64,000 nt of DNA from the NCBI GenBank assembly GCA_945952065.1, contig CAMFGY010000011.1, forward strand, positions 62,001-126,000. The letters run 5' to 3'. Each line of letters starts with the position of its first letter. Position 1 is the stretch's first letter. A program made the translations under genes and the position numbers. Positions 1 through 64,000 of the stretch are shown here, one piece after another. Source of the stretch: an uncultured Burkholderiales bacterium. Lineage in GTDB: Bacteria > Pseudomonadota > Gammaproteobacteria > Burkholderiales > Burkholderiaceae_C. A model generated the notes under the pieces. It was not told the DNA's origin, made no database searches, and saw nothing but the letters and a program-made list of their open reading frames with translations.

Positions 1-256
1 CGGCCAGTTTCAACAGCAATTGGCTGCCGAACTTGCCCTTGCGCACGCGCAAGGTCAGCCGCACTGCTGCGGCGCCGATCACCAGCACCAGCAAAGTCGC
101 GACCGTGGCATTCAGCCAGAACAGCCAGGGGTAATGGCGCTCGAAAAATCCTCGTTCCGAGCTGGCGCCAATGGACAGCAAAAAGGCCAGCACCCCGCAT
201 ACGCTGGTGAAGATCACCATCGAGATGACCCAGGCCCAGCGCGCCCTTGTACTCAT
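1..256 (-). CDS. ntrY: NtrY-type sensor histidine kinase, N-terminus only (partial)
   Basis: An 85-codon open frame runs off the left edge of the window. It starts at an ATG 10 nt after the DUF4390 stop. The visible part has a first membrane segment (about residues 8-28), a short periplasmic stretch, then a second membrane segment (about 45-65) followed by a basic patch. That is the start of the multi-pass NtrY sensor of nitrogen or redox signals. The family call rests largely on gene order, because rsmB, DUF4390, ntrY, ntrX is the usual Burkholderiales arrangement. No kinase domain is in the window, so another membrane sensor cannot be excluded. Confidence 0.75.
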   Translation of the reverse strand, partial: MSTRARWAWVISMVIFTSVCGVLAFLLSIGASSERGFFERHYPWLFWLNATVATLLVLVIGAAAVRLTLRVRKGKFGSQLLLKLA

Positions 257-266
257 GCGCTTGGGC

Positions 267-929
267 TCACTGGCTGGCCAGGCTGCGGATGCTGAAGTCG
301 GGGTTCAGGGTCAGATTGCGTTCCAGCGCAAGCCCCCAGCCCTGCGGCGAACCCAGGCCGATTTGCATCGGGCGAGGCAGCTGGCTGGTGTCCAGCCGAT
401 AACTGAATTCCACGTAGTAGCGACCTTCGTCCTCGATGTCTTTGAGTTCAGCAATGCGCCAGCCTGACACCCCACGCAGCGCCGTCAAGGCTTCGCTCAG
501 GCTGGCATAGCCCTGGTTCAGGCCGCCCGTGCTGACCTTGAACTGCCGGGTCAGCGGCTGCCAAGCCAAGCGCCAGGTGCGATTGACCCGGGTGGCGCGC
601 GCATCACGCCAGTACCAGCGGTAGCGCAGCACCGCAGCCTCGGCGGTGAAGTAAATGGGCACGCCTTTTTTCAAAGCTTCTTCGGCCGCGGGCGGCAGCT
701 CAAAGCGGGTGCTGAAACTCAGCTCCAAGCCCTCTTCGGTTCGCGCTGTGCTAATTTGATTGAGCTCCACGCCTTCGGCGTGCGCCACACCCACCAGCGC
801 CACCCACATCAGCAAGCCCAAGAGCAGGCCCAGCAAGCTCCGCACCCAAGGGCCGGACCGATGCTGGAACACGCCAGCCCCAGGGGCGGGACGGCCATGG
901 CTTGCGGCGAAGACGAAGGGCGAAATCAA
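267..929 (-). CDS. DUF4390 domain protein, probably exported
   Basis: A 220-residue protein with a hydrophobic segment ending in VAHA at about residues 28-51, then a beta-rich soluble domain with conserved aromatic and arginine positions (RYRWYWRD, WRLAW). This matches the DUF4390 family that sits between rsmB and ntrY in many betaproteobacteria; its function is unknown. The signal sequence lies unusually far from the annotated ATG. An in-frame GTG at residue 28 may be the true start, which would make the hydrophobic segment a normal signal peptide. The gene lies 83 nt downstream of rsmB and 10 nt before ntrY, so it is probably co-transcribed with both. Confidence 0.8.
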   Translation of the reverse strand: MISPFVFAASHGRPAPGAGVFQHRSGPWVRSLLGLLLGLLMWVALVGVAHAEGVELNQISTARTEEGLELSFSTRFELPPAAEEALKKGVPIYFTAEAAVLRYRWYWRDARATRVNRTWRLAWQPLTRQFKVSTGGLNQGYASLSEALTALRGVSGWRIAELKDIEDEGRYYVEFSYRLDTSQLPRPMQIGLGSPQGWGLALERNLTLNPDFSIRSLASQ

Positions 930-1012
930 AATCGGCGAGGAACAAAAAAGTAGAACGGGCGCAAGGCTATCAAAGTTCTTCGACAGAACCAGACGTCTGC
1001 ACCGAAGCTTTC

Positions 1013-2425
1013 TTAAGGTTTCCCGGTGCTGCTGGGCGCCGCGGGGATTCCTTCTTTGAGCAACAGCGCATAGTAAAAGCCGTCAAGCACCGACGGCTCG
1101 GCCGCCGCTGCGTCTTCGCCATTGTGTGCGAGCGGTAGCAAGTGCCCTGTGACGCCCGCCACATCCAAGGCCTTCGCCCCCGTCTGGCGTTGCAAAAATG
1201 CGTCGATTTGCGCCTGCCCCTCCGCCTTGAAGATGGAACAAGTGGCGTAAACGAGACGCCCGCCGGGTTTCAGCGTGAGCCACAAGGCATCCAGCAAACC
1301 GGCCTGGATTTGCGCCAGATTGGCGATATCTCCGGGTCGGCGCAACCAACGCACATCGGGGTGACGCCGCACGATGCCCGAGGCGCTGCAAGGTGCGTCC
1401 AACAAAATCGCGTCGAAGAGGCGGCCATCCCACCAGCGGCCGGTGTCACGGGCGTCTGCGGCCAGGGTCTGGGCCTGCAGGCCCAAGCGCTGCAAATTGT
1501 CTTGCACCCGCTCAAGGCGGCTGGCGTCGCTGTCCAGGGCCAGCAGATCCAAATCGGCCAACTCCAGCAGATGGGCGGTCTTGCCTCCCGGCGCCGAGCA
1601 AGCGTCCAACACGCGGGCGCCTGCCGGCAAGCCCTGCTGCAGCAGCAAGGGCGCCGCCAACTGCGCCGCCGCGTCCTGAACCGACACATCGCCCTGGGCA
1701 AAACCAGGCAGGGCCTGCACCGGCACCGCGCGCTCCAAGACCAAGGCTTGTGGCGCCAAAGGCCCCAGCGCACGCGCCGCAATGCCGGCAGCCGCCAAAC
1801 GCTGCAAATAGGCTGCGGCCGCTGCTTGGGGGTCGCCGCGCCGTGCATTCACCCGCAAGGTCATCGGCGGGTGCTGGTTATTGGCTCGCAAAATCGCCGG
1901 CCACGCTTGCGGCCAATCGCCTTGCAAGCGCTCAATCCACCAAGCCGGATGGTTGAAGCGCGCCGGGGGCTGGGCCGACACGCTCAACACAATCGCCTCG
2001 CGCTCGCGCAAAAAACGTCGCAGCACCGCGTTGACAAAGCCCGCGCTGGCAGGCGCCCGCTTGCGCACCGCATTGACGACTTGGTCCACCACCGTGTGGT
2101 CGGCATAGGGGCGCTCAGCCGGCTCACTGGGCCAGAGCAATGCCAGGGCGCTGAGCAGCAAAGGCTCGACCTTGGGCGGCGGGGCCTTGGGCGCGAGCAG
2201 CTGACGCGCGGCTTCAGCCGCCCCCAGTTGGCGCAGCACATAAAAGCTGAGCGACTGCGTACCCGGGCGCAAATCGGCCGGGCAGCGCGCCAGGACTTCG
2301 GTCAGCGAGCGGCCCGCGCGCACCGCCTGCACCGCATCGGCAACTTGCAGCATCAAGCGCTGCAAGGGCGGGGACAAAGGGGAGGACGAAGTCGAAGAAG
2401 AGGAGGAAGAAGATGGCTGAGTCAC
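1013..2425 (-). CDS. rsmB: 16S rRNA (cytosine-967-C5)-methyltransferase RsmB
   Basis: RsmB methylates C967 of 16S rRNA using S-adenosylmethionine. An N-terminal NusB-like helical domain is followed by the Rossmann methyltransferase with the SAM loop VLDACSAPGGKT, the DAPCSASG motif and the YATCS motif that carries a catalytic cysteine. The C-terminus DGFYYALL is typical. I chose the GTG at 2425 (470 residues). The frame stays open to an ATG at 2503, but those extra 26 residues look unlike RsmB and would run close to the divergent folE promoter. The N-terminus carries a low-complexity serine run encoded by a GA-rich stretch. First gene of the rsmB, DUF4390, ntrY run. Confidence 0.9.
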   Translation of the reverse strand: MTQPSSSSSSSTSSSPLSPPLQRLMLQVADAVQAVRAGRSLTEVLARCPADLRPGTQSLSFYVLRQLGAAEAARQLLAPKAPPPKVEPLLLSALALLWPSEPAERPYADHTVVDQVVNAVRKRAPASAGFVNAVLRRFLREREAIVLSVSAQPPARFNHPAWWIERLQGDWPQAWPAILRANNQHPPMTLRVNARRGDPQAAAAAYLQRLAAAGIAARALGPLAPQALVLERAVPVQALPGFAQGDVSVQDAAAQLAAPLLLQQGLPAGARVLDACSAPGGKTAHLLELADLDLLALDSDASRLERVQDNLQRLGLQAQTLAADARDTGRWWDGRLFDAILLDAPCSASGIVRRHPDVRWLRRPGDIANLAQIQAGLLDALWLTLKPGGRLVYATCSIFKAEGQAQIDAFLQRQTGAKALDVAGVTGHLLPLAHNGEDAAAAEPSVLDGFYYALLLKEGIPAAPSSTGKP

Positions 2426-2535
2426 GGGCTCAGTGTAGGCGAGCCAGCCCCGCGCAAGCCATGCAAGACCCGCGCCAGCGGGGTCTTTGCAAAGCGGACA
2501 CAATGCAGCCGTTATTGCCCTGAAAGAGAAGGCCC

Positions 2536-3261
2536 ATGTCCGGCAAACCGTCGCCCCTCAACGTTTCCCTCAGCCCAGCCGAGTTGTCCGCCCTGCCCGC
2601 TTCGGAGCGTGTGCGTTACCGTTTGGTCAGCGCCGGCTGCCGCCACCACGCCAATGACAATATCGCCGACTTCATTGAAGACGGCGAGTTGGCCGAGTTG
2701 CAGGCCGAAGTGCAGGCGCAGATGCAAGGAGTCTTGCGCGCGCTGGTCATCGACACCGACAGCGACCACAACACCCAGGACACCGCCAAGCGCGTGGCCA
2801 AGATGTTTGTGCAAGAGATCTTCAAGGGCCGCTACCAGCCCATGCCTTCGGTGACCGAGTTCCCCAATGTCAGCCGCTTGAACGAGCTGATGATTGTGGG
2901 GCCCATCACCGTGCGCAGCGCCTGTTCGCACCACCTCTGCCCCATCATGGGCAAGGTCTGGATCGGCTTGCTGCCGAACGAGCATTCCAATCTGATCGGT
3001 CTGTCCAAGTACGCGCGCATTTGCGACTGGATCATGAGCCGCCCACAGATTCAGGAAGAGGCCGTCACCATGTTGGCCAATGAGTTGCAAGAACGGGTGC
3101 AGCCCGATGGCCTGGCCATCGTGATGGAGGCCGACCACTTCTGCATGCACTGGCGCGGCGTCAAGGACAACGAGTCCAAAATGACCAATAGCGTGATGCG
3201 AGGCGCTTTCCTGAAAGACCCGAATCTGCGCCGCGAATTCCTCTCCCTGATCAAGCCCTGA
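2536..3261 (+). CDS. folE: GTP cyclohydrolase I
   Basis: This enzyme converts GTP to 7,8-dihydroneopterin triphosphate, the first step of tetrahydrofolate and pterin synthesis. The protein has 241 residues, close to the family length. The zinc ligands are C130 and H133 in CSHHLCP and C203 in FCMHWRG. The QDTAKRVAKMF and SKYARICDW blocks are also present. It lies only 29 nt upstream of a BLUF photoreceptor gene and probably shares its transcript. In Pseudomonas putida folE is among the light-induced genes controlled by LitR-type regulators together with photolyase genes, so this pairing may reflect supply of pterin or folate under light. That link is inference. Confidence 0.97.
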   Translation: MSGKPSPLNVSLSPAELSALPASERVRYRLVSAGCRHHANDNIADFIEDGELAELQAEVQAQMQGVLRALVIDTDSDHNTQDTAKRVAKMFVQEIFKGRYQPMPSVTEFPNVSRLNELMIVGPITVRSACSHHLCPIMGKVWIGLLPNEHSNLIGLSKYARICDWIMSRPQIQEEAVTMLANELQERVQPDGLAIVMEADHFCMHWRGVKDNESKMTNSVMRGAFLKDPNLRREFLSLIKP

Positions 3262-3290
3262 AACTCACGCGCCCACCGGAGGTCATTGCC

Positions 3291-3713
3291 ATGCTCGTGC
3301 GCCTTATGTATGCCAGCCGCGCCGCGGACGCCATGTCGGACCAGGCCCTCAGCCTGATCTTGAAGCAGTCTCGCGAGCACAACCCGGCCGAAGGCCTCAC
3401 CGGCCTGCTTTGCTACACCGATGGCATCTTCATCCAAGTGCTGGAGGGCGGGCGCGATGCCGTCAATGCACGCTACAAGCAAATCCTCAGCGACGAGCGG
3501 CACCATTCCGTCATCTTGCTCAGCTATGAGGAAGTGGGCGAGCGGCAGTTTGCCGGTTGGTCCATGGGCCAAGTCAATTTGCACCGGCTCAACCCAGGCT
3601 TGCTGCTGAAGTACTCCGAAACCGGGCGACTCAACCCCTACCGCATGAGCGGCAAGTCGCTGATGGCCTTGTTCCACGAGTTGGTCAGCACCGGCGCCAT
3701 CGTTTGCAACTGA
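3291..3713 (+). CDS. BLUF-domain blue-light photoreceptor
   Basis: A 140-residue stand-alone BLUF protein that binds FAD and senses blue light through hydrogen-bond switching. All key residues are visible with the spacing of AppA: Y7, N31, Q49, then W90 and M92 (AppA Y21, N45, Q63, W104, M106). About 45 residues follow the core fold and form the usual helical cap. There is no output domain, so signalling must go through a partner protein. A good ribosome-binding site (GGAGG at 3278-3282) precedes the ATG. It sits directly behind folE and about 8 kb from the photolyase operon and its MerR regulator, which is a candidate partner. Confidence 0.95.
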   Translation: MLVRLMYASRAADAMSDQALSLILKQSREHNPAEGLTGLLCYTDGIFIQVLEGGRDAVNARYKQILSDERHHSVILLSYEEVGERQFAGWSMGQVNLHRLNPGLLLKYSETGRLNPYRMSGKSLMALFHELVSTGAIVCN

Positions 3714-3717
3714 AGCG

Positions 3718-3736
3718 CCAGCGGCTCAGCCGCTGG
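3718..3736. terminator. Hairpin between convergent genes
   Basis: An 8-bp perfect inverted repeat CCAGCGGC / GCCGCTGG with a 3-nt loop fills the 25-nt gap between the BLUF stop and the lemA stop. It could end transcripts from both sides, but there is no clear T run on either strand. Confidence 0.5.
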
Positions 3737-3738
3737 GC

Positions 3739-4284
3739 TCACAGCGAGCGCGCTTCACGAAAGCCGAACAGGCTCGCCAGGATTCGAGTCGGGAACTGGG
3801 TGATGGCCTCATTGAAACGGCCCACCGCCTGATTGAAGAGCTGCCGCGCGAAGCTGCGCTGGCGCTCGATCATCTTCAGCTCATCGACCAAAGCGAACAG
3901 CTCCGCATGCTCCCGCAGCTCGGCATGGTGGTCGAGCAAAGACATCAGCCGAGTCAGTGCCGCGGCATGCACCGCACTGGCCACCCCGAGGCTGGCCACC
4001 GGGTCGCCCGCGTAGGGGCGTGCCCGCACTGCTTGCGCAGCCGCTTGCGCCTCGGCCTGCGCGGCGTCCAAGGCATCAAACGTGGCCTGCTCATTGCTGA
4101 GCAGCGGTCGCACAAGGGCCAGCAGCTTGGCGCAGGTGTTGGCGCGTGCGCTCAAGTGTTCATCGAGCTGCGCGTAAGCCGTGGTGATGGCATTACGCAA
4201 GCTCATCAAGCGGTTGTAGGCACCAATGCTCCAGAAGACCAGGAGCGCCAGGATGCCCCAGCCCAGCCAGCTCAGATCAAACAT
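3739..4284 (-). CDS. lemA: LemA family protein
   Basis: LemA proteins have one N-terminal membrane helix and a helical bundle; their role is poorly defined (envelope-related). Here the helix (about residues 4-20, [15 protein letters not shown]) is followed by the characteristic [11 protein letters not shown] and by long alanine-rich helices. The C-terminus keeps [20 protein letters not shown], a family signature. I chose the ATG at 4284 because the upstream extension is just the tail of queC in another frame. This start overlaps the queC stop by 8 nt (ATGTTTGA), implying translational coupling. The protein has 181 residues, normal for the family. Confidence 0.88.
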
Positions 4285-5023
4285 AGCCCCCCTGCGCTTG
4301 TTGTGTCTGCTCAAATTCGAAGTAACCCCGGGCCCGCAACTCGCAGGCCGGGCAAGTGCCGCAGCCATAACCCCAGGCGTGCCGCTGTGTGCGCTCGCCC
4401 AGATAGCAGGTATGGGTGTGTTCGATGATCAGCTCATTCAGCGCCGCGCCACCCAGCTGCTCGGTCATGGCCCAGGTCTGCGCCTTGGTGATGAACATCA
4501 AGGGTGTTTCCAAGGTCATGGGCGCATCCAGGCCCAGGCTCAGGGCCACCTGCAAGGCCTTCAAGGTGTTGTCGCGGCAGTCGGGGTAGCCGGAAAAATC
4601 AGTCTCGCACATGCCCCCCACCAACACCGAAGCGCCGCGCCGGTAAGCCAGGGTGGCGGCAAAGGTCAGGAACAAAAGATTGCGCCCCGGCACAAAGGTA
4701 TTGGGCAAGCCATTGGCCTGCATCTCGATGGCCCGCTCCTCGGTCAAAGCGGTGGACGAAATTTGCCCCAGCAGGCTCAGGTCCAGCACATGATCTTCGC
4801 CCAGCTTGGCGCCCCAGGCCGGAAAGCGAGCGATCAACTCGCTGCGCACCGTCTGGCGGCAAGCCAGCTCGACCCGGTGGCGCTGGCCATAGTCAAAACC
4901 CAGGGTCTCAACCTGCTGAAAGCGCGCCAGGGCCCAGGCCAAACAAGCGGTTGAATCTTGTCCACCGGAAAACAGCACCAAGGCCTTGCGTTGCTGATGG
5001 GCGGGCGAAAAAAGCGTGCTCAT
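4277..5023 (-). CDS. queC: 7-cyano-7-deazaguanine synthase QueC
   Basis: QueC converts 7-carboxy-7-deazaguanine to preQ0 using ATP and ammonia in queuosine biosynthesis. The PP-loop ATPase motif LFSGGQDS lies at residues 17-24 and the zinc ligands are C206, C221, C224 and C227 (the last three in CGTCPAC). The family blocks FDYGQRH, FVPGRN and DCRDN are present. I placed the start at the ATG at 5023 (248 residues). An open frame extends 62 codons further upstream but has no family similarity. lemA follows with an 8-nt overlap; other que genes are not in the window. Confidence 0.96.
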
Positions 5024-5148
5024 GGGGAGTTTCTCAAAGACATGGGCGCAAGTGTGCCAGGGTCGAGCGTCGCCAGCAGCGGTGCTGTTGCAGGCATCCA
5101 AATCCCCGCCCGCAGCAGCAGCCTTGCAAGCACAGGGCCATGAACAAC

Positions 5149-5181
5149 AAGGCCTCGCAAGCCGCAGGGCTGCGAGGCCTT
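5149..5181 (-). terminator. Rho-independent terminator of the metalloprotease gene
   Basis: An 11-bp perfect inverted repeat (AAGGCCTCGCA / TGCGAGGCCTT, 11-nt loop) lies about 38 nt past the stop codon at 5219. Read on the minus strand it is followed by the T-rich tail GTTGTT, so it fits termination of the protease transcript before queC. Confidence 0.65.
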
Positions 5182-5218
5182 CAAGCCGAGGCCGCGCGGC
5201 GCGCGGCAAGGGCAGCGG

Positions 5219-8200
5219 CTATTTGGAGCAGGTGCTGTCGGCCGGCAAGAGACGTGTCACGGCGCTCAAGTCCCGCAGATCCACCGCGCCGTCTTTGTTG
5301 ACATCCGCGCGCGGGTCAAAGCCGGGCTGTCCGGCGCGTTTGCCGTAAGAGGCCTTGACGATGGCGAGGTCGGCGCAGTCGATCTTGCCGTCGCCGTTGG
5401 GGTCAAACGGCAGCTTGATGCTGAAGTCAGCATTGGAGATATCAAAGAACACATTGCCCAAAGCCTCAACCTTGACGCGCGCCTTGCTGCTGGCCACTGC
5501 CGGCACGAGGACGGCACGGCTGCCATTGTTCGGCGTGCTGGCCGCCAGCACATGCGGGTAGGTCAAGCCGCCATCGAAGGACAGGCTGATCTTCACATCG
5601 CTGGTGCCGATGGGCGCCGCATTGGTGCCGGCCACGTCCCAGCTCACGGTTTGCGTCGAGCCCGCGTTCCAAGTGAGCGCCGTGTTGGGCGATGTGACCA
5701 AGAAGGGGCCGGTGCCGGCCGCCAGAATCAGGCTGGTGCTGGCGCTGTTGACGCCCCCCTTGCCATCACGGACGGTGAGCTTGAAATTCAGTGAGGGAGG
5801 ATTGGCATTCACGCCAGCAAAACCCACGTAGGCGGCGGTGGGCAAGAACTCCGAGAAGCACTCGATTTCCTTGAGCGTCGGCGTGGCCGAAGCCGCCGGG
5901 CAATTGCCGGTTTCAGCATTGGTGTTGTTGGCCAAGATTTGGGCCAGATCCGGGAACACGCGCGTGGGGTCGTTGCCCACGATGTTCTCGCCCGGCGAGT
6001 TGTAGAGAATCGTGTTGGCTTCGCTCACTTGCGCGGCCACCCCGAACTGCCGGAACAGCGGGCCATTGGTCTTGGTGTTGCTGATCAGGCTGGTGCCGGT
6101 GGCGCCGCCGCGGTCGTTTTGCTCCCACATATAGCTCAGCGTGTCGCCATCGGCATCGCTGGCCGAGCCGGTCAGCGCAAACGGTGTGCGCAAGGGGATG
6201 GTGTAGCTGGCTGCAGCCGTCACCACCGGGGCGCTGTTGCCGGTGGCACTGATGGCGCCGCGTCGCTGCGTCGCGCCCCCTGCCACGATCTCACCCACAT
6301 AGCCCGTGCAGCCTTCGGTGCAGCCGCTCAGGACCAGCGGCGCCGCGTTCACGCCCGTCAGCGTGCCGCCAAAGCCCACAGTAAAGCCTGCGTCACTCAG
6401 GTTGGTGATCGTGACCACGCCGCCCGCCGGCCAGCCCGGAATCGCCTCGATGGCGGCCTTGATGCCGTCCACCGAATAATTGGCACCGCGCACGATATCG
6501 GCCGAGGCTTTGCCGTTGTAGCTGAGCTGGAATTTGGCCGTGCCCGCAAAGCCGGTCAAGACCGCCTGCTGGGTTTCGCTCAAAGTCGTTTCAGCGCCGG
6601 CGGTGTAGGTGGTGATTTCATCAAAGCTGCGCTGCGACCAATACGCATCGCTGTGCGGCTGCGAGTTGTCGGTGCCGCAAATACCGGCATAGGCCATGAT
6701 GGACGAACCGCTGCCCGGCTCCACGGAGGTGCCGGCATTGCGATTGCTTCCGGTGCAACTGCCGGTCACGCCGTTGAAGGTGTGATTGCCCGCGAACTGG
6801 TGGCCCAACTCATGCGCCACATAGTCCACAGCAAAAAGATCGCCCACCGGCGTGGGCACGCCGGTGCAACCCTGGGCCTTGTTGGAACCGCCCACCACGC
6901 CCAAGCTGGCCAAGCCGCCCCCATTGAGGCCAAAGCCGATATGGCCCACATCGAAGTTGCTGGCGCCGATCAACAGACCAACCACCGTGCGATTGCGGGT
7001 CAGCGTGGAGCTGCTGCAGCCCGAGGCCTGCGTGGTGGTGTAGCAAGCGGCGGCACCGCAAGGGCCGTTGGCCCCGGTCATTTGGGCCGCGGTGTCGAGA
7101 TTGAGTTTGTCGTTGTCATTGACCAGCACCAAGCGGATCGAGGTCTCGTCTTCATAGACATGGGTGATGCGGTTGACCAAGGTCGCTTTGGCCGCGGTCA
7201 CATTGGCCGAGCCGCCAAAGTAGGTGGCATAAGACGGGTCGGTCACCAGGGCCAGGCGGTAGGTACGAAGCTGATTGCCCGTCGACGCGGTGGGCGTTTG
7301 GCTGTCGTCCACCACATGGTAGGCCGCCGTGGCGGTGGTGCGGCCATCGGAGGCGCTGACTTCATAAGCGCCCAGATTGCGGGACGGGTCGGCCTTCAAG
7401 GTGGCCACCAGCGTGCCGTCGCGGTCAGCCTGGGCGGTGACGGTCTGGCGCGCCAAGGTGTCCGTCTCGGGCTGGCGAATCGTCAGGGTCAACGTGGCGC
7501 CGGGCACAAAACCAAAACCGCGCACCTCGACGGCATCACCCGCGTGATAGAAGCCGCGCGTCAGATCCAAATGGGCCTCGTTCAGGGCGCTCTCCAGCAA
7601 TGGTGGGCGCGTATTGGACAAGTCGCCGCGGTGGTAGCTGACGTAAAGGCTGTCGTCCAAGTGGTAGTAGGGGTCGATGTACCAAGCCCCTCGGGGCGAG
7701 CGCACCGAGGCATGCAAGCCCAGCGGCGTGATGTCCAAACGCAAGCTGGCGCGCGGGTCATCGATGCCGCGACCCGCATAGGTTTTGATCTCGGGATGCT
7801 TGGCCGCAAGCCCAGGCTCCATCACCGGCGACTCCACCAAGGCAAAGCGCTGAAAGCCCCCATCCGGGTGCGGCAGCGAGACCTCCAAGCTGCTCAGTTG
7901 CGCGGCGGCCGTGCGCTCCAGCGGCGCGCCCCCCAGATAGGCGGCCAAGCCGGCACGATCCAAAGTCGCTGCACGGTACTTGCTGGGCTGAATGGACGGG
8001 CTGGCGCCGCGCGCGGAGACCTTGGCCGGCGTGGCCTTTTGCTCTTGCCAAAAGGCACCGCTTGCCACGCGATTCGTCAGCACCACATCCTGCACATCGT
8101 CTTGCAGCGCCTGCACGCGGGGCGCCGCCTGAGCCGCAGCGCCGAGCGCCCAAGCGGCCACCGCCATGCCGAGGGCCCGACCGGTCCGGCTGAGAGCAAA

Positions 8201-8260
8201 GCGCGGGGCGCTCGAAGCTTGCTTGTCGGCAAGTCTGCGCGACGAGGATTGGATTGCCAT
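5219..8260 (-). CDS. Secreted metzincin (reprolysin-like) metalloprotease with C-terminal dockerin
   Basis: A 1013-residue extracellular zinc protease. It has a long basic signal peptide (cleavage near residue 45, AAQA) and a propeptide-like region to about 300. The catalytic domain carries the zinc motif HELGHQFAGNH at residues 483-493 and a Met-turn in SGSSIMAYAGICG. Beta-rich domains follow. Residues 953-1007 form a dockerin with two calcium-loop repeats (DPNGDGKIDCADLAIVK and DVNKDGAVDLRDLSAV). The metzincin glycine at motif position 8 is alanine, with glycine next to it. The gene is transcribed away from a cluster that holds a PEP-CTERM cohesin protein, a plausible docking partner. A terminator follows. 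The substrate is unknown. Confidence 0.9.
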   Translation of the reverse strand: MAIQSSSRRLADKQASSAPRFALSRTGRALGMAVAAWALGAAAQAAPRVQALQDDVQDVVLTNRVASGAFWQEQKATPAKVSARGASPSIQPSKYRAATLDRAGLAAYLGGAPLERTAAAQLSSLEVSLPHPDGGFQRFALVESPVMEPGLAAKHPEIKTYAGRGIDDPRASLRLDITPLGLHASVRSPRGAWYIDPYYHLDDSLYVSYHRGDLSNTRPPLLESALNEAHLDLTRGFYHAGDAVEVRGFGFVPGATLTLTIRQPETDTLARQTVTAQADRDGTLVATLKADPSRNLGAYEVSASDGRTTATAAYHVVDDSQTPTASTGNQLRTYRLALVTDPSYATYFGGSANVTAAKATLVNRITHVYEDETSIRLVLVNDNDKLNLDTAAQMTGANGPCGAAACYTTTQASGCSSSTLTRNRTVVGLLIGASNFDVGHIGFGLNGGGLASLGVVGGSNKAQGCTGVPTPVGDLFAVDYVAHELGHQFAGNHTFNGVTGSCTGSNRNAGTSVEPGSGSSIMAYAGICGTDNSQPHSDAYWSQRSFDEITTYTAGAETTLSETQQAVLTGFAGTAKFQLSYNGKASADIVRGANYSVDGIKAAIEAIPGWPAGGVVTITNLSDAGFTVGFGGTLTGVNAAPLVLSGCTEGCTGYVGEIVAGGATQRRGAISATGNSAPVVTAAASYTIPLRTPFALTGSASDADGDTLSYMWEQNDRGGATGTSLISNTKTNGPLFRQFGVAAQVSEANTILYNSPGENIVGNDPTRVFPDLAQILANNTNAETGNCPAASATPTLKEIECFSEFLPTAAYVGFAGVNANPPSLNFKLTVRDGKGGVNSASTSLILAAGTGPFLVTSPNTALTWNAGSTQTVSWDVAGTNAAPIGTSDVKISLSFDGGLTYPHVLAASTPNNGSRAVLVPAVASSKARVKVEALGNVFFDISNADFSIKLPFDPNGDGKIDCADLAIVKASYGKRAGQPGFDPRADVNKDGAVDLRDLSAVTRLLPADSTCSK

Positions 8261-8377
8261 CGGAAGTCCTTTACAAAGGCCGTATTGGGGTCTGCGCGAA
8301 ACGGCAAATGCCCGCTGCGCTCACAAGACTGCGAAGATAGATGACAAGCCAAGCCCAGAGGTAGAGGGTCAATCCTG

Positions 8378-8878
8378 ATGAGAAAAACACCTGCATGGTC
8401 CGTCTACGGCCGCTGTTTCGCGGCCTTGTGGCTGCTGACTCTGAGCAGCACAAGCCTGGCTCGGGCCGAGCTTGCCGCCACTGAACTAGCGCCCCAGTTC
8501 AGCGGTATTCGCTTGGAGAAAAGCTGCTTCGGCTGCGCAGATGGGGTCCGTGTGGTGCTGCAGCGCGAGGGCTTGGCCACCCGCACCGTGCTGGGCCAAG
8601 CGCGCCTGGGCACGGTCGATCAAAGCCAGTCCAGCCCCTTGAGCCGCGAGGACTTTGAGACATTGCTGCGTTTCATCTTGGAACAGGGCTTTCTGGATCT
8701 CCTCGAGGTTTACGAAGATGCTGACTTGCGCGATGGCAGCTGGACCCAAATCACACTGAGCGGCAATGGCCGGGAGAAAACCGTTTTTCAGCGCGAGTCA
8801 GCCGGCCCAGCTGCGCTGCAAGCCATGGTCGCCGCCATCCAAGACTTGGCCGGGCAACTCTTCAAAACGACACACTGA
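8378..8878 (+). CDS. Exported DUF6438-like protein
   Basis: A 166-residue protein with a signal peptide ending near residue 30 (SLARA). The mature part reads like the DUF6438 family: an early segment with two cysteines (SCFGCADGVRVVL), then LSREDFETLLRFILEQGFLDLLEVYEDADLRDG, shown here in part as LSREDFETLL and EVYEDADLRDG, followed by a strand pattern ending with REKTVF. Function is unknown. It lies between the divergent metalloprotease and the cohesin gene, 162 nt before the latter. The family call is from memory of the motif pattern. Confidence 0.65.
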   Translation: MRKTPAWSVYGRCFAALWLLTLSSTSLARAELAATELAPQFSGIRLEKSCFGCADGVRVVLQREGLATRTVLGQARLGTVDQSQSSPLSREDFETLLRFILEQGFLDLLEVYEDADLRDGSWTQITLSGNGREKTVFQRESAGPAALQAMVAAIQDLAGQLFKTTH

Positions 8879-9040
8879 AGGCCGGCACCCTGGAACACGG
8901 GCCGGGATTCCCCTCTTGTTGGCACGATGTCGGCATTGAAAGATGCGCAGCATGAAGTCGGCCCTGCATTGCGCCTGCAGCGGCCCATCCACAAAAAGCC
9001 GCACAGGCAGATCGCCGCCAAGGCAAAGGAGTGAGTCACT

Positions 9041-9697
9041 ATGGCCCGTCGTCCCTCAGACTTGAAAACAGCAACTCGCTGGCAGAGGCCCTTGGCTGCC
9101 GCATTGCTGCTGAGTGCTTTGTCGGCCCCGACCCTGGCGGCCGATCCGGTGCTGTCCATCACCGCCACGCCCAACCCAGCCGTGCAAGGCTCGAACGTCA
9201 GCCTGGACGTGTTGATCAGCGGCATCAACGATCTGTATGGCTACCAGTTCTCGCTGTCTTTTGACCCCAAGATTTTGCAAGCCAGCAGCGTCAGCGAGGG
9301 CTCGTTCCTGAGCAGCGGCGGCGGCAACACCTTTGCCGACGGCGGCACCATCGACAACAGCCTGGGCACGGTGTCCTTCATCTTCAATTCCCTCGTGGGG
9401 GCGGTGCCTGGCGTGAGCGGCAGCGGCAATTTGGCGCGCATCAATTTCAATGTCACCGGCGCGGGCAGCAGCGCGCTGAACTTCAGCGACGCCCTCTTCC
9501 TGAATTCGAGTCTGACGGATTTGCCGGTGCAGATTCAAAACGGCAGCTTGCAAGCATTGCCGGTGCCCGAGCCTGCGTCTTATCTGATGCTGATGGCCGG
9601 CTTGACGGGGCTGGCGGCCGTACGCCGACGCGCTTCGCGCCCGGCTGCCAGCGAGCCAGCGCCCGTCCAGCCGGCTGGCATCACTCAGCTCCCATAA
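9041..9697 (+). CDS. PEP-CTERM protein with a cohesin domain
   Basis: A 218-residue exported protein. The signal peptide ends near residue 34 (TLAA). Residues about 38-172 form one cohesin-type beta-sandwich (TATPNPAVQGSNVSLDVLIS, DLYGYQFSLSFDP, the ASSVSEGSFLSSGGG segment and a final VSGSGNLARINFNV strand). A PEP-CTERM sorting signal follows: VPEPAS at 175-180, a hydrophobic helix, then RRR at 195-197. An exosortase would cut here and attach the protein to the cell surface or matrix; none is in the window. Unusually, 20 residues follow the arginine cluster. AAAGGAG at 9025-9031 is a strong ribosome-binding site. Its stop overlaps the convergent DUF2845 gene by 13 nt. Confidence 0.88.
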   Translation: MARRPSDLKTATRWQRPLAAALLLSALSAPTLAADPVLSITATPNPAVQGSNVSLDVLISGINDLYGYQFSLSFDPKILQASSVSEGSFLSSGGGNTFADGGTIDNSLGTVSFIFNSLVGAVPGVSGSGNLARINFNVTGAGSSALNFSDALFLNSSLTDLPVQIQNGSLQALPVPEPASYLMLMAGLTGLAAVRRRASRPAASEPAPVQPAGITQLP

Positions 9698-10065
9698 CCC
9701 AGATCCTGCACGGCCTTGAGGCGGCCGTCTTCGAAGATCAGCAACTGCATGAATTGGCTGGGGCCGAAGTTGTAGGTCCACTCTTCAATGCTGACCAAGA
9801 CCTCGCGCTCTTGCTCCACGACCTGCCCTTGCACCGTGCCTGGGCGGGTCGTGTTGAACTGACCCTCTCGCACCCGGATGATGCGCTTTTCCGTGCGGCT
9901 GTCGCGCGCACTGGGGGCACCACATTTCTTCAGCACTTCGGCTTTGTGCATGCCCTCGTCGATGACGAAAGAATTGCAGCGAAAAGCCTGTGCCGCCGGC
10001 GCGCACAGCAGGGCCGCCAAAGCCAGCAAGGCCGCCGAGCAGGGTTTGTGAATCAAGGAAGTCAT
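9685..10065 (-). CDS. DUF2845 domain protein, exported
   Basis: A 126-residue protein with a clear signal peptide (cleavage after residue 27, AAQA). The mature start FRCNSFVIDEGMHKAEVLKKCGAP is the hallmark of DUF2845, including the two cysteines and the KCGxP motif. The rest (VEEWTYNFGP, LLIFEDGRL) also fits. This periplasmic family has no assigned function. It lies 39 nt downstream of proA and may be transcribed with it; its 3' end overlaps the convergent cohesin gene. Confidence 0.85.
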   Translation of the reverse strand: MTSLIHKPCSAALLALAALLCAPAAQAFRCNSFVIDEGMHKAEVLKKCGAPSARDSRTEKRIIRVREGQFNTTRPGTVQGQVVEQEREVLVSIEEWTYNFGPSQFMQLLIFEDGRLKAVQDLGYGS

Positions 10066-10104
10066 CGCTCTCGCCTTCTATTGCTTTTCAGTCCGGCGGC
10101 GGGC

Positions 10105-11400
10105 TCAGCCGCGCACCTCACCCTGGCCCAGCACCACCCACTTCATCGAGGTCAAGCCCTCCAGGCCGACGGGGCCGCGCGCATGCAGCTTGTCGGTGGA
10201 AATGCCGATCTCGGCCCCAAGGCCGTATTCAAAGCCATCGGCAAACCGCGTGCTGGCATTGACCATCACGCTGGCTGAGTCCACCTCGCGCAAAAAGCGC
10301 ATGGCATTGGCATGGTTGGTCGTCAAAATTGCATCGGTGTGATGGGAGCCATAGCGGTTGATGTGGGCAATGGCCTCGTTCAAGCTGTCCACCACCTTGA
10401 TGCTGATGATGGGGGCCAGGTATTCCTCGCTCCAATCGGCCTCGGTGGCCGCCAGCACCTGGGCGCCAGGGATGGGCCCCAGCAGCGCCAGCGTGCGCGG
10501 GCAGCCCCGCATCTCCACGCCCTTCTCGGCCAGCAAGGCGCCGATATGCGGCAAGAAGTCAGAGGCGCTCTCCGCATGCACCAGCAGCGACTCGGTCGCA
10601 TTGCAGGGGCTGTATTTTTGCGTCTTGGCGTTCATCACCACCGTCAAGGCCTGGCCGAAGTCCACCTCGGCGTCAACATAGCAGTGACAGTTGCCGTCCA
10701 GATGCTTGATCACCGGCACCTTGGCTTCGGCGCTGATGCGCTCGATCAGGCCTTTGCCGCCGCGCGGAATGATCACATCCACATGCTCGGGGCGCGAGAT
10801 CAACAAGCCCACCGCCGCACGGTCCGGCGTGTTGATCAATTGCACCCCGGCGGCGGGCAGGCCGGCCTCTTGCAAGGAAGCCGACACCAGCTCGGCCAAG
10901 GCCAGATTCGAATGTAAGGCCTCGGAGCCGCCGCGCAAGATGCAGGCGTTGCCGCTCTTGATGGCCAGTGAAGCCGCCTCGATGGTGACATTGGGGCGGC
11001 TTTCATAAATCATGCCGAACACGCCCAGCGGCACGCGCATCTGCCCCACGCTGATGCCGCTCGGGCGGCGGCGCAGGTTTGTGATCTCACCGATCGGGTC
11101 CGGCATGGCGGCGATCTGCTCACAGCCCTCGGCCACGGTGGCCACCACTTCGGGCGTGAGCTTGAGGCGGTCCAGCATCGGGCCCTTCAGGCCGTTGGCC
11201 TTGGCCGCCGCCAGGTCTTGGGCATTGGCGGCTTTCAAGGCGGGGCCGGACGCTCTGAGCCGCCGGGCCAACGCCAAAAGCGCCTGGTTCTTGGCGGCCG
11301 TGGAGGCGGCGGCCATGGCGGCGGCAGCGCTGCGGGCGGCCAGGCCCACGGCATCCATGTAAACGGTCAGGGCTTTCAGATCGGTGTCGTTTGCGCTCAT
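10105..11400 (-). CDS. proA: Gamma-glutamyl phosphate reductase
   Basis: ProA reduces gamma-glutamyl phosphate to glutamate-5-semialdehyde with NADPH, the second step of proline synthesis. The catalytic cysteine lies in YSPCNATES. The family blocks [33 protein letters not shown] and [12 protein letters not shown] are intact, and the C-terminus [10 protein letters not shown] is typical. I chose the ATG at 11400 (431 residues), which matches the family length; the frame extends 13 codons further upstream. Position after the DCC gene (45-nt gap) suggests it may share the photolyase transcript, but this may be coincidental. No proB is in the window. Confidence 0.97.
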
Positions 11401-11445
11401 TCCGGCATTTTCGCTGATGCGCAGACCGGGCGATTTCAAGCGATT

Positions 11446-11844
11446 TCAGTCCCAGCGGCGCGCCCAGCGCTGCAAGGCCGGGCGGCAGCGCAAAAAAACG
11501 GCGTAGGCCCAATCCATCACCGCGCTCACACCCGGCAGCGCCCCCAGCCACGCCAAGCAGCGCCAGCCCGGCAGGCGCGCCCACAAGGCCAAGAAGGCGG
11601 CGGCCCCTTGCAACAAGTGGCCATCTGCGGTCTGCACATGAAAGCGCGCCAGCAACTGCGCCTGCGTGGTGCCCGGCGGCAAGGGCGTGGCGGGCTGGCT
11701 GATATCGACGTAGTGCACCGCCTCGCGTGCACAAAGCCCTTGGTACAGCCCGATCTCGCGGCGGCACAAGGGGCAGGCCCCGTCGTACAAGACGGTCAAG
11801 CCCTGCGGTGCAGTCGACGGGGGCTCGGGCGGCTGGGTGCTCAT
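11446..11844 (-). CDS. DCC-family (DUF393) thiol-disulfide oxidoreductase-like protein
   Basis: A 132-residue protein with the DCC signature YDGACPLCRREI at residues 20-31; C24 and C27 form the CxxC pair. The rest fits the DUF393 pattern: a DIS segment after strand 2 and a Trp/Arg-rich C-terminus. The cellular substrate is unknown. Its ATG overlaps the stop of the upstream FAD-domain gene by 4 nt (ATGA), so the two are translationally coupled. This ties it to the photolyase operon, where DCC proteins are frequent neighbours. Confidence 0.88.
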   Translation of the reverse strand: MSTQPPEPPSTAPQGLTVLYDGACPLCRREIGLYQGLCAREAVHYVDISQPATPLPPGTTQAQLLARFHVQTADGHLLQGAAAFLALWARLPGWRCLAWLGALPGVSAVMDWAYAVFLRCRPALQRWARRWD

Positions 11845-13058
11845 CGCGCGGCTGGCCCTGTCGCCAGCAATTCTGAGGCCTTGCGCAGACCCCGGGTGCT
11901 GCGCGCCCACCAGGAGAAGAAGGACGACTGCGGCGCCTGCACCTCGGGAAACAAAAGCGGCTCAGGCGCGCAGTCGGCCCATTGCGCCAGCCAGGGCTGC
12001 AAGTGCCAGTCCATCACGCAGCGCACCGAGGCCGCGCCGGCCAGGGCGCGACCGATGGAGGCCGCATCGTCCCACCAATGCACGATGGCCGCTTGCGCCT
12101 GCAACTCCGCCAGGCGCTCGCCAATGAATCGCCAGCGCTGCACGCTCCAGGGCCAGGCCTGATGAAAGTCTTTCACCCACACCATCAGCACCAAGGTCTG
12201 CGGCGCCAGGTGGGCCGGCAAGTCACCCAAGCTCCAGGGATGCAAGAGCCAGACCTCGCGACCCTGGACCTGCGCGGCCTCAGCCGCGCCCGCGGCCCAG
12301 GCTTGCGGCGGCGCGCTTTGCAGCACCGGCTCTGGCACTCCGGTCCAGGCAGGGGCCAGCGTCTCGGCTGCTGCGCCTGCGAACCGGTCGCGCGCCATTG
12401 AGTCCAGCGCTGCATAGCTGGCGTCGACCACAGTGCCTGGGCTGTGCCACGCAGGGGGCGCATAACGGGCCACATTGGCGGCATTGAACAGATAGGGCTT
12501 GCGGCTGCCAGTGCCGGCCACCCATTGCCAGCTCAGGTGGTTGCTGGCGAGGTCGCCGTCCAGCAAATGCGCGTACATCCAATCGGCAGCGCAGCGCCAA
12601 TGAAGCTTGCGCACATGCACGCAATAGCTGGCCAGCCACATGCGCGCATGGTTGTGCAACATGCCGCTTGCGTAGAGGCAGCGCACCGCTTCGTCCACCG
12701 CCGGCACGCCGCTGCGCCCCTGACGAATGTCGTCGGGCAGCGCGGTGGCATAGGCCTCCTCCGGCAAAGGGCCGGCATGCAGCGAGCGAAAGATGGCCGC
12801 GCCGCGATGCCGCCACACATGCCTGAAGTACGCCCGCCAGCCCAACTCGAAAACCCATTTGTGCTGCACCTCCAAGTCGCCTCGGGCCAGCACCCCAGCC
12901 AGCACCTGAGGCAGGCTCAGCACCCCGTGGGTGATGTAGGGCGAGAGACCTGACACCGCGCCCGTCAGGTGATTGCGGCTGCCCGCATAGGCAGCGGGGC
13001 GCACGGCCTGCAGGCGCGCCTGCGCCGCCGCCAAGCGGCCTTCAATCGGCGCGAGCAT
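11841..13058 (-). CDS. Photolyase/cryptochrome-like protein with the FAD domain at the N-terminus
   Basis: A 405-residue protein that begins almost directly with the photolyase FAD-binding helical domain: LSPYITHGVLS, FELGWRAYFRHVW, the ASGMLHNHARMWLAS block, then LLDGDLASNHLSWQWVAGTG and PYLFNAANV. A normal photolyase has an alpha/beta antenna domain in front; it is absent. Instead about 150 residues follow, with a Rossmann-like pattern (LVLMVWVKDF, RWRFIGERLAEL, RCVMDWH). This resembles a displaced antenna domain. The ATG at 13058 follows AGGAGA and overlaps the end of the upstream photolyase gene by 17 nt; the end overlaps the DCC gene. It probably binds FAD; repair or signalling function is unknown. 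Confidence 0.85.
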   Translation of the reverse strand: MLAPIEGRLAAAQARLQAVRPAAYAGSRNHLTGAVSGLSPYITHGVLSLPQVLAGVLARGDLEVQHKWVFELGWRAYFRHVWRHRGAAIFRSLHAGPLPEEAYATALPDDIRQGRSGVPAVDEAVRCLYASGMLHNHARMWLASYCVHVRKLHWRCAADWMYAHLLDGDLASNHLSWQWVAGTGSRKPYLFNAANVARYAPPAWHSPGTVVDASYAALDSMARDRFAGAAAETLAPAWTGVPEPVLQSAPPQAWAAGAAEAAQVQGREVWLLHPWSLGDLPAHLAPQTLVLMVWVKDFHQAWPWSVQRWRFIGERLAELQAQAAIVHWWDDAASIGRALAGAASVRCVMDWHLQPWLAQWADCAPEPLLFPEVQAPQSSFFSWWARSTRGLRKASELLATGPAAR

Positions 13059-14634
13059 GGGCGTCTCCTGTGTCAGTCGGCAGGCCTCCGACCTCGCCGC
13101 GCCGCAGCGCCGCCGCCCGCTCACCAATGGCACGGCGCTGTGCCTCGTTCAAACGCGCCAGATTTTTCACCTGCAAAGCCATGCGCGGGTTCTCGCTCAA
13201 ACGGCGTTCGTGTCGCATCAAAAAATCCCAGTACAGCGTGGTGAAGGGGCAGGCGCGCGGGCCCTCGCGCTGGGCCGGATCAAAACGGCAGCCTGCGCAA
13301 AATGGGCTCATGCGATCAATGTATTTGCCGGTAGCCACATAGGGCTTGCTGCCCATCAAGCCGCCATCGGCGAACTGGCTCATGCCCAGGCTGTTGGGCA
13401 GCTCCACCCACTCCACCGCATCCACATACATGGCCAAGTACCAGGCGTGCACCTGCTGGGGCCGAACGCCCAACATCAGCGCATAGCTGCCGGTCACCAT
13501 CAAGCGTTGAATGTGGTTGGCATAGCCATATTGCAAGGTCTGGCCGATGGCGTCACGCAAGCAGGCCATCTCGGTCTGGCCGTCCCAGTACCAGGCGGGC
13601 AATTCTTGTTCGGCCTGCAAGGCATTACGCTCCACATAGCCAGGCATCTGCGTCCAGTAGACGCCGCGCACATATTCGCGCCAACCCAGGATCTGACGCA
13701 CAAAGCCCTCCACGCTGCTCAAAGGCGCGTGGCCGCGCTCATAGGCCGCCACCGCTGCGGCCACCACTTCACGGGGATTCAGCAGCTTGAGATTGAGCGC
13801 AGCTGACAGCTGCGCGTGATAGAGCCAAGGGTCGCCCGGCCACATCGCATCTTGGTAGCGCCCAAACAAGGGCAGGCGATCGGTCACAAAGGCTTGCAAG
13901 GCCTGCAGCGCCTGGCTGCGGGTCAGCGGCCAAGCGAAGCTGTCCAAGCTGCCCGGATGCTGGGCAAAGCGCTCGCGTACCAAGGCCAGCACCTCGCAGG
14001 TCAAGGCATCGGGCTCAAAACGCGGACGTTCGGGCATGAAGCCCGGCCCGGCAGCACCGAAGCTCTCGCGGTTGTCGGCGTCAAAGTTCCATTGGCCGCC
14101 CAGAGGCGCGTCTTCGCGCTGCGGGTCCATCAAGATGCGGTGCTTTTTGCGCTGCTCGCGGTAGAAGTACTCCAGTCGCAAGGACTTGCGTCCCCGTGCA
14201 TGGGCGGCAAACTCCCGCACGCTGCAAAAGAAATGCCGGTCTTCGCGAATCTCCAAGGGCAGGCCGCAGGCCTGCGCCGCAGACTTCAGGGCCTGCAGCA
14301 CCCGCCAGTCGCCGGGCGCCGTCATCAGCAAACGCTCGGGCCGCAGGCGGGCCACATCGGCCTGCAACTGCGCCGCCAAGCGGCCGGCATTGCCGGCTTG
14401 GTCCAGGCACATGTAGTGCACCGTGCGACCCGATTTCTGAAGCTCGTATGCGAAATGCCGCATGGCAGCCAAGAAGAGCGCAATGCGCGCCTGGGCCGAG
14501 GGCACATGGCAGGACTCCTCTTGCACCTCAGCCATCCAGACGGCATCCAGCGCGGGGTCGAAACCGTCAAAGGCGGCGGCTTCCAGGTCGAGTTGATCGC
14601 CCAGCACCAGCACCAAATGTCGCAGACCCGCCAT
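13042..14634 (-). CDS. Fe-S bacterial cryptochrome/photolyase, (6-4) photolyase type
   Basis: A 530-residue member of the FeS-BCP/CryPro family, which repairs (6-4) photoproducts using FAD, a ribityllumazine antenna and a 4Fe-4S cluster. The N-terminal antenna domain starts LRHLVLVLGDQL, typical of this family. The four cluster cysteines are all present: one in EMACLRD, two in SPFCAGC and one in RACPF. Their spacing (88, 3 and 13 residues) equals that of Agrobacterium PhrB (C350, C438, C441, C454). I chose the ATG at 14634, 5 nt after the DUF2256 stop; an upstream TTG at 14643 is less likely. It sits in a tight operon with DUF2256 before it and the FAD-domain protein after it. Confidence 0.95.
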   Translation of the reverse strand: MAGLRHLVLVLGDQLDLEAAAFDGFDPALDAVWMAEVQEESCHVPSAQARIALFLAAMRHFAYELQKSGRTVHYMCLDQAGNAGRLAAQLQADVARLRPERLLMTAPGDWRVLQALKSAAQACGLPLEIREDRHFFCSVREFAAHARGRKSLRLEYFYREQRKKHRILMDPQREDAPLGGQWNFDADNRESFGAAGPGFMPERPRFEPDALTCEVLALVRERFAQHPGSLDSFAWPLTRSQALQALQAFVTDRLPLFGRYQDAMWPGDPWLYHAQLSAALNLKLLNPREVVAAAVAAYERGHAPLSSVEGFVRQILGWREYVRGVYWTQMPGYVERNALQAEQELPAWYWDGQTEMACLRDAIGQTLQYGYANHIQRLMVTGSYALMLGVRPQQVHAWYLAMYVDAVEWVELPNSLGMSQFADGGLMGSKPYVATGKYIDRMSPFCAGCRFDPAQREGPRACPFTTLYWDFLMRHERRLSENPRMALQVKNLARLNEAQRRAIGERAAALRRGEVGGLPTDTGDAHARAD

Positions 14635-14639
14635 CGCCC

Positions 14640-14804
14640 TCAAGCCTTGCAGCTACGGCAGGCCGCAGAACAAAACTTCACTTCGCGCCAGTTCTTGGCC
14701 CAGCTTTTGCGCCAGGTCATCGGCCGCCCACACGCCACACAGGGTTTGCTGGGCAAGCTGGACTTGTTGCCACGAAAAGACTTGCCACGCGAGGCAGCTT
14801 TCAT
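14640..14804 (-). CDS. DUF2256 small zinc-ribbon-like protein
   Basis: A 54-residue basic protein with CVAC and CSAAC pairs flanking TWRKSWAKNWREVKFCS. This is the DUF2256 signature (Cys pair, R-P-x-TWRKxW, VKYC). The four cysteines suggest a metal-binding knuckle. Start at the ATG at 14804; a longer frame upstream lacks similarity. DUF2256 genes are commonly found beside Fe-S photolyase genes, and here the stop is 5 nt from the photolyase start. A role in photolyase maturation or DNA contact is an inference only. Confidence 0.88.
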   Translation of the reverse strand: MKAASRGKSFRGNKSSLPSKPCVACGRPMTWRKSWAKNWREVKFCSAACRSCKA

Positions 14805-14842
14805 GGCCAGGGGCGCTGAGGCATTCAAGACAGCGGCCCGGC

Positions 14843-15154
14843 TCAAGCCTTTTTGGCCCAGGCGCTGCACCAGCCGGCAGCCGCCACCTGTTTGCCGGCG
14901 AACAAGGGGCAGCCACCCGCTTTGTCGCCCGCCTTGCCTTGGTACAGGGCGCAATTGGCACAGTTCTGCCCCGTCGCGAATTTGGGGTACTTTTTCGCGT
15001 CCACCCGCTTGGCCTCGGCCACATAACCCAGGGCTGCGGCCTGGGCGTCTTTCTCATCGACGGCAACCTGGGCCATGGCATGGCCCGCGCTCAGGCTTGC
15101 GCCCGAGGCGGCCACGGTCATCAAGAAAACGCGGCGTTGAATGTTGCGGCTCAT
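14843..15154 (-). CDS. High-potential iron-sulfur protein (HiPIP), Tat-exported
   Basis: A 103-residue protein with a twin-arginine signal (QRRVFLM at residues 6-12; cleavage near 28). The mature part has the HiPIP ligand pattern C65, C68, C82 and C96, with YVAEAKRVDAKKYP ahead of it and GWCSAW at the end. HiPIPs carry single electrons in the periplasm, for example to photosynthetic reaction centres or terminal oxidases. It is the first gene of the photolyase run, 38 nt before DUF2256. It is also the gene nearest to the divergent MerR regulator. Why a periplasmic electron carrier leads a DNA-repair operon is unclear. Confidence 0.93.
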   Translation of the reverse strand: MSRNIQRRVFLMTVAASGASLSAGHAMAQVAVDEKDAQAAALGYVAEAKRVDAKKYPKFATGQNCANCALYQGKAGDKAGGCPLFAGKQVAAAGWCSAWAKKA

Positions 15155-15331
15155 GGGAACTCCTTGCGATGGCTAACGAGGGGACGGAGGCAAGTCCTTG
15201 GCCGCCATGCGGACAAAGAACCAGCGGCGTGAAGCATAGTTAGCTTCGATTCAAACTGAGGTCATCGACAGCAATACCCGCGAACAAGGCCAACTTTTTC
15301 CGCGTCAAAGCCGATTCAATCAAGGCCGCAC
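15155..15331. promoter_or_regulatory. Divergent promoter region between HiPIP operon and merR, with inverted repeat
   Basis: A 177-nt space separates the divergent HiPIP and MerR genes and must hold both promoters. The clearest element is GAAGC-7 nt-GCTTC at 15231-15247. MerR regulators often control the adjacent divergent operon from such a region. I did not find the TGTACA-type direct repeat described for Pseudomonas PplR1. Confidence 0.4.
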
Positions 15332-16411
15332 ATGCCCAAAAAATCACCGACTCCTTCAGCCCCGGCCGCCACCGCCCCAGCCGCCCTTTACCGCAGCGGC
15401 GCCGTGGCGCGCATGTTGCGCATGCCGGTGGCCACGTTGCGGGTGTGGGAGCGCCGCTATCAACTCAGCCAGCCCGCCACCAGCCCCAGCGGGCAGCGCC
15501 TGTATTCGGCCGCTGAGGTGCAACGCTTGGCCCTGCTCAAACGTCTGAGCGACCTGGGCCATGCCATTGGCAGCCTGGCGCGACTGGACATGGCGCAGTT
15601 GCAAGCCGTTGCCGCCACCCATGCGCAGGCCTTGTGCGCCGCCCATGAAAACAAGCCGCATGAAAACAGCGCCCGCGAGCGCCCCAAGGTCCCCGCTGAT
15701 TCAAGGCGCACGGCCTTCTGGCGCATCGCCCTGGTGGCGAAGGACCCCGCAGGTGGCGCAACACTGGCCCAAGCGTTGAGCCGCCCCGCCCTGCTGCGCC
15801 GGCTGGACCGGCCCTTGCAAGTGCTGGGGCCTTTCAAGAGCGAGGCTGAGGCGGCGGCCGCTCTGCGCAATCAGCCGGTCGACCTGCTGCTGCAACAAGC
15901 CGCACGCCTGCACGGCGACGAAGCTCTTCACCGCGCTGCAGCCGCACCCTGGCGCCACCAAGCGCTTTGCTATCGCTATGCCAGCGAAGCCAGCTGCGAA
16001 CGACTGGCCGAAGCCGGCGTGGCCTTGCTGCGAGAACCGCAAAGCGACAGCGCACGCGGCCAGTGGCTGCAAAACCTTTTGCAAACGCCCTTGCAAGACC
16101 CAGAGCCCAGCATCGCCGCACCCGACGCCCCGGTGCCCCCGCGGCGCTGGGACGATGCCGCCCTGGCCGACTTTGCCGCACTGTCCTCTACGGTAGATTG
16201 CGAATGCCCGCGCCATGTGGCCGAGCTGCTGATGCAGCTCTCACACTTCGAACGCTACAGCGAAGAATGCCAAAACCTGAGCCCGGCTGATGCACGGCTG
16301 CACCAGCAATTGCGCACCGTCGCTGCGCAATCCCGCGCCAGCTTTGAAACCGCACTGAGCTGGATCGCCCAGCACGAGGGGCTGGTGTTGCCGCCCGACG
16401 CGGGTTCGTAA
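15332..16411 (+). CDS. MerR-family regulator, LitR/CarH-like without a recognisable B12 site
   Basis: A 359-residue protein. Residues 20-90 are a MerR DNA-binding domain (YRSGAVARMLRMPVATLRVWERRYQL, quoted in part as YRSGAVARML and VWERRYQL), with the WERRY sequence shared with CarH and LitR. Residues about 130-250 look like a Rossmann-type segment, but I see neither the W-x9-EH motif nor the ExHxxG cobalamin motif of CarH. The C-terminal part has CECPRH (C290, C292) and a third cysteine C313 near FERYSEEC. It is divergent from the HiPIP-photolyase operon and so is its likely regulator. The sensor could be the BLUF protein, a metal or Fe-S site, or another factor; this is inference. Confidence 0.8.
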   Translation: MPKKSPTPSAPAATAPAALYRSGAVARMLRMPVATLRVWERRYQLSQPATSPSGQRLYSAAEVQRLALLKRLSDLGHAIGSLARLDMAQLQAVAATHAQALCAAHENKPHENSARERPKVPADSRRTAFWRIALVAKDPAGGATLAQALSRPALLRRLDRPLQVLGPFKSEAEAAAALRNQPVDLLLQQAARLHGDEALHRAAAAPWRHQALCYRYASEASCERLAEAGVALLREPQSDSARGQWLQNLLQTPLQDPEPSIAAPDAPVPPRRWDDAALADFAALSSTVDCECPRHVAELLMQLSHFERYSEECQNLSPADARLHQQLRTVAAQSRASFETALSWIAQHEGLVLPPDAGS

Positions 16412-16419
16412 AACAGCCC

Positions 16420-17409
16420 TCAAACCCCGAGACTCAACTGACTCAGCACCGCCAACCACAGCGGCGCCGTCAGCACAAAGAGCAGCGTGGAGGCCACGAT
16501 GGCGCCGGTGGTCTCGGCCTCTTGCGTGCGGTAGCGCTGGGCAAAAATCAGTGCATTGGAACCGGTCGGCAGGGCGGCGGCCATCACGATGACGGCCAAG
16601 GGCGTCCCGCTCAAACCCAAGCCCCAGTGGCCGAACAGCAGCACCAGCGCCGGCATCAGCAGCAGCTTGCACATCACCAGGCTCAAGACGCGGCGCCACG
16701 TCTTGGGCCAGCCGTAATAGGCCAGCGACATGCCGATCAGGGTCAGGCACAAGGGCACGACCGCCGTGCCCAGCATTTGCAAAACCTCATCCAGCACCCC
16801 GGGCAAGCGCAGGCCCGTGGCATTCCAGCCCAGTCCGGCCAACACCGGCAGCACCACGGGATGAATGACGGTGTTGCGCACCGTGTTTTGCAAGGTCGCC
16901 CGCAGGCCGCGCGCATCGGGCCGGGCGCGCGCCAAGTCCAATTCGACCAAGAGGGTCAGCACGGTCAACAAGCTCAGCGCATGCAGGCTGATGACGGTGA
17001 TGTGGATGGCCAGGCCCGCTTCGCCAAAAACACCGGCCGCCAAGGGCACCCCAATCTGCAAGGTGTTGCCAAAGGTCGTGGTGATGCTTTGCACACTGGG
17101 CCGCGCCGGCTCCGCTGCGCCGCCCCCGCGCCAACGCTGCACGCCATAGACCCCCAGCAGCAACAACAAGACCGGGACGAAAAAAGCCGCCAAGGTGAGC
17201 CAAGGCAGTTGGGCCCAATCGAGCCGAGCCGTGGTGCGAAACAAAAGCGCCGGAACAAACAGGTAGAAGGCCGCATTCGACAAAACGCGTGCTGGGTCGT
17301 TGCCGCTTGAAGCGCCGGCTTCGCCCAACCAGCGCATGCGCCCCACAAACCAGCCCAAGCCGACGGCGATGAAGATCGCCAGCAGTTTAAAGAAGACCGG
17401 GGCCGTCAT
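16420..17409 (-). CDS. AEC (auxin efflux carrier) family transporter
   Basis: A 329-residue membrane protein with about ten hydrophobic segments and the Mem_trans pattern: NAAFYLFVPALLF near the start, FGNTLQIGVPLAAGVFGEAGL in the middle (the conserved F-x-N-x-x-x-x-G-x-P motif), and a late AALPTGSNALIFAQRY. AEC carriers move malonate, malate or other small organic acids; the substrate here is not visible. It is convergent with the MerR gene (8 nt apart) and lies 29 nt downstream of a sensor kinase gene on the same strand. The kinase and transporter may form one transcript. Confidence 0.88.
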   Translation of the reverse strand: MTAPVFFKLLAIFIAVGLGWFVGRMRWLGEAGASSGNDPARVLSNAAFYLFVPALLFRTTARLDWAQLPWLTLAAFFVPVLLLLLGVYGVQRWRGGGAAEPARPSVQSITTTFGNTLQIGVPLAAGVFGEAGLAIHITVISLHALSLLTVLTLLVELDLARARPDARGLRATLQNTVRNTVIHPVVLPVLAGLGWNATGLRLPGVLDEVLQMLGTAVVPLCLTLIGMSLAYYGWPKTWRRVLSLVMCKLLLMPALVLLFGHWGLGLSGTPLAVIVMAAALPTGSNALIFAQRYRTQEAETTGAIVASTLLFVLTAPLWLAVLSQLSLGV

Positions 17410-17438
17410 CAGCGACGCGGCAATCGCAGGCCCACGGT

Positions 17439-19292
17439 TCAGGCCGTGGTGGGCAGGCTCAGTTCGAAAGTGAACTGACTGCCCTTGCCGAAATCGCTGT
17501 GCACACGGATCTCGCTGCCCATCTCGCGCACCAATTGCTGGCTGATCGACAAGCCCAGGCCAGTGCCACCCAAACAGCGTGCGCCGTCCACCACTTGCTC
17601 AAAGGGCTGAAACAAACGTCCCAGTTGATGCTGGGCGATGCCAATGCCGGTGTCGCCCACCTCGAAGGACAAGCGCACCTGAGCCGACTCAAAGCCCAGC
17701 ACCTGGACGCGCAGGCTGATCTGCCCCTGGTCGGTGAACTTGACCGCATTCGAGAGCAGATTCAAGAGCACCTGACGCAAACGCTGACCATCCACCAAGA
17801 CCCGCGGCGGCAGTTGCTGGCTGATCTCGATCAGGAAATGCAGGCGCTTTTGCTCCAGCCGCAGGCGCACGCTGTCGCACACCATGTCCAACAAGGCGCG
17901 CAAGTCCACCGAGCTGGGTTGCAGCCGCACCTTGCCCGCTTCGATGCTGGCCGTGTCCAACACGTCGGAAATCAAACTCAGCAAATGCTCGCCGGAGTCA
18001 CGGATCAGGCCGACCTTGCTGTGCTGGGCGGGCCCCAGGCTGCTGTCCATTTGCAGCAGCTGCGTGAAGCCCAAAATCGCGTTCAAGGGCGTGCGGAACT
18101 CATGACTCATGGTGGCCAAGAAACGGCTCTTGGCCTCACTGGCTGCCTCGGCGCGGCGCTTGGCTTCGCTCAGCTCCAGGGTGCGCTCGGCCACCAGGTC
18201 TTCCAGGTGATCCCGGTGGTGGGTCAGCTCTTGCTCGGCCAAGCGGCGCTGGCTGATATCGCTGACCATGCCTTCGATGCGGGTGCCTTGGCCGTCGGTG
18301 GTGGGCACCAAATGCGCACTCAGCTCCACCCACAGCTGCCGGCCCTCGCGGGTGGCGATCAACAAAGGCACTTGCTGCAAAAGGCGAAAGCGTTGCAAGG
18401 CATGGGCGACTCGTTTGTACTCCGGCCGTTCCACCTGCACCAAGGCGCGCAAGCGTGTGCCCACGCGCAAGGCCTGCTCAGGCGAAGCAAAGCCCAGCAT
18501 CTGCGCCAAGGCCCGGTTCAGGCCCAAGAGCCGACCCCGTGAGTCGGTTTGGAAAATACCCTCGGCGGCGTTCTCAAACAGGCTGCGGTAACGCTCCTCA
18601 CTGAGTGTGAGTCGCCGTGAGGACGCCAACAGGCGCTCGCTCATCGAATTGAACTGCTGCGCCAATTGCCCAATTTCATCGGCATGGGCCACCTCTGCTT
18701 GCGCGCCCAGCTCTCCCTCGGCCACCCGCTGCGCCAAGGCGCCGAGCTTTTCGACCGGCTGTTTGACGAATCGATTCACCAGCAAATAGCAGCTGCCAAT
18801 CACGGCGGCAATCACGGCCACCAACAAGCCGCTGACGAAGCGTCGAATGTGCGAGACCTGCCGATCCACCAAATCGGTGTTGAAGATCAACACCGCCTGC
18901 GCCACCTCGGCGGGCTGCAAGTCCGGCCCGCTTTGATAAAGGATGGGGAATTGACGCCGCAAGGGTTGAGTGGCCGGGTTTTCGCGCTGCCGCAAGACCG
19001 GTGCCGAACTGGTGCCCATGCCCGTGAGTTCGATGGCTTGAACCTCAGGATCCGCCATCACCGCATCGAGCAGGTTTTCGATGGCGTTGCTGTCAAGGTT
19101 CCAGATGGGAGCGGCAAAGCTGCGCGCCACCAAGTCGGCCATGCGCTGCTGTCTTTGCAGCAGCGCGGCCGACAGTTCGCGTTCCTCGCTACTGCTCCAG
19201 TACCAGCCCACCGCCAAGGCCAAGACCGAAGCCATCACCGCAATGCCGGCGATCAAGCGGGTTTGGATACCGATCGTGACGGGCTGGCGCAT
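17439..19292 (-). CDS. Membrane hybrid-type sensor histidine kinase (HAMP-PAS-HisKA-HATPase)
   Basis: A 617-residue inner-membrane kinase. Membrane segments at about residues 11-30 and 155-175 flank a periplasmic sensor region. HAMP follows (180-230), then a PAS domain (about 240-350), a coiled coil, the HisKA motif with the phospho-acceptor in ATMSHEFRTPLN, and an ATPase domain with N (LNLLSNAVKF), G1 (GDTGIGI) and G2 (GGTGLGLSI) boxes. There is no receiver domain, and no cognate response regulator lies next to it. The gene is 29 nt upstream of the AEC transporter gene, so it may control transport; the signal is unknown. Confidence 0.92.
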   Translation of the reverse strand: MRQPVTIGIQTRLIAGIAVMASVLALAVGWYWSSSEERELSAALLQRQQRMADLVARSFAAPIWNLDSNAIENLLDAVMADPEVQAIELTGMGTSSAPVLRQRENPATQPLRRQFPILYQSGPDLQPAEVAQAVLIFNTDLVDRQVSHIRRFVSGLLVAVIAAVIGSCYLLVNRFVKQPVEKLGALAQRVAEGELGAQAEVAHADEIGQLAQQFNSMSERLLASSRRLTLSEERYRSLFENAAEGIFQTDSRGRLLGLNRALAQMLGFASPEQALRVGTRLRALVQVERPEYKRVAHALQRFRLLQQVPLLIATREGRQLWVELSAHLVPTTDGQGTRIEGMVSDISQRRLAEQELTHHRDHLEDLVAERTLELSEAKRRAEAASEAKSRFLATMSHEFRTPLNAILGFTQLLQMDSSLGPAQHSKVGLIRDSGEHLLSLISDVLDTASIEAGKVRLQPSSVDLRALLDMVCDSVRLRLEQKRLHFLIEISQQLPPRVLVDGQRLRQVLLNLLSNAVKFTDQGQISLRVQVLGFESAQVRLSFEVGDTGIGIAQHQLGRLFQPFEQVVDGARCLGGTGLGLSISQQLVREMGSEIRVHSDFGKGSQFTFELSLPTTA

Positions 19293-19403
19293 TTTTTTCT
19301 TGCTTCCCTCAAATCAGCTCGGACAGCGGCCGACCATTCATGCCGCAGCATAACGCCTGTGCGGCGGCAGCCGGGGTGAAACGATCAAGGCCGCGGTTGA
19401 TAC

Positions 19404-22085
19404 TCAGCCGGCCTTTTTGGCTGCCACTTTCTTCACCGCGGTTTTGGTCGCGGCTTTAGTTGCGGTTTTGGTCGCCGTTTTTTTGGCCGCCACCGTTTTG
19501 GCTGGCGCTTTCTCGGCTGCCGGCTTGGCCCCCGGTTTGGCCGCACGCGGCTCGAACTCGAACATCACCTTGCCTTCCTTCTTGTCATAAGCCAAGAAGG
19601 CCTTGAACTTGCGGCGGGTCTTGTTGGAGACGAAGTTCTCCAGCAGCGCCGTCTTGCCTTCGCTGAGCAGCTTTTGCATCTGCGCCACTTCAATCGGCTG
19701 CTGCAAGATGATCTTGCCGCTCTTGAAGTCGCAGCTCACCGTGGCACCCACCGCATGCTCGCAGACATAGTTGCTGCCATGCTCATAGACCGCGCCGCCG
19801 CATTTGGGGCAGGCGCCCAGCGAGGTCTGCGCGCTGAAGTCCACCGGCTCGCCGTCGCCTTCAGCCTTTTTGGCGTCTTCGCCAAAGTCGAATTCCAGCT
19901 TCCAGTTGGCGATTTCATCGTCGTAGACCAAGGCCAGCTCCGCGGTGAAAGGCCAGCCCGCCTTGGAGCGGAAGCCCTCCAGCGGCCCGATCTTCTTGTC
20001 CACCAAGAACTGCTCCACCTCGTGCAACTCGAAACTGCGGCCGCCCGGGATCTTGCCGATGGAAAAGCCGCAACCCTCGCCTTCACCCGACTTGCCCTGG
20101 CAGGTGAAACGGCGGTAGTTCTCTTTCACCACGCCGCCGCATTTGGGGCAGGGCGCCTTCAAGGTGGCGTAGTCGCCAGGAATGGTGTCGCGGTCGTATT
20201 CCTTGGCCTTTTGCACCACTTTCTGCGTCATGGCGGCGATTTCGGCCATGAACTCATCCCGGTTCAGGCGGCCTTTTTCCATCTCGGCCAGTTTGAACTC
20301 CCAGTTGCCGGTCAGCTCGGGCTTGGTCAGCTCTTGCACATCCAGGCCGCGCAGCAGCGTCATCAGCTGGAAGGACTTGGCGGTGGGCACCAGCTCGCGG
20401 CCATCGCGCAAGATGTACTTCTCAAGAATCAAGCCTTCGATGGTGGCGGCGCGGGTGGCTGGCGTGCCCAGGCCTTTTTCGGTCATGGCCGCACGCAGCT
20501 CTTCGTCGTCGATCAGCTTGCCGGCGCCTTCCATGGCGGACAGCAGCGTCGCTTCGGTGTAGCGGGCCGGCGGCTTGGTGGCCAAAGCCTTCACATCGGT
20601 GCTCTCGGTGCGCACCACCTCACCGGCAGCCACGGCCACCAGATTGGCGTCGTCTTCTTGCGCTTCTTTGCCGTAAACAGCCAACCAGCCCGGCTTGACC
20701 AGGACCTTGCCATTGGTTTGGAAGTTGTAGTCCTTGCCCCCTGTCGTCACAGTCGACACGCGCGTCGTCACCAAGAACTCGGCCGGCGGGAAGAACACCG
20801 CCAAGAAGCGCTTGACCACCATGTCGTAGAGCTTGGCTTCGATATCGGTCAGGCTCTTGGGCGCTTGCAGCGTGGGGATGATGGCAAAGTGGTCCGAGAC
20901 CTTGGTGTTGTCGAACACCTTCTTGGTGGGCTTGATATAGCCCTCGTTGAGCGCCTTGCGGGCGTGGCCCGCCAGCTCGCGCAGCGGACCGGGCAGGTCT
21001 TCGCCGGCAATCATCTCGGCGGTTTGCTTGGCCACGGCCAGATAGTCTTCGGGCAGATAGCGGGAATCGGTCCGCGGGTAGGTCAAGACCTTGTGCTTTT
21101 CGTACAAGGCCTGGGCCAGGGCCAGCGTGGTCTTGGCCGAGAAGCCAAAGCGTGAGTTGGCCTCGCGCTGCAAGGTGGTGAGGTCATACAGCCCGCCGCA
21201 GCTGGAGGTGGTGGGTTTGCTTTCTTCCGTCACCCGCGCCGGCTGGCCCAGCGCGGCCATGGCGATGGCATCGGCTTCCGCACGGCTCCAGACGCGGTCG
21301 GCCTTCAGTTCGGCATCCTCGGGGTTCTTCTTCCACTTCGGGTCGAACCACTTGCCTTCGTACTGGCCGGCCTGGGCGTCGAAGTTGGCGCGGATTTCCC
21401 AATAGTCGCGCGCCACATGCTTGCGGATTTTTTCTTCGCGCTCCACCACGATGGACAGCGTGGGCGTCTGCACCCGGCCCACGGTGGTCAAAAAGAAGCC
21501 GCCGTCGCGCGAGTTGAAAGCCGTCATGGCGCGTGTGCCATTGATGCCCACCAGCCAATCGGCCTCGGAGCGGCAGCGCGCGGCGTCGGCCAGGGGCAGC
21601 ATCTGCGCATCGCTCTTGAGCTTGTCAAAGCCTTCTCGGATGGCCTGCGGCGTCATCGACTGCAGCCACAAACGCTGCACCGGTTTGTTGATGGGGGCCT
21701 TGGCGGTGCCCGCGTATTGAACGATCAAACGGAAGATCAGCTCCCCTTCGCGGCCCGCGTCACAGGCGTTGATCAGCTGGCTCACGTCTTTGCGGCGGAT
21801 CAGCTTGACCAAGGCATTCAGGCGGCCTTTGACCTTGTCGATGGGGTTGAGGTCAAAGTGCGGCGGAATCACCGGCAGATTGGCAAAGCTCCATTTGCCG
21901 CGCTTGACGTCGAACTCCTCCGGCGCCTTGATCTCCACCAAATGGCCCACCGCTGAGCTCACCACGTACTGCTCGCTCTCGAAGTATTCGTCGTGCTTGT
22001 CGAACTTGCCAGCCAAGGGAGTCAAGGCGCGGACGATGTCCTGCGCCACGGAAGGCTTCTCGGCAATGATCAGGGTCTTGCTCAT
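19404..22085 (-). CDS. topB: DNA topoisomerase III
   Basis: A type IA topoisomerase that relaxes and decatenates DNA through a 5'-phosphotyrosine. The TOPRIM domain starts IIAEKPSVAQDI and holds the acidic DAGREGE motif at 109-115. The catalytic tyrosine is Y336 in LTYPRTDSRYL. Two CPKCGG-type zinc motifs lie in the C-terminal part. At 893 residues it is longer than E. coli TopB, mainly through the zinc region and a final lysine/alanine-rich tail of repeated KTATK/KTAVKK units, likely a nonspecific DNA-binding tail. No conjugation or plasmid genes surround it, so it looks like the chromosomal copy. Confidence 0.96.
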   Translation of the reverse strand: MSKTLIIAEKPSVAQDIVRALTPLAGKFDKHDEYFESEQYVVSSAVGHLVEIKAPEEFDVKRGKWSFANLPVIPPHFDLNPIDKVKGRLNALVKLIRRKDVSQLINACDAGREGELIFRLIVQYAGTAKAPINKPVQRLWLQSMTPQAIREGFDKLKSDAQMLPLADAARCRSEADWLVGINGTRAMTAFNSRDGGFFLTTVGRVQTPTLSIVVEREEKIRKHVARDYWEIRANFDAQAGQYEGKWFDPKWKKNPEDAELKADRVWSRAEADAIAMAALGQPARVTEESKPTTSSCGGLYDLTTLQREANSRFGFSAKTTLALAQALYEKHKVLTYPRTDSRYLPEDYLAVAKQTAEMIAGEDLPGPLRELAGHARKALNEGYIKPTKKVFDNTKVSDHFAIIPTLQAPKSLTDIEAKLYDMVVKRFLAVFFPPAEFLVTTRVSTVTTGGKDYNFQTNGKVLVKPGWLAVYGKEAQEDDANLVAVAAGEVVRTESTDVKALATKPPARYTEATLLSAMEGAGKLIDDEELRAAMTEKGLGTPATRAATIEGLILEKYILRDGRELVPTAKSFQLMTLLRGLDVQELTKPELTGNWEFKLAEMEKGRLNRDEFMAEIAAMTQKVVQKAKEYDRDTIPGDYATLKAPCPKCGGVVKENYRRFTCQGKSGEGEGCGFSIGKIPGGRSFELHEVEQFLVDKKIGPLEGFRSKAGWPFTAELALVYDDEIANWKLEFDFGEDAKKAEGDGEPVDFSAQTSLGACPKCGGAVYEHGSNYVCEHAVGATVSCDFKSGKIILQQPIEVAQMQKLLSEGKTALLENFVSNKTRRKFKAFLAYDKKEGKVMFEFEPRAAKPGAKPAAEKAPAKTVAAKKTATKTATKAATKTAVKKVAAKKAG

Positions 22086-22163
22086 GATGGTGATGATGAT
22101 TTCTTCTGTTCAGTTGAACGGGGCTTGGAAAAACTGAGCCAAGCCCTGCCTACAATCCGGCCT

Positions 22164-22200
22164 CGCGCACGCACACACGCTCGCACACACGCGCGCACAC
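22164..22200. repeat. Alternating purine-pyrimidine (CA/CG) tract
   Basis: Thirty-seven bases made almost only of CG, CA and AC steps sit between topB and the SET-domain gene, just before the short leader frame. Such tracts can slip during replication and can adopt Z-DNA. A TACAAT -10-like hexamer lies just upstream at 22151-22156. Confidence 0.7.
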
Positions 22201-22202
22201 CC

Positions 22203-22232
22203 ATGAATTCAATGTACCTAAAAAGCCGATGA
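22203..22232 (+). CDS. Possible 9-codon leader peptide before the SET gene
   Basis: ATG at 22203 opens a nine-residue frame (MNSMYLKSR) whose stop overlaps the SET-gene start as ATGA. This geometry is typical of translational coupling and could allow reinitiation. There is no clear ribosome-binding site before it, so it may be chance. Confidence 0.3.
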   Translation: MNSMYLKSR

Positions 22233-22744
22233 GCTCATCAGCAAGAAAAAAAACTGCTGCCGCCCCCGAGAAGGCCGCCAAGCCTGCGGCAGCCAGCAAG
22301 GGCCGTCGCATCCAGGTCAGGAATTCCGGAGTCCATGGGCGCGGAGTCTATGCGCTGACGCATCTGAATGCCGGCGAAGTGCTGATTGAATACACCGGCG
22401 AGCGCATCTCCTGGGATGAGGCCATGGACCGCCACCCCCACGACCCGGCCCAGCCCAATCACACTTTTTACTTCCATGTGGAAGACGGCAGCGTCATCGA
22501 CGCGCTGCACGGTGGCAACAGCTCGCGCTGGATCAACCACTCCTGCGAGCCCAATTGCGAGGCCGACGAAGTCAACTGCCGGGTGTACATCAAGGCGCTG
22601 CGCGACATCCTGCCGGGCGAAGAGCTGTTCTATGACTACGGCCTCACCATCGACGAGCGCTACACGCCCAAGCTGAAAAAAGAGTTCGCCTGCTACTGCG
22701 GCAGCGCCCATTGCCGTGGCACCATGCTGACGCCGAAACGTTGA
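22229..22744 (+). CDS. SET-domain protein-lysine methyltransferase-like protein
   Basis: A 171-residue protein with a lysine/alanine-rich N-terminal tail (residues 1-25), then a compact SET domain. Visible motifs are GVHGRGVYA (35-42 region), the SAM and active-site motif NHSCEPNC (103-110), FYDYG with Y135 and Y137, and a post-SET zinc site made by C110, C155, C157 and C162 (CYCGSAHC). All catalytic elements are present, so it is likely active on a lysine of an unknown bacterial protein. It is transcribed away from topB and followed 11 nt later by birA. The histone-like tail hints at DNA-associated work, which is inference. Confidence 0.93.
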   Translation: MSSSARKKTAAAPEKAAKPAAASKGRRIQVRNSGVHGRGVYALTHLNAGEVLIEYTGERISWDEAMDRHPHDPAQPNHTFYFHVEDGSVIDALHGGNSSRWINHSCEPNCEADEVNCRVYIKALRDILPGEELFYDYGLTIDERYTPKLKKEFACYCGSAHCRGTMLTPKR

Positions 22745-22755
22745 GTTAGCTTGCT

Positions 22756-23709
22756 GTGAAAGAAAGCCACCAGAACTGGAACGTCGAAAGCTTGTGGGAG
22801 CAATTGATCCCCTTGCTGCCAGGCATCAGCATCGAGGTGCTGGCCCGTACCGACTCCACCAACACTGCCCTGCTCGACCGGGTGCGCAGCGAAAGCCGCA
22901 GCGGCAGCGCCCCGTCTTATGGTCGCCGTGCCCACGATATGCAGCCTTGCTTGCTGGTGGCCGAGCACCAAACCCATGGGCGAGGCCGCCTGGGCCGCGC
23001 TTGGCTTTCCAGCCCGGGCAGTTCGCTGACGTTTTCGCTGGCCCTGAGCCTGCAGCCGGGCGACTGGTCGGGCCTGTCTTTGGCCGTGGGTTGCGCCATC
23101 GCCGAGGCCCTGGAACCCTGGGCCCAGCTCAGCCCCGGCGCCAAGCCGCGCCTCACCTTGAAGTGGCCCAACGACCTCTGGCTGGACGAGCGCAAGCTCG
23201 GCGGCATCTTGATCGAAACCGTGCCGGCGGGAGACCGCCGCATGGCCGTGATCGGCGTGGGCCTGAACATCAAAGAGCTGGTGCTGAGCAACAAAGACGC
23301 CAGCGCCTCGGACGACGCGGACCCAGACAGCACCAACAGCCCGGCCAGCCCCTTCAACACCGGCTTTGCCGCGCTGACCGAGCTGCGCCCCGGCTGCAGC
23401 GGCCCGCAGGCGCTGGCCCTGATTGCACCGGCCTTGGTGCGCGCAGTGCTGGACTTTGAGCAACACGGTTTTGCCGCCTGGGCCCAAGCCTATGCCCAGC
23501 GCGACCTGACCTTGGGCCGCCCGGTGACGGCGGGCTCGATCGAAGGCATCTCCGAGGGCATCAGCCCGCAAGGCGAGTTGCTCGTCCGAACCCCAAGCGG
23601 CGCTTTGCAAACCATCAGCGGCGGCGAAGTCTCGGTGCGCCTGGCCTGCGGGCCGGCAGCCGACGCAGCGCCGAGAATCTCGCCAGGTCTGAGCCCAACA
23701 AGCCCCTGA
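22756..23709 (+). CDS. birA: Biotin--[acetyl-CoA-carboxylase] ligase
   Basis: BirA activates biotin with ATP and attaches it to the carboxyl carrier protein. The catalytic domain shows RTDSTNTALL, the glycine-rich biotin loop HGRGRLGRAW, LKWPNDLWL with the catalytic lysine region and KLGGILIE. A small C-terminal domain follows. It starts at a GTG (22756) and lacks the N-terminal DNA-binding domain, so it is not a repressor. An acidic, low-conservation insert of about 25 residues (around ASDDADPD) sits in the catalytic domain. Downstream is a SPOR-like gene; the coaX gene usually found between them in related bacteria is missing here. Confidence 0.95.
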   Translation: MKESHQNWNVESLWEQLIPLLPGISIEVLARTDSTNTALLDRVRSESRSGSAPSYGRRAHDMQPCLLVAEHQTHGRGRLGRAWLSSPGSSLTFSLALSLQPGDWSGLSLAVGCAIAEALEPWAQLSPGAKPRLTLKWPNDLWLDERKLGGILIETVPAGDRRMAVIGVGLNIKELVLSNKDASASDDADPDSTNSPASPFNTGFAALTELRPGCSGPQALALIAPALVRAVLDFEQHGFAAWAQAYAQRDLTLGRPVTAGSIEGISEGISPQGELLVRTPSGALQTISGGEVSVRLACGPAADAAPRISPGLSPTSP

Positions 23710-23749
23710 CGCCCTACCCACGACACTTCAAAGGCATCAAGACTCCATC

Positions 23750-24481
23750 ATGCTGCGTGCCCTGGTCCTGCTCCTGCTGCTGCTCAATGCGCTGTTCTTT
23801 GGCTGGACGCAAGGGTGGCTGGACGCGGTGGTGGGGCTCAAAGCCGGCGGTGCGCATGAGCCCGAGCGGCTGACTCAGCAAGTCAAGCCCGAAAGCATCC
23901 AACTGCTGGAGCCCCAGGCCGCCGTGGCGCTGCAAACCCGGGTTTGCCTGGAGTCGGACCTGTTCCCCAGCGAAACGGCGCTGAATGAAACCCAGACGGC
24001 GCTGCAAGGCCTGGGCTTGACTGCGGCGGACTGGCAGGTGCAAAGCAGCGAGCAGGCCGGGGTCTGGGCCGTGGCCTCGATCCGCTTGCCCAGCAAAGAC
24101 TTCCAAGCCCGCAAAGAAGAGACCTACAAGAAGCTGAAGATCAGCTTTGAATACCTCAGCGGCATGCCGGAGGAAATGCCCTCCATGCTGCTGAGCCGGC
24201 ATGACAGCGAGAAAGCCGCCGCAGCGGCGCTCGAAGCGCTCTCTCAACGCGCGCTGAAAGGCTTGCGGGTTTTGCAATTGCAAGCGCCCAGCAAGCGCTT
24301 CAAACTGCTGCTGCCGCAGCTCGACGGCATGCAACAAGCCCGCGTGACGGGCCTGAAGGACGGCGCTGTGGCGGCGGCCGGCTTCAAAGCCTGCCCGACA
24401 CCGCCCGCCGCGCCCGCCAGTCCCGCGGCCGCAAGTGCCGCCGGCTCAAGCGCTGCGTCCAGCGCACCGCACAAACCTTGA
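23750..24481 (+). CDS. SPOR-domain-like membrane-anchored protein
   Basis: A 243-residue protein with one N-terminal membrane helix (about residues 2-18, rich in leucine), a region with a single cysteine (RVCLESDLF) and a segment (about 70-140) that reads like a weak SPOR fold (Q-x-SSEQAGVWAVASIRLPSKDFQARKE). The C-terminus is an alanine/serine/proline-rich tail. SPOR proteins bind denuded peptidoglycan at division sites. The call rests partly on its position after birA, where related genomes carry a SPOR gene. It could equally be an unassigned membrane protein. Confidence 0.55.
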   Translation: MLRALVLLLLLLNALFFGWTQGWLDAVVGLKAGGAHEPERLTQQVKPESIQLLEPQAAVALQTRVCLESDLFPSETALNETQTALQGLGLTAADWQVQSSEQAGVWAVASIRLPSKDFQARKEETYKKLKISFEYLSGMPEEMPSMLLSRHDSEKAAAAALEALSQRALKGLRVLQLQAPSKRFKLLLPQLDGMQQARVTGLKDGAVAAAGFKACPTPPAAPASPAAASAAGSSAASSAPHKP

Positions 24482-24517
24482 ATCGAGGGCCGGCAAGGCG
24501 CGATGCAAGCGCCGCCG

Positions 24518-26638
24518 TCAAACCTGATGAAGCCGCGCCTGCCGTTGCGGGCGTCGCAGCACCCAGGTCGCCAAGCCCAACAAGGCCACCCACAGCGCGC
24601 TGAAAGCGCCGCCACCGCCGCCACCAGAGGAAGAGCTGGTCGTAGGCGGCGTCACCACAGGCGCGGCGGCCACGTTGATGCTGCTATTGGCGCTGTACTT
24701 GATGCCCAAGTCATCGGTCAGCTCCACCTTCACCGTCACGGTACCCGCAGCGCTGGCCGTCAGTGTGGTGCTGACGGCATTGCTGGCGGAAGAAAAAGCG
24801 CTGACGATGCCGCCGCCGTCGACCAGGGTCCAGGCATAGCTGGCCACCGTGCGACCCGCCCCCAAGCTGCTGCCGGCCGCGCTGAGCGTGATCACCTGGC
24901 CGGCGGTGGCGCCGCTGGGTGTGGCCGCAATCGTCACTGTTGCGCCATTGAGCGATTTGGCGGCCGCCACCGCAGCAGCGGCATCCAACATGCCGGCGCC
25001 GCAGGTGCTGGTGGTGCAGTAGCACTCATCTTGAGCAGACGAGGTCGGCGCCTTGCATTGCGCAATGCCCGCCGTTGCGCCGCTGCTCACAAAGGGCCGC
25101 GCCGTGCTCTTGAGCAGGCTGAGCACTTCGGTCGAGGTCAGCGAGGGGCGCTGCGACGCCATCAGCGCCACCGTGCCCGCCACAATCGGCGCCGAGAAGC
25201 TGGTGCCCACCGAGGCGGAATTGTTGGTGTACGCCGCATCGGCCACCACCGGGCCGCGCGTGCCGCTGTTGGTGGTGCTGAGCATGGGGTAGAGGCAGGG
25301 GTAGCCGGCAGCCAGGTTGATGCAGTTGCCGCCGGGCGCCGAGATGCTGACCTCGGGGCCCACGCTGGAAAAGCCCACTTTGCTGCCCACATGCCGCAAG
25401 GCCGCCACCGTGATCACGCCCGGGCAGTTGCCCGGCAGGCCCACGGCCTGGCCTTCGCTATTGCCCGCCGCCACCACCACAATGGCTTTGGCCGCATTGA
25501 CCTGGTTGATGGTGTCTCGGTACAAAGCGCCAGTGCCGGTGGTGCCGCAGCTGCCGGTGCCGCCCAAACTCAGGTTCAAGACCTTGGCTGGGTTGGGGTT
25601 GGTCGGCAGACCCGGCACGCTGATGCCGGCCGCCCACTTCATGCCGGCCATGATGTCGGAGTCATAGCCGCCGCATTTACCCAGCACCCGCACCGGCAGA
25701 ATCTTCACGCCCCAGGCCACGCCAGCAATGCCTTGACCGTTGTTGCTGGCCGCCGCAATCAGGCCCGAGACCCGCGTGCCGTGCCAGGAGCTGTTGGTGA
25801 TGTCTGAGGAGGTGCAGCCGGAGCCCAAAGTGCCGCCGTCGATATCGGCTTGGCTGACCCAGTCGCCCGGGTCCGAGGCATCGGCATCGGCACCGTCGCC
25901 GTCATTGGCCGTGGCCACGCCGGCGGAGGCGCTGAAGCCCACCATGTCATAGCCGCCCACGAATTGCCCCGCCAGGTCGGGGTGGTCTTTGCGAACCCCG
26001 GTGTCCAAGACCGCCACCACCACGGAACTGCTGCCGGTCCCCAAATCCCAGGCGCCCGGCGCATTGATGCTGGACACCACCTCGCCCGCAGGCGCTTTCA
26101 AATACCACTGGTCCAGGGTCCGGCTGTAGGTGGCTTGCAGCTTGCCCTGGCTGTCAGGGAACTGGCCGATGTAGACCGGCACCGCAGGGCTCACGCCGCC
26201 GTACAGCGTGTCGTTCGGCGTCACCGCGAAATGGCGCCGCCGCTGGTCCACCGCCACCATTTCGATTTCGCTGTCCTGACTCAGGCGCTTGGCCAAGCTG
26301 GCCGAATCCATGCCGCTGGCGGTGAACACATGGGTGCGCTCATCCAAGCTCAAGCGCGCCCGCAAACCACCGCTGGCATGCAAGCCGGTGCGCAGGCCCA
26401 AGCCCGTGGCGCGGGTCTGGGCCACATCCATGGCCGAGGAACGGCTCATGCGCGCAGCCATGATCTTGGCTCGCACGCTGGCCGCCTCGGGCTTGAAGCG
26501 CACGATCACGCGGGCCGTTTCCGGCGCCGTTGCGGCCGGGAGGGTCTGCGCCTGAGCCCGAGGGCTGGACACTGAAGACAAAGCAAGCGTCGCAGTGAGC
26601 AGAAGCTGCAGAGGCAGCGGTGAGAACTTGGACTTCAT
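24518..26638 (-). CDS. Secreted subtilisin-like serine protease with GlyGly-CTERM-like anchor
   Basis: A 706-residue S8 peptidase. Signal peptide about 1-30; an I9-like propeptide follows. The catalytic triad is D212 (VAVLDTGV), H286 (SWHGTRVSG) and S480 (VGTSFSAP), with N393 as oxyanion residue. Several cysteines suggest disulfides. An Ig/PKD-like domain covers about 565-655. The C-terminus has a serine-glycine run (668-677), a hydrophobic helix and basic residues, which is the layout of GlyGly-CTERM substrates cut by rhombosortase. No rhombosortase is in the window. I used the ATG at 26638 rather than the one five codons upstream. It is convergent with the SPOR-like gene. Confidence 0.92.
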   Translation of the reverse strand: MKSKFSPLPLQLLLTATLALSSVSSPRAQAQTLPAATAPETARVIVRFKPEAASVRAKIMAARMSRSSAMDVAQTRATGLGLRTGLHASGGLRARLSLDERTHVFTASGMDSASLAKRLSQDSEIEMVAVDQRRRHFAVTPNDTLYGGVSPAVPVYIGQFPDSQGKLQATYSRTLDQWYLKAPAGEVVSSINAPGAWDLGTGSSSVVVAVLDTGVRKDHPDLAGQFVGGYDMVGFSASAGVATANDGDGADADASDPGDWVSQADIDGGTLGSGCTSSDITNSSWHGTRVSGLIAAASNNGQGIAGVAWGVKILPVRVLGKCGGYDSDIMAGMKWAAGISVPGLPTNPNPAKVLNLSLGGTGSCGTTGTGALYRDTINQVNAAKAIVVVAAGNSEGQAVGLPGNCPGVITVAALRHVGSKVGFSSVGPEVSISAPGGNCINLAAGYPCLYPMLSTTNSGTRGPVVADAAYTNNSASVGTSFSAPIVAGTVALMASQRPSLTSTEVLSLLKSTARPFVSSGATAGIAQCKAPTSSAQDECYCTTSTCGAGMLDAAAAVAAAKSLNGATVTIAATPSGATAGQVITLSAAGSSLGAGRTVASYAWTLVDGGGIVSAFSSASNAVSTTLTASAAGTVTVKVELTDDLGIKYSANSSINVAAAPVVTPPTTSSSSGGGGGGAFSALWVALLGLATWVLRRPQRQARLHQV

Positions 26639-26721
26639 GGTCTGCGACTCCAAAAACTGAACGGCGCCACCTGTCCGGCGCAGTTCGCGTCAGTTTAGTC
26701 CTCGCTCATGGAACTCAGGCG

Positions 26722-26750
26722 TAAAGAAGGGCAAATCTGACCCTTCTTTA
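26722..26750. promoter_or_regulatory. Perfect palindrome between divergent genes
   Basis: TAAAGAAGGG-9 nt-CCCTTCTTTA, a 10-bp perfect inverted repeat, lies between the starts of the divergent subtilase and exported-protein genes. Since both genes read away from it, a terminator is unlikely; an operator or 5'-UTR hairpin fits better. Confidence 0.5.
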
Positions 26751-26871
26751 TGCCCGGTGGGCGGGCAACTCCCAGGTGATGGACGGTTTTTGTTTAACGA
26801 TACTGCCGCCCCAAGGCGCACAAAAGCAAAACGCAGCACACGCGCCAAAAATCAGAGCCAGGGAGGCCACG

Positions 26872-27954
26872 GTGTGGACAAGAGTTGAACGATTTTTCAG
26901 TGCGCAAGCGCCCCAATGGCGCCCTCGCGCCGATGGCGGCAAAGCACTCTCGGCCCTGGGCTTGACCTTGCTGGCACTTGTGCCACTGGGGCAGCCCAAC
27001 ACGGCGCAGGCGCAAAGCTTGGTGCCGGATGAATCCAGCGCGCAGTTGTTGCAGTGCTTGGTCAAGTCCGGCGAGGCACCGGCTTTTCCCGAACGGTTGC
27101 TGGAAAAACGCAGGGGCGGCTTTTTGCGCGTCAAGCTGGTCTTCAGTCACCCGGAACAGGCGCCCAAGCAGGAAATGCTGTTTCGCTCGGGTGCTCAAGA
27201 ACATGAAGATGAAGTAGCGCGTTACCTCCGCAGCTACCGCCTGCCCTGCCTCCAGCCGGGGCAAACCGTGTCGGCCGTTCAGGAGTTCAATTTCGACGCC
27301 GACCAGTTTGGCCGCGTGCACTGGAACGAACTTCGCCACGCGCCAAAACAAACCAGTGGCTACTCCGCCGCCTGCATCCGCACGCCCGCCCGGCAACTGA
27401 CCCACTTTGAAGACAATGCGCTCAACTCCAACATCAAGCGCAAGGCCAATGGCAATTTGATTGCCCGCATGCGCTTTACCCAGCCCGATGTGCCGCCCGA
27501 GGTCAAAGTGCTTTACGAAAACGGCAACGCAAGTTGGCGCAATTCCGTGCTGAGTTATTTGTCCGAGTACCGCATGAGTTGCCCCGCCCTTGCAGGCGAA
27601 GCCTTGGTGGTGGAGCAGCAGTTCGTTTATGGCGCCTCCACCCGCAGCCACGACTACAGCCTGAAAGACACCGACCTCGTCAAGTTCCTCGGCTTCGTCA
27701 AAGACCTCGACCGTCAGAAGGTGCAGTTTGATCTGGACAGCATGGGTTGCCCCTTCGAGATGGTGTGGGGTCTGGGCATGCCGGCCTTCAAGAACCGGGT
27801 CGGCCAAATCGGCGAGCCCAACCCCAATCGGCTGGAATTCCTGGCCTGGATGGAAACGCTCACCATGAACCTGGGGCCCGAGGTTTTCGACCAGGTGCTC
27901 GGGCAAAAAATCAAAATCAAAATCCCCTGCGGCAAGATCAATCTGGGGGACTGA
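26872..27954 (+). CDS. Exported protein of unknown function with an internal repeat
   Basis: About 360 residues. I chose the GTG at 26872 because GGGAGG lies 5 nt before it and a normal signal peptide then ends near ANTAQA (NTAQAQS). An ATG at 26776 would add 32 residues without a signal. The mature protein has two similar units: one containing LVFSHPEQAPKQEMLF and RYLRSYRLPC, the other FTQPDVPPEVKVLY and SYLSEYRMSC. Each has a conserved cysteine and ends in a QxF strand. A third region with two cysteines follows. I do not recognise the family. It is divergent from the subtilase and convergent with gap. Confidence 0.7.
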   Translation: MWTRVERFFSAQAPQWRPRADGGKALSALGLTLLALVPLGQPNTAQAQSLVPDESSAQLLQCLVKSGEAPAFPERLLEKRRGGFLRVKLVFSHPEQAPKQEMLFRSGAQEHEDEVARYLRSYRLPCLQPGQTVSAVQEFNFDADQFGRVHWNELRHAPKQTSGYSAACIRTPARQLTHFEDNALNSNIKRKANGNLIARMRFTQPDVPPEVKVLYENGNASWRNSVLSYLSEYRMSCPALAGEALVVEQQFVYGASTRSHDYSLKDTDLVKFLGFVKDLDRQKVQFDLDSMGCPFEMVWGLGMPAFKNRVGQIGEPNPNRLEFLAWMETLTMNLGPEVFDQVLGQKIKIKIPCGKINLGD

Positions 27955-27992
27955 CGAAAGCACTGAGCCCCCTGCAAACACACCCTGCAGAA

Positions 27993-28028
27993 AAAAGGCC
28001 GCCCCGCGTTGCCACGGGTCGGCCTTTT
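27993..28028. terminator. Bidirectional terminator
   Basis: AAAAGGCCG ... CGGCCTTTT with an inner CCCG/CGGG extension lies between the exported-protein gene and gap, which converge. A T run is present on both strands. Confidence 0.8.
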
Positions 28029-28075
28029 GGGCGCATGCCGACACCGCGGCATGCAGGCATTGATCAATCGACCAA

Positions 28076-29104
<1,029 letters not shown>

Positions 29105-29123
29105 TCAAAACAAACCAGCGAAA

Positions 29124-29148
29124 AAAAGGGTGCGCGCGGCACCCTTTT
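29124..29148 (-). terminator. Terminator between tkt and gap
   Basis: AAAAGGGTGC / GCACCCTTTT, a 10-bp perfect stem with a 5-nt loop, 12 nt after the tkt stop. On the minus strand the arm runs into seven T residues. gap probably has its own promoter or is read by leakage. Confidence 0.8.
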
Positions 29149-29159
29149 GCATCACAGAC

Positions 29160-31238
29160 TTACTTGCCACCCTTGCCAGACTTGCCCGACTTCTTGCCTT
29201 TGAGCTTGGCCACGCCCAGCGCCACGCGCACGGTATCGGCCACATTCTCTGCCGTAAAGCCGAAGTGCTTGAACAGCACCGGGGCGGGGGCCGACTCGCC
29301 GTAGCTGTCGATGCCCACCACGGCCGCGCAGCCGTACTTCCACCAGCCGTCGGTCACGCCCATTTCCACCGCGATGCGGGGCAGGCCGTCCGGCAGCACC
29401 GACTTTTTGTACGCGATGTCTTGGCGATCGAAGACATTGGTCGAGGGCATGGAGACCACGCGCACGCCAATGCCGTCCAGGGCCAGCATTTCCTGGGCGC
29501 GCAGCGCCAGCTGAACTTCAGAGCCGGTGGCGATGATGACGCCCTTGGCCTTTTTGTTCTTGACGCCCACATCGCTGGGCTCGCTCAGCACATAGCCGCC
29601 CTTGGCGATGTCGTCCACGGCCGTCTTGGGCGCGTAGGGCAGGTTCTGGCGGCTCAAGGCCAGCACGCTGGGGCGCTGTGCGTTGCCGATGGCCATGGTC
29701 CAGGCGACCACGGTTTCGGTGGTGTCAGCCGGGCGCCAGACGTCCAGACCCGGAATCATGCGCAGCGAAGCCACATGCTCGATGGACTGGTGGGTGGGGC
29801 CGTCTTCACCCAGACCGATGGAGTCGTGGGTGAACACATGGATGACGCGCTGCTTCATCAGCGCGGCCATGCGGATGGCGTTGCGGCTGTAGTCGCTGAA
29901 GGTCAGGAAGGTGCCGCCGTAAGGGATGTAGCCGCCGTGCAGGGCCACGCCGTTCATGATGGCGGCCATGCCGAACTCGCGCACGCCGTAGTTGATGTGG
30001 CGGCCGGCATTGCTGCTGCCGTCGTCTTCCACGCGGAAGGCCGGGGTCGACTTGGTGTTGGTCAGATTGGAGCCGGTCAGGTCGGCGCTGCCGCCCAGCA
30101 GCTCGGGCACGGCGGCGGTGAAGGCTTCCAGCGCCAGCTGGCTGGCCTTGCGGCTGGCCACGGTCTCGGCCTTGCTGTGAGCGGCCACCACGGCGTCCAC
30201 CGCGGTCTGTGCGAAGTTGGCCGGCAAGACGCCCGCCATGCGACGCTGGAACTCAGCGGCCAGCTCGGGGTGAGCGGTGGCATAGGCGTCGAAGCGCTCA
30301 TCCCAGGCGGCTTCCAGCTGGGCGCCGGCGTCCTTGGCGTCCCAATCGGCATACACCTCTTGCGGGATCACGAAGGGCTCGTGAGCCCAGCCCAGTTGCT
30401 CGCGGGTCAGCTTGATCTCTTCGGCGCCCAGTGGCTCGCCGTGGGCCTTGGCGGTGTTGGCGCGGTTCGGGCTGCCCTTGCCGATATGGGTCTTGGCGAT
30501 CACCAGGGTCGGCTTGGACGTGCTCTTCTTGGCTTCGGCAATGGCGGCGTCCACGGCGTCGACATCGTGGCCGTCCACCGGGCCGATCACGTTCCAGCCA
30601 TAGGCCTCGAAACGCTGGGCGGTGTTGTCGGCAAACCAGGGGGCGACTTGGCCGTCGATGGAGATGCCGTTGTCGTCGTAGATGGCGATCAGCTTGTTCA
30701 GCTTCCAGGCGCCGGCCAGCGAGCAGGCCTCATGGCTGATGCCTTCCATCAGGCAGCCGTCGCCCAGGAATACATAGGTGTGGTGATCGACGATCTGATG
30801 CGCGTCGATATTGAATTCCTTGGCCAGCATCTTTTCAGCCAGGGCCAGGCCCACGGCATTGGTGATGCCCTGACCCAAGGGGCCGGTGGTGGTTTCAACG
30901 CCCGGGGTGATGCCCACTTCGGGGTGACCGGGCGTCTTGCTGTGCAGCTGGCGGAAGGCCTTGAGCTCTTCAATCGGCAGGGCGTAGCCGCTCAGGTGCA
31001 GCAGCGCGTAAATCAGCATGGAGCCGTGGCCATTGGACAGCACAAAGCGGTCGCGGTTCGCCCATTGCGGGTTGGCCGGGTTGTGGCGCAGATGGCGGCT
31101 CCACAGAGCCACAGCGATATCCGCCATGCCCATGGGGGCGCCGGGGTGACCGGAGTTGGCTTGCTGCACGGCGTCCATGGCCAGTGCACGAATGGCGTTG
31201 GCCATCAAAGTGGGGTTGCGAGCAGCGGTAGTGGCCAT
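29160..31238 (-). CDS. tkt: Transketolase
   Basis: Transketolase moves two-carbon units between sugar phosphates using thiamine diphosphate. At 692 residues it has the normal length. Visible are [12 protein letters not shown] near the start, the ThDP motif [13 protein letters not shown] ending at [13 protein letters not shown] with the catalytic region and a RMPSTN-like [10 protein letters not shown] block. The C-terminus carries a short lysine/glycine-rich tail ([15 protein letters not shown]), which many homologues lack. No clear ribosome-binding site precedes the ATG; the bases just upstream read CTCCTT instead. It heads the tkt-gap pair. Confidence 0.97.
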
Positions 31239-31450
31239 GGGTTTGAGAAGAAGGAGTTACGGGTAACCCAGGATTTTACTTGGCCCGCGCCGGGATCTGA
31301 TCGGGTCCACACAAACAGCTGCACAGCCTAAGCCGCGCCGCCTGATCAAGGCTTGACTTGGAGCAAAGCCTGGCCGCCAAATCCTGCCACGCTTAGGAAA
31401 GGTCTCACTGGGGCGCAAGCGAGGACCAGGGACCCACCTCGGGGACAGCC

Positions 31451-32071
31451 ATGAACACGAGTCAAGACCGATGCACCCAAACGCCGCTGACCATCCAGGT
31501 GATCCAAGAGGAGCATCGCGCGCTGGCGACCTTGCTTCAATCGGTGCCGCTGCTGCTGGCGGAGCATCGCCGACAGCGCAGCCTGCCGGACTTTGCGGCC
31601 TTGCGCGCCCTCCTGTTCTATGTGGATGAGTTCCCGGAAAAACTGCACCACCCCAAAGAAAGCCAGCTGCTGTTTCCCAAGCTCAGGGCGCGGGCGCCGG
31701 AAATCCGCGATGTGCTGGACAAATTGGACGAGGATCACCTGCGCGGCGAACGCGCCATCCGCGACCTGGAACATGCCTTGCTGGCCTTTGAGATGCTGGG
31801 CGAGCCCCGCCGCCAGGGCTTCGAAACCCTGGCCGAACGCTATGCCCGCGGCTATCTGCACCATATGCACATCGAAGAGCGCGACATCCTGCCCTTGGCC
31901 TTGCGGGTCTTGCGCCCCGAGGACTGGGGCGACTTGGACGAAGCCTTTGCCGCCAACCGCGATCCCTTGAGCGGCCACAGCCCCGACGAGCTCTACCGCC
32001 CCTTGATGCAAAAAATCCTGGCCATGCTGCCTGCCGCCAGCACCGGCCCTGCCGCAAGCCCGGGCAGGTAG
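31451..32071 (+). CDS. Hemerythrin-domain protein
   Basis: A 206-residue helical protein with the hemerythrin histidine/acidic pattern for a di-iron site: EEHRAL near residue 20, HHPKESQLLFP around 65, EDHLRGE around 95 and HHMHIEERDILPLA around 140. Such cytoplasmic proteins bind oxygen or sense or detoxify nitric oxide, or repair Fe-S centres. It starts 212 nt from the divergent tkt. No operon partner is evident. The function is not resolved by the sequence. Confidence 0.9.
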   Translation: MNTSQDRCTQTPLTIQVIQEEHRALATLLQSVPLLLAEHRRQRSLPDFAALRALLFYVDEFPEKLHHPKESQLLFPKLRARAPEIRDVLDKLDEDHLRGERAIRDLEHALLAFEMLGEPRRQGFETLAERYARGYLHHMHIEERDILPLALRVLRPEDWGDLDEAFAANRDPLSGHSPDELYRPLMQKILAMLPAASTGPAASPGR

Positions 32072-32182
32072 ACACAACGCCCCCCGATTTGCGGGGGCGG
32101 CTCAGCGCTCTGGCCCCGGGACTCCCGCGCTGCGAACGCCCACCGGCGCGCGCCTGCGCTTCACCGCTGCGCCCGAGCTGAT

Positions 32183-32261
32183 CCAAACGGGCCATCCGTC
32201 AGGACGCAATGGCGACATGCCCCCCACCTAGGCTGCGCGAGCTTGTGCGGGCTTCGGTGTG
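32183..32261 (+). promoter_or_regulatory. Conserved upstream block A of a PEP-CTERM gene
   Basis: This 79-bp block aligns without gaps to 36448-36526, with 56 identical positions by hand count. Shared words at identical spacing are CCAAACGG, GGACGCA, CGACA, CCTAG, CTGC, GCGGG and GTGTG. Each copy lies about 125 nt before the ATG of a PEP-CTERM gene. It probably contains the promoter and a regulator site; I cannot assign the sigma factor. Confidence 0.65.
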
Positions 32262-32354
32262 AATGTGTTGGCACTTTCCAAGGTGACAGAGATTCGGACC
32301 CGGCTTCGTCGCACGTCCTTGTTTCAGCCATCGCCAACATCAGGAGTCCTTCCC

Positions 32355-34076
32355 ATGTCCTTCCGCCCGAACGTTTTGAGCAGCCTGGTTGCTGCCGCCC
32401 TCGTCACCATGGCCGCGCAAGCCAGCGCTCAAGTCTTCAACGGCTCGCTCACCCAAGGTGTCAGCAGCTCGGCTTCGTCCTACATCAAAGGCGCGACCGG
32501 CTATGACATCACCTCCATCATCACCGCCGGTGATGCGGTCGGCGGCTACCGCATGTCCGGTCTGCCCGACGGCCTGGGCGCTTTCGACAATGGCAACGGC
32601 ACCTTCACCGTGCTGATGAACCATGAAATCGGCTCTGGCGCCGGCATCACCCGCGCTCACGGCGGCACGGGCGCTTTCGTGTCGAGCTGGGTCATCGACA
32701 AGAACACGCTGCAAGTCAAATCGGGCGGCGACCTGATCCAACGCGTGTACGGCTGGGATGCCGCCACGCAAGCGACAGGCGCCCAAGTCACCGGCTCGGC
32801 TCTGTCCTTCCAGCGCTTTTGCTCGGCCGACCTGGCCGCGGCTTCGGCCTACACCTACACCGATGCCAACACCGGCAAGACCTATGGCACCAGCTCGCGC
32901 ATCTTCCTGAACGGTGAAGAAGTCGGTTCCAGCACCAACAGCCGCGCCATGGCTCACGTGGCCACCGGCAGCGATGCGGGCAGCAGCTTCGTGCTGGGCA
33001 AGTTCAACCCGGCCACCAACGGCAGCGGTTTGAACCAGTACTCCGCTTATGAAAACCTGGCCGCCAACCCCTTCAGCCAACTGAAGACCGTGGTGGTGGG
33101 CCAGAACGACGGCGGCACCGGCATCGCCTCCAACGCCGTGGCCGTGTACGTGGGCACCAAGACCGATGTCGGCAGCGCTGTGGACCGCGCCGGCCTGACC
33201 AATGGCGTGATGAAGTACGTCAATGTGGCAGGCGTCAGCAACGAAATCGCTGACAGCAGCACCCGCGCGACCAATATCGCCAACGGCAGCCGCTTCACGC
33301 TGAGCGCCACGGCTTCGACCACCTTCTCGCGTCCCGAAGACGGCGCCTGGGATGTGCGTGCGGGCAAGCACAACGTCTACTACTTCGTCACCACCGATCG
33401 CCTGGACGGAACCGAGCTGAGCGGCGGCACGCAAGTCGGCGCGACCCGTCTGTGGCGCATGACTTTTGACGACATCGCCAACCCTGACGCCGGTGGCAAA
33501 CTGGACATCCTGGTCGACGGCAGCAAGATGCCCGGCGGCGTGGGCAACAGCCGCGCCAATATGTTTGACAACATGACGGTCAACAAGGACGGCACCATCA
33601 CCTTGATGGAAGACACCGGCGGCGCTGACCACAACGGCAAGATCTGGGAATACAACCTGGAAACAGGCGCCATCAAGATCGTCGCCAAGTCCGACACCAC
33701 CCGCTTTGGCGATGTGGTGAACGGCGTGTTCACCGGCCCCTCCACCGGCAAGACCACGCCGAACGGCAGCACCGGCTACCACACCAACGACGAAGAGACC
33801 TCGGGCATCATCGACGTGACCGACATCTTCGACGCCGCCGGCACCTCGGGCAAGAAGTACCAGCTCTTCGTGACGCAAGACCACGCCAGCGCTGCTGGCC
33901 TGAACACGGCCGGCATGCTCAACGGCGGTGACCCTGCCGGTATCGTGGAAGGTGGTCAGCTGCAACTGATGGTCAGCGACATCACCACCGCCGTGCCAGA
34001 ACCCGAAACCTATGCCCTGATGTTGGCCGGTTTGGGTCTGGTGGGCTTTGCCGCTCGCCGCAAGACTCAGCGTTGA
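32355..34076 (+). CDS. PhoX-like (DUF839) PEP-CTERM protein
   Basis: A 573-residue exported protein from the ATG at 32355 (AGGAG at 32342-32346). The signal peptide ends near residue 25 (ASA). The body resembles DUF839/PhoX beta-propellers: FTVLMNHEIG, FLNGEE, FSRPEDGAWD and MEDTGG blocks, with repeated acidic loops that could bind calcium. PhoX proteins are calcium-dependent phosphatases, but activity is not proven here. The C-terminus is a PEP-CTERM signal (VPEPETYALMLAGLGLVGF then ARRK), so it is an exosortase substrate for the envelope or matrix. It has the same conserved upstream block as the gene at 36617. Confidence 0.85.
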   Translation: MSFRPNVLSSLVAAALVTMAAQASAQVFNGSLTQGVSSSASSYIKGATGYDITSIITAGDAVGGYRMSGLPDGLGAFDNGNGTFTVLMNHEIGSGAGITRAHGGTGAFVSSWVIDKNTLQVKSGGDLIQRVYGWDAATQATGAQVTGSALSFQRFCSADLAAASAYTYTDANTGKTYGTSSRIFLNGEEVGSSTNSRAMAHVATGSDAGSSFVLGKFNPATNGSGLNQYSAYENLAANPFSQLKTVVVGQNDGGTGIASNAVAVYVGTKTDVGSAVDRAGLTNGVMKYVNVAGVSNEIADSSTRATNIANGSRFTLSATASTTFSRPEDGAWDVRAGKHNVYYFVTTDRLDGTELSGGTQVGATRLWRMTFDDIANPDAGGKLDILVDGSKMPGGVGNSRANMFDNMTVNKDGTITLMEDTGGADHNGKIWEYNLETGAIKIVAKSDTTRFGDVVNGVFTGPSTGKTTPNGSTGYHTNDEETSGIIDVTDIFDAAGTSGKKYQLFVTQDHASAAGLNTAGMLNGGDPAGIVEGGQLQLMVSDITTAVPEPETYALMLAGLGLVGFAARRKTQR

Positions 34077-34155
34077 TCGCCGCACCGAGGGCGGGCCTGA
34101 GCCTCGCCCTCAACACAAGCCCAGTGACTGAACAACGGTCGCCGGGCTTGCGTTC

Positions 34156-34201
34156 AGCGCCTGGATGAGGCCTTTGGGCTTCATCCAGGCGCTTTCTGTT
34201 T
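34156..34201 (+). terminator. Rho-independent terminator of the PhoX-like gene
   Basis: AGCGCCTGGATGA / TCATCCAGGCGCT, a 13-bp perfect stem with a 12-nt loop, followed by TTCTGTTT. It lies 80 nt after the stop codon. A smaller GAGGGCG/CGCCCTC hairpin sits just before it at 34087-34111. Confidence 0.8.
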
Positions 34202-34249
34202 GGCATTCCATCATGCGCTTTGCAACTCCGATGACAAGCGCGAACTGAC

Positions 34250-34873
34250 ATGACACCAAGCTTGAATCTGGACGGCATCGAGCCCTTGTTTTACACCCCC
34301 TTGGTGAGGTTTGAATTGGCGCAAGCCGAGGCCTTGAACCGCCAGTTGCTGGCCGAGGCCCAGGCGCGCCGCGCCAACTCAGCAGGCGTGACGCGCAGCA
34401 ATATCGAAGGCTGGCACTCGGACGACGATTTCTTTGAGCGCGAAGAGCCCGGCTGCATGGCACTGCGCGGCCACATCATCGAGGCGGTGCGTCAAGCGAC
34501 CTTGCAGCTTGCGCCTCAATTCGACTTCGCTCGCTGCGGCATTCAGGCCGAGGGGTGGATCAATATCCTGCCGCCCGGCGGCATGAACGCGCCACACGAC
34601 CACCCCGGCTGGGTGTGGTCGGGCTGCTACTACGTCCACACGCCCGAATGTGAGGGGCGCAGCGGCGAGATCGAGTTCATCGACTCCCGCACCAATCTGC
34701 GAACCCTGAGCATCGAAGGTGCAGCCTGCTTCGCCAGCAAGTTCAGTGTGCGGCCCAGGGCTGGGCAGCTGTTGCTGTTCCCCTCTTACTTGAAGCATTG
34801 GGTCAGTCCTCATCGGGGCGCGCAAGAGCGCGTCTCGATTGCCTTCAATGCCCGCTTTGCAAGGCGGCGATGA
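34250..34873 (+). CDS. TIGR02466-like 2-oxoglutarate/Fe(II) oxygenase family protein
   Basis: A 207-residue cytoplasmic protein. It has LFYTPLVRFEL near the start, WINILPPGGMNAPHDHPG with the likely iron ligands in HDH, SGCYYVHTP, then a distal histidine and arginine in LKHWVSPHRGAQERVSIAFN. This is the pattern of the TIGR02466 putative hydroxylases. The substrate is unknown; relatives are often found near envelope or phage-related genes. It sits between two PEP-CTERM genes, but has no evident signal peptide. Confidence 0.85.
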   Translation: MTPSLNLDGIEPLFYTPLVRFELAQAEALNRQLLAEAQARRANSAGVTRSNIEGWHSDDDFFEREEPGCMALRGHIIEAVRQATLQLAPQFDFARCGIQAEGWINILPPGGMNAPHDHPGWVWSGCYYVHTPECEGRSGEIEFIDSRTNLRTLSIEGAACFASKFSVRPRAGQLLLFPSYLKHWVSPHRGAQERVSIAFNARFARRR

Positions 34874-34928
34874 GCGCATGTTTCGGCCAAGGCAAGACCC
34901 GTCCCCCAAGTACGGGGGTGGCAGTTTG

Positions 34929-34946
34929 ATGACAACAAACCGTCAT
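34929..34946. promoter_or_regulatory. Short inverted repeat upstream of a PEP-CTERM gene
   Basis: ATGAC-8 nt-GTCAT lies 52 nt before the ATG at 34998. A CCCC/GGGG hairpin is just upstream. It is a candidate operator; the arms are short, so chance is possible. Confidence 0.3.
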
Positions 34947-34997
34947 ATGGCCCAGGCATTGTGACGCCCAAGCCCACACGCGGAGACCCTTTTCATC

Positions 34998-36323
34998 ATG
35001 CAAACCAAGACCACCCTGTTGGCGGCCCTGCTGGCCGCCGGACTGTGTGCCACCGGCTCGGCCACCGCCGCGCGCAACAGCTATGACATGACCATCCTGG
35101 TCGCCAACGACGCCAAGTACAAGCCCACCGTCATGGTCGACCCCGACCTGGTCAACCCCTGGGGCATCGCCTTGCGCCCGCCCGGCATCGGCGGCCACAT
35201 CTGGACCAGCAATGCCGGCAGCGGCACCACCACCACCTACATCGGCGACGTCAACGGCAAGCCGCTTTACCAAGATGGCCTCAAGGTCATTCCCATCGCC
35301 CAAGCCAAGGGCGTGGAGGCTTACACCCCGCAGGTGACCGGGCAGGTTTACAACGCCGCCAGCGATATCGCCGGCCAGCCGACCGAGTTCTTTGTCTCGG
35401 GTGCCGCCACCAACTGGAACACCGGCGCATCGGCCGGCACCATCTCGGGCTCGGCCAAATTCGTGTTCGTCACCCTGGACGGCACCATCAACGCTTGGCG
35501 CGCCGGCACCAACCCCGGCATGAATGAAGCCGTGGTGGTGAAGGACTATTCGGGCAGCTGGGCCGGTGCCAACGGCTATCAGTACACCCCCAATTTCACG
35601 GGGGTGGCCATGACCACCGCCAGCTTCAAGCTGGATGCGCAAGGCAACAAGGTGGCGGACAACCGGCTCTATGCGACCGACTTCGCCAACAACCGCATCA
35701 TGACCTTCGACAACCAGTGGAACGACATCAGCGATCGCGTCCACTTCGAGCGGCCCAGCGATCTGCAAAACGACTTCATGCCCTTCAACATCCAGGACAT
35801 CGGAGGGCGTCTGTACGTGGCCTATGCCGCCAGCGAATTCGACCCGCTGATGCCCAGCGAGCCGGTGCGCGCGCCAGCCCATGGCCGCGTGATTGCCTAT
35901 GACCGCGATGGCCACATCGTGCAGGACTTCAAAGACCAGCTCGACATGAACGCCCCTTGGGGCCTGGCGATGGCGCCGACCAGCTTTGGCGCCTTTGGCG
36001 GCAAGCTCTTGGTGGCCAATTTCGGCGACGGCAGCATCGCCGCGCTGGACCCCGAGACCGGCGCCACCCTGGGCAAGCTCAAAGACGCCGCCGGCAAGAC
36101 CCTCTTCATCGATGGCATCTGGGGCCTGACCTTCGGCAACGGCGTCAGCCTCGGCGACGCCAACTCGCTGTACTTCACCGCCGGCCCCAATCTGGAAGAA
36201 GACGGCATCTTGGGCAAGCTCACCGTCAGCGCCGTGCCGGAGCCCAGCAGCTACGCCTTGCTCTTGGGCGGCCTAGGCGGCCTGGGCATGCTGGGCGCCC
36301 TCCGCCGCCGCTCGGCGCACTGA
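34998..36323 (+). CDS. TIGR03118-type PEP-CTERM beta-propeller protein
   Basis: A 441-residue exported protein with a signal peptide ending near residue 25 (ATA). The mature part starts with DLVNPWGIALRP and repeats WGL/WGI motifs (NAPWGLAMAP, IWGLTFGN), typical of the TIGR03118 family, which is predicted to form a beta-propeller. The final VPEPSSYALLLGGLGGLGM then RRRS is a PEP-CTERM signal. Function is unknown; NHL-like propellers often bind sugars or act as lyases or lactonases. It does not share the conserved upstream block of its two PEP-CTERM neighbours. Confidence 0.88.
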   Translation: MQTKTTLLAALLAAGLCATGSATAARNSYDMTILVANDAKYKPTVMVDPDLVNPWGIALRPPGIGGHIWTSNAGSGTTTTYIGDVNGKPLYQDGLKVIPIAQAKGVEAYTPQVTGQVYNAASDIAGQPTEFFVSGAATNWNTGASAGTISGSAKFVFVTLDGTINAWRAGTNPGMNEAVVVKDYSGSWAGANGYQYTPNFTGVAMTTASFKLDAQGNKVADNRLYATDFANNRIMTFDNQWNDISDRVHFERPSDLQNDFMPFNIQDIGGRLYVAYAASEFDPLMPSEPVRAPAHGRVIAYDRDGHIVQDFKDQLDMNAPWGLAMAPTSFGAFGGKLLVANFGDGSIAALDPETGATLGKLKDAAGKTLFIDGIWGLTFGNGVSLGDANSLYFTAGPNLEEDGILGKLTVSAVPEPSSYALLLGGLGGLGMLGALRRRSAH

Positions 36324-36447
36324 CAAACAGGCGAAAACAGCCGCGACAACACGGCCTGCGCGATCAGCGCACGGCTGTGGCGTGCGCCCCCCGGTCTCTG
36401 ATCCCGGGCCAGGCCGGGATGCGCCGACCTAGCGACCCAGCCATAAG

Positions 36448-36526
36448 CCAAACGGACTATTCACTCGGACGCACCCACGACACGCCACAGCCCTAGCCTG
36501 CACGTGTTTGCGCGGGGTTCTGTGTG
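36448..36526 (+). promoter_or_regulatory. Conserved upstream block B of a PEP-CTERM gene
   Basis: The partner of block A (32183-32261); see the shared words there. An ATCCCGG/CCGGGAT hairpin at 36401-36420 lies upstream, between the previous gene and this block. Since the downstream proteins are unrelated apart from their sorting tags, the match points to shared regulation and not to gene duplication. Confidence 0.65.
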
Positions 36527-36616
36527 GAATTGTGAGCAGTTCAGCAGTCGCCGGCTTCGGTTCTTCCGCATTTCACCCACTTGTTCCAACGATTAGCAAT
36601 TCCAGGAGTCCATTCC

Positions 36617-37396
36617 ATGTTCCTACCTTCCCAAATCATCGGCGGCCTGGCATTGGCCGCTCTTGCGCTGAGCGGTGTCACCGCCCATGCCGCCACTGAC
36701 TTGATCGTCAACGGCGGCTTTGAAGCCGGCGCCAGCAATGTGCAGTCCCCAGACCCCATCACCGGCTGGGCCTCGGCCGAGCGCGGCATTCTGGGCGGGG
36801 TGATGGTGCTCAGCGGCAACGAGTCGCTGGTGTCGGGCGGCGCCACCGTGGGCGCGGCCAGCGGCAAGAACTATGCTTTGCTGGACACCGCCGGCAACGC
36901 CGATCTGGCCCTGCTGCAACGCTTCACCGTGGCCCAAGCCCTGCAGTCCGCCACGCTGAGCTTTGACTGGTTTGCCAACTACGGCGGCACCCAAGCCGGC
37001 CCCGTGGGCCAAGCCTTTGGCCTGGACCACACCACGGGCGGCAGCTACGACGCCAATGTGCACATTCGCGTCGACATCTTGAAGGACGGCGCCAGCGACT
37101 TCAGCACCGCCGCCACCGACCTGATCTGGAGCGGCGCCGCCGACACCTTGAGCAAGGGCCCGAACAACTACACCCAGGCCCAAATCAGCCTGGACAGCAG
37201 CTTGTTCGAGGCCGGCAAGAACTACACGCTGCGTTTCGCTGCCGTGTCCAACGACGGCAGCCTGATCGCTGGCCTGGACAACGTGGCCTTGAACGTTGAA
37301 GTCTCCCCCGTGCCCGAGCCACAAAGCTGGGCCTTGATGGCTGCCGGCTTGGGCTTGCTGATGGCCAGCCGCCGCTCGAGCGCCAAGCGCCGCTGA
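36617..37396 (+). CDS. PEP-CTERM protein, carbohydrate-binding-like
   Basis: A 259-residue exported protein, start at the ATG at 36617 after CCAGGAGTCC. The signal peptide ends near residue 25 (AHA). The mature domain begins DLIVNGGFEAG and runs as a beta-sandwich with SLLF/LDNVALN at the end, which is the layout of DUF642 or CBM-like domains in many PEP-CTERM proteins. The tail VPEPQSWALMAAGLGLLM then SRRSS is a PEP-CTERM signal. It is 33 nt before the alkaline phosphatase and probably shares a transcript with it. Confidence 0.85.
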   Translation: MFLPSQIIGGLALAALALSGVTAHAATDLIVNGGFEAGASNVQSPDPITGWASAERGILGGVMVLSGNESLVSGGATVGAASGKNYALLDTAGNADLALLQRFTVAQALQSATLSFDWFANYGGTQAGPVGQAFGLDHTTGGSYDANVHIRVDILKDGASDFSTAATDLIWSGAADTLSKGPNNYTQAQISLDSSLFEAGKNYTLRFAAVSNDGSLIAGLDNVALNVEVSPVPEPQSWALMAAGLGLLMASRRSSAKRR

Positions 37397-37429
37397 TTTC
37401 CCCACTCCCATTTCCAACGAGATCACCTC

Positions 37430-38962
37430 ATGAAACTGAAACTGATCGCCCTGGCCTCTTTGGCCTCCCTGTGCACCCTGAGCCAAGCCGGCAGCCCCAC
37501 CACCGGCGGCACCGAGTCCGTGGCTGACTTCTACAACGCTGGCAGCAAGTTCATCTCCGACAGCAAGGCTCTGGTGCCCAACACCCGCCGCGCCAAGAAC
37601 GTGATCTTCTTCGTCGGCGACGGCATGGGCATCTCGACCCAAACCGCCGCCCGCATCCTGGAAGGCCAACTCAAGGGCATGACCGGTGAAGAAAACCGCC
37701 TGTCCTTCGAGACCCTGCCCTACAGCGCCCTGTCCAAGACTTACTCCTGGGACCAGCAGACCTCCGACTCGGCCCCGACCATGACAGCCATGATCACCGG
37801 CTACAAGGCCCGTGAAGGCATGCTGTCGGTCAACCACCTGACCGCTCGCGGTGAGTGCGATGCCAACGTCATCGCCAACAACTCGCTGAAGACGCTACTG
37901 GAACTGGCAGCCGAGAACGGTCGCTCCACCGGCGTGGTCTCCACCGCTCGCATCACCCACGCCACACCGGCCGCCACCTACGCCCACACCTCGGTGCGTG
38001 ACTGGGAATACGCCGGCTACTCGGGTCAGCCTGCAGGCTGCGGCGTGAAGGACATCGCCCGTCAGCTGATCGAAGTCTCGCCCGCTGTGAAGAACAGCCT
38101 GAAGGTCGCCATGGGTGGCGGTCGCTCCTACTTCATGACCAACACCCAGGTCGACCCCGAGTACCCCAGCAAGAAGGGCGCCCGCAAAGACGGCCGCGAC
38201 CTGACCGCTGAATGGGTGAGCAGCCGCGGCGTGAACGCCAAATACGTCTGGAACAAGACCGGTTTCGACGCCATCGATCCGAGCAACACCGACTATCTGC
38301 TGGGCCTGTTCGAGCAGTCGCACATGCAGTACGAAGCCGATCGCATCAAGGACGGCGACAAGGGCGAGCCTTCGCTGACCGAGATGACCGAAAAGTCCAT
38401 CAAGATGCTGCAGAAGAACCCGAACGGTTTCTTCCTGCACGTTGAGGCCGGCCGCATCGACCATGCGCACCACGGCGGCAATGCCCAGCGCGCGCTGATC
38501 GACACCATCGAGTTGTCGAACGCCGTGCGCAAGGCCATGGCCATGACCAGCGAGCAAGACACGCTGATCATCGTCTCGGCCGACCACAGCCATGTGTTCA
38601 CCATCGCCGGCTACCCGCACCGCGGCAACAACATCCTGGGTCTGGTCAAGGAAGTGCCGGCCGTGGACGGCAATCTGCCCACCCCCAGCCTGGCCGATGA
38701 TGGCAAGCCTTACACCACCTTGGGCTACCAAAACGGCCCGGGCGCCGCAGGCAGCTTCTCCGGCGGCGTGCGTGTGGACCTGACCTCGGTCGACACCGCG
38801 GCCCTGAACTTCATGCAGCAAGCCACCGTGCCGCTGGGCTCGGAAACCCACGCCGGTGAAGACGTCGGCATCTGGGCCCGCGGTCCCAAGGCCTATCTGG
38901 TGCGCGGCAGCATGGAGCAAAACTGGATCTACCACGTGATGCGCGAGGCCTTCGGCTTCTAA
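37430..38962 (+). CDS. Alkaline phosphatase, PhoA superfamily
   Basis: A 510-residue secreted phosphomonoesterase. The signal peptide ends near residue 20. Metal and catalytic sites are visible: D64 in FFVGDGMG, the nucleophile S114 in SDSAPTMTA, the HVEAGRIDHAHH motif, SADHSH and a final histidine in ETHAGEDVGIWARGP. The layout is closer to the eukaryote-like alkaline phosphatases than to E. coli PhoA. It follows the PEP-CTERM gene at 36617 by 33 nt and is ended by a strong terminator. It releases phosphate from organic esters outside the cytoplasm. Confidence 0.95.
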   Translation: MKLKLIALASLASLCTLSQAGSPTTGGTESVADFYNAGSKFISDSKALVPNTRRAKNVIFFVGDGMGISTQTAARILEGQLKGMTGEENRLSFETLPYSALSKTYSWDQQTSDSAPTMTAMITGYKAREGMLSVNHLTARGECDANVIANNSLKTLLELAAENGRSTGVVSTARITHATPAATYAHTSVRDWEYAGYSGQPAGCGVKDIARQLIEVSPAVKNSLKVAMGGGRSYFMTNTQVDPEYPSKKGARKDGRDLTAEWVSSRGVNAKYVWNKTGFDAIDPSNTDYLLGLFEQSHMQYEADRIKDGDKGEPSLTEMTEKSIKMLQKNPNGFFLHVEAGRIDHAHHGGNAQRALIDTIELSNAVRKAMAMTSEQDTLIIVSADHSHVFTIAGYPHRGNNILGLVKEVPAVDGNLPTPSLADDGKPYTTLGYQNGPGAAGSFSGGVRVDLTSVDTAALNFMQQATVPLGSETHAGEDVGIWARGPKAYLVRGSMEQNWIYHVMREAFGF

Positions 38963-38979
38963 ATCCCCCGCCCAGGCTG

Positions 38980-39008
38980 GCAGCCCGCGTCCGTAAGACG
39001 CGGGCTGC
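38980..39008 (+). terminator. Strong hairpin after the phosphatase gene
   Basis: GCAGCCCGCGTC / GACGCGGGCTGC, a 12-bp perfect stem with a 5-nt loop, 17 nt after the stop. It has no T tail but precedes a second hairpin; it may protect the 3' end. Confidence 0.6.
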
Positions 39009-39025
39009 ATCCGGCACTGACCGAG

Positions 39026-39059
39026 CAGCGAGTGGCCTGGGGTCACTCGCTGTTTTTAT
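39026..39059 (+). terminator. Rho-independent terminator
   Basis: CAGCGAGTG / CACTCGCTG (9-bp stem, 9-nt loop) followed by TTTTTATT. It ends the PEP-CTERM-phosphatase transcript 30 nt before the next gene. Confidence 0.85.
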
Positions 39060-39090
39060 TGACCCTCAGCTTTTTCTGCAAGCCCATCGC

Positions 39091-39882
39091 ATGAAGTTCG
39101 CTCACACACTCATCGCACTGCTGACAACGCTCGCCGCCACCAGCAGCCAGGCTCACGCAAACGCCGCCCCCCCAAACACAGCCGCCAGTGCTGCCAGCGC
39201 GCAAGCCAACTTGCCCCAAGCCCCGACCACGGGCTGGGAGCCCGTGGCCGTGCGGTACCGCGTCAGCTTCAAGCCGGCGTCGGTCAAAACCGCGACACCC
39301 GCTGCGCAAGACTGGTATTTCATCCGCCAGCCCAACATGATCGCCACGCTGCGGCCCGACAACGCCGAGATCTGGCGCCAAACCGAACAAGGCCTGAGCC
39401 TGGAACGCGTCTTCCATGCCGAGCGCCACATCGTGGACTACACCCCCGGCGAGCTGCGCACCCTGGGGATTCAGCCCGCTTGGCAGCAACTGGCCAGCAT
39501 CGTCGATGCGCAAATGCTGAGCCAACTCAAGCCCGGCGCGCGCCGCGGTTCGCTGCAAGACTTCAGTGGCGAAATCCAGGGCGAGCGCATCCGCCTGAGC
39601 TGGGACCACGCCCAGCAACTGCCCGCCACCTTGCAGCGCGTCGGCAAGCTGGGTGAGCTGAAGATGCAGCGCATCAGCCCCAAAAACCAGCAGCCCCTGC
39701 AGCTCGCCCACATCAGCGCCAAGGGCTGGCCCGCTGGCTGGCCGCGTTCCGAGGCCGGTCTGCAGGACTATCAACGACTGGACGCCGCGGACTTTGGCGA
39801 TATGGACTACAACCCGGTCGTGCGAAAAGCCGAGGCTTTGGACGTCCAGCAGGGCTTGCGCAAGCCCCATGCGCACGATTGA
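39091..39882 (+). CDS. Exported protein of unknown function downstream of alkaline phosphatase
   Basis: A 263-residue protein with a signal peptide ending near residue 24 (AHA) and an alanine-rich linker. The mature part has no motif I recognise. Visible are YRVSFKPASVKTA, a DWYFIRQPNMIATLRPDNAEIW strand pattern (quoted as DWYFIRQPN), VFHAERHIVDYTPGEL and RISPKNQQP. There are no cysteines in the mature part. No ribosome-binding site is obvious before the ATG. It lies between two terminators and so is probably its own transcript. The protein is likely periplasmic. Confidence 0.65.
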   Translation: MKFAHTLIALLTTLAATSSQAHANAAPPNTAASAASAQANLPQAPTTGWEPVAVRYRVSFKPASVKTATPAAQDWYFIRQPNMIATLRPDNAEIWRQTEQGLSLERVFHAERHIVDYTPGELRTLGIQPAWQQLASIVDAQMLSQLKPGARRGSLQDFSGEIQGERIRLSWDHAQQLPATLQRVGKLGELKMQRISPKNQQPLQLAHISAKGWPAGWPRSEAGLQDYQRLDAADFGDMDYNPVVRKAEALDVQQGLRKPHAHD

Positions 39883-39902
39883 TCCCAAGCAAGCCCCTTC
39901 AC

Positions 39903-39928
39903 AAAAGCCCGCCATCGCGGGCTTTTTT
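39903..39928 (+). terminator. Rho-independent terminator
   Basis: AAAAGCCCGC-CATC-GCGGGCTTTTTT, a textbook terminator 20 nt after the stop of the exported protein. Confidence 0.9.
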
Positions 39929-40156
39929 CTTGGGCCGGGCATGGCGCGCTCAGCGGCCAGAAGGCCCCCAACTTCAGCCGGTCTACCGTTCGCAGGGGGC
40001 TCCTCACGATGTTTTTTCTCAAGCCCTGTGCGATTGGTCACACCCGGCTCGACACCGCTGGATGCAATTGTCAGCGTTTGCACTCAAGCTGAAGCCCTGG
40101 ATTACGCCCGTTGCGGCTGAAGCGCTGGATTCAGCCCGCGGTCAAGGAGTCAGGCC

Positions 40157-41704
40157 ATGAGCGAAGACCTTGCCTCGACAGTTGCCGCAGCACCTGTGGC
40201 CACCGTTCTTTTCGTGGACGACGAGCCCTCCATCCTGAGCGCCTTGCGGCGCTTGTTCCGGCCTCAGGGCTACAAGGTCTTGATGGCCGAAGGCGGTGCA
40301 GCCGGACTCGCCTTGTTGGAGCTCGAGACCGTCGATCTGGTCATTTCCGATATGCGCATGCCCGAGATGGACGGCGTGCAGTTTTTGGAGCAGGTGCGGC
40401 AACGCTGGCCGCACATCGTGCGGGTGATGTTGACGGGCTACGCTGACATCACCTCGACCATCGGCGCCATCAATCGAGGCGAGATTCACCGCTACATCGC
40501 CAAACCCTGGGATGACCAGGACATCTTGCTGTCCGTCAGTGATGGGCTCAAGCGCCAGCGCTTGGAGCGCGAGAACCGCGAGCTGGTCGCCTTGACGCAA
40601 TCACAAAACGCGCAGCTGCAAGACGTGAATGCCCAGCTGCAAGAGGTCAATGGCCAGTTACAAATGGCCAATGCGCAACTTCAAGACAACAATGAAGACT
40701 TGGAGGACCGGGTCAAAGAGCGAACCCAAGCGCTTGAGGCGGCCAATGCCCAGCTGGGTGAAGCCAATCAGCGCTTGGCCGATGCCAACGCTCAAATGGA
40801 GCAGGCCAACCAGCAGTTGAACGCGGCGAATCTGCAGTTGGAGGAAAACTTTGCGCTCTCGATCAGCGTGTTCTCCGGCCTGCTGGAACTGCGCGATGGC
40901 AGCGTCTCTGGCCACGGCCACCGTGTGGCCGATTTGGCGCGACGCCTGGCCGAACACATGTCGCTGAGCCCCATTGAAGTCACCGACATCTACAACGCGG
41001 GCTTGCTGCATGAGGTCGGCAAGATTGGTCTGCCGGATCACTTGCTGCAAAAAACGGTGTCCTTGATGACCGGCGATGAGTTCGAGATCTACAAGCGCCA
41101 CCCACAACATGCGCAGGCTGCCTTGATGCCGCTGGGCCGACTGCGCCAGACCGCCATCATCATTCGATCCCAGCATGAGCGCCTGGATGGCAAAGGCTTC
41201 CCTGACGGCCTGTCAGGCTACGAAGTGCCTTTGGGAGCGCAAATCATCAATGTGGCGTCGACCTACGAAGCCTTGATTGCCGGTCGCTTGGCGGAAAAGG
41301 TGTACTCCACCGAGGACGCCGTCAAAGCCGTGCTGGAAGGTCGCGGCAGCCGTTACGACAACGAGGTGATTGAAGCCTTTGAAGTGGTGATGAAAGAGCT
41401 GGCCGCCGAGGCCGGCGCCGATATCGAGATCAATTCGGCTCAGCTGCGCCCCGGCATGGTGCTGACCCGCCCGGTCCTCAGCCCCCATGGCAGCGTGCTC
41501 TTGCCCAAGGATTTCAAGTTCACAAGTGCTGTGGTGAAACAGGTCTTGGACTTTGAGCAGCGACTTGGGCTGCCCTTCAGCTTTTTCGTCAAGCAAGTGC
41601 TGGACCCCAGGGCGGCAAAACCACCCGCCGCTTCGGCTGCGGCCAAGCCCCTGACGCCACCCGCCAGCAGCGCCAAACCGCAGGCTGCCCCAGCCCGCGC
41701 CTGA
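40157..41704 (+). CDS. Response regulator with coiled coil and degenerate HD-GYP domain
   Basis: A 515-residue regulator. Receiver domain 15-135 with D21/D22, phospho-acceptor D65 and K117. A coiled coil (135-230) follows, rich in NAQLQ-type repeats. The HD-GYP domain (235-430) reads LLHEVGKIGLPD at 283-294 and QHERLDGKGFPDG at 339-351. The canonical HD pair is HE (E286), the first His of HHE is Q339 and GYP is GFP. These changes remove or alter metal ligands, so c-di-GMP hydrolysis is doubtful. A proline/alanine tail ends the protein. It is 22 nt before a histidine kinase gene, its likely partner. Confidence 0.92.
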   Translation: MSEDLASTVAAAPVATVLFVDDEPSILSALRRLFRPQGYKVLMAEGGAAGLALLELETVDLVISDMRMPEMDGVQFLEQVRQRWPHIVRVMLTGYADITSTIGAINRGEIHRYIAKPWDDQDILLSVSDGLKRQRLERENRELVALTQSQNAQLQDVNAQLQEVNGQLQMANAQLQDNNEDLEDRVKERTQALEAANAQLGEANQRLADANAQMEQANQQLNAANLQLEENFALSISVFSGLLELRDGSVSGHGHRVADLARRLAEHMSLSPIEVTDIYNAGLLHEVGKIGLPDHLLQKTVSLMTGDEFEIYKRHPQHAQAALMPLGRLRQTAIIIRSQHERLDGKGFPDGLSGYEVPLGAQIINVASTYEALIAGRLAEKVYSTEDAVKAVLEGRGSRYDNEVIEAFEVVMKELAAEAGADIEINSAQLRPGMVLTRPVLSPHGSVLLPKDFKFTSAVVKQVLDFEQRLGLPFSFFVKQVLDPRAAKPPAASAAAKPLTPPASSAKPQAAPARA

Positions 41705-41726
41705 GTCCAGCCAAAGCGCCACGATC

Positions 41727-43904
41727 ATGCAAACCTATGCATCTACCGAAACGCATCCGCCGCTGCGACAGGGCCTACCGCCGACGCTGCCCCCCATCGC
41801 TGGCAGCCCTCTCGACATCGACGCGCTGGACGCGCTGCAAGTGCAGACCTTGGAAGCGGTAAGCGCCCCACTTCTGGTGCATGCCGGTCGTCATATCCTG
41901 TATGCCAATTCGGCCATGCAAAGACTGCTGGGCTATGACCTCGAGCAGATGCAAAGCCTCCAGCACTACGCCTGGGCCAATGACCCCTATGTCGAGGCCT
42001 TGAAGGCTTACGGCGAGCGCTGCCTGCAAGAAGACGAGCAATTGCCTGCGCTGGAATGCGAAGCCATGACGGCAACCGGCGCGGTGCGATACCTGGAGCT
42101 GACCGCACGAGGCCTGCAATCGCCCCAGGGCAAGCGGGTGATCATCAGCTGCCAAGACTTGAGCGATATGCGTCATGTGCAGATGAGCTTGCTCGAAGTG
42201 GGCCGGGTCATGCACCAGATTCTCGAAAACAACCCCGTGCCCACTTTTGTGATCGACAAAGATCACCGCATCACCCACTGGAACGCGGCCTGCGGCCAGC
42301 TGACCGGCGTGGACTCGATGGATGTGGTGGGCAGCGCCGAAGCCTGGCGTCCGTTCTACAGCGCGGCCCGCCCCCTGCTGGTCGACCTGATTGTCGATGG
42401 CACGGTCTCCGAACAGCGCCAGTTGCTGTATGGCGACAATCTGCGCCCCTCCAGCCTGGTGGTGAGGGCGTACGAAACCGAAGATTACTTCCCGCAATTT
42501 GGCGAGCACGGCCGCTGGATTTTTTGTACCGCGGCCCCCTTGTATGACATTCAAGGCAAGGTGGTGGGCGCGATTGCCACCCTGCTGGACGTGACCGAAC
42601 GGCGCCAGGCCGAAGATCAGCTGCGCCGCCATCAGGCCGAACTGGAGCACATTGTTGAGCAGCGCACCGCTGAGCTTTCGCGCAGCCACCAGGAGCTGGC
42701 CGCGTTCATGGAAAACGCCTCGGTGGGCATCATTTACAGCTGCGGCCATCACATCGTGCGCAGCAATAAGAAGTTCGGCGAGGTCTTTGAGCTTGACGCC
42801 GGCGACGAAACCGAGCTGCGGGCCGAGCGCTTTTTCAGCAGCCGCGCGGCCTATGAAGAGTTGATCCACACCGCCACTCCCGTTCTCAGCCAGGGCCGCC
42901 CGCTGATGCATGAGATGGAAATGCTGACCGCGCGCGGCCATCGCATCTGGGTGCAGATGATCGCCTACCCCGCCAATCCCGAGGACCCACGTTCCGGCGT
43001 TTGGTGGTTGCTGCAAGACCGCAGCGAAGTGATGCGCGCACAGCGCGAGCTGGTGAACAACTACCGCGACATCAAGAAAGCCAATGAGCGGCTCGAAGAA
43101 GCGCAGAGCCAGTTGTTGCAGTCAGAAAAAATGGCGTCTATCGGCCAACTCGCTGCCGGCGTCGCGCATGAAATCAACAATCCGGTTGGTTTTGTGAGCT
43201 CCAACCTGGGCAGTTTGCGCCGCTATGTCGAGCCCCTGCTGGCCCTGGTCAGCCTGTATGGGCGGCTTGATCTTTCCAGCCAGGCGCCAGAGTTCAAACA
43301 GCAAATCCGCCAGCTGCAAGAACAAGCCGATTTGGAGTTCATCCACGAAGACCTGCCGCAATTGCTGAAGGAAAGTGATGAGGGTTTAGGTCGTGTCAAG
43401 AAGATCGTGCAAGACCTGAAAGACTTCTCCCGCGTCGATCAATCCGACTGGCAAGAGGCGGACCTCAATCTCGGCCTGGAGTCCACGCTCAATGTGGTGC
43501 GGCATGAAGTCAAATACAAGGCGGAGGTCCACAAAGACTTTGGTGAACTGCCCCTGGTGCGCTGCCTGGCCGGGCAACTCAACCAAGTCTTCATGAACCT
43601 CATCGTCAATGCTGCGCATGCCATCAATCAGCGTGGCGAAATCCGGCTGCGCACCCGTCAGGAGGGCGCCTGGGTCTGTGTGGAGGTCAGTGACAACGGC
43701 TGTGGCATGAGCCCGGAGGTGCAGCGCCGTATCTTCGACCCCTTCTTCACCACCAAACCCGTGGGCCAAGGCACGGGCCTGGGCTTGTCGCTGAGCTTTT
43801 CCATCATCAAGAAGCACGGCGGCCGCATCGAACTGGAGTCCGCCCCCGGTCAAGGCAGTTGCTTCAAGATTTGGCTGCCCATTCAAGGGCCCGAGAGCCC
43901 TTGA
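41727..43904 (+). CDS. Soluble PAS-containing sensor histidine kinase
   Basis: A 725-residue protein without membrane segments. Three PAS-type regions (about 40-150, 155-300 and 320-430) are followed by a coiled coil and HisKA, with the phospho-acceptor in GVAHEINNPVGFV. The ATPase domain has LIVNAAHAI, DNGCGM and GTGLGLS. The HEINNP form belongs to the HPK4-type kinases. The cognate regulator is most likely the HD-GYP protein just upstream. It is followed, after 193 nt, by a porin and a PstS-like gene, which may be targets. Confidence 0.93.
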   Translation: MQTYASTETHPPLRQGLPPTLPPIAGSPLDIDALDALQVQTLEAVSAPLLVHAGRHILYANSAMQRLLGYDLEQMQSLQHYAWANDPYVEALKAYGERCLQEDEQLPALECEAMTATGAVRYLELTARGLQSPQGKRVIISCQDLSDMRHVQMSLLEVGRVMHQILENNPVPTFVIDKDHRITHWNAACGQLTGVDSMDVVGSAEAWRPFYSAARPLLVDLIVDGTVSEQRQLLYGDNLRPSSLVVRAYETEDYFPQFGEHGRWIFCTAAPLYDIQGKVVGAIATLLDVTERRQAEDQLRRHQAELEHIVEQRTAELSRSHQELAAFMENASVGIIYSCGHHIVRSNKKFGEVFELDAGDETELRAERFFSSRAAYEELIHTATPVLSQGRPLMHEMEMLTARGHRIWVQMIAYPANPEDPRSGVWWLLQDRSEVMRAQRELVNNYRDIKKANERLEEAQSQLLQSEKMASIGQLAAGVAHEINNPVGFVSSNLGSLRRYVEPLLALVSLYGRLDLSSQAPEFKQQIRQLQEQADLEFIHEDLPQLLKESDEGLGRVKKIVQDLKDFSRVDQSDWQEADLNLGLESTLNVVRHEVKYKAEVHKDFGELPLVRCLAGQLNQVFMNLIVNAAHAINQRGEIRLRTRQEGAWVCVEVSDNGCGMSPEVQRRIFDPFFTTKPVGQGTGLGLSLSFSIIKKHGGRIELESAPGQGSCFKIWLPIQGPESP

Positions 43905-44097
43905 GCGCCGCCCCTTGGCCCCCAATCGCCGGGGCGCCCCGCCGACATCCGCCGCTGCTTTTGCAAAAACAAGGGCGCCCCCTGTTGCACCGACTGGGGG
44001 CACGCGGCGGAATCGTTAAAGATTTCACGCCAACGGTCGACAAGTCGTATGGGCCTTGTAGTTGGAACAAGGCACACCATCAACGGAAGGACGGAAG

Positions 44098-45261
44098 ATG
44101 AGAACACTTCGCACGGTCGGTCGCAAAGCCCTGCTCATAGCAACGCCCTGGCTGCTGCTCGGCACGCCCTCCCAGGCGTTTGAGTTCAGCTACTCGGGCT
44201 TCGCCAACGTCACGGCAGGTCGGGTGTTCAGCGCCAGCGGCGTCGACATCGGCTACCCGAACTCCAGCACCTGGACCAAATGCCCGGCCTGCTATGTGGC
44301 CGACTTTTCGCATGGCTCGGTCTATGAAAACACCTGGAGCTTGGCGCCCGAGTCGCGCGCCGGCTTGCAAGGCACGGTGAACTTCACCTCCGACCTGTCC
44401 TTCACCGGCCAGTTGATGGCTCGCAGCGCTGCCAAAGAGTCCAAACTCGATCTGGAATGGGCGTTTCTGAGCTACAACTTGAGCCCCAAGTTCACGCTGC
44501 AAGCCGGGCGCAAGCGCCTGCCGCTGTTTTTCTACTCCGACTTTCAGGACGTCAGCTTCGCCTACAACTGGGTGCGCGTGCCGCCCGATGTGTACGGCTG
44601 GGCCGTGGTCAATTACAACGGCGCCAACATCACCTACCGCGACGATATTGGTGGCTGGGCCGTCAAGTCCAGCGCCTACGTCGGGCAAGAACACTCCAAG
44701 GACAACCCCATCGGCAAGCTGGAGCGCCCCGAGCGCCAAGACATCAGCTGGGACAATATGATGGGCATCGACCTGGAGCTCAACCGCGACTGGTTCACCG
44801 CGCGTTTCTCCTACAACAAATCCAAGCAACGCTCGGTAACCCATCTGCCCGAGGGCGAGGTGCAGACCTCCCCCGCCCCCGATGTGTATGGCAAGTCTTC
44901 GCCGCAGTCCTTCAGCTCCGCGGCCTTCAACATCGACCTGGACAACTGGGTAGGCCGCAGCGAGTTCTCCCGCGTCACCCGCACCCCAGCGCGCGGCAGC
45001 TACCAAGGCTTTTTGATCGGCGGTGGCTACCGGATCGGCAAGTTCTTGCCCATGCTGACCTACACCCAGCTGAAGGCCTACAGCGAAGGCAATGACTCCA
45101 AGCATGTGGAGACCGACAGCAATATCAGCCTGACCCTGCGCTACCAACTCAACGACAGCAGCAGCCTGAAGCTGCAGGTGGACCGCAGCAACTGGGACTA
45201 TCTGAACGGCACCAGCACCATGCGCAAGCTGGTCACCGTGTCTTACGACCTCATCTTCTGA
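44098..45261 (+). CDS. Outer-membrane porin-like beta-barrel protein
   Basis: A 387-residue protein with a signal peptide (cleavage near residue 23, SQAF). The mature part begins FEFSYSGFANVTAGR and consists of alternating strands ending in aromatic residues, with the terminal VTVSYDLIF giving the C-terminal phenylalanine required for barrel insertion. A CPAC pair (KCPACY) lies early in the mature part. The substrate is unknown. It is 14 nt before the PstS-like gene, implying a shared transcript and a joint transport role. I chose the ATG at 44098 after GGAAGGACGG. Confidence 0.85.
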   Translation: MRTLRTVGRKALLIATPWLLLGTPSQAFEFSYSGFANVTAGRVFSASGVDIGYPNSSTWTKCPACYVADFSHGSVYENTWSLAPESRAGLQGTVNFTSDLSFTGQLMARSAAKESKLDLEWAFLSYNLSPKFTLQAGRKRLPLFFYSDFQDVSFAYNWVRVPPDVYGWAVVNYNGANITYRDDIGGWAVKSSAYVGQEHSKDNPIGKLERPERQDISWDNMMGIDLELNRDWFTARFSYNKSKQRSVTHLPEGEVQTSPAPDVYGKSSPQSFSSAAFNIDLDNWVGRSEFSRVTRTPARGSYQGFLIGGGYRIGKFLPMLTYTQLKAYSEGNDSKHVETDSNISLTLRYQLNDSSSLKLQVDRSNWDYLNGTSTMRKLVTVSYDLIF

Positions 45262-45275
45262 AGCGAGGTCGCATC

Positions 45276-45707
45276 ATGACAAACAAACCCCTCTCCTTTG
45301 CCCGCAAGACCCTGCTGCTGCTGGGCTTGGCCTGCGCCGGCCTGGGCTTGGCACGGGCCGACGCCGTCATCATCGTGCACCCCAGCAACACCGCCAGCAT
45401 CGATGACGAGCAGGTGAGCAAGATCTTCCTCGGTCAAACCAAGACCTTTCCGGGCGGCGCCGAGGCCACCCCGGTGGACAACAAGGAAGGCCCTTTGCGC
45501 GAGGACTTCAGCAACAAAGTCTTGAAGAAAAGTCCGGCGCAGCTCAAAGCCCTGTGGGCGCGGCAGATCTTTACCGGCGGCGCCAAACCGCCGCGTGAAC
45601 TGGCCAGTGAAGACGAGGTGCTGAAGTTCGTCGCCAGCACACCCGGCGCGATTGGCTATGTGGACAGCAGCAAGGCCAACAGCAGCGTCAAGGTCTTGAA
45701 ACGCTGA
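45276..45707 (+). CDS. Short PstS-like substrate-binding protein
   Basis: A 143-residue exported protein with a signal peptide ending at about residue 29 (ARA). The mature sequence VIIVHPSNTASIDDEQVSKIFLG followed by GAIGYVDSS is the pattern of single-lobe PBP-like proteins annotated as phosphate ABC transporter substrate-binding. It is about half the length of true PstS, so it may bind another ligand or act with the porin. No permease genes are nearby. It is part of the porin transcript. Confidence 0.82.
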   Translation: MTNKPLSFARKTLLLLGLACAGLGLARADAVIIVHPSNTASIDDEQVSKIFLGQTKTFPGGAEATPVDNKEGPLREDFSNKVLKKSPAQLKALWARQIFTGGAKPPRELASEDEVLKFVASTPGAIGYVDSSKANSSVKVLKR

Positions 45708-45770
45708 GGAGCCGCGGCCGCACGTCGCTCGACACTCGACGTCCAACACTCGCCATTAGACTCACGCCCC

Positions 45771-46472
45771 ATGCGAGCCATCATCCTCGCGGCCGGGCGC
45801 GGCGAGCGCATGCGGCCGCTCACCGACCACACCCCCAAGCCGCTGCTGTGCGTGCGTGGCAAGCCCTTGATCGAGTTCCACATCGAGGCCTTGGCCGCCG
45901 CGGGCGTGCGCGACATCGTCATCAACACCGCCTGGTTGAGCGAGCAGTTCCCCGCCGTGCTTGGCGACGGCCGCCGCTTCGGCCTGCGCCTGCACTACAG
46001 CGACGAGTCGGCCGAGCCGGTCGGTGCGCTGGAGACCGCCGGCGGCATTGCCCGCGCCCTGCCCCTGCTGTGCCCTGAGGCCTGCGACCAGGCCTTCTGG
46101 GTGGTGGCCGGCGATGTGTTCCTGCCCGACTTTGGCTTCGCGCCGGCGGCGGCCGAACGCTTCTTGCGCAGCGATCTCGACGCCCAGCTTTGGCTGACGC
46201 ACAACAGCCCGCACCACCCGCGCGGCGACTTCGGCATCTCCAGCGAAGGCCTGGCCTTGAGCGACGGCGAGCCCGGCATGCCGCGCTACACCTGGGCCAG
46301 CGTCGGCCTGTTCCGGCGCCGCATGTTTGAAGCCATCCCTGCGGGCAGCAAAGCGGCGCTGCGGCCTTTCTTGGAGGCCGCGATCGCGCGCCGCCAACTG
46401 GGGGCCCAAATGCTGCCCGGCCGCTGGGTGGACGTGGGCACGCCGGAGCGACTTGCCAGCTTGCAAGCCTGA
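45771..46472 (+). CDS. murU: N-acetylmuramate alpha-1-phosphate uridylyltransferase (MurU-like)
   Basis: A 233-residue nucleotidyltransferase with the N-terminal ILAAGRGERMRPLT motif and K23 in TPKPLL, followed by INTAWL, a VVAGDVF metal motif and RWVDVGTPERL at the end. This matches MurU, which makes UDP-MurNAc in cell-wall recycling, and the related mannose-1-phosphate guanylyltransferases. The name is from overall similarity. In betaproteobacteria the partner kinase amgK is often adjacent; it is not seen here. Confidence 0.82.
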   Translation: MRAIILAAGRGERMRPLTDHTPKPLLCVRGKPLIEFHIEALAAAGVRDIVINTAWLSEQFPAVLGDGRRFGLRLHYSDESAEPVGALETAGGIARALPLLCPEACDQAFWVVAGDVFLPDFGFAPAAAERFLRSDLDAQLWLTHNSPHHPRGDFGISSEGLALSDGEPGMPRYTWASVGLFRRRMFEAIPAGSKAALRPFLEAAIARRQLGAQMLPGRWVDVGTPERLASLQA

Positions 46473-46598
46473 CCCCCCACGATCGAAGCCGGCGCTGCGG
46501 ACTTGCCCGCATCGCGGGGCTCGCCGCCTGAGCCTGAATGGCTTCATCAACTCGATGAAGCGGCATTGGCGGTGAGTTCTGGGCAAGCTAAAACAATC

Positions 46599-48533
46599 AT
46601 GGTTCCAAGCGCTTGGCTGATTGCAGCCATTGCAGCTCTCTTGCTCACCGCGGCGCTGACGCTGTGGCCCCTGTTGGGGCCAGCGGCGCCCGCCTGGCTG
46701 GCGAGCCTGCAATTGCTGGGCCTGCTGCTCAGCCTGTGCGCCCTGCTGGGCCTGGTGAAGCAGCAGTCGCGGCAATTGGCGCAGGCTCAATCGGAAACCC
46801 TGACGCTGCAGCAACGCGCTTTGGAAGCGATCAATGCCATGCCCGCCGGCTTTGACCTCTGGGACCGCGAAGACCGCTTGGTACTGCACAACCAGGTTTT
46901 GGCGCAGCAGTTTGCTGCGCTCGGGCCGCGCTTGAAGCCCGGGGCCCGGTTTGAAGACCTGCTGCGCGAGTCGCTGAGATTGGGCTTGGTCAAAGAGGCC
47001 CTGGGCTGCGAAGAGGCCTGGCTGCAAGAACGCATGCGGGGCCGCCGCGAGGCTGGCACCCAGGCTGGCGCGCCCATCTTGCACCGCTATGGCGAACGCT
47101 GGGCCCACATCTACCAAACCCGCGCACCCAGTGGCGATCTGGTCAGCGTGCGTCTGGACGTCACGGACCTGATCGAAACCCAGCAGGAACTCGCGCGGGT
47201 CCAAGCCCTGGCGCTGCACAACCAGCGCTTGCTGGAACAGGCCATTGACGCCATGCCGGCCGGCATTGAAATCTTTGACGCGCAGAATCGGCTCGTCAAA
47301 GCGAATCACCGCATGCAAGCCTGGCTGCCGCAGCTCAATCCTGCCCAAGCCCAGGGCCAGAGCTTTGAATCACTGTTGCGCGCCAAGCTCAAGCAGGGCG
47401 ACCTGCCGGCGGAAGCCGTGGGGCGCGAAGATGAGTGGGTGCAACAACGCTTGGCCCGCCTCGGTCAAAGCCAGGAGCCGCTGCTGCATCAGCTGCCCAA
47501 CGGTTTGTGGCTGCAAACCAATGAGACCCGCACGCCCGAGGGCTATTTGCTGGCGGTGCACCAAGATGTCAGCGATTTGGTGGCCAAAGAGCAGCAACTC
47601 AAGGCCAGCCAGTCGGAGTTGGAAGCCATCATTCGCACCGCGGCGGTTGCCATTTTCACCATCAATGCCCAGGGTCAGGTATTGAGCTGCAATCCGGCCT
47701 CCGAGCGTTTGTTCGGTTATGCGCCCAGCGAGCTGCTCGGCCAGAACATCAACCGCTTGATGGGCGAGCCCGAGCGCAGCCAGCATGACCATTACCTGCG
47801 CCGCTATGCCGAGCGCGGCTTGAACACCTTGCGCGGCCGCCCTACCGAGTTCCATGCGGTGCACAAGAACGGCCAGAGCCTGACCGTGCAAGTGGCGGTG
47901 ACCGAAGTGCGCAAGCCCGACGGGCCGCTCTTCGTTGGCGTGATCTCAGACCTGACGGAGCGCAAGCAATTTGAGACCGAGTTGCAAGATGCCAATGAAC
48001 GGCTGCTGCGCCTGTCCACCACCGACGCCTTGACCGAACTGGCGAATCGGCGCTTGTTGATGCAAAAGCTGGAAGAAGAATGGCGCCGCAGCCTGCGCGA
48101 GGGCACGCCGCTGAGCCTGCTCCTGGTGGACGTGGATCACTTCAAGCTCTTCAATGACCGCTATGGCCATCAAGCCGGTGATGAAGCGCTGATCGCGGTG
48201 GCCCAAGTGCTCAAGGCCAGCGTCAATCGGCCGGCCGATCTGGTCGCCCGCTATGGCGGCGAGGAGTTTGTCGTGCTGCTGGCCCAGACCGATGGGGAAG
48301 GGGCCCTGGCCGTGGCCGAGCGCTGCCGTGAGGCCCTGCGTGCGGCGGCCATCGCGCACGCCTTGTCCAGCCACAGCGCCTATTTGACGCTCAGCATCGG
48401 CATGAGCTGCGCCGTGCCGGTGCAAGGCGGCAAAGCCTCGCAGTGGCTGACCCAGGCCGATTTGGCCCTCTACCAAGCCAAGGCCCAAGGACGCGACCGG
48501 GTGGTGCGGGCGCCGTCCTTCGGCCCGGCCTGA
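46599..48533 (+). CDS. Membrane diguanylate cyclase with PAS domains
   Basis: About 644 residues from the ATG at 46599; the frame opens 32 codons earlier but without a plausible protein start. Two membrane helices (about 5-25 and 32-52) are followed by two PAS-like repeats that each contain AINAMPAGFDLWD or AIDAMPAGIEIFD, and a third, canonical PAS domain. The GGDEF domain has RYGGEEFVVLL with the RPAD inhibitory site just before, so it should make c-di-GMP and be feedback inhibited. It is the only intact c-di-GMP enzyme in the window, in contrast to the degenerate HD-GYP. Confidence 0.92.
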   Translation: MVPSAWLIAAIAALLLTAALTLWPLLGPAAPAWLASLQLLGLLLSLCALLGLVKQQSRQLAQAQSETLTLQQRALEAINAMPAGFDLWDREDRLVLHNQVLAQQFAALGPRLKPGARFEDLLRESLRLGLVKEALGCEEAWLQERMRGRREAGTQAGAPILHRYGERWAHIYQTRAPSGDLVSVRLDVTDLIETQQELARVQALALHNQRLLEQAIDAMPAGIEIFDAQNRLVKANHRMQAWLPQLNPAQAQGQSFESLLRAKLKQGDLPAEAVGREDEWVQQRLARLGQSQEPLLHQLPNGLWLQTNETRTPEGYLLAVHQDVSDLVAKEQQLKASQSELEAIIRTAAVAIFTINAQGQVLSCNPASERLFGYAPSELLGQNINRLMGEPERSQHDHYLRRYAERGLNTLRGRPTEFHAVHKNGQSLTVQVAVTEVRKPDGPLFVGVISDLTERKQFETELQDANERLLRLSTTDALTELANRRLLMQKLEEEWRRSLREGTPLSLLLVDVDHFKLFNDRYGHQAGDEALIAVAQVLKASVNRPADLVARYGGEEFVVLLAQTDGEGALAVAERCREALRAAAIAHALSSHSAYLTLSIGMSCAVPVQGGKASQWLTQADLALYQAKAQGRDRVVRAPSFGPA

Positions 48534-48558
48534 GTTCAGCCCAGGCCCAGCCTCCCCC

Positions 48559-49539
48559 TCAGGCCGCGAGCGGCCCGGTGATGGCGTCGATGCGCGCCAG
48601 GATCTCGGGCGTCAGCTTGGGCGTCAGGGCCAGGGCGCCGAGATTGTCTTGCAGCTGAATCAGCTTGCTGGCGCCCAAAATCACGGTAGACACATGCGGG
48701 TTGCGGTTCGCCCAGGCAATCGCCAGCTGCGCCACATTGCCGCCCAACTCGGCCGCGATGCCGGCCAACTCGGCCACAGCGGCGTTCTTGGCCGGGTGGG
48801 TCAGGCCTTCGCGCATCCAGCTCATGTTCTCCAAAGCGCCGCGGCTGTCTGGCGGCACGCCGTTCTTGTACTTGCCGGTCAGCAGGCCCGAGGCCAGCGG
48901 GCTCCAGGTGGTCAGGCCCAGGCCAATGTCTTCATAGAGTCGGGCGTATTCCTGTTCCACCTTGTTGCGGTGGAACAGGTTGTACTGCGGCTGCTCCATC
49001 ACCGGCTTGTGCAGGTGGTGGCGCTCGGCAATTTCCCAGGCGGCGCGGATGTCGCTGGCCGACCATTCGCTGGTGCCCCAGTACAAGGCCTTGCCCTGGG
49101 TGATCATGTCGCTCATGGCGCGCACGGTTTCCTCGATGGGGGTGTGCGGGTCGGGGCGGTGGCAATAGACCAAGTCAACAAAGTCCAGTTGCAGCCGCTT
49201 GAGCGAGCCGTCGATGGCCTGCATCAAATACTTGCGGTTCAGCGTGTCTTTGCGGTTGACGGTATTGCCCTCACGCTCCAGGCCCCAGAAGAATTTGGTG
49301 GACACGATGTAGTTCAGGCGCGGCCACTTCAGGGCCTTGAAGGCCTCGCCCATCACCACCTCGCTCTGCCCCAGGGCATAGACCTCGGCGTTGTCGAAGA
49401 AGTTGACGCCGGCGTCATAGGCTGCAGCCAGCATCTCGGTGGCCGCCCGGGTGTCCACCTGCTTGTGATAAGTCACCCAGGACCCCAGGGACAACTCAGA
49501 AACCTGCAGGCCACTGCGGCCCAATCGACGGTATTGCAT
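48559..49539 (-). CDS. Aldo/keto reductase, Kv-channel beta-subunit type
   Basis: A 326-residue NADPH-dependent oxidoreductase. The start [21 protein letters not shown] (shown in part as [12 protein letters not shown]) is typical. The catalytic tetrad is visible: D and Y in [10 protein letters not shown] in STKFFWG and H in YCHRPDP. The later [14 protein letters not shown] block is family-specific for the potassium-channel beta-subunit-like branch. GGGAGAA precedes the ATG at 49539. It is convergent with the diguanylate cyclase. The substrate is likely an aldehyde or ketone, unspecified. Confidence 0.93.
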
Positions 49540-49763
49540 TGCAAGTTCTCCCGCTGCCAAGGCAGCGCTACAAAAAAAGAAAAAGGGAAAAGGAGGCGCG
49601 CAGCGTACCTGAGTCGGAAAAATTGCGCAGCCCGAGAGTGAAAGTCGCGCTCGATGCGCCCAGTCCCCTATCCACGCATCCAATTCACTCCCCCCAATAA
49701 GAGCGAAGCCCGCCCGGCTGTCGCTCAAGGACAATGCCGCCGACACTTCGCAGGCTGCCCGCC

Positions 49764-51557
49764 ATGACCGACTTGCCCGCCCCCTCCGCCGTCGAGCCCG
49801 AATCCGCCCACACGCCAATCTGGCGGCGCGATTTTGTGCGCCAATCCTTGAGCCTGATGGCCAGCGCCGGGGCGACGCTGAGCGCACTCAGCCTGAGTGC
49901 CTGCGGCGGCAGCCCCAGCCCCGAACCGGTGCCGCCCCCTCCTCCTGCGCCACCGCCGCCGCCCGCGTCGGTGCGCTTCAGCCACGGCGTTGCCAGCGGC
50001 GACCCCTTGCACGACCGCTTGATCCTCTGGACCCGGGTGATCGATCCACAGAACGAGGCGCGCAGCCTCTCGCTGCGCTGGGAAGTGGCGCTGGCCGACG
50101 ATTTCAAAACCTTGGTGAGCAGCGGCGAGGCGAGCGCCAACGCCGACAGCGACCACACCGTCAAAGTCGACGCCGCCGGGCTGCAGCCCGGCCAGCGCTA
50201 CTTCTACCGCTTTGTTTGCCAGGGCTTGGCCTCACCCACGGGCCGCGCCAAAACCTTGCCCCGCCAGACCGAGCAGGTGAAGCTGGCGGTGTTTTCCTGC
50301 GCCAATTACCCCTCGGGTTTTTTCAATGCCTATGCCGAGGCGGCCAAGCGAGAAGACCTGGACGCCGCCGTGCATTTGGGCGATTACCTCTACGAATACG
50401 GTCGCGGCGACTATGGCGACGCCAATGCCAAGGCGCTGGGCCGCGAAGTCGAACCGGCGACCGAAGCGATCAGCTTGAGTGACTACCGGCGCCGCTACGC
50501 CCAATACCGCAGCGACCCCGATTTGCAAGCCCTGCATGCGGCCCTGCCGCTGATCGCCGTCTGGGACGACCACGAAGTCTGCGACGACGCCTGGGCCGAC
50601 GGCGGCGTCAACCACCAGCCCGCCAGTGAGGGCAGCTTCGCGGCGCGCAAAGCCGCAGCCATCCAGGCCTATCACGAGTGGATGCCGATTCGCACCGGCG
50701 CCAAAGCGGAGCAAATCTATCGCAGCTTTGCCTTTGGCGACTTGCTGGCCCTGCACATGCTGGACACCCGGCTGATTGGCCGCGAGCAGCAATTGCTGCT
50801 GCAAGAGTTTCGTCAGGGCAGCCGCTTTGACAACAGCCGTTTCGAAGCCGAGCGCCTTCGCAGCGACCGGCAACTGCTGGGCGCAAGCCAGCAGCAATGG
50901 CTGCGCCAGCAAATGGCGGCCTCCAGCGCCACCTGGCAGCTGCTGGGCCAGCAAGTGTTGATGACCCGCATGAAGGTGCCGGCCGCATTGCGCTTTGAGT
51001 TCGATGCGCCCGGCAGCGGCCTCAGCCCCAAGGCCTATGCCGAGCTGCTGCTGAAGTCGCAACTCTCCCCCGAAGCCCTGACCGAGCAAGACCGTGCTTG
51101 GCTGGCACTGCCCCAGCTGCCGCTCAATCTCGACGCCTGGGACGGCTACGACGCCGCCCGCGAAGCCGTGCTCAGCAGTGCGCGTGAACTGAACAAAAAC
51201 CTGGTGGTCTTGGCCGGTGACAGCCACAACGCCTGGGCCAGCAACTTGAGCGACAGCAGCGGCCAAGCCGTCGGTGTGGAGTTCGCCACCGCCTCGGTCA
51301 GCTCTCCCGGCATTGAGAGCTATTTGGGGCAAGACGCGGCAACGCTGTTGAGCACGCTGCTGAGCCAATCGAATGCGGCCATCCGCTTCGCCAATATGGC
51401 GCAGCGCGGCTTTCTGGTGCTTACGGCAACGCCGCAGGCCTGCACTGCCGAATGGGTGTTCGTGAGCACGATCAACAGCCGCAACTACAGCGCCGAAGTC
51501 GGCCAGCGCCTCAAAGTCTTGCCCGGCCCAGACCAGCGCACCTTGAAGCCCGCTTGA
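49764..51557 (+). CDS. phoD: PhoD-type alkaline phosphatase, Tat lipoprotein
   Basis: A 597-residue phosphatase/phosphodiesterase. The signal region has a twin-arginine motif (WRRDFVRQS, 20-28) and a lipobox LSAC with C47, so it looks like a Tat-exported lipoprotein. A proline run separates this from an N-terminal PhoD domain ([10 protein letters not shown]). The metallophosphatase core shows [34 protein letters not shown] and [11 protein letters not shown], which carry the Fe/Ca ligands. The ATG at 49764 is preferred over 49734. It is divergent from the aldo/keto reductase gene and adds a third phosphatase type to the neighbourhood. Confidence 0.93.
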
Positions 51558-51682
51558 GCGATGAACAGCCGAGAGCCCCGTATTCAAGGGGCTTGTCGGG
51601 GCCAGGATTCCGGGCGAACCCTGAGCAGCGCCGCTCGAATCGCTTTCTAGAATGCGCCCCTTTTCAAAGCAAGAGGGTGGAG

Positions 51683-53188
51683 ATGAGCAAAACAATCGCA
51701 AGCTCGCGCTGGGCGGCGCTGTGTGTGGGCACACTGAGCGCTTGGGCCCTGGTCGCCTGTGGTGGCGGCGGTGGCGGGGGCGGCGAGACCAGCCCTCCCC
51801 CCACGACCAACACCAAACCCGCCGAACCGGGCCCGCAGCTCAGTGGCCGGGTGATTGACGGTTATGTGCGCGGCGCCACGGTCTGGCTGGACTTGAACGG
51901 CAACCAAAAGCTCGACGCCGACGAGCCCTCGGCCATCTCCACAGTTGATGGCCAATACACCCTGGCACTCACGCCAGCGCAGCAAGACTGCCTGCCCTAC
52001 ACCGTGACTTATGTGGACGTGCCTGTGGGCGCCATCGACCAAGACACGGGCGAGGTGAAACAGGCCTACCAGCTGGCCATCCCGCCGCAGTTGCAAGCAC
52101 TGGCCAAAGACCAGAGCCTGCATGCCTCGCCATTGACCACGGTGCTGTGGGAAGAAATGCGCAATGGGCTGAGCAAGGACCCGGCGCTCAACAGCTGCCA
52201 AGCCTTGAAGCAAGACAAGGCCCTGCGCGAGCGTCTGAAGAGCGAACTCGACGACACCCTCAAGCGGCTGGTCGCGCGCCACAACCTCTCCGCGGCGCGC
52301 ATCTATGCCGACTTTGTGCAAAGCCAAGACAACACGGCACGCCAGCTCGCAGTCGACATCGTGCGCGGCTTGAAGGCTGGCTTTGCCCTGCGTCGCCAGC
52401 TTCAGCAGCAAAACCCCGATGCCAGCTATGTGCGCGCCGAGGTCTACCGCGGCCGCGGCACCTCGGCCCATGATCGTCAAGGCGTTTGGTACCGCAGCCA
52501 CAGCGTCAAAGTGGGCGGGCTGCTGCGCACCGAAAAACACGAGCTGGCCGAAGACCTGAGCACCGTGGTGCGCGCCGACTACTTGCGCACCGTCGAAACC
52601 CGCGCGCTCAGCAATGGCAGCGGCAACTACACCATCTACCGCATCGGCTACCGCGCCAGCGTCAACACGCCGAGCTTTCGCTGCAGCCTGTATGAGGGGG
52701 TGGACACGCAGGACAAGGCAGGTGTGGGCTATGAATTGCTGACCCGCTACACCCGAACCCCAAGCCTGGATTCGGCCGCGCCCTGCTTGAACCCCAGCGC
52801 GGGGGAAATGGACCAAGTGCAAGGCTGGGACTATTACGTGCGCTACAGCCAAGATCAGGTGGACTACACCACCATGATCAGCATTGCGCCCGGCAGCGTC
52901 GGCAGTGCGGAGTTGAAGCCTTGGCAGCGGCTGAGCGAACAACTGACCAGCCTCGACCTCAGCTGGCTCGCGCCCAAGCTGAGCAATGCCGGCTACCGCT
53001 TCGACGAAGCCGTGAGCCTGCCCTTTGACGACTGGGCCAAGCGCGCCGAAGACTTCCGTGGCCTGCCCATCATCCAAGAGAAGTTTGCCTTCGATGCATG
53101 GACACGCAGCAGCACCCTGGCCGACGGCACCAGCCGCAAAGAATGCAGCAAAGACCAAGGTAAAACCTGGGGCGCTTGCGGCGGCTGA
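51683..53188 (+). CDS. Lipoprotein of unknown function, copy 1 of a tandem pair
   Basis: A 501-residue lipoprotein; lipobox ALVAC with C26, followed by a run of eight glycines. A short domain (about 50-80) with GRVIDGYVRGATVWLDLNG and LDADEP resembles calcium-binding CnaB-like or EF-hand-like loops. Next are DVPVGAIDQDTG and a long helical and beta region, ending in SSTLADGTSRKEC and GKTWGAC. The final motif and most of the length are shared with the next gene. I chose the ATG at 51683, after GGGTGGAG. Function is unknown; surface exposure is likely. Confidence 0.8.
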   Translation: MSKTIASSRWAALCVGTLSAWALVACGGGGGGGGETSPPPTTNTKPAEPGPQLSGRVIDGYVRGATVWLDLNGNQKLDADEPSAISTVDGQYTLALTPAQQDCLPYTVTYVDVPVGAIDQDTGEVKQAYQLAIPPQLQALAKDQSLHASPLTTVLWEEMRNGLSKDPALNSCQALKQDKALRERLKSELDDTLKRLVARHNLSAARIYADFVQSQDNTARQLAVDIVRGLKAGFALRRQLQQQNPDASYVRAEVYRGRGTSAHDRQGVWYRSHSVKVGGLLRTEKHELAEDLSTVVRADYLRTVETRALSNGSGNYTIYRIGYRASVNTPSFRCSLYEGVDTQDKAGVGYELLTRYTRTPSLDSAAPCLNPSAGEMDQVQGWDYYVRYSQDQVDYTTMISIAPGSVGSAELKPWQRLSEQLTSLDLSWLAPKLSNAGYRFDEAVSLPFDDWAKRAEDFRGLPIIQEKFAFDAWTRSSTLADGTSRKECSKDQGKTWGACGG

Positions 53189-53317
53189 AGGCTCTCGGCA
53201 TCAAGCGCAAGAGAACGGTGCCGCACTGCGCACAGCCCAGGGCTAACCCTCAGAACAGATGGGTCATTCGGCCCATAGACTCGCCGGCTTTCATCAAAAA
53301 GTGAGGAAGGTTTAGGG

Positions 53318-54841
53318 ATGGAGAAGAGCCTACACAAGATGGGTCGCGCCAGAGGCGAAGGCCAGCAGCCGTGGCGCCTGCTGGGCGCCCTGGTGGCCGT
53401 GGCTTTAGCAAGCAGCGGCTGCGGTGGCGGCGGCGGAGGGGGCGATACCAGCCCGCCGCCGGCCCCTCCGCCAGCCACCAAGGCCACGGTGCAAAACGGC
53501 AAGGTCATTGACGGTTATGTGAGCGGTGCCACCGTCTGGCTGGACATCAACGGCAACCATGTGAAGGACGCCGACGAGCCCTCCACCGTCTCCAAGGCCG
53601 CCGGCGCCTACCAGCTGGAACTCAACGAAGCGCAACGCGCCTGCCTGCCCTATGCCACGCTTTACGTCGATGTGCCGGTGGGCGCTGTCGACGAAGACAG
53701 TGGGCCGGTGAAAGAGGCCTATCAAATGGCCGTGCCGCCGCAGTTCCAGCCCATCAGCGTGGACCAGGTGCTGCACATCTCGCCGCTGACCACCGCCATC
53801 TGGGACCAGGTGCGCACCCGCATCACCGCCACCGACCCCAAGCTCAACAGCTGCGAACAGCTGCGCCAGAACCAGAGCCTGCGCGAGTCCATGATCAACG
53901 AGATCAAGACCGTGATGGGCGACTTGGTGCAGCGACACAATTTGTCGGAAGCGCGCATCTTTGATGACTTCATCAAGTCCAAAGACACGCAAAGCTACAA
54001 AGTGGCGCAAGACATCGTCAAAGGCCTGAAAGCCGGCTATGCCTACAAGCAAAAGCTGCACGCCCAATATCCCGATGCCACCTTCATTCGCGCCGAGGTC
54101 TACCAGGGTCGCGGCAGCCACAGTGCCTATGACGTCGCGGGCGTTTGGTATCGCAATGTCGCGGTCTGGCGTCCGTCGAGCTTCTTGAACGAATGGGTGG
54201 CATTGAATCAAGACCTGAGCAAAGTTGAGCGGGTCTTGAACCTGCGCCGCGAGGACGAGCAAGCCTGGGGCGCCGCCAAAATCAAGACCAGCCGCACGGG
54301 CTATAACTTTGAAGGCAATGTGAACACCTTTGCCTGCTCAGCGAATGAAACCATCGAGCAGGTCAAAGACGGCACCACCTATAGCCTGGCGGTGCATTAC
54401 GCTGACACGAAGCGTGAGGACGATCCTCAGGCCTGCCTGCAAGACAGCCGGCCCCTTTCCAGCACCATTGGCCAACGCCACTACAACGCCGACTACCGCG
54501 TAGGCCAGGTGAGCTATCACAACAATCTGCGCTTTGATCCGCAGCACCCCGAACACATGGCGCTCAAAGACTGGGTCCACCTGAAAGCCAAGAGCAGCCA
54601 GCTGGACTTCAACACCGTGATCGCCCGCATCGCCAGCAGCGGCATCCGCTTTGATGAAGACGTGAAGATCAGCCCCTTCAGTAGCTGGTTCAAGCGTTCG
54701 ACCGACGACACCGGCCTGCGCATCACCGTCGAGAAATGGGACACCGGGCCCTGGACACGCACCAGCACCCTGGCCGACGGCACCAGCCGCAAAGAATGCA
54801 GCAGCGACAAGGGCAAAACCTGGGGCAGCTGCGCCAGCTGA
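53318..54841 (+). CDS. Lipoprotein of unknown function, copy 2 of a tandem pair
   Basis: A 507-residue paralogue of the preceding protein. Lipobox ASSGC with C35, then a glycine run and a proline-rich linker. It shares GKVIDGYVSGATVWLDING, KDADEPSTVS, YVDVPVGAVDEDSG, LNSCEQLRQ, RHNLSEARIF, IRAEVYQGRG and the terminal TSTLADGTSRKEC with GKTWGSC. The overall resemblance is clear throughout, with the middle third most divergent. AGGAAGG precedes the ATG. The pair is 129 nt apart and ends at a strong terminator, so it may be one transcript. The duplication is old enough for extensive change. Confidence 0.8.
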   Translation: MEKSLHKMGRARGEGQQPWRLLGALVAVALASSGCGGGGGGGDTSPPPAPPPATKATVQNGKVIDGYVSGATVWLDINGNHVKDADEPSTVSKAAGAYQLELNEAQRACLPYATLYVDVPVGAVDEDSGPVKEAYQMAVPPQFQPISVDQVLHISPLTTAIWDQVRTRITATDPKLNSCEQLRQNQSLRESMINEIKTVMGDLVQRHNLSEARIFDDFIKSKDTQSYKVAQDIVKGLKAGYAYKQKLHAQYPDATFIRAEVYQGRGSHSAYDVAGVWYRNVAVWRPSSFLNEWVALNQDLSKVERVLNLRREDEQAWGAAKIKTSRTGYNFEGNVNTFACSANETIEQVKDGTTYSLAVHYADTKREDDPQACLQDSRPLSSTIGQRHYNADYRVGQVSYHNNLRFDPQHPEHMALKDWVHLKAKSSQLDFNTVIARIASSGIRFDEDVKISPFSSWFKRSTDDTGLRITVEKWDTGPWTRTSTLADGTSRKECSSDKGKTWGSCAS

Positions 54842-54876
54842 TCCCATCAAAACAAGGGCAGTTTTTGCCCCTTTGG

Positions 54877-54903
54877 AGCCCCGCCCCTGGCGGGGCTTTT
54901 TTC
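54877..54903 (+). terminator. Rho-independent terminator of the lipoprotein pair
   Basis: AGCCCCGCC-CCT-GGCGGGGCT followed by a run of T residues; a smaller GGGCA/TGCCC hairpin precedes it at 54856-54870. Confidence 0.9.
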
Positions 54904-54955
54904 TTGCTCGCTATAGTCTGGCCCGCAGCCCTTCAATCCTTGCCAGCAACCGTTC

Positions 54956-56206
54956 ATGACCCTGCTCGCCCCGGCCCAGTCTTCACCCTCTTCCTCCGCC
55001 TTGAGCCTGGCCGTCATCGGCGCCGGCCCGGTGGGCCTGAGCCTGGCTTTGTTGGCGGCGCGCTTGTTGCCGCAAGCCCAAATCACGCTGTTTGATGCGC
55101 GGCCGCTGGATCGTGATGTGTCGGCCGACCCGCGCACCCTGGCGCTGGCCCTGGGCAGCGTGCAATTGCTGCAGCGGCTGCAGGCTTGGGATGACGCCGC
55201 GGCACAAGCCATTTTGAGCGTCTCGGTCAGCCAAGCGCCACCGAGCTTGCAACACCCGCTGTTCTCACTCTTCAACCCCGGCGCCAACGAGCCCGAGGTC
55301 TGCCTGAGCGCGGCCGAGCAAGGCGTGGCGCAGCTGGGCGCGGTCATGAGCTACGGTCATTTGGTGGCGCCCTTGCAAGCCGCTTGGTTGGCCCTTGAGG
55401 CGCAGGCGCCGGCGCGTTTGCGCAGCCGCTTTGGCAGCCCGGTGGCCGGCCTGAAGGCTTTGGAGGGCAGCGGCGTCGAAGTGGATGCCGGCATTGCCGA
55501 GCGCTTCGACTTGGCCGTGGTGGCCGAGGGCGGCGTGTTCGCCGAGCAAGCGCGCAAGGCCTTGCAACATGACTACCAACAAAATGCCTGGGTGGGCACC
55601 GTCACCTTGGCGGATGACAGCCCGCTCGGCGCCGCTTACGAACGCTTCACCCGCCATGGGCCACTGGCGCTGCTGCCGCTCAAACCTGTGCAGGGACAAC
55701 GCCGCGCGTCTTTGGTGTGGTGTGTGCCGCAGGCCGAAGACGAGATCGCCAGCCTGAGCGATGCGCAGCGCTTGGCGGTGCTCAACAGCCTCTTGCCCGC
55801 GCAGCTCGGCCCCTTGCAAGCCATCAGTCCGCTGAAGTGTTTTGCGCTGGGTCTGAATGCCGAGCGCACGTTGGTGGACCAAAGCTGCATCGTGCGCATC
55901 GGCAACGCCGCGCAGACCCTGCACCCGGTGGCCGGCCAAGGCCTGAACCTGGGTCTGCGCGATGCCTATGCCCTGGTCGAAGCGCTGCGCAGCCAGCAGG
56001 GTTTGGCCCAGGCCCTGCGCCGCGTCGAGTGGCAGCGCGCCCCCGACCGCTGGAGCATGATGGCCATCACCGACTTCTTGGCCCGCAGCTTTGCCTGGCG
56101 CTGGCCCGGCCTGCCCTTCGCCCGCGGCCTCGGCCTCGCCGCCCTGCAAGCCGTCCCCCCGCTGAAAAAAGCACTGGGGCGGCAGATGATGTTCGGCCGG
56201 CGCTGA
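54956..56206 (+). CDS. ubiH: UbiH/COQ6-family FAD monooxygenase
   Basis: A 416-residue flavin hydroxylase of ubiquinone synthesis. The dinucleotide motif is VIGAGPVGLSLALLAA near residue 19. The NADPH/FAD-type DG-like motif and the second FAD motif GNAAQTLHPVAGQGLNLGLRD near residue 320 are characteristic of UbiH, UbiF, UbiI and COQ6. Which ring position it hydroxylates cannot be told from sequence alone; UbiH is the default name. The terminator of the lipoprotein pair lies upstream, so it has its own promoter. The DUF4238 islet begins right after it. Confidence 0.85.
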   Translation: MTLLAPAQSSPSSSALSLAVIGAGPVGLSLALLAARLLPQAQITLFDARPLDRDVSADPRTLALALGSVQLLQRLQAWDDAAAQAILSVSVSQAPPSLQHPLFSLFNPGANEPEVCLSAAEQGVAQLGAVMSYGHLVAPLQAAWLALEAQAPARLRSRFGSPVAGLKALEGSGVEVDAGIAERFDLAVVAEGGVFAEQARKALQHDYQQNAWVGTVTLADDSPLGAAYERFTRHGPLALLPLKPVQGQRRASLVWCVPQAEDEIASLSDAQRLAVLNSLLPAQLGPLQAISPLKCFALGLNAERTLVDQSCIVRIGNAAQTLHPVAGQGLNLGLRDAYALVEALRSQQGLAQALRRVEWQRAPDRWSMMAITDFLARSFAWRWPGLPFARGLGLAALQAVPPLKKALGRQMMFGRR

Positions 56207-56468
56207 AGCAGGTCGCTTGGCCTTGGGGTCGGCCCCTCTTTCGTGGCGGGTGAGTGATCGGAGCGAGATGGCAATGTGGAGGATGGACGTTAGCAACGCA
56301 GCGGTTGCGGTCGCCCGAGGTGAACGCAGTCTGTGGCTGGTGTCGGCCAGGAGCGGTCCTAGGTAACGGTCCGCTTTCGGGTAGGCTATCCTTTCATTGC
56401 AGCCGAACCTGGCCAATTGCACTGGGTGGTGGACTGAATTCAAGCCTTAACCCCTTACCAGTGCATCT
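56207..56468. other. Noncoding flank of the DUF4238 islet
   Basis: No gene is supported in these 262 bases. The composition is more AT-rich toward the right and differs from the surrounding genome. I see no clean attachment site, tRNA or terminal repeat, so it is probably a relic junction of horizontally acquired DNA. Confidence 0.5.
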
Positions 56469-57443
56469 ATGGCGATAGCGAAAGTCCAACACTACGTTCC
56501 GCAATTCCTGCTCAGGAACTTTGGCAATGGCAAGAAGGATCAAGTCTGGGTCTACGACAAGTCGTCCGCTCGGGCGTTTCCGTCAAACACGAAGAACGTC
56601 GCCAGCGAGAGCCGCTTCTACGATTTCGAGTACCAAGGTCAAACGATTTCGCTTGAGCCATGGCTTGGCCAGCTAGAAGGTGGCGCGCAGTCTGTGATCC
56701 GATTCATTCTTGAGACCGACTCGGTGGCAAAACTTGCTGACGAACAGAAGCGAATCCTGGCTGCATTCTTGGCGGTTCAACTAACCAGGACCAAGACATT
56801 CCGCGAAGAATGGGGCGCCTTTCCGAGGATGCTACGCGAGCACTTCCAACGCAACGGTGATCAAGTTGCACCGGGGTCCCAGGCCGAGGAATTGATACAA
56901 GAGATTCCGGCAAACGACCTCAAGGAGCAGACCGCGAGGATCATCTACAAGGCCCCCGAAACGTACGCTGCGCAGTTCCTTAACAAAGATTGGGTACTCG
57001 CAGCTACGACGCGCAAGGCTCCGTTCTTGCTGAGCGATAACCCGCTTACGCGCCAGAACATGATCGATCGGCCCAACAGAGGGAATCTTGGATTGGCGCT
57101 CCCGGGCATAGAGATCTACTTTCCCCTATCTCCTACTCGTGCTTTGGCGATGTGGTGCCCCACCCTCACTGAGACAGTTCATCGTGGAGCTCTGGCTCTT
57201 ATGAGTCGTACGGGTTCCACAGCGACGCCGCCCGATCCCCATGGTGTCATCAGCATGAGCGACGCATTACTAAATGGGGCTCCCGTACTGTACTCCCCTG
57301 CAAACGTTGAGAATTTCAACTCTCTCCAGGTCATCTGGAGTGAGCGGTACATCTTCTCAACCGCCAATGACTTTCAACTTGCGGAGGCCATGCTTAGCGA
57401 GCATCCAAACCTCAAGAAGGGGCCGAGGTCAACTACTGCATAG
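56469..57443 (+). CDS. DUF4238 domain protein, probably acquired horizontally
   Basis: A 324-residue cytoplasmic protein with the DUF4238 opening KVQHYVPQFLLRNF, then VWVYDK and a FVxTxx-like ESRFYDFE. The centre has AFLAVQLTRTKTFRE and the late part FLLSDNPLT and YFPLSPTRALAM, all family-typical. DUF4238 proteins are scattered in islands and are of unknown function; some authors group them with defence or stress genes. Codon use (AGG, CTA, ATA, and many A/T third bases) and lower GC differ sharply from neighbours, supporting recent transfer. It is a single-gene islet between ubiH and a lipoprotein gene. Confidence 0.85.
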   Translation: MAIAKVQHYVPQFLLRNFGNGKKDQVWVYDKSSARAFPSNTKNVASESRFYDFEYQGQTISLEPWLGQLEGGAQSVIRFILETDSVAKLADEQKRILAAFLAVQLTRTKTFREEWGAFPRMLREHFQRNGDQVAPGSQAEELIQEIPANDLKEQTARIIYKAPETYAAQFLNKDWVLAATTRKAPFLLSDNPLTRQNMIDRPNRGNLGLALPGIEIYFPLSPTRALAMWCPTLTETVHRGALALMSRTGSTATPPDPHGVISMSDALLNGAPVLYSPANVENFNSLQVIWSERYIFSTANDFQLAEAMLSEHPNLKKGPRSTTA

Positions 57444-57702
57444 TAGCGTTGCCGTGCGGGGGTCTACCCTCTCGCTCAAGCGCCGAATTGCTACTGCAGC
57501 CACCGTCTGCCTTCTCGGTTGGCAGCTCGAACGTCGAATGACCGCTTTCTGGCCGCTCACTTCGGCCTGAGCGACGACTGCAACGGGTCGATAGCGGCCG
57601 CCCAAAGACTCCGATTGAACAAGCGCATCCAGCCTATGGCTGAATTCACCAAACTTCGGCTCCGGCTATACGGCCCTCATCCAGGCCAACTGCAAGGGCT
57701 CC
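57444..57702. other. Noncoding right flank of the DUF4238 islet
   Basis: These 259 bases contain no supported gene. A stretch with GACCGCTTTCTGGCCGCT near 57540 followed by GGGTCGATAGCGGCCGCCC near 57586 looks like the short dispersed noncoding sequence found beside islands in related betaproteobacteria. That comparison is from memory and unverified. Confidence 0.35.
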
Positions 57703-58317
57703 TTAACCCAAAGCCAAGGCGATCAAGTCGCGCAGCATCAGGTTGACGTTGCTGCGCACCGCGCCTTCGTTGGCGAGCCGCAGACGTTCATTCGGGTCCA
57801 GCATGGCGGAGCCGAATTCAGCCACATATTGGCTGCGCAAGCGGCGTTGGTAGAGCACGGTGCCGCTGCGTTTTTCGATGGCGGTGTAGGCAATGGTCAC
57901 CACCACTTTGATGTCCACGCCGATCCAAGGCTGCTCCAACTCCACCAGCTTGGCTTCCAGCTGGTAGTTGCCCGCGCCCGGGCTGAGCGCCAGCATGCCG
58001 GTAGCGCGCAAGGAGCTGTCCAGCGCTTCTTGCAGCGCGGCATTGCTGATCTTGGAGCCCCACAGCATGCCGGTGGGCTGGCCCCCGGTCACCGGCGACA
58101 ACACCACCTGCCCTTTCAGGCGATCGGGCACCCAGGAGCGCATCTGCAGGCTTTCGGCCGCGCTCAAGGCCAGGCTGGGAGGCTCGGTGGGCGTGCCGCA
58201 GGCGGTCAAAAGCAAAAGGGGCAAAACGGGCAAGAGGGAGGGCAGGCCCAACACGGCCCGCAGCGGGCGCGCGCGGCCCGGCCCTTTTTCTTGCGTCTTG
58301 CTCCTGCGGGTGTTCAT
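57703..58317 (-). CDS. Lipoprotein of unknown function
   Basis: A 204-residue protein with a basic N-terminus (TRRSKTQEKGPGRARPLR region), a hydrophobic stretch and the lipobox LLTAC. The mature domain has VPDRLKGQVVLSPVTGGQ and a LEAKLVELEQPWIGVDIKV pattern, with RNVN/LMLRDLI at the end. This resembles outer-membrane lipoproteins with a YajG-like beta-sandwich, though I cannot name the family. An alternative ATG lies two codons upstream. It is 43 nt downstream of the Nit-type amidase on the same strand. Confidence 0.75.
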   Translation of the reverse strand: MNTRRSKTQEKGPGRARPLRAVLGLPSLLPVLPLLLLTACGTPTEPPSLALSAAESLQMRSWVPDRLKGQVVLSPVTGGQPTGMLWGSKISNAALQEALDSSLRATGMLALSPGAGNYQLEAKLVELEQPWIGVDIKVVVTIAYTAIEKRSGTVLYQRRLRSQYVAEFGSAMLDPNERLRLANEGAVRSNVNLMLRDLIALALG

Positions 58318-58360
58318 CTGCAAACCTACCTCTCTGTTCTTGCCGGGCCCGAACTAGGCA

Positions 58361-59191
58361 TCAAAGCCTGCGGTGCTGCAGCGCCGGCAACTGACGCCGC
58401 ACATCCAGCAAGCGCTGGGCATCAACCTCGGCCAAGACCAGCCCTTCGCCCTCGGGCAAACAAGCCAGCACCTCGCCCCAGGGGTCCACAATCATCGAGT
58501 GGCCCCAGGTACGGCGACCATTTTGATGCCGACCGCCCTGGGCCGGTGCGAGGACATAGGCCTGATTTTCGACCGCTCGTGCGCGCAGCAGCAGCTCCCA
58601 GTGCTTTTCGCCAGTGGTGTGGGTGAAGGCCGCCGGCACGCAAAACAAATCACACGCGGGCTGATCTGGCTGAAAACTCATGGCCCGGTACAACTCGGGG
58701 AAGCGCAGGTCATAGCAAATGCTCAAGCCCACTTTCAGTGGCCCGGCTTGCAGGGTGACGGGCTCACTGCCCGCCTCCAGCACCCGGCCCTCGTCATACT
58801 GCTCGCGGCCATTGTCAAAACGAAACAAATGGATCTTGTCGTAGCGCGCAGCCAACTGCCCCTGGGGCGAATAGACGCAACAGGCATTGCGCACATGGCC
58901 GGCATCCGCGCCGCGCAAGGGCAGGGTCCCGCCCACCACCCACAGGCCAAAGTCGGCCGCACTGCGGGCCAGGGCCGCCTGAATCGGCGCGCTGTCGGCG
59001 CTGGGCTCTGGCTGCAAGGGCTCGGCCACCGACAGCTTGTCGGTATCGGCCGTGCCCATCAAACAAAAGTACTCGGGCAGAGCGACCAGTTGTGCGCCCT
59101 GGGCAGCCGCCTCGGCCATCCAATGCCGGGCACGCGAGAGGTTGTGGGCCACGTCCGGGCCGGAGACCATTTGAATGGCAGCGACTTTCAT
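58361..59191 (-). CDS. Nitrilase-superfamily amidase (deaminated glutathione amidase type)
   Basis: A 276-residue carbon-nitrogen hydrolase. The catalytic triad is E40 (ALPEYF), K119 (YDKIHLF) and C159 (SICYDLRFPELYR). The block FTHTTGEKHWELLLRARAVENQAYVLAP (quoted in part as GEKHWELLLRARA) and QNGRRTWGHSMI are typical of the Nit1 branch that hydrolyses deaminated glutathione as a metabolite-repair enzyme. It has the usual length. It follows yhdP by 26 nt, a common order in Burkholderiales, so both are probably on one transcript. Confidence 0.92.
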   Translation of the reverse strand: MKVAAIQMVSGPDVAHNLSRARHWMAEAAAQGAQLVALPEYFCLMGTADTDKLSVAEPLQPEPSADSAPIQAALARSAADFGLWVVGGTLPLRGADAGHVRNACCVYSPQGQLAARYDKIHLFRFDNGREQYDEGRVLEAGSEPVTLQAGPLKVGLSICYDLRFPELYRAMSFQPDQPACDLFCVPAAFTHTTGEKHWELLLRARAVENQAYVLAPAQGGRHQNGRRTWGHSMIVDPWGEVLACLPEGEGLVLAEVDAQRLLDVRRQLPALQHRRL

Positions 59192-59217
59192 GCTCGCCTC
59201 ACTTTGCTGCGGGATTG

Positions 59218-62200
59218 TTAAGGCGCGCTGGCGGCCTTGCCCGGCTCGTCAACGCGATGCTCCACCTGCTCCACTCGCGGGTCTACCCAGGTGCCGGTGA
59301 TGTGAAATTCGCGCGTATTGGCCGCAGCCAGTGGGCGGCTCAAAATCCACTGCGCCAGGAATGTGCCCAGGCCAATGGCCGGATTGATGGCCGCATAGGC
59401 CAAGGAGGCACCGCCGGTGTTGATCTCGGGCACCACCAGCACGCGCAGGTTTTGGGTCTCGGCGGCGAGGTCGGTGCTGCCCTCCAGCAAGACCGCCGCC
59501 TGCACGCCACGGGTGCGCAAATTGCTGCTGCTGGCCACGCCGCGGGCGATCTTCACATCACCGCTGATGCCATCGAAGGTGAAGCCCTCAGAGAACACAT
59601 CGCGGAAGTCAAACAAAAAGCGCCGCGGCAAGGACTGCAAGCTCAACACCCCCAACAAGCGCCCGACGCCCGGCTCCACATTGAGGAATTGGCCCGACTC
59701 CAAGGCCACGCTGAGCTGGCCGTTCATGCTGGGGAAGTCGGGCGAAAAAGGCTCGCCCACCCATGAGAGCTCGCCCTTGAGCTGGCCCCTCCCGCCGCGC
59801 AAGACCCGCCCCTGGCCCAAGCGTTCCAAGGCATCGCCAGCGTCCAAGAGATCGAGCTTCCAATCCAAGACCGTGCGGCGCTGGCTGCGCCCCGGCTCGT
59901 TCAACCACTGGCCGCTGGCGCTCAAGACCGCATCGGCGGACTTGAGCGCCAGCCGACCCAGGCGCCAATCACGCGCCGCTCCGGTGGCCTGCGCCTCGAC
60001 CTCCAAGCGGCCCAGGCGCTTGCCACGCAGTTCAAAGTCTTCCACGACGATGTCCAGGTCCGGCACCTGGGCGGCCTGATGGTCCAGCACCCGACTGACG
60101 GCCTCGGCCTCTTGCTTGGGCAAAGACAGGCGGCTCAGGCGCGCAAAGATGCGGCTGCCCTGGTTGCCCTTGGCCGAGCGCATCTCAAAAAAGCCCCCCA
60201 TCTGTTCGGCATCGATGGTGCAGCGCCAGGCATTGCCCACATGGCTGATGCCGGCGATCACCCGGGTGAGCGGCCGCCCCAGCACCTGCAAGCCATTGGC
60301 CCGCAAAGCGATTTGATTGGGCATATAGCTGGCCTCGGCGCCGCCCGCGCCGCCCGCGCCGCCGGACTCTTGCGCCGCGCTGTCCAGCGCCGTCGCACCG
60401 AACAGACGCTGCACACTGGTCTGCCAGGCATCCAGGCTGAACTGGTCGAGATTGGCTTGCAATTGCACACCGCTGTCGGGCAGGCCCGGCAGATTGTCTT
60501 GCACGCTCAGCGCGCCCTTGATCACCCGGGCCGGCTCAACCGAGATGTCGCGCAGGTAATGGGCTTGCACGGTATTGCCCAGCTCCAAGCGCAATTCGTC
60601 GCGCCCGCCTTGCGGGCTGAGGAGCAGGCGCAGCGGCAGCACGCTGGCCGGGTCTTTTTTCAAGGGGGCCGGCAGGTCCAGGCCCAGGCCTTGCAGATTG
60701 CTGTTCAGTGCCAACTCCAGCTGCCCTTGTTGCAGCCCCAGTTGCAAGCGGTAATTGGTTTGCCCGGACGCGGCCTGCGCCAGCTTGGCGGCCACGCCCA
60801 ACTCGGGCATGCGGCGCAGGGCCTCGGCGCTGGCCACGCCTTGGGCCACAAAACGCAGGCTGCCGTCATTGAGGGTGCCGCCTTCGATGCTGGCCTCGCC
60901 GCCCAAGGCGCGCACCTGCACGCCTTGCAGCTTGACGCCGCGCCGGTCGAACTCGATGAAGCCCCGCGCATTGCTCAGCAAAGGCAGATCCGGCCGCAAA
61001 CGCAGATCCCCCCCCGCCATTTGCACCGAGCCCTTGACCACCGATTTGCTCAGCTCGTTCAAAGGCAGCACCAAGCCGAGCTTGAGTTGCGCTGCCGCGC
61101 TGGCCGTGGCGGCCGCCAGCATGTGAGCGCTGGCCTCGTGCACCGGGCTTTGCCGCACAAACTTCAAAAGCTCAGCCGCCGGGCCATTGCCCACGCCGTC
61201 AATTTCCAGCACATGGGCGTGCAAGAGGTCTTTGATGCTTCCTTTCACCCCGCTGAGCTCATAGCCCAACACACGAGCGCGGGCATTGCGGATCTGCATG
61301 CTGCCGCGCTCAAAGATCAGCTCGCCTTGAATGCGCTCCAACATCGGCCAATTCAGCGGCTGGCCTTCAGGCGCGGGCACATAGGCCATGTCCACATCGC
61401 GCACCTGGGTGACCACGCGGAACAGCCCCTCGCGCTGCCCTTGGAAGGGGAACTTCGCCAACTCGCCGCGCAGCTTCAAGCTGACGCCGCGCGCCTCGCC
61501 GCCACGCAAAGCGTCGCGCAGATAGTCCAGGGTGTGCTCACCAACGGCCAAAGGCAGGTAGTGCTGCACCTTGACCGCATCGATGCGGTCGACCTTGCCG
61601 TTCAGCTCCAGCCAACCTGGCGACTCGAAGATACGCGTTTGCCCGGGGACGGCACCGCTGCGCCAAAGGCCGTCAAACTCAGCGCGTGCGTCTTGATTGA
61701 CCAGGCGCAAATCCGCAATGCGCAGCTCCAGCTTGGGCACTTGCTGCGCTTTGCTCTCGATGCGCCAGCTCAGCTTGGCACTCAAGCTTTGCAGAGGTGG
61801 CAGCGGGCGGCGGAACACCCCGGGCAGCACCAGCAACCCATCCTTCATTTTCAAGCTGGCTTGGCCGCCCCGCTCGGTGGCTTCGATCTGCAAATCCAGG
61901 CCTCGCAAAGCGGGGCGGGCGGGCAAAGCCTCGGCCTGCAGCGCCGACTCTGCCTCCTCTGGCGCGGGCAGAAGCCCCAGTTGCAAGCCTTGTAAGTCGC
62001 CTTTGACCTTGTAGCTGCTGGGCTGGTCCACCGGCCCGTCCCAGCGCGCGCTCAGCTGACTCAGCACCCCGTGCGGCGCCATCTCCGTCAACCAGTTGCG
62101 CGCACGCTCCCCCACGGGCAAGCGCTGCGCCAACTGGGCCATCAAAGCCAGGTCCAGACGCTCGGCGTTCAACTCGCCGCCCAGCGGCAGCAGCGTCTTG

Positions 62201-63339
62201 AAGCGTTCTGCACTGCTGGCACTGCTCTCCGCTACTACGGCGGCCTTGGGCATGCGCAGGGCCAGCTGCCAGTCTGAGCGCGGCCAAACCACGCCATCAC
62301 CGCTGACAAAGCCCAGCTGCCGCGCGCGCAAGCTCCATTGCTGCGCCTCCATCTGCATTTGCAAGCGGCCCTCGATCTGGGCCAAAGACAGCGGCTCGGC
62401 GTTCGGTGCCAAACGCATCTTGACGGTGCCCAAGCCCATGTCCACGGTGACCATTTGGAGGGCACCTTGCTTGATGTCAATCCAAGCGCGCAATGCACCA
62501 TCGCCCTCGCTCAATTCAAAGGGCAAGTCGATATGGCGGCGCAGTTCGCGCAGATCGCTGCGCGGCAGATCGGCATACAGCAGGCCGTTCCAGGTCTGCC
62601 ACTCGCTGGGGCGGCTCAACAGGGTCTGGGTAAAGCGCCCGCGCAAGCCAAAACGCTGGCCCCATTCCGGCGGCGGCGTGGCATCCAAGCGCAGCTCATG
62701 GCGGCGCAGGCCATTGCGCAGCACCAGATTCAAGGCAGACAAGTCCAGCGGCACCGCGCCTCGGCGCTCGTCAATCCAGCGCACCCGGCCGTTGAGAATC
62801 ACAAACTCATGCTGTTTGAGCAGCCAATCGACCCATGCTTCGGCCAGATCCGCCGCCTCGGGGTGAGGGCTGTCGTCCACACCAAAGCCCGCCACATAGA
62901 ACTTGCCCCGCACATCGCGGCGGACCTCCATCTGCGGCGCATCGATCAGCAACTGCTCAAAACGCAGATGCATGGACAACAAGGAGCGCGCCGACAGCGC
63001 CGCCGCCACCCGCGGCAAGCGCAGCGCTTCGCGCCCCTGCGGATCGAGCAGGCGCACATCACGCATCTCCAAAGCCGGGATCCAACCACCCGAGGTGACG
63101 GTGATCTTGCCAATGCGCAGCTCAATGCCCAGGGTTTGCGAAGCCTTTCGCTCCAGCGAACCACGCCAATCATCGATGTGCGGCAGAATCGCCCAGTGCA
63201 AAACCAGCCAGGCCAACAGCACCAAACTCCAGGCCAGCAAAAGCAGCGCAAGCGCCCAGCGCGCCACACGCCAGCAGATGCGAGCGGGGCGTTTGAGCCA
63301 GATCAGGCCCGCAGTGCTGACAGAGGCAAGCACAGACAT
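59218..63339 (-). CDS. yhdP: YhdP family AsmA-like lipid-transport protein
   Basis: A 1373-residue inner-membrane-anchored periplasmic protein. One membrane segment lies at about 25-50; the rest is a very long beta-rich region with the DUF3971-like and AsmA C-terminal domains. Motifs include WRGSLERKASQTLGIELRIG near the start (typical of TIGR02099/YhdP), WP--LE-I-GEL-FERGSMQIRNA in the middle and SGDVKIARGVASSSNL with NPAIGLGTFLAQWI near the end. YhdP, TamB and YdbH carry phospholipids to the outer membrane. The gene is divergent from glnE, which is the usual context. Confidence 0.93.
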   Translation of the reverse strand: MSVLASVSTAGLIWLKRPARICWRVARWALALLLLAWSLVLLAWLVLHWAILPHIDDWRGSLERKASQTLGIELRIGKITVTSGGWIPALEMRDVRLLDPQGREALRLPRVAAALSARSLLSMHLRFEQLLIDAPQMEVRRDVRGKFYVAGFGVDDSPHPEAADLAEAWVDWLLKQHEFVILNGRVRWIDERRGAVPLDLSALNLVLRNGLRRHELRLDATPPPEWGQRFGLRGRFTQTLLSRPSEWQTWNGLLYADLPRSDLRELRRHIDLPFELSEGDGALRAWIDIKQGALQMVTVDMGLGTVKMRLAPNAEPLSLAQIEGRLQMQMEAQQWSLRARQLGFVSGDGVVWPRSDWQLALRMPKAAVVAESSASSAERFKTLLPLGGELNAERLDLALMAQLAQRLPVGERARNWLTEMAPHGVLSQLSARWDGPVDQPSSYKVKGDLQGLQLGLLPAPEEAESALQAEALPARPALRGLDLQIEATERGGQASLKMKDGLLVLPGVFRRPLPPLQSLSAKLSWRIESKAQQVPKLELRIADLRLVNQDARAEFDGLWRSGAVPGQTRIFESPGWLELNGKVDRIDAVKVQHYLPLAVGEHTLDYLRDALRGGEARGVSLKLRGELAKFPFQGQREGLFRVVTQVRDVDMAYVPAPEGQPLNWPMLERIQGELIFERGSMQIRNARARVLGYELSGVKGSIKDLLHAHVLEIDGVGNGPAAELLKFVRQSPVHEASAHMLAAATASAAAQLKLGLVLPLNELSKSVVKGSVQMAGGDLRLRPDLPLLSNARGFIEFDRRGVKLQGVQVRALGGEASIEGGTLNDGSLRFVAQGVASAEALRRMPELGVAAKLAQAASGQTNYRLQLGLQQGQLELALNSNLQGLGLDLPAPLKKDPASVLPLRLLLSPQGGRDELRLELGNTVQAHYLRDISVEPARVIKGALSVQDNLPGLPDSGVQLQANLDQFSLDAWQTSVQRLFGATALDSAAQESGGAGGAGGAEASYMPNQIALRANGLQVLGRPLTRVIAGISHVGNAWRCTIDAEQMGGFFEMRSAKGNQGSRIFARLSRLSLPKQEAEAVSRVLDHQAAQVPDLDIVVEDFELRGKRLGRLEVEAQATGAARDWRLGRLALKSADAVLSASGQWLNEPGRSQRRTVLDWKLDLLDAGDALERLGQGRVLRGGRGQLKGELSWVGEPFSPDFPSMNGQLSVALESGQFLNVEPGVGRLLGVLSLQSLPRRFLFDFRDVFSEGFTFDGISGDVKIARGVASSSNLRTRGVQAAVLLEGSTDLAAETQNLRVLVVPEINTGGASLAYAAINPAIGLGTFLAQWILSRPLAAANTREFHITGTWVDPRVEQVEHRVDEPGKAASAP

Positions 63340-63459
63340 TTAGAAGAAGGAAGCACTTGCCATGAAGCCAAGAAGCGAAAAACCAGGAAAGCCCTGGCGG
63401 CAAAATGGCCGCCGCCCTGAGCTTTGGCAATCTAGCACAGCGACCCTTCACTTTTGCCG

Positions 63460-64000
63460 ATGAATTCCCCGCAGATGACGCCGCCCATGCAAGTTTCCAA
63501 CCCGGCTGCCCTGGCTGAACACAGCCGCTTTGTCCAGCGAGTCCGGCGCCGCTATGCCGAAGCCCTGCATTTGCTGCCCCCGGGCCTGCCGAATCGGGCA
63601 CTGATCGAAGACTTGGTCACCCAATTGCAAGCCCTGGGGCGCCCCCTGGCCAGCGCCTTGCGGGTGGCGCGGCATCTGGTGCTGGAGCGCTTGGCGGTAC
63701 TGGACATTGAGGCCGGCGCGGCCATGCACGACATCACGGCCGCTATGACCCATCTGGCCGAAGTCAGCCTCTGCGTGGCGCTGAAAGCGGCGCGCGCCGA
63801 ACAAGACGCCTTGTCCGGCGCGCCCCGCAACGCCGCAGGCGAGGTCATTAAGTTCTGGGTGCTGGGCATGGGCAAGCTGGGCGCCCGTGAACTGAATGTG
63901 TCCTCCGACATCGACCTGATCTATGTCTATGATGACGAGGGCATGACCGACGGCGCGGTGCCGATCTCCGCCCACGAGTACTTCGCCCGCGTCGCCAAGC
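63460..64000 (+). CDS. glnE: Glutamine-synthetase adenylyltransferase, N-terminus only (partial)
   Basis: GlnE adenylylates and deadenylylates glutamine synthetase in nitrogen control. The frame opens at the ATG at 63460 and runs off the right edge after about 180 residues. The end of the visible part, WVLGMGKLGARELNVSSDIDLIYVYDDEG (quoted in part as GMGKLGARELNVSSDIDLI), is the nucleotidyltransferase motif with its two metal aspartates. Divergent from yhdP. A second ATG 15 nt downstream is possible. With ntrY at the other end, the window happens to be flanked by two nitrogen genes; they are not linked. Confidence 0.95.
   Translation, partial: MNSPQMTPPMQVSNPAALAEHSRFVQRVRRRYAEALHLLPPGLPNRALIEDLVTQLQALGRPLASALRVARHLVLERLAVLDIEAGAAMHDITAAMTHLAEVSLCVALKAARAEQDALSGAPRNAAGEVIKFWVLGMGKLGARELNVSSDIDLIYVYDDEGMTDGAVPISAHEYFARVAK

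Follow-up and report, generated by a model that had tools for sequence, protein, structure and literature searches.

A dockerin-bearing metzincin and a neighbouring single-cohesin PEP-CTERM protein as a probable one-enzyme, one-socket display pair in Burkholderiales

In a window of 64,000 nucleotides from the genome of an uncultured Burkholderiales bacterium, an M12B metzincin carrying a C-terminal dockerin is encoded near a short PEP-CTERM protein with a single cohesin domain. Very probably, the two form a one-enzyme, one-socket display, in which the metzincin docks onto the exosortase-processed cohesin outside the cell. The computed basis of this reading consists of domain identity, the cohesin fold, active-site residues, the presence of exosortases, tight linkage, co-presence and co-absence of the two genes, and the clustering of cohesins by cargo. 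Direct binding, its calcium dependence, a location at the surface or in exopolysaccharide, and a benefit to the cell are presumed. The features of the locus are the following:

5219..8260, minus strand: M12B metzincin of 1013 aa ending in a dockerin (open reading frame; Pfam)
5246..5407, minus strand: type I dockerin with two calcium-type loops, residues 952-1005 (Pfam, alignment)
6650..7207, minus strand: reprolysin-like catalytic domain, residues 352-537 (Pfam; nucleotide positions converted)
6689-6703, minus strand: Met-turn SIMAY, from metzincin residue 520 (sequence)
6782-6814, minus strand: zinc motif HELGHQFAGNH, metzincin residues 483-493 (sequence)
8378..8878, plus strand: small gene between the two, 166 aa, with a sub-cut-off DUF6438 match (Pfam)
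9041..9697, plus strand: proposed socket, a PEP-CTERM protein of 218 aa with a single cohesin (open reading frame; Pfam; structure model)
9182..9547, plus strand: cohesin domain, residues 48-169 (Pfam)
9560..9631, plus strand: PEP-CTERM sorting signal, residues 174-197 (Pfam)

An earlier note on this DNA had described a metzincin ending in a two-repeat dockerin and a cohesin-fold protein with a PEP-CTERM tail, and had proposed a check with the respective Pfam models. Both descriptions were borne out, and a lack of domain matches, which would have spoken against the pair, was not encountered: Dockerin_1 (PF00404) matched residues 952-1005 of the metzincin with an E-value of 4.2e-9 (36.9 bits, cut-off 22.9), and Cohesin (PF00963) matched the 218-aa protein with 1.5e-14 (54.8 bits, cut-off 24.1), the PEP-CTERM tail of which scored 27 bits against a cut-off of 20.7. 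The metzincin was identified as such by Reprolysin_2 at residues 352-537 (E 1.5e-28, 100.4 bits, cut-off 27), and it is putatively secreted, as judged by eye from an N-terminal signal sequence. M12B reprolysins have a zinc motif with the strict form HExxHxxGxxH. This form was present in none of the 26 members of the metzincin group, all of which contain HE[LMI]GHQF[AS]GNH, with the Glu and the three His retained and the Gly shifted one place later; the Met-turn S[IV]MAY was also found in 26 of 26.

In the dockerin loops, several Asp columns are invariant among the related dockerins aligned. A Cys pair, consisting of Cys962 within loop 1 and Cys1011 close to the C-terminus, is conserved as counted by alignment column (58 of 63 rows used; L136, L182, L176, L122 and L165 left out), and would be predicted to form a disulfide. 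Cellulosomal type I dockerins have near-symmetric repeats permitting two binding modes. Identity between the two repeats averaged 42% across 23 dockerins of the metzincin type and 58% across 6 of the C25 type. The dockerin profile had as its best PDB match the dockerin of a cellulosomal GH48 enzyme (2y3n_B, E 1.2e-12), and the cohesin profile a dyad of cellulosomal cohesins (3l8q, E 8.3e-14). The model of the window cohesin (pLDDT 89.1) was most similar to the noncellulosomal cohesin 2xdh from Archaeoglobus fulgidus (E 1e-11), followed by cellulosomal cohesins, and among the 50 PDB matches listed, all were cohesins, cohesin-like modules or chains of cellulosome complexes. For the model of the dockerin region, modest fold matches were obtained (TM-scores of about 0.3), the best being X-module-dockerins. 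The dockerin profile also matches calmodulins at an E-value of about 0.003, and Pfam EF-hand models match the metzincin tail weakly.

Within the 5.27-Mb genome, the Pfam search identified a single cohesin match at E ≤ 1, and one dockerin above the cut-off in addition to one weak match (E 0.63). A broader custom dockerin profile recovered only the metzincin at E ≤ 0.05 (E 1.9e-28). The metzincin and the 218-aa protein are the only dockerin and cohesin above the Pfam cut-off in the genome. Two exosortases are encoded in it. The host genus is aerobic. Neither protein of the pair matched PADLOC at E ≤ 0.01, by which a defence function was sought.

The two genes are divergent on opposite strands and form no operon here; therefore, co-expression is not a given. 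They are separated by 780 bp containing the small gene, which shows no sign of belonging to the cohesin-dockerin system; the tandem pairs of other genera abut. A sigma-54-like site upstream of the cohesin gene (8920-8935), considered because RpoN dependence has been described for another PEP-CTERM gene, found no support, with 11 matches in the window versus 13.9 expected by chance. When ten loci of the genus were scored, the site had a p of 0.02 in the window and a similar one at nearly equal distance was found in the nearest relative, L130 (p 0.015), the other eight loci giving p ≥ 0.76.

Missing co-conservation in related genomes, which the note had also named as a refutation, was not observed: the two genes are conserved together at the level of the genus and the family. 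The metzincin is present in 10 of 18 genomes of the genus, cohesins above the cut-off occur in the identical set of ten, and every one of these metzincins has a C-terminal dockerin and an adjoining cohesin gene. Sub-cut-off cohesin matches were seen in 7 of the 8 genus genomes without the metzincin. With two candidates scored in each of 299 family genomes, a metzincin homologue at E ≤ 1e-20 was identified in eight genomes. The six long ones all have a dockerin and a cohesin neighbour; the two short ones, with frames of 662 and 667 aa, end at the close of the preceding Ig-like domain and have no dockerin, cohesin or PEP-tail match in the surrounding 18 kb. Of the 26 short cohesins with a tail in the same genomes, 25 lie next to a dockerin gene (list compiled by hand, then tallied); for 19 of them, both domains were recognised by Pfam, and for 6 a custom profile was used. 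By chance, about 0.03 of the 26 would be expected to have a dockerin within 10 kb, as calculated from 91 Pfam dockerin matches in the 299 genomes with a genome size of 5 Mb assumed. In a second draw, cohesin and dockerin were on separate adjoining genes at 43 of 49 loci; this draw overlaps the first and is not independent of it, because the custom profiles were trained on loci recurring there under other names. The metzincin pair is divergent in Paucibacter, Roseateles and Rubrivivax, and tandem in Massilia, Duganella, Rugamonas and Pseudoduganella, showing that the linkage outlasts rearrangement.

The pattern is wider than first described. In total, 80 neighbouring pairs of cohesin and dockerin genes were gathered, with the cargo falling into 24 clusters, 15 of them singletons; the pairs were not de-duplicated (three couples are more than 95% alike in the cohesin), and L190 and L195 were included despite weak cohesin scores. 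Together with the co-conservation, these pairs support the matched pair that had been proposed from gene proximity. The cargo comprises M12B and C25 peptidases, GH10, lipases, an amidase, VWA7, a beta-propeller and others, as well as some dockerin proteins without any Pfam enzyme domain. A [VILMQ]PEP motif is present in 69 of the 80 cohesins, the remaining 11 being variant tails or cut sequences. Neighbour dockerins were above the Pfam cut-off in 23 of 29 scanned (below it: L119, L163, L165, L168, L169 and L172).

Cohesins group by the cargo of the adjoining dockerin gene. In a cohesin tree of 76 of the 80 rows (L136, L182, L176 and L152 left out), the neighbour cargo changes 24 times, with a possible minimum of 22 and a shuffled mean of 48.3, and none of 200 shuffles was as low. 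When each cargo group was represented by a single pair, cohesin distances correlated with dockerin distances (n = 14, r 0.59, p 2.5e-4); the all-pairs test used the same 58 of 63 rows as the Cys count. Within the metzincin pairs (25 of 26 rows, L136 left out), the correlation beyond the catalytic part was weak (partial r 0.24, p 0.0012). The tree and distance tests alone are no proof of co-evolution, because related sequences cluster anyway.

Unpaired domains were also identified. Out of the 91 dockerin matches, 20 loci were chosen for having no Pfam cohesin nearby: 10 have an adjoining divergent cohesin gene (L190 and L195 with weak E-values of 0.4 and 4), a further 3 lie 1.4-1.5 kb from a cohesin-like gene that lacks a PEP tail, and no cohesin was found nearby at 7. 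Conversely, 25 of 50 family cohesin matches have no dockerin neighbour. These are 16 secretins carrying a cohesin (5 found by Pfam, 10 by BLAST to those, and the 798-aa frame of G239), five frames of more than 7,000 aa, a 3153-aa frame in G056 that is not matched by the custom profile, a 992-aa frame that itself contains a dockerin (G051), a frame of 233 aa on a contig of 4.7 kb that has no PEP tail (G163), and a 218-aa PEP protein in G056. Tailed cohesins for which no dockerin was found are those of G056 (L217) and of G436 (L234), the latter not a family member. G299 (L209) has a cohesin-like PEP protein at the end of a contig, again with no dockerin found, and none was found on the short contigs of L166 and L167.

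For the proposed display, the cohesin protein would be exported, and an exosortase would cleave its PEP-CTERM tail, after which the protein would reach the outer surface or the exopolysaccharide. The metzincin would be exported on a separate route, and its C-terminal dockerin would plug into the cohesin in a calcium-dependent manner. Docking may keep the protease at the cell, with the digestion products staying nearby.

An alternative would be that binding occurs in the periplasm or while the proteins are being exported, with the cohesin serving the enzyme temporarily as an escort, inhibitor or folding aid and not as a lasting outer anchor. The strict one-to-one linkage would also be compatible with an escort, and for PepA of Aquincola, export to the periplasm first and later movement to extracellular polymers was proposed in the accessible part of PMC9850573. 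However, this is unlikely, since the cargo is diverse and some of it has no Pfam enzyme domain to inhibit, and cohesin-dockerin bonds are reported as strong in the available text of PMC9012536. The retention of linkage across rearrangement and many cargo clusters makes it very improbable that the dockerin binds another cohesin-like protein or a polysaccharide, with the cohesin gene adjoining for regulatory or historical reasons; homologues without dockerin also have no adjoining cohesin, and the genome has no further cohesin by Pfam. The opposite strands with a gene between them, and the dockerins that have no cohesin neighbour, would be in accordance with another partner. The EF-hand and calmodulin matches would be explained if the metzincin tail were EF-hand-like and the beta-sandwich of the other protein an unrelated one, the two having no functional relation and resembling the modules superficially. 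This is scarcely credible, with both domains above curated cut-offs, cellulosomal proteins as the best PDB profile matches and a concordant cohesin fold.

The proposed display of a metzincin on a single cohesin shares with the cellulosome the cohesin and dockerin modules, the profiles of which are closest to cellulosomal ones. It differs by having no multi-cohesin scaffoldin that Pfam would identify (one cohesin at E ≤ 1 genome-wide), one dockerin protein, a peptidase, instead of several plant-cell-wall enzymes, and a PEP-CTERM anchor. Its likeness to PEP-CTERM/exosortase sorting lies in the tail above the cut-off and the exosortases of the genome. The A. fulgidus pair, the best fold match, is likewise a cohesin-dockerin pair outside cellulose degradation, but is archaeal and is not known to combine an anchor of the exosortase type with enzyme cargo encoded next to it. 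It has served as an orthogonal pair for E. coli surface display (PMC9705933, accessible part). For freshwater Planctomycetes, a hypothetical 'Planctosome' would likewise dock peptidases by cohesin and dockerin, M12B reprolysin-like ones among them; as far as the available text of PMC6461901 goes, it would use a 2,210-aa lamin-tail-domain anchor and an adaptor, whereas the window encodes a 218-aa single-cohesin PEP-CTERM protein with one neighbour-encoded cargo. A large lamin-tail anchor with a dockerin-cohesin adaptor is not indicated, the genome having no second cohesin or dockerin above the cut-off. In ANME archaea, noncellulosomal dockerins and cohesins occur in genomes with exosortase or archaeosortase domains; these proteins have up to five cohesins each and cargo such as ABC-transporter binding proteins, and the accessible parts of PMC5244752 and PMC9012536 mention no cohesin and dockerin genes paired one to one.

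Cohesin-dockerin pairs are thus already known, but their combination with PEP-CTERM was not found in the literature searched, in which no paper linked PEP-CTERM with cohesin or dockerin. In its accessible part, a 2017 review (PMC5244752) gives the role of cohesins and dockerins outside cellulosomes as not known. One-to-one pairs offer a testable answer, a single cargo mounted on a single exosortase-anchored socket, and would give a class of PEP-CTERM proteins a role. For protein engineering, they would provide many natural, possibly orthogonal binding pairs.

The many neighbouring pairs with differing enzymes in relatives suggest a general route for mounting enzymes outside the cell. To a broader proposal we would give even chances: a general Gram-negative display in which the gene of each exported cargo (peptidase, xylanase-like GH10, lipase, amidase or adhesion-type protein) lies next to that of a dedicated socket with one cohesin and an exosortase anchor, pairs within one cell are mutually specific, the dockerin is disulfide-locked and binds in one orientation, and the modules have spread through Burkholderiales and perhaps Acidobacteriota and Methylomirabilota, the records of the latter two being metagenome-assembled only, with wrong binning possible. 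Class-wide, among 303 genomes, a cohesin was identified in 26, a dockerin in 48 and both in 9, including the own genome (by eye). Eight loci from outside the family were examined: G436 has a PEP-tailed cohesin without a dockerin match; in G516, G387 and G392, cohesin and dockerin are close together with no PEP tail seen; and G447, G595, G349 and G375 contain neighbouring pairs with PEP or variant tails.

The secreted metzincin was described in the earlier note as ending in a dockerin, and the nearby cohesin protein as carrying a PEP-CTERM anchor. Both descriptions were borne out by Pfam searches, which placed the following features at the locus:

5219-8260, minus strand: metzincin, 1013 amino acids
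Metzincin residues 352-537: Reprolysin_2 domain, over the Pfam cut-off
Metzincin residues 952-1005: type I dockerin, over the Pfam cut-off
8378-8878: small gene between the metzincin and cohesin genes, sole match a DUF below the cut-off
9041-9697, plus strand: cohesin protein, 218 amino acids
Cohesin protein residues 48-169: cohesin domain, over the Pfam cut-off
Cohesin protein residues 174-197: PEP-CTERM tail, over the Pfam cut-off

The two main genes are divergently oriented, and the 780-bp gap between them contains the one small gene. In the metzincin, the zinc ligands (HELGHQFAGNH, residues 483-493) and the Met-turn (SIMAY from residue 520) are present; the glycine of the zinc motif lies one position later than in the textbook motif, which is common to all 26 metzincins of the group. 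Around the locus (2536-3713 and 11841-16411), a light-response-like set was identified by Pfam, consisting of GTP cyclohydrolase I, a BLUF blue-light sensor, two photolyase-type proteins and a MerR-family regulator. Three further PEP-CTERM tails over the cut-off are encoded on the plus strand of the window (33990-34064, 36231-36311 and 37307-37375).

In the whole genome (5.27 Mb, 74 contigs), Pfam identified one cohesin match at E <= 1 and one dockerin over the cut-off, and a wider custom dockerin profile retrieved the same dockerin alone. The genome encodes two exosortases, and 66 of 69 PEP-CTERM matches were over the cut-off.

The co-conservation in related genomes that would be expected of a matched pair was found: the metzincin is present in 10 of 18 genomes of the genus, and all ten copies have a C-terminal dockerin and an adjoining cohesin gene. 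Cohesins over the Pfam cut-off are confined to these ten genomes; of the remaining eight, seven gave weaker matches. At least four of the eight (G301, G308, G311 and G310) contain a different pair, in which a dockerin protein of 601-659 amino acids is followed by a PEP-tailed cohesin below the Pfam cut-off. Paucibacter and Roseateles are classed under Betaproteobacteria by NCBI.

Among 299 family genomes, with two candidates scored per genome, metzincin homologues at E <= 1e-20 were identified in eight. The six long homologues have both a dockerin and a cohesin neighbour. The two short ones, in genomes G076 and G181 (best stretches 44-49% identical), stop, as judged by eye, at the end of the Ig-like domain that precedes the dockerin elsewhere, and cohesin, dockerin and PEP-tail matches were all absent from the surrounding 18 kb. 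These homologues are a natural control for the linkage. The dockerin-less homologues at loci L204 (8202-10187, minus strand) and L205 (8196-10196, plus strand) have the zinc sites HEMGHQFGANH and HEIGHQFGADH, in which the glycine occupies its textbook position; in this they differ from the group that carries a dockerin.

With a threshold of E <= 0.01, cohesins occur in 38 of the 299 family genomes, dockerins in 66 and both in 27 (Fisher p 2.9e-12, kinship ignored). Half of the 50 family cohesin matches are short tailed cohesins adjoining a dockerin gene, 19 by Pfam on both sides and six by the custom profile. Secretins and very long frames make up most of the remaining 25, which also contain one PEP-tailed cohesin lacking a partner; pairing is therefore seen in 25 of the 26 short tailed cohesins. 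When named genomes were scanned, 49 cohesin loci emerged, a set that overlaps the family one; 45 of them have a dockerin, and in 43 the two domains are on separate neighbouring genes. This set includes two pairs labelled Acidobacteriota (L171, L176) and one labelled Methylomirabilota (L154), each of which comes from a metagenome-assembled genome. Another recurrent family type is a secretin that carries a cohesin domain at its C-terminus and has no neighbouring dockerin (loci L004, L011, L012, L022 and L027); BLAST identified 11 more. At loci L184, L186 and L188, 613-aa dockerin frames lie 1.4-1.5 kb from a cohesin-like frame of 323-399 aa without a PEP tail; these may be pairs that use a different anchor.

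Pfam was run on 29 of the dockerin proteins encoded beside cohesins: 23 passed the Pfam dockerin cut-off, and six were identified by the custom profile. Their Pfam domains revealed peptidases (M12B metzincins, C25 gingipain-type and an M20-type) as well as GH10, GDSL lipases, penicillin amidase, VWA7, PD40 beta-propeller and unknowns. By BLAST, 80 pairs form 24 cargo clusters, 15 with a single member and the largest being the metzincins with 26. Judged by frame, the dockerin gene precedes the cohesin gene in 53 pairs, 15 are divergent and 12 are cohesin-first; locus L165 is probably cohesin-first, because frames run stop to stop. The dockerin lies inside the last 95 residues of the cargo in 76 of the 80 pairs, and a [VILMQ]PEP motif inside the last 60 residues of the cohesin in 69.

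In a tree built from 76 cohesins, the neighbour's cargo changes 24 times (minimum 22; mean after shuffling 48.3; none of 200 shuffles as low). Because its alignment columns are few and several branches are long, the tree was relied upon only for its clustering. Genomes with two pairs are informative for partner matching: in Pseudoduganella buxea, the metzincin-paired (L143) and lipase-paired (L168) cohesins group by cargo type, not together. Cohesin and dockerin distances correlate with r 0.59 (p 2.5e-4, n 14, one representative per cargo group); within metzincin pairs, only a weak correlation remains once the catalytic region is accounted for (partial r 0.24, p 0.0012, n 25).

The cohesin model (pLDDT 89.1) best matched 2xdh, a noncellulosomal cohesin from Archaeoglobus (E 1e-11), followed by cellulosomal cohesins. 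For the dockerin modelled together with the Ig-like domain before it (pLDDT 84.8), the best matches were X-module-dockerins (4u3s_B, 4wi0_B, 5k39_B and 5m0y_B), although these were modest (E 1e-4, TM-scores near 0.3, large rmsd), with unrelated Ig domains close behind. The dockerin sequence profile best matched the cellulosomal GH48 dockerin 2y3n_B (E 1.2e-12).

A cysteine in loop 1 was identified in 43 of 58 dockerins, all 43 of which also have one in the last eight residues; six have the C-terminal cysteine alone, none the loop cysteine alone, and nine neither. Both are invariant in a 36-row alignment of the two-cysteine kind. The loop-1 column is the site of the recognition serine in cellulosomal dockerins. 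From this conservation we infer a disulfide clasp, which would leave loop 2 (V/I/L/A-R-D) as the likely contact to the cohesin; its arginine is present in 41 of the 43. For dockerins with the two-cysteine pattern at loci L191, L192 and L197, no cohesin was found in 16 kb of sequence.

Noncellulosomal cohesins and dockerins were reportedly described across the domains of life by Peer et al. in 2009. For the window pair, it is most likely that the cohesin protein would be exported, processed by exosortase and displayed at the surface or in exopolysaccharide, and that the separately exported protease would be retained through cohesin-dockerin binding. The open-access literature searched, with subscription papers mostly outside its range, yielded no report of PEP-CTERM together with cohesin, with dockerin or with both; its sole case of a dockerin together with exosortase is PMC5244752. 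Archaeal noncellulosomal cohesins and dockerins are described in PMC5244752, PMC9012536 and PMC9705933. The peptidase-docking 'planctosome', a published hypothesis (PMC6461901), shares proposed peptidase docking with the window pair. For the PEP-CTERM protein PepA of Aquincola tertiaricarbonis, PMC9850573 gives a role in flocculation and proposes that it joins the extracellular matrix; this supports, without proving, an outer location of the window cohesin. One A. tertiaricarbonis strain also has a cohesin-dockerin pair (L161).
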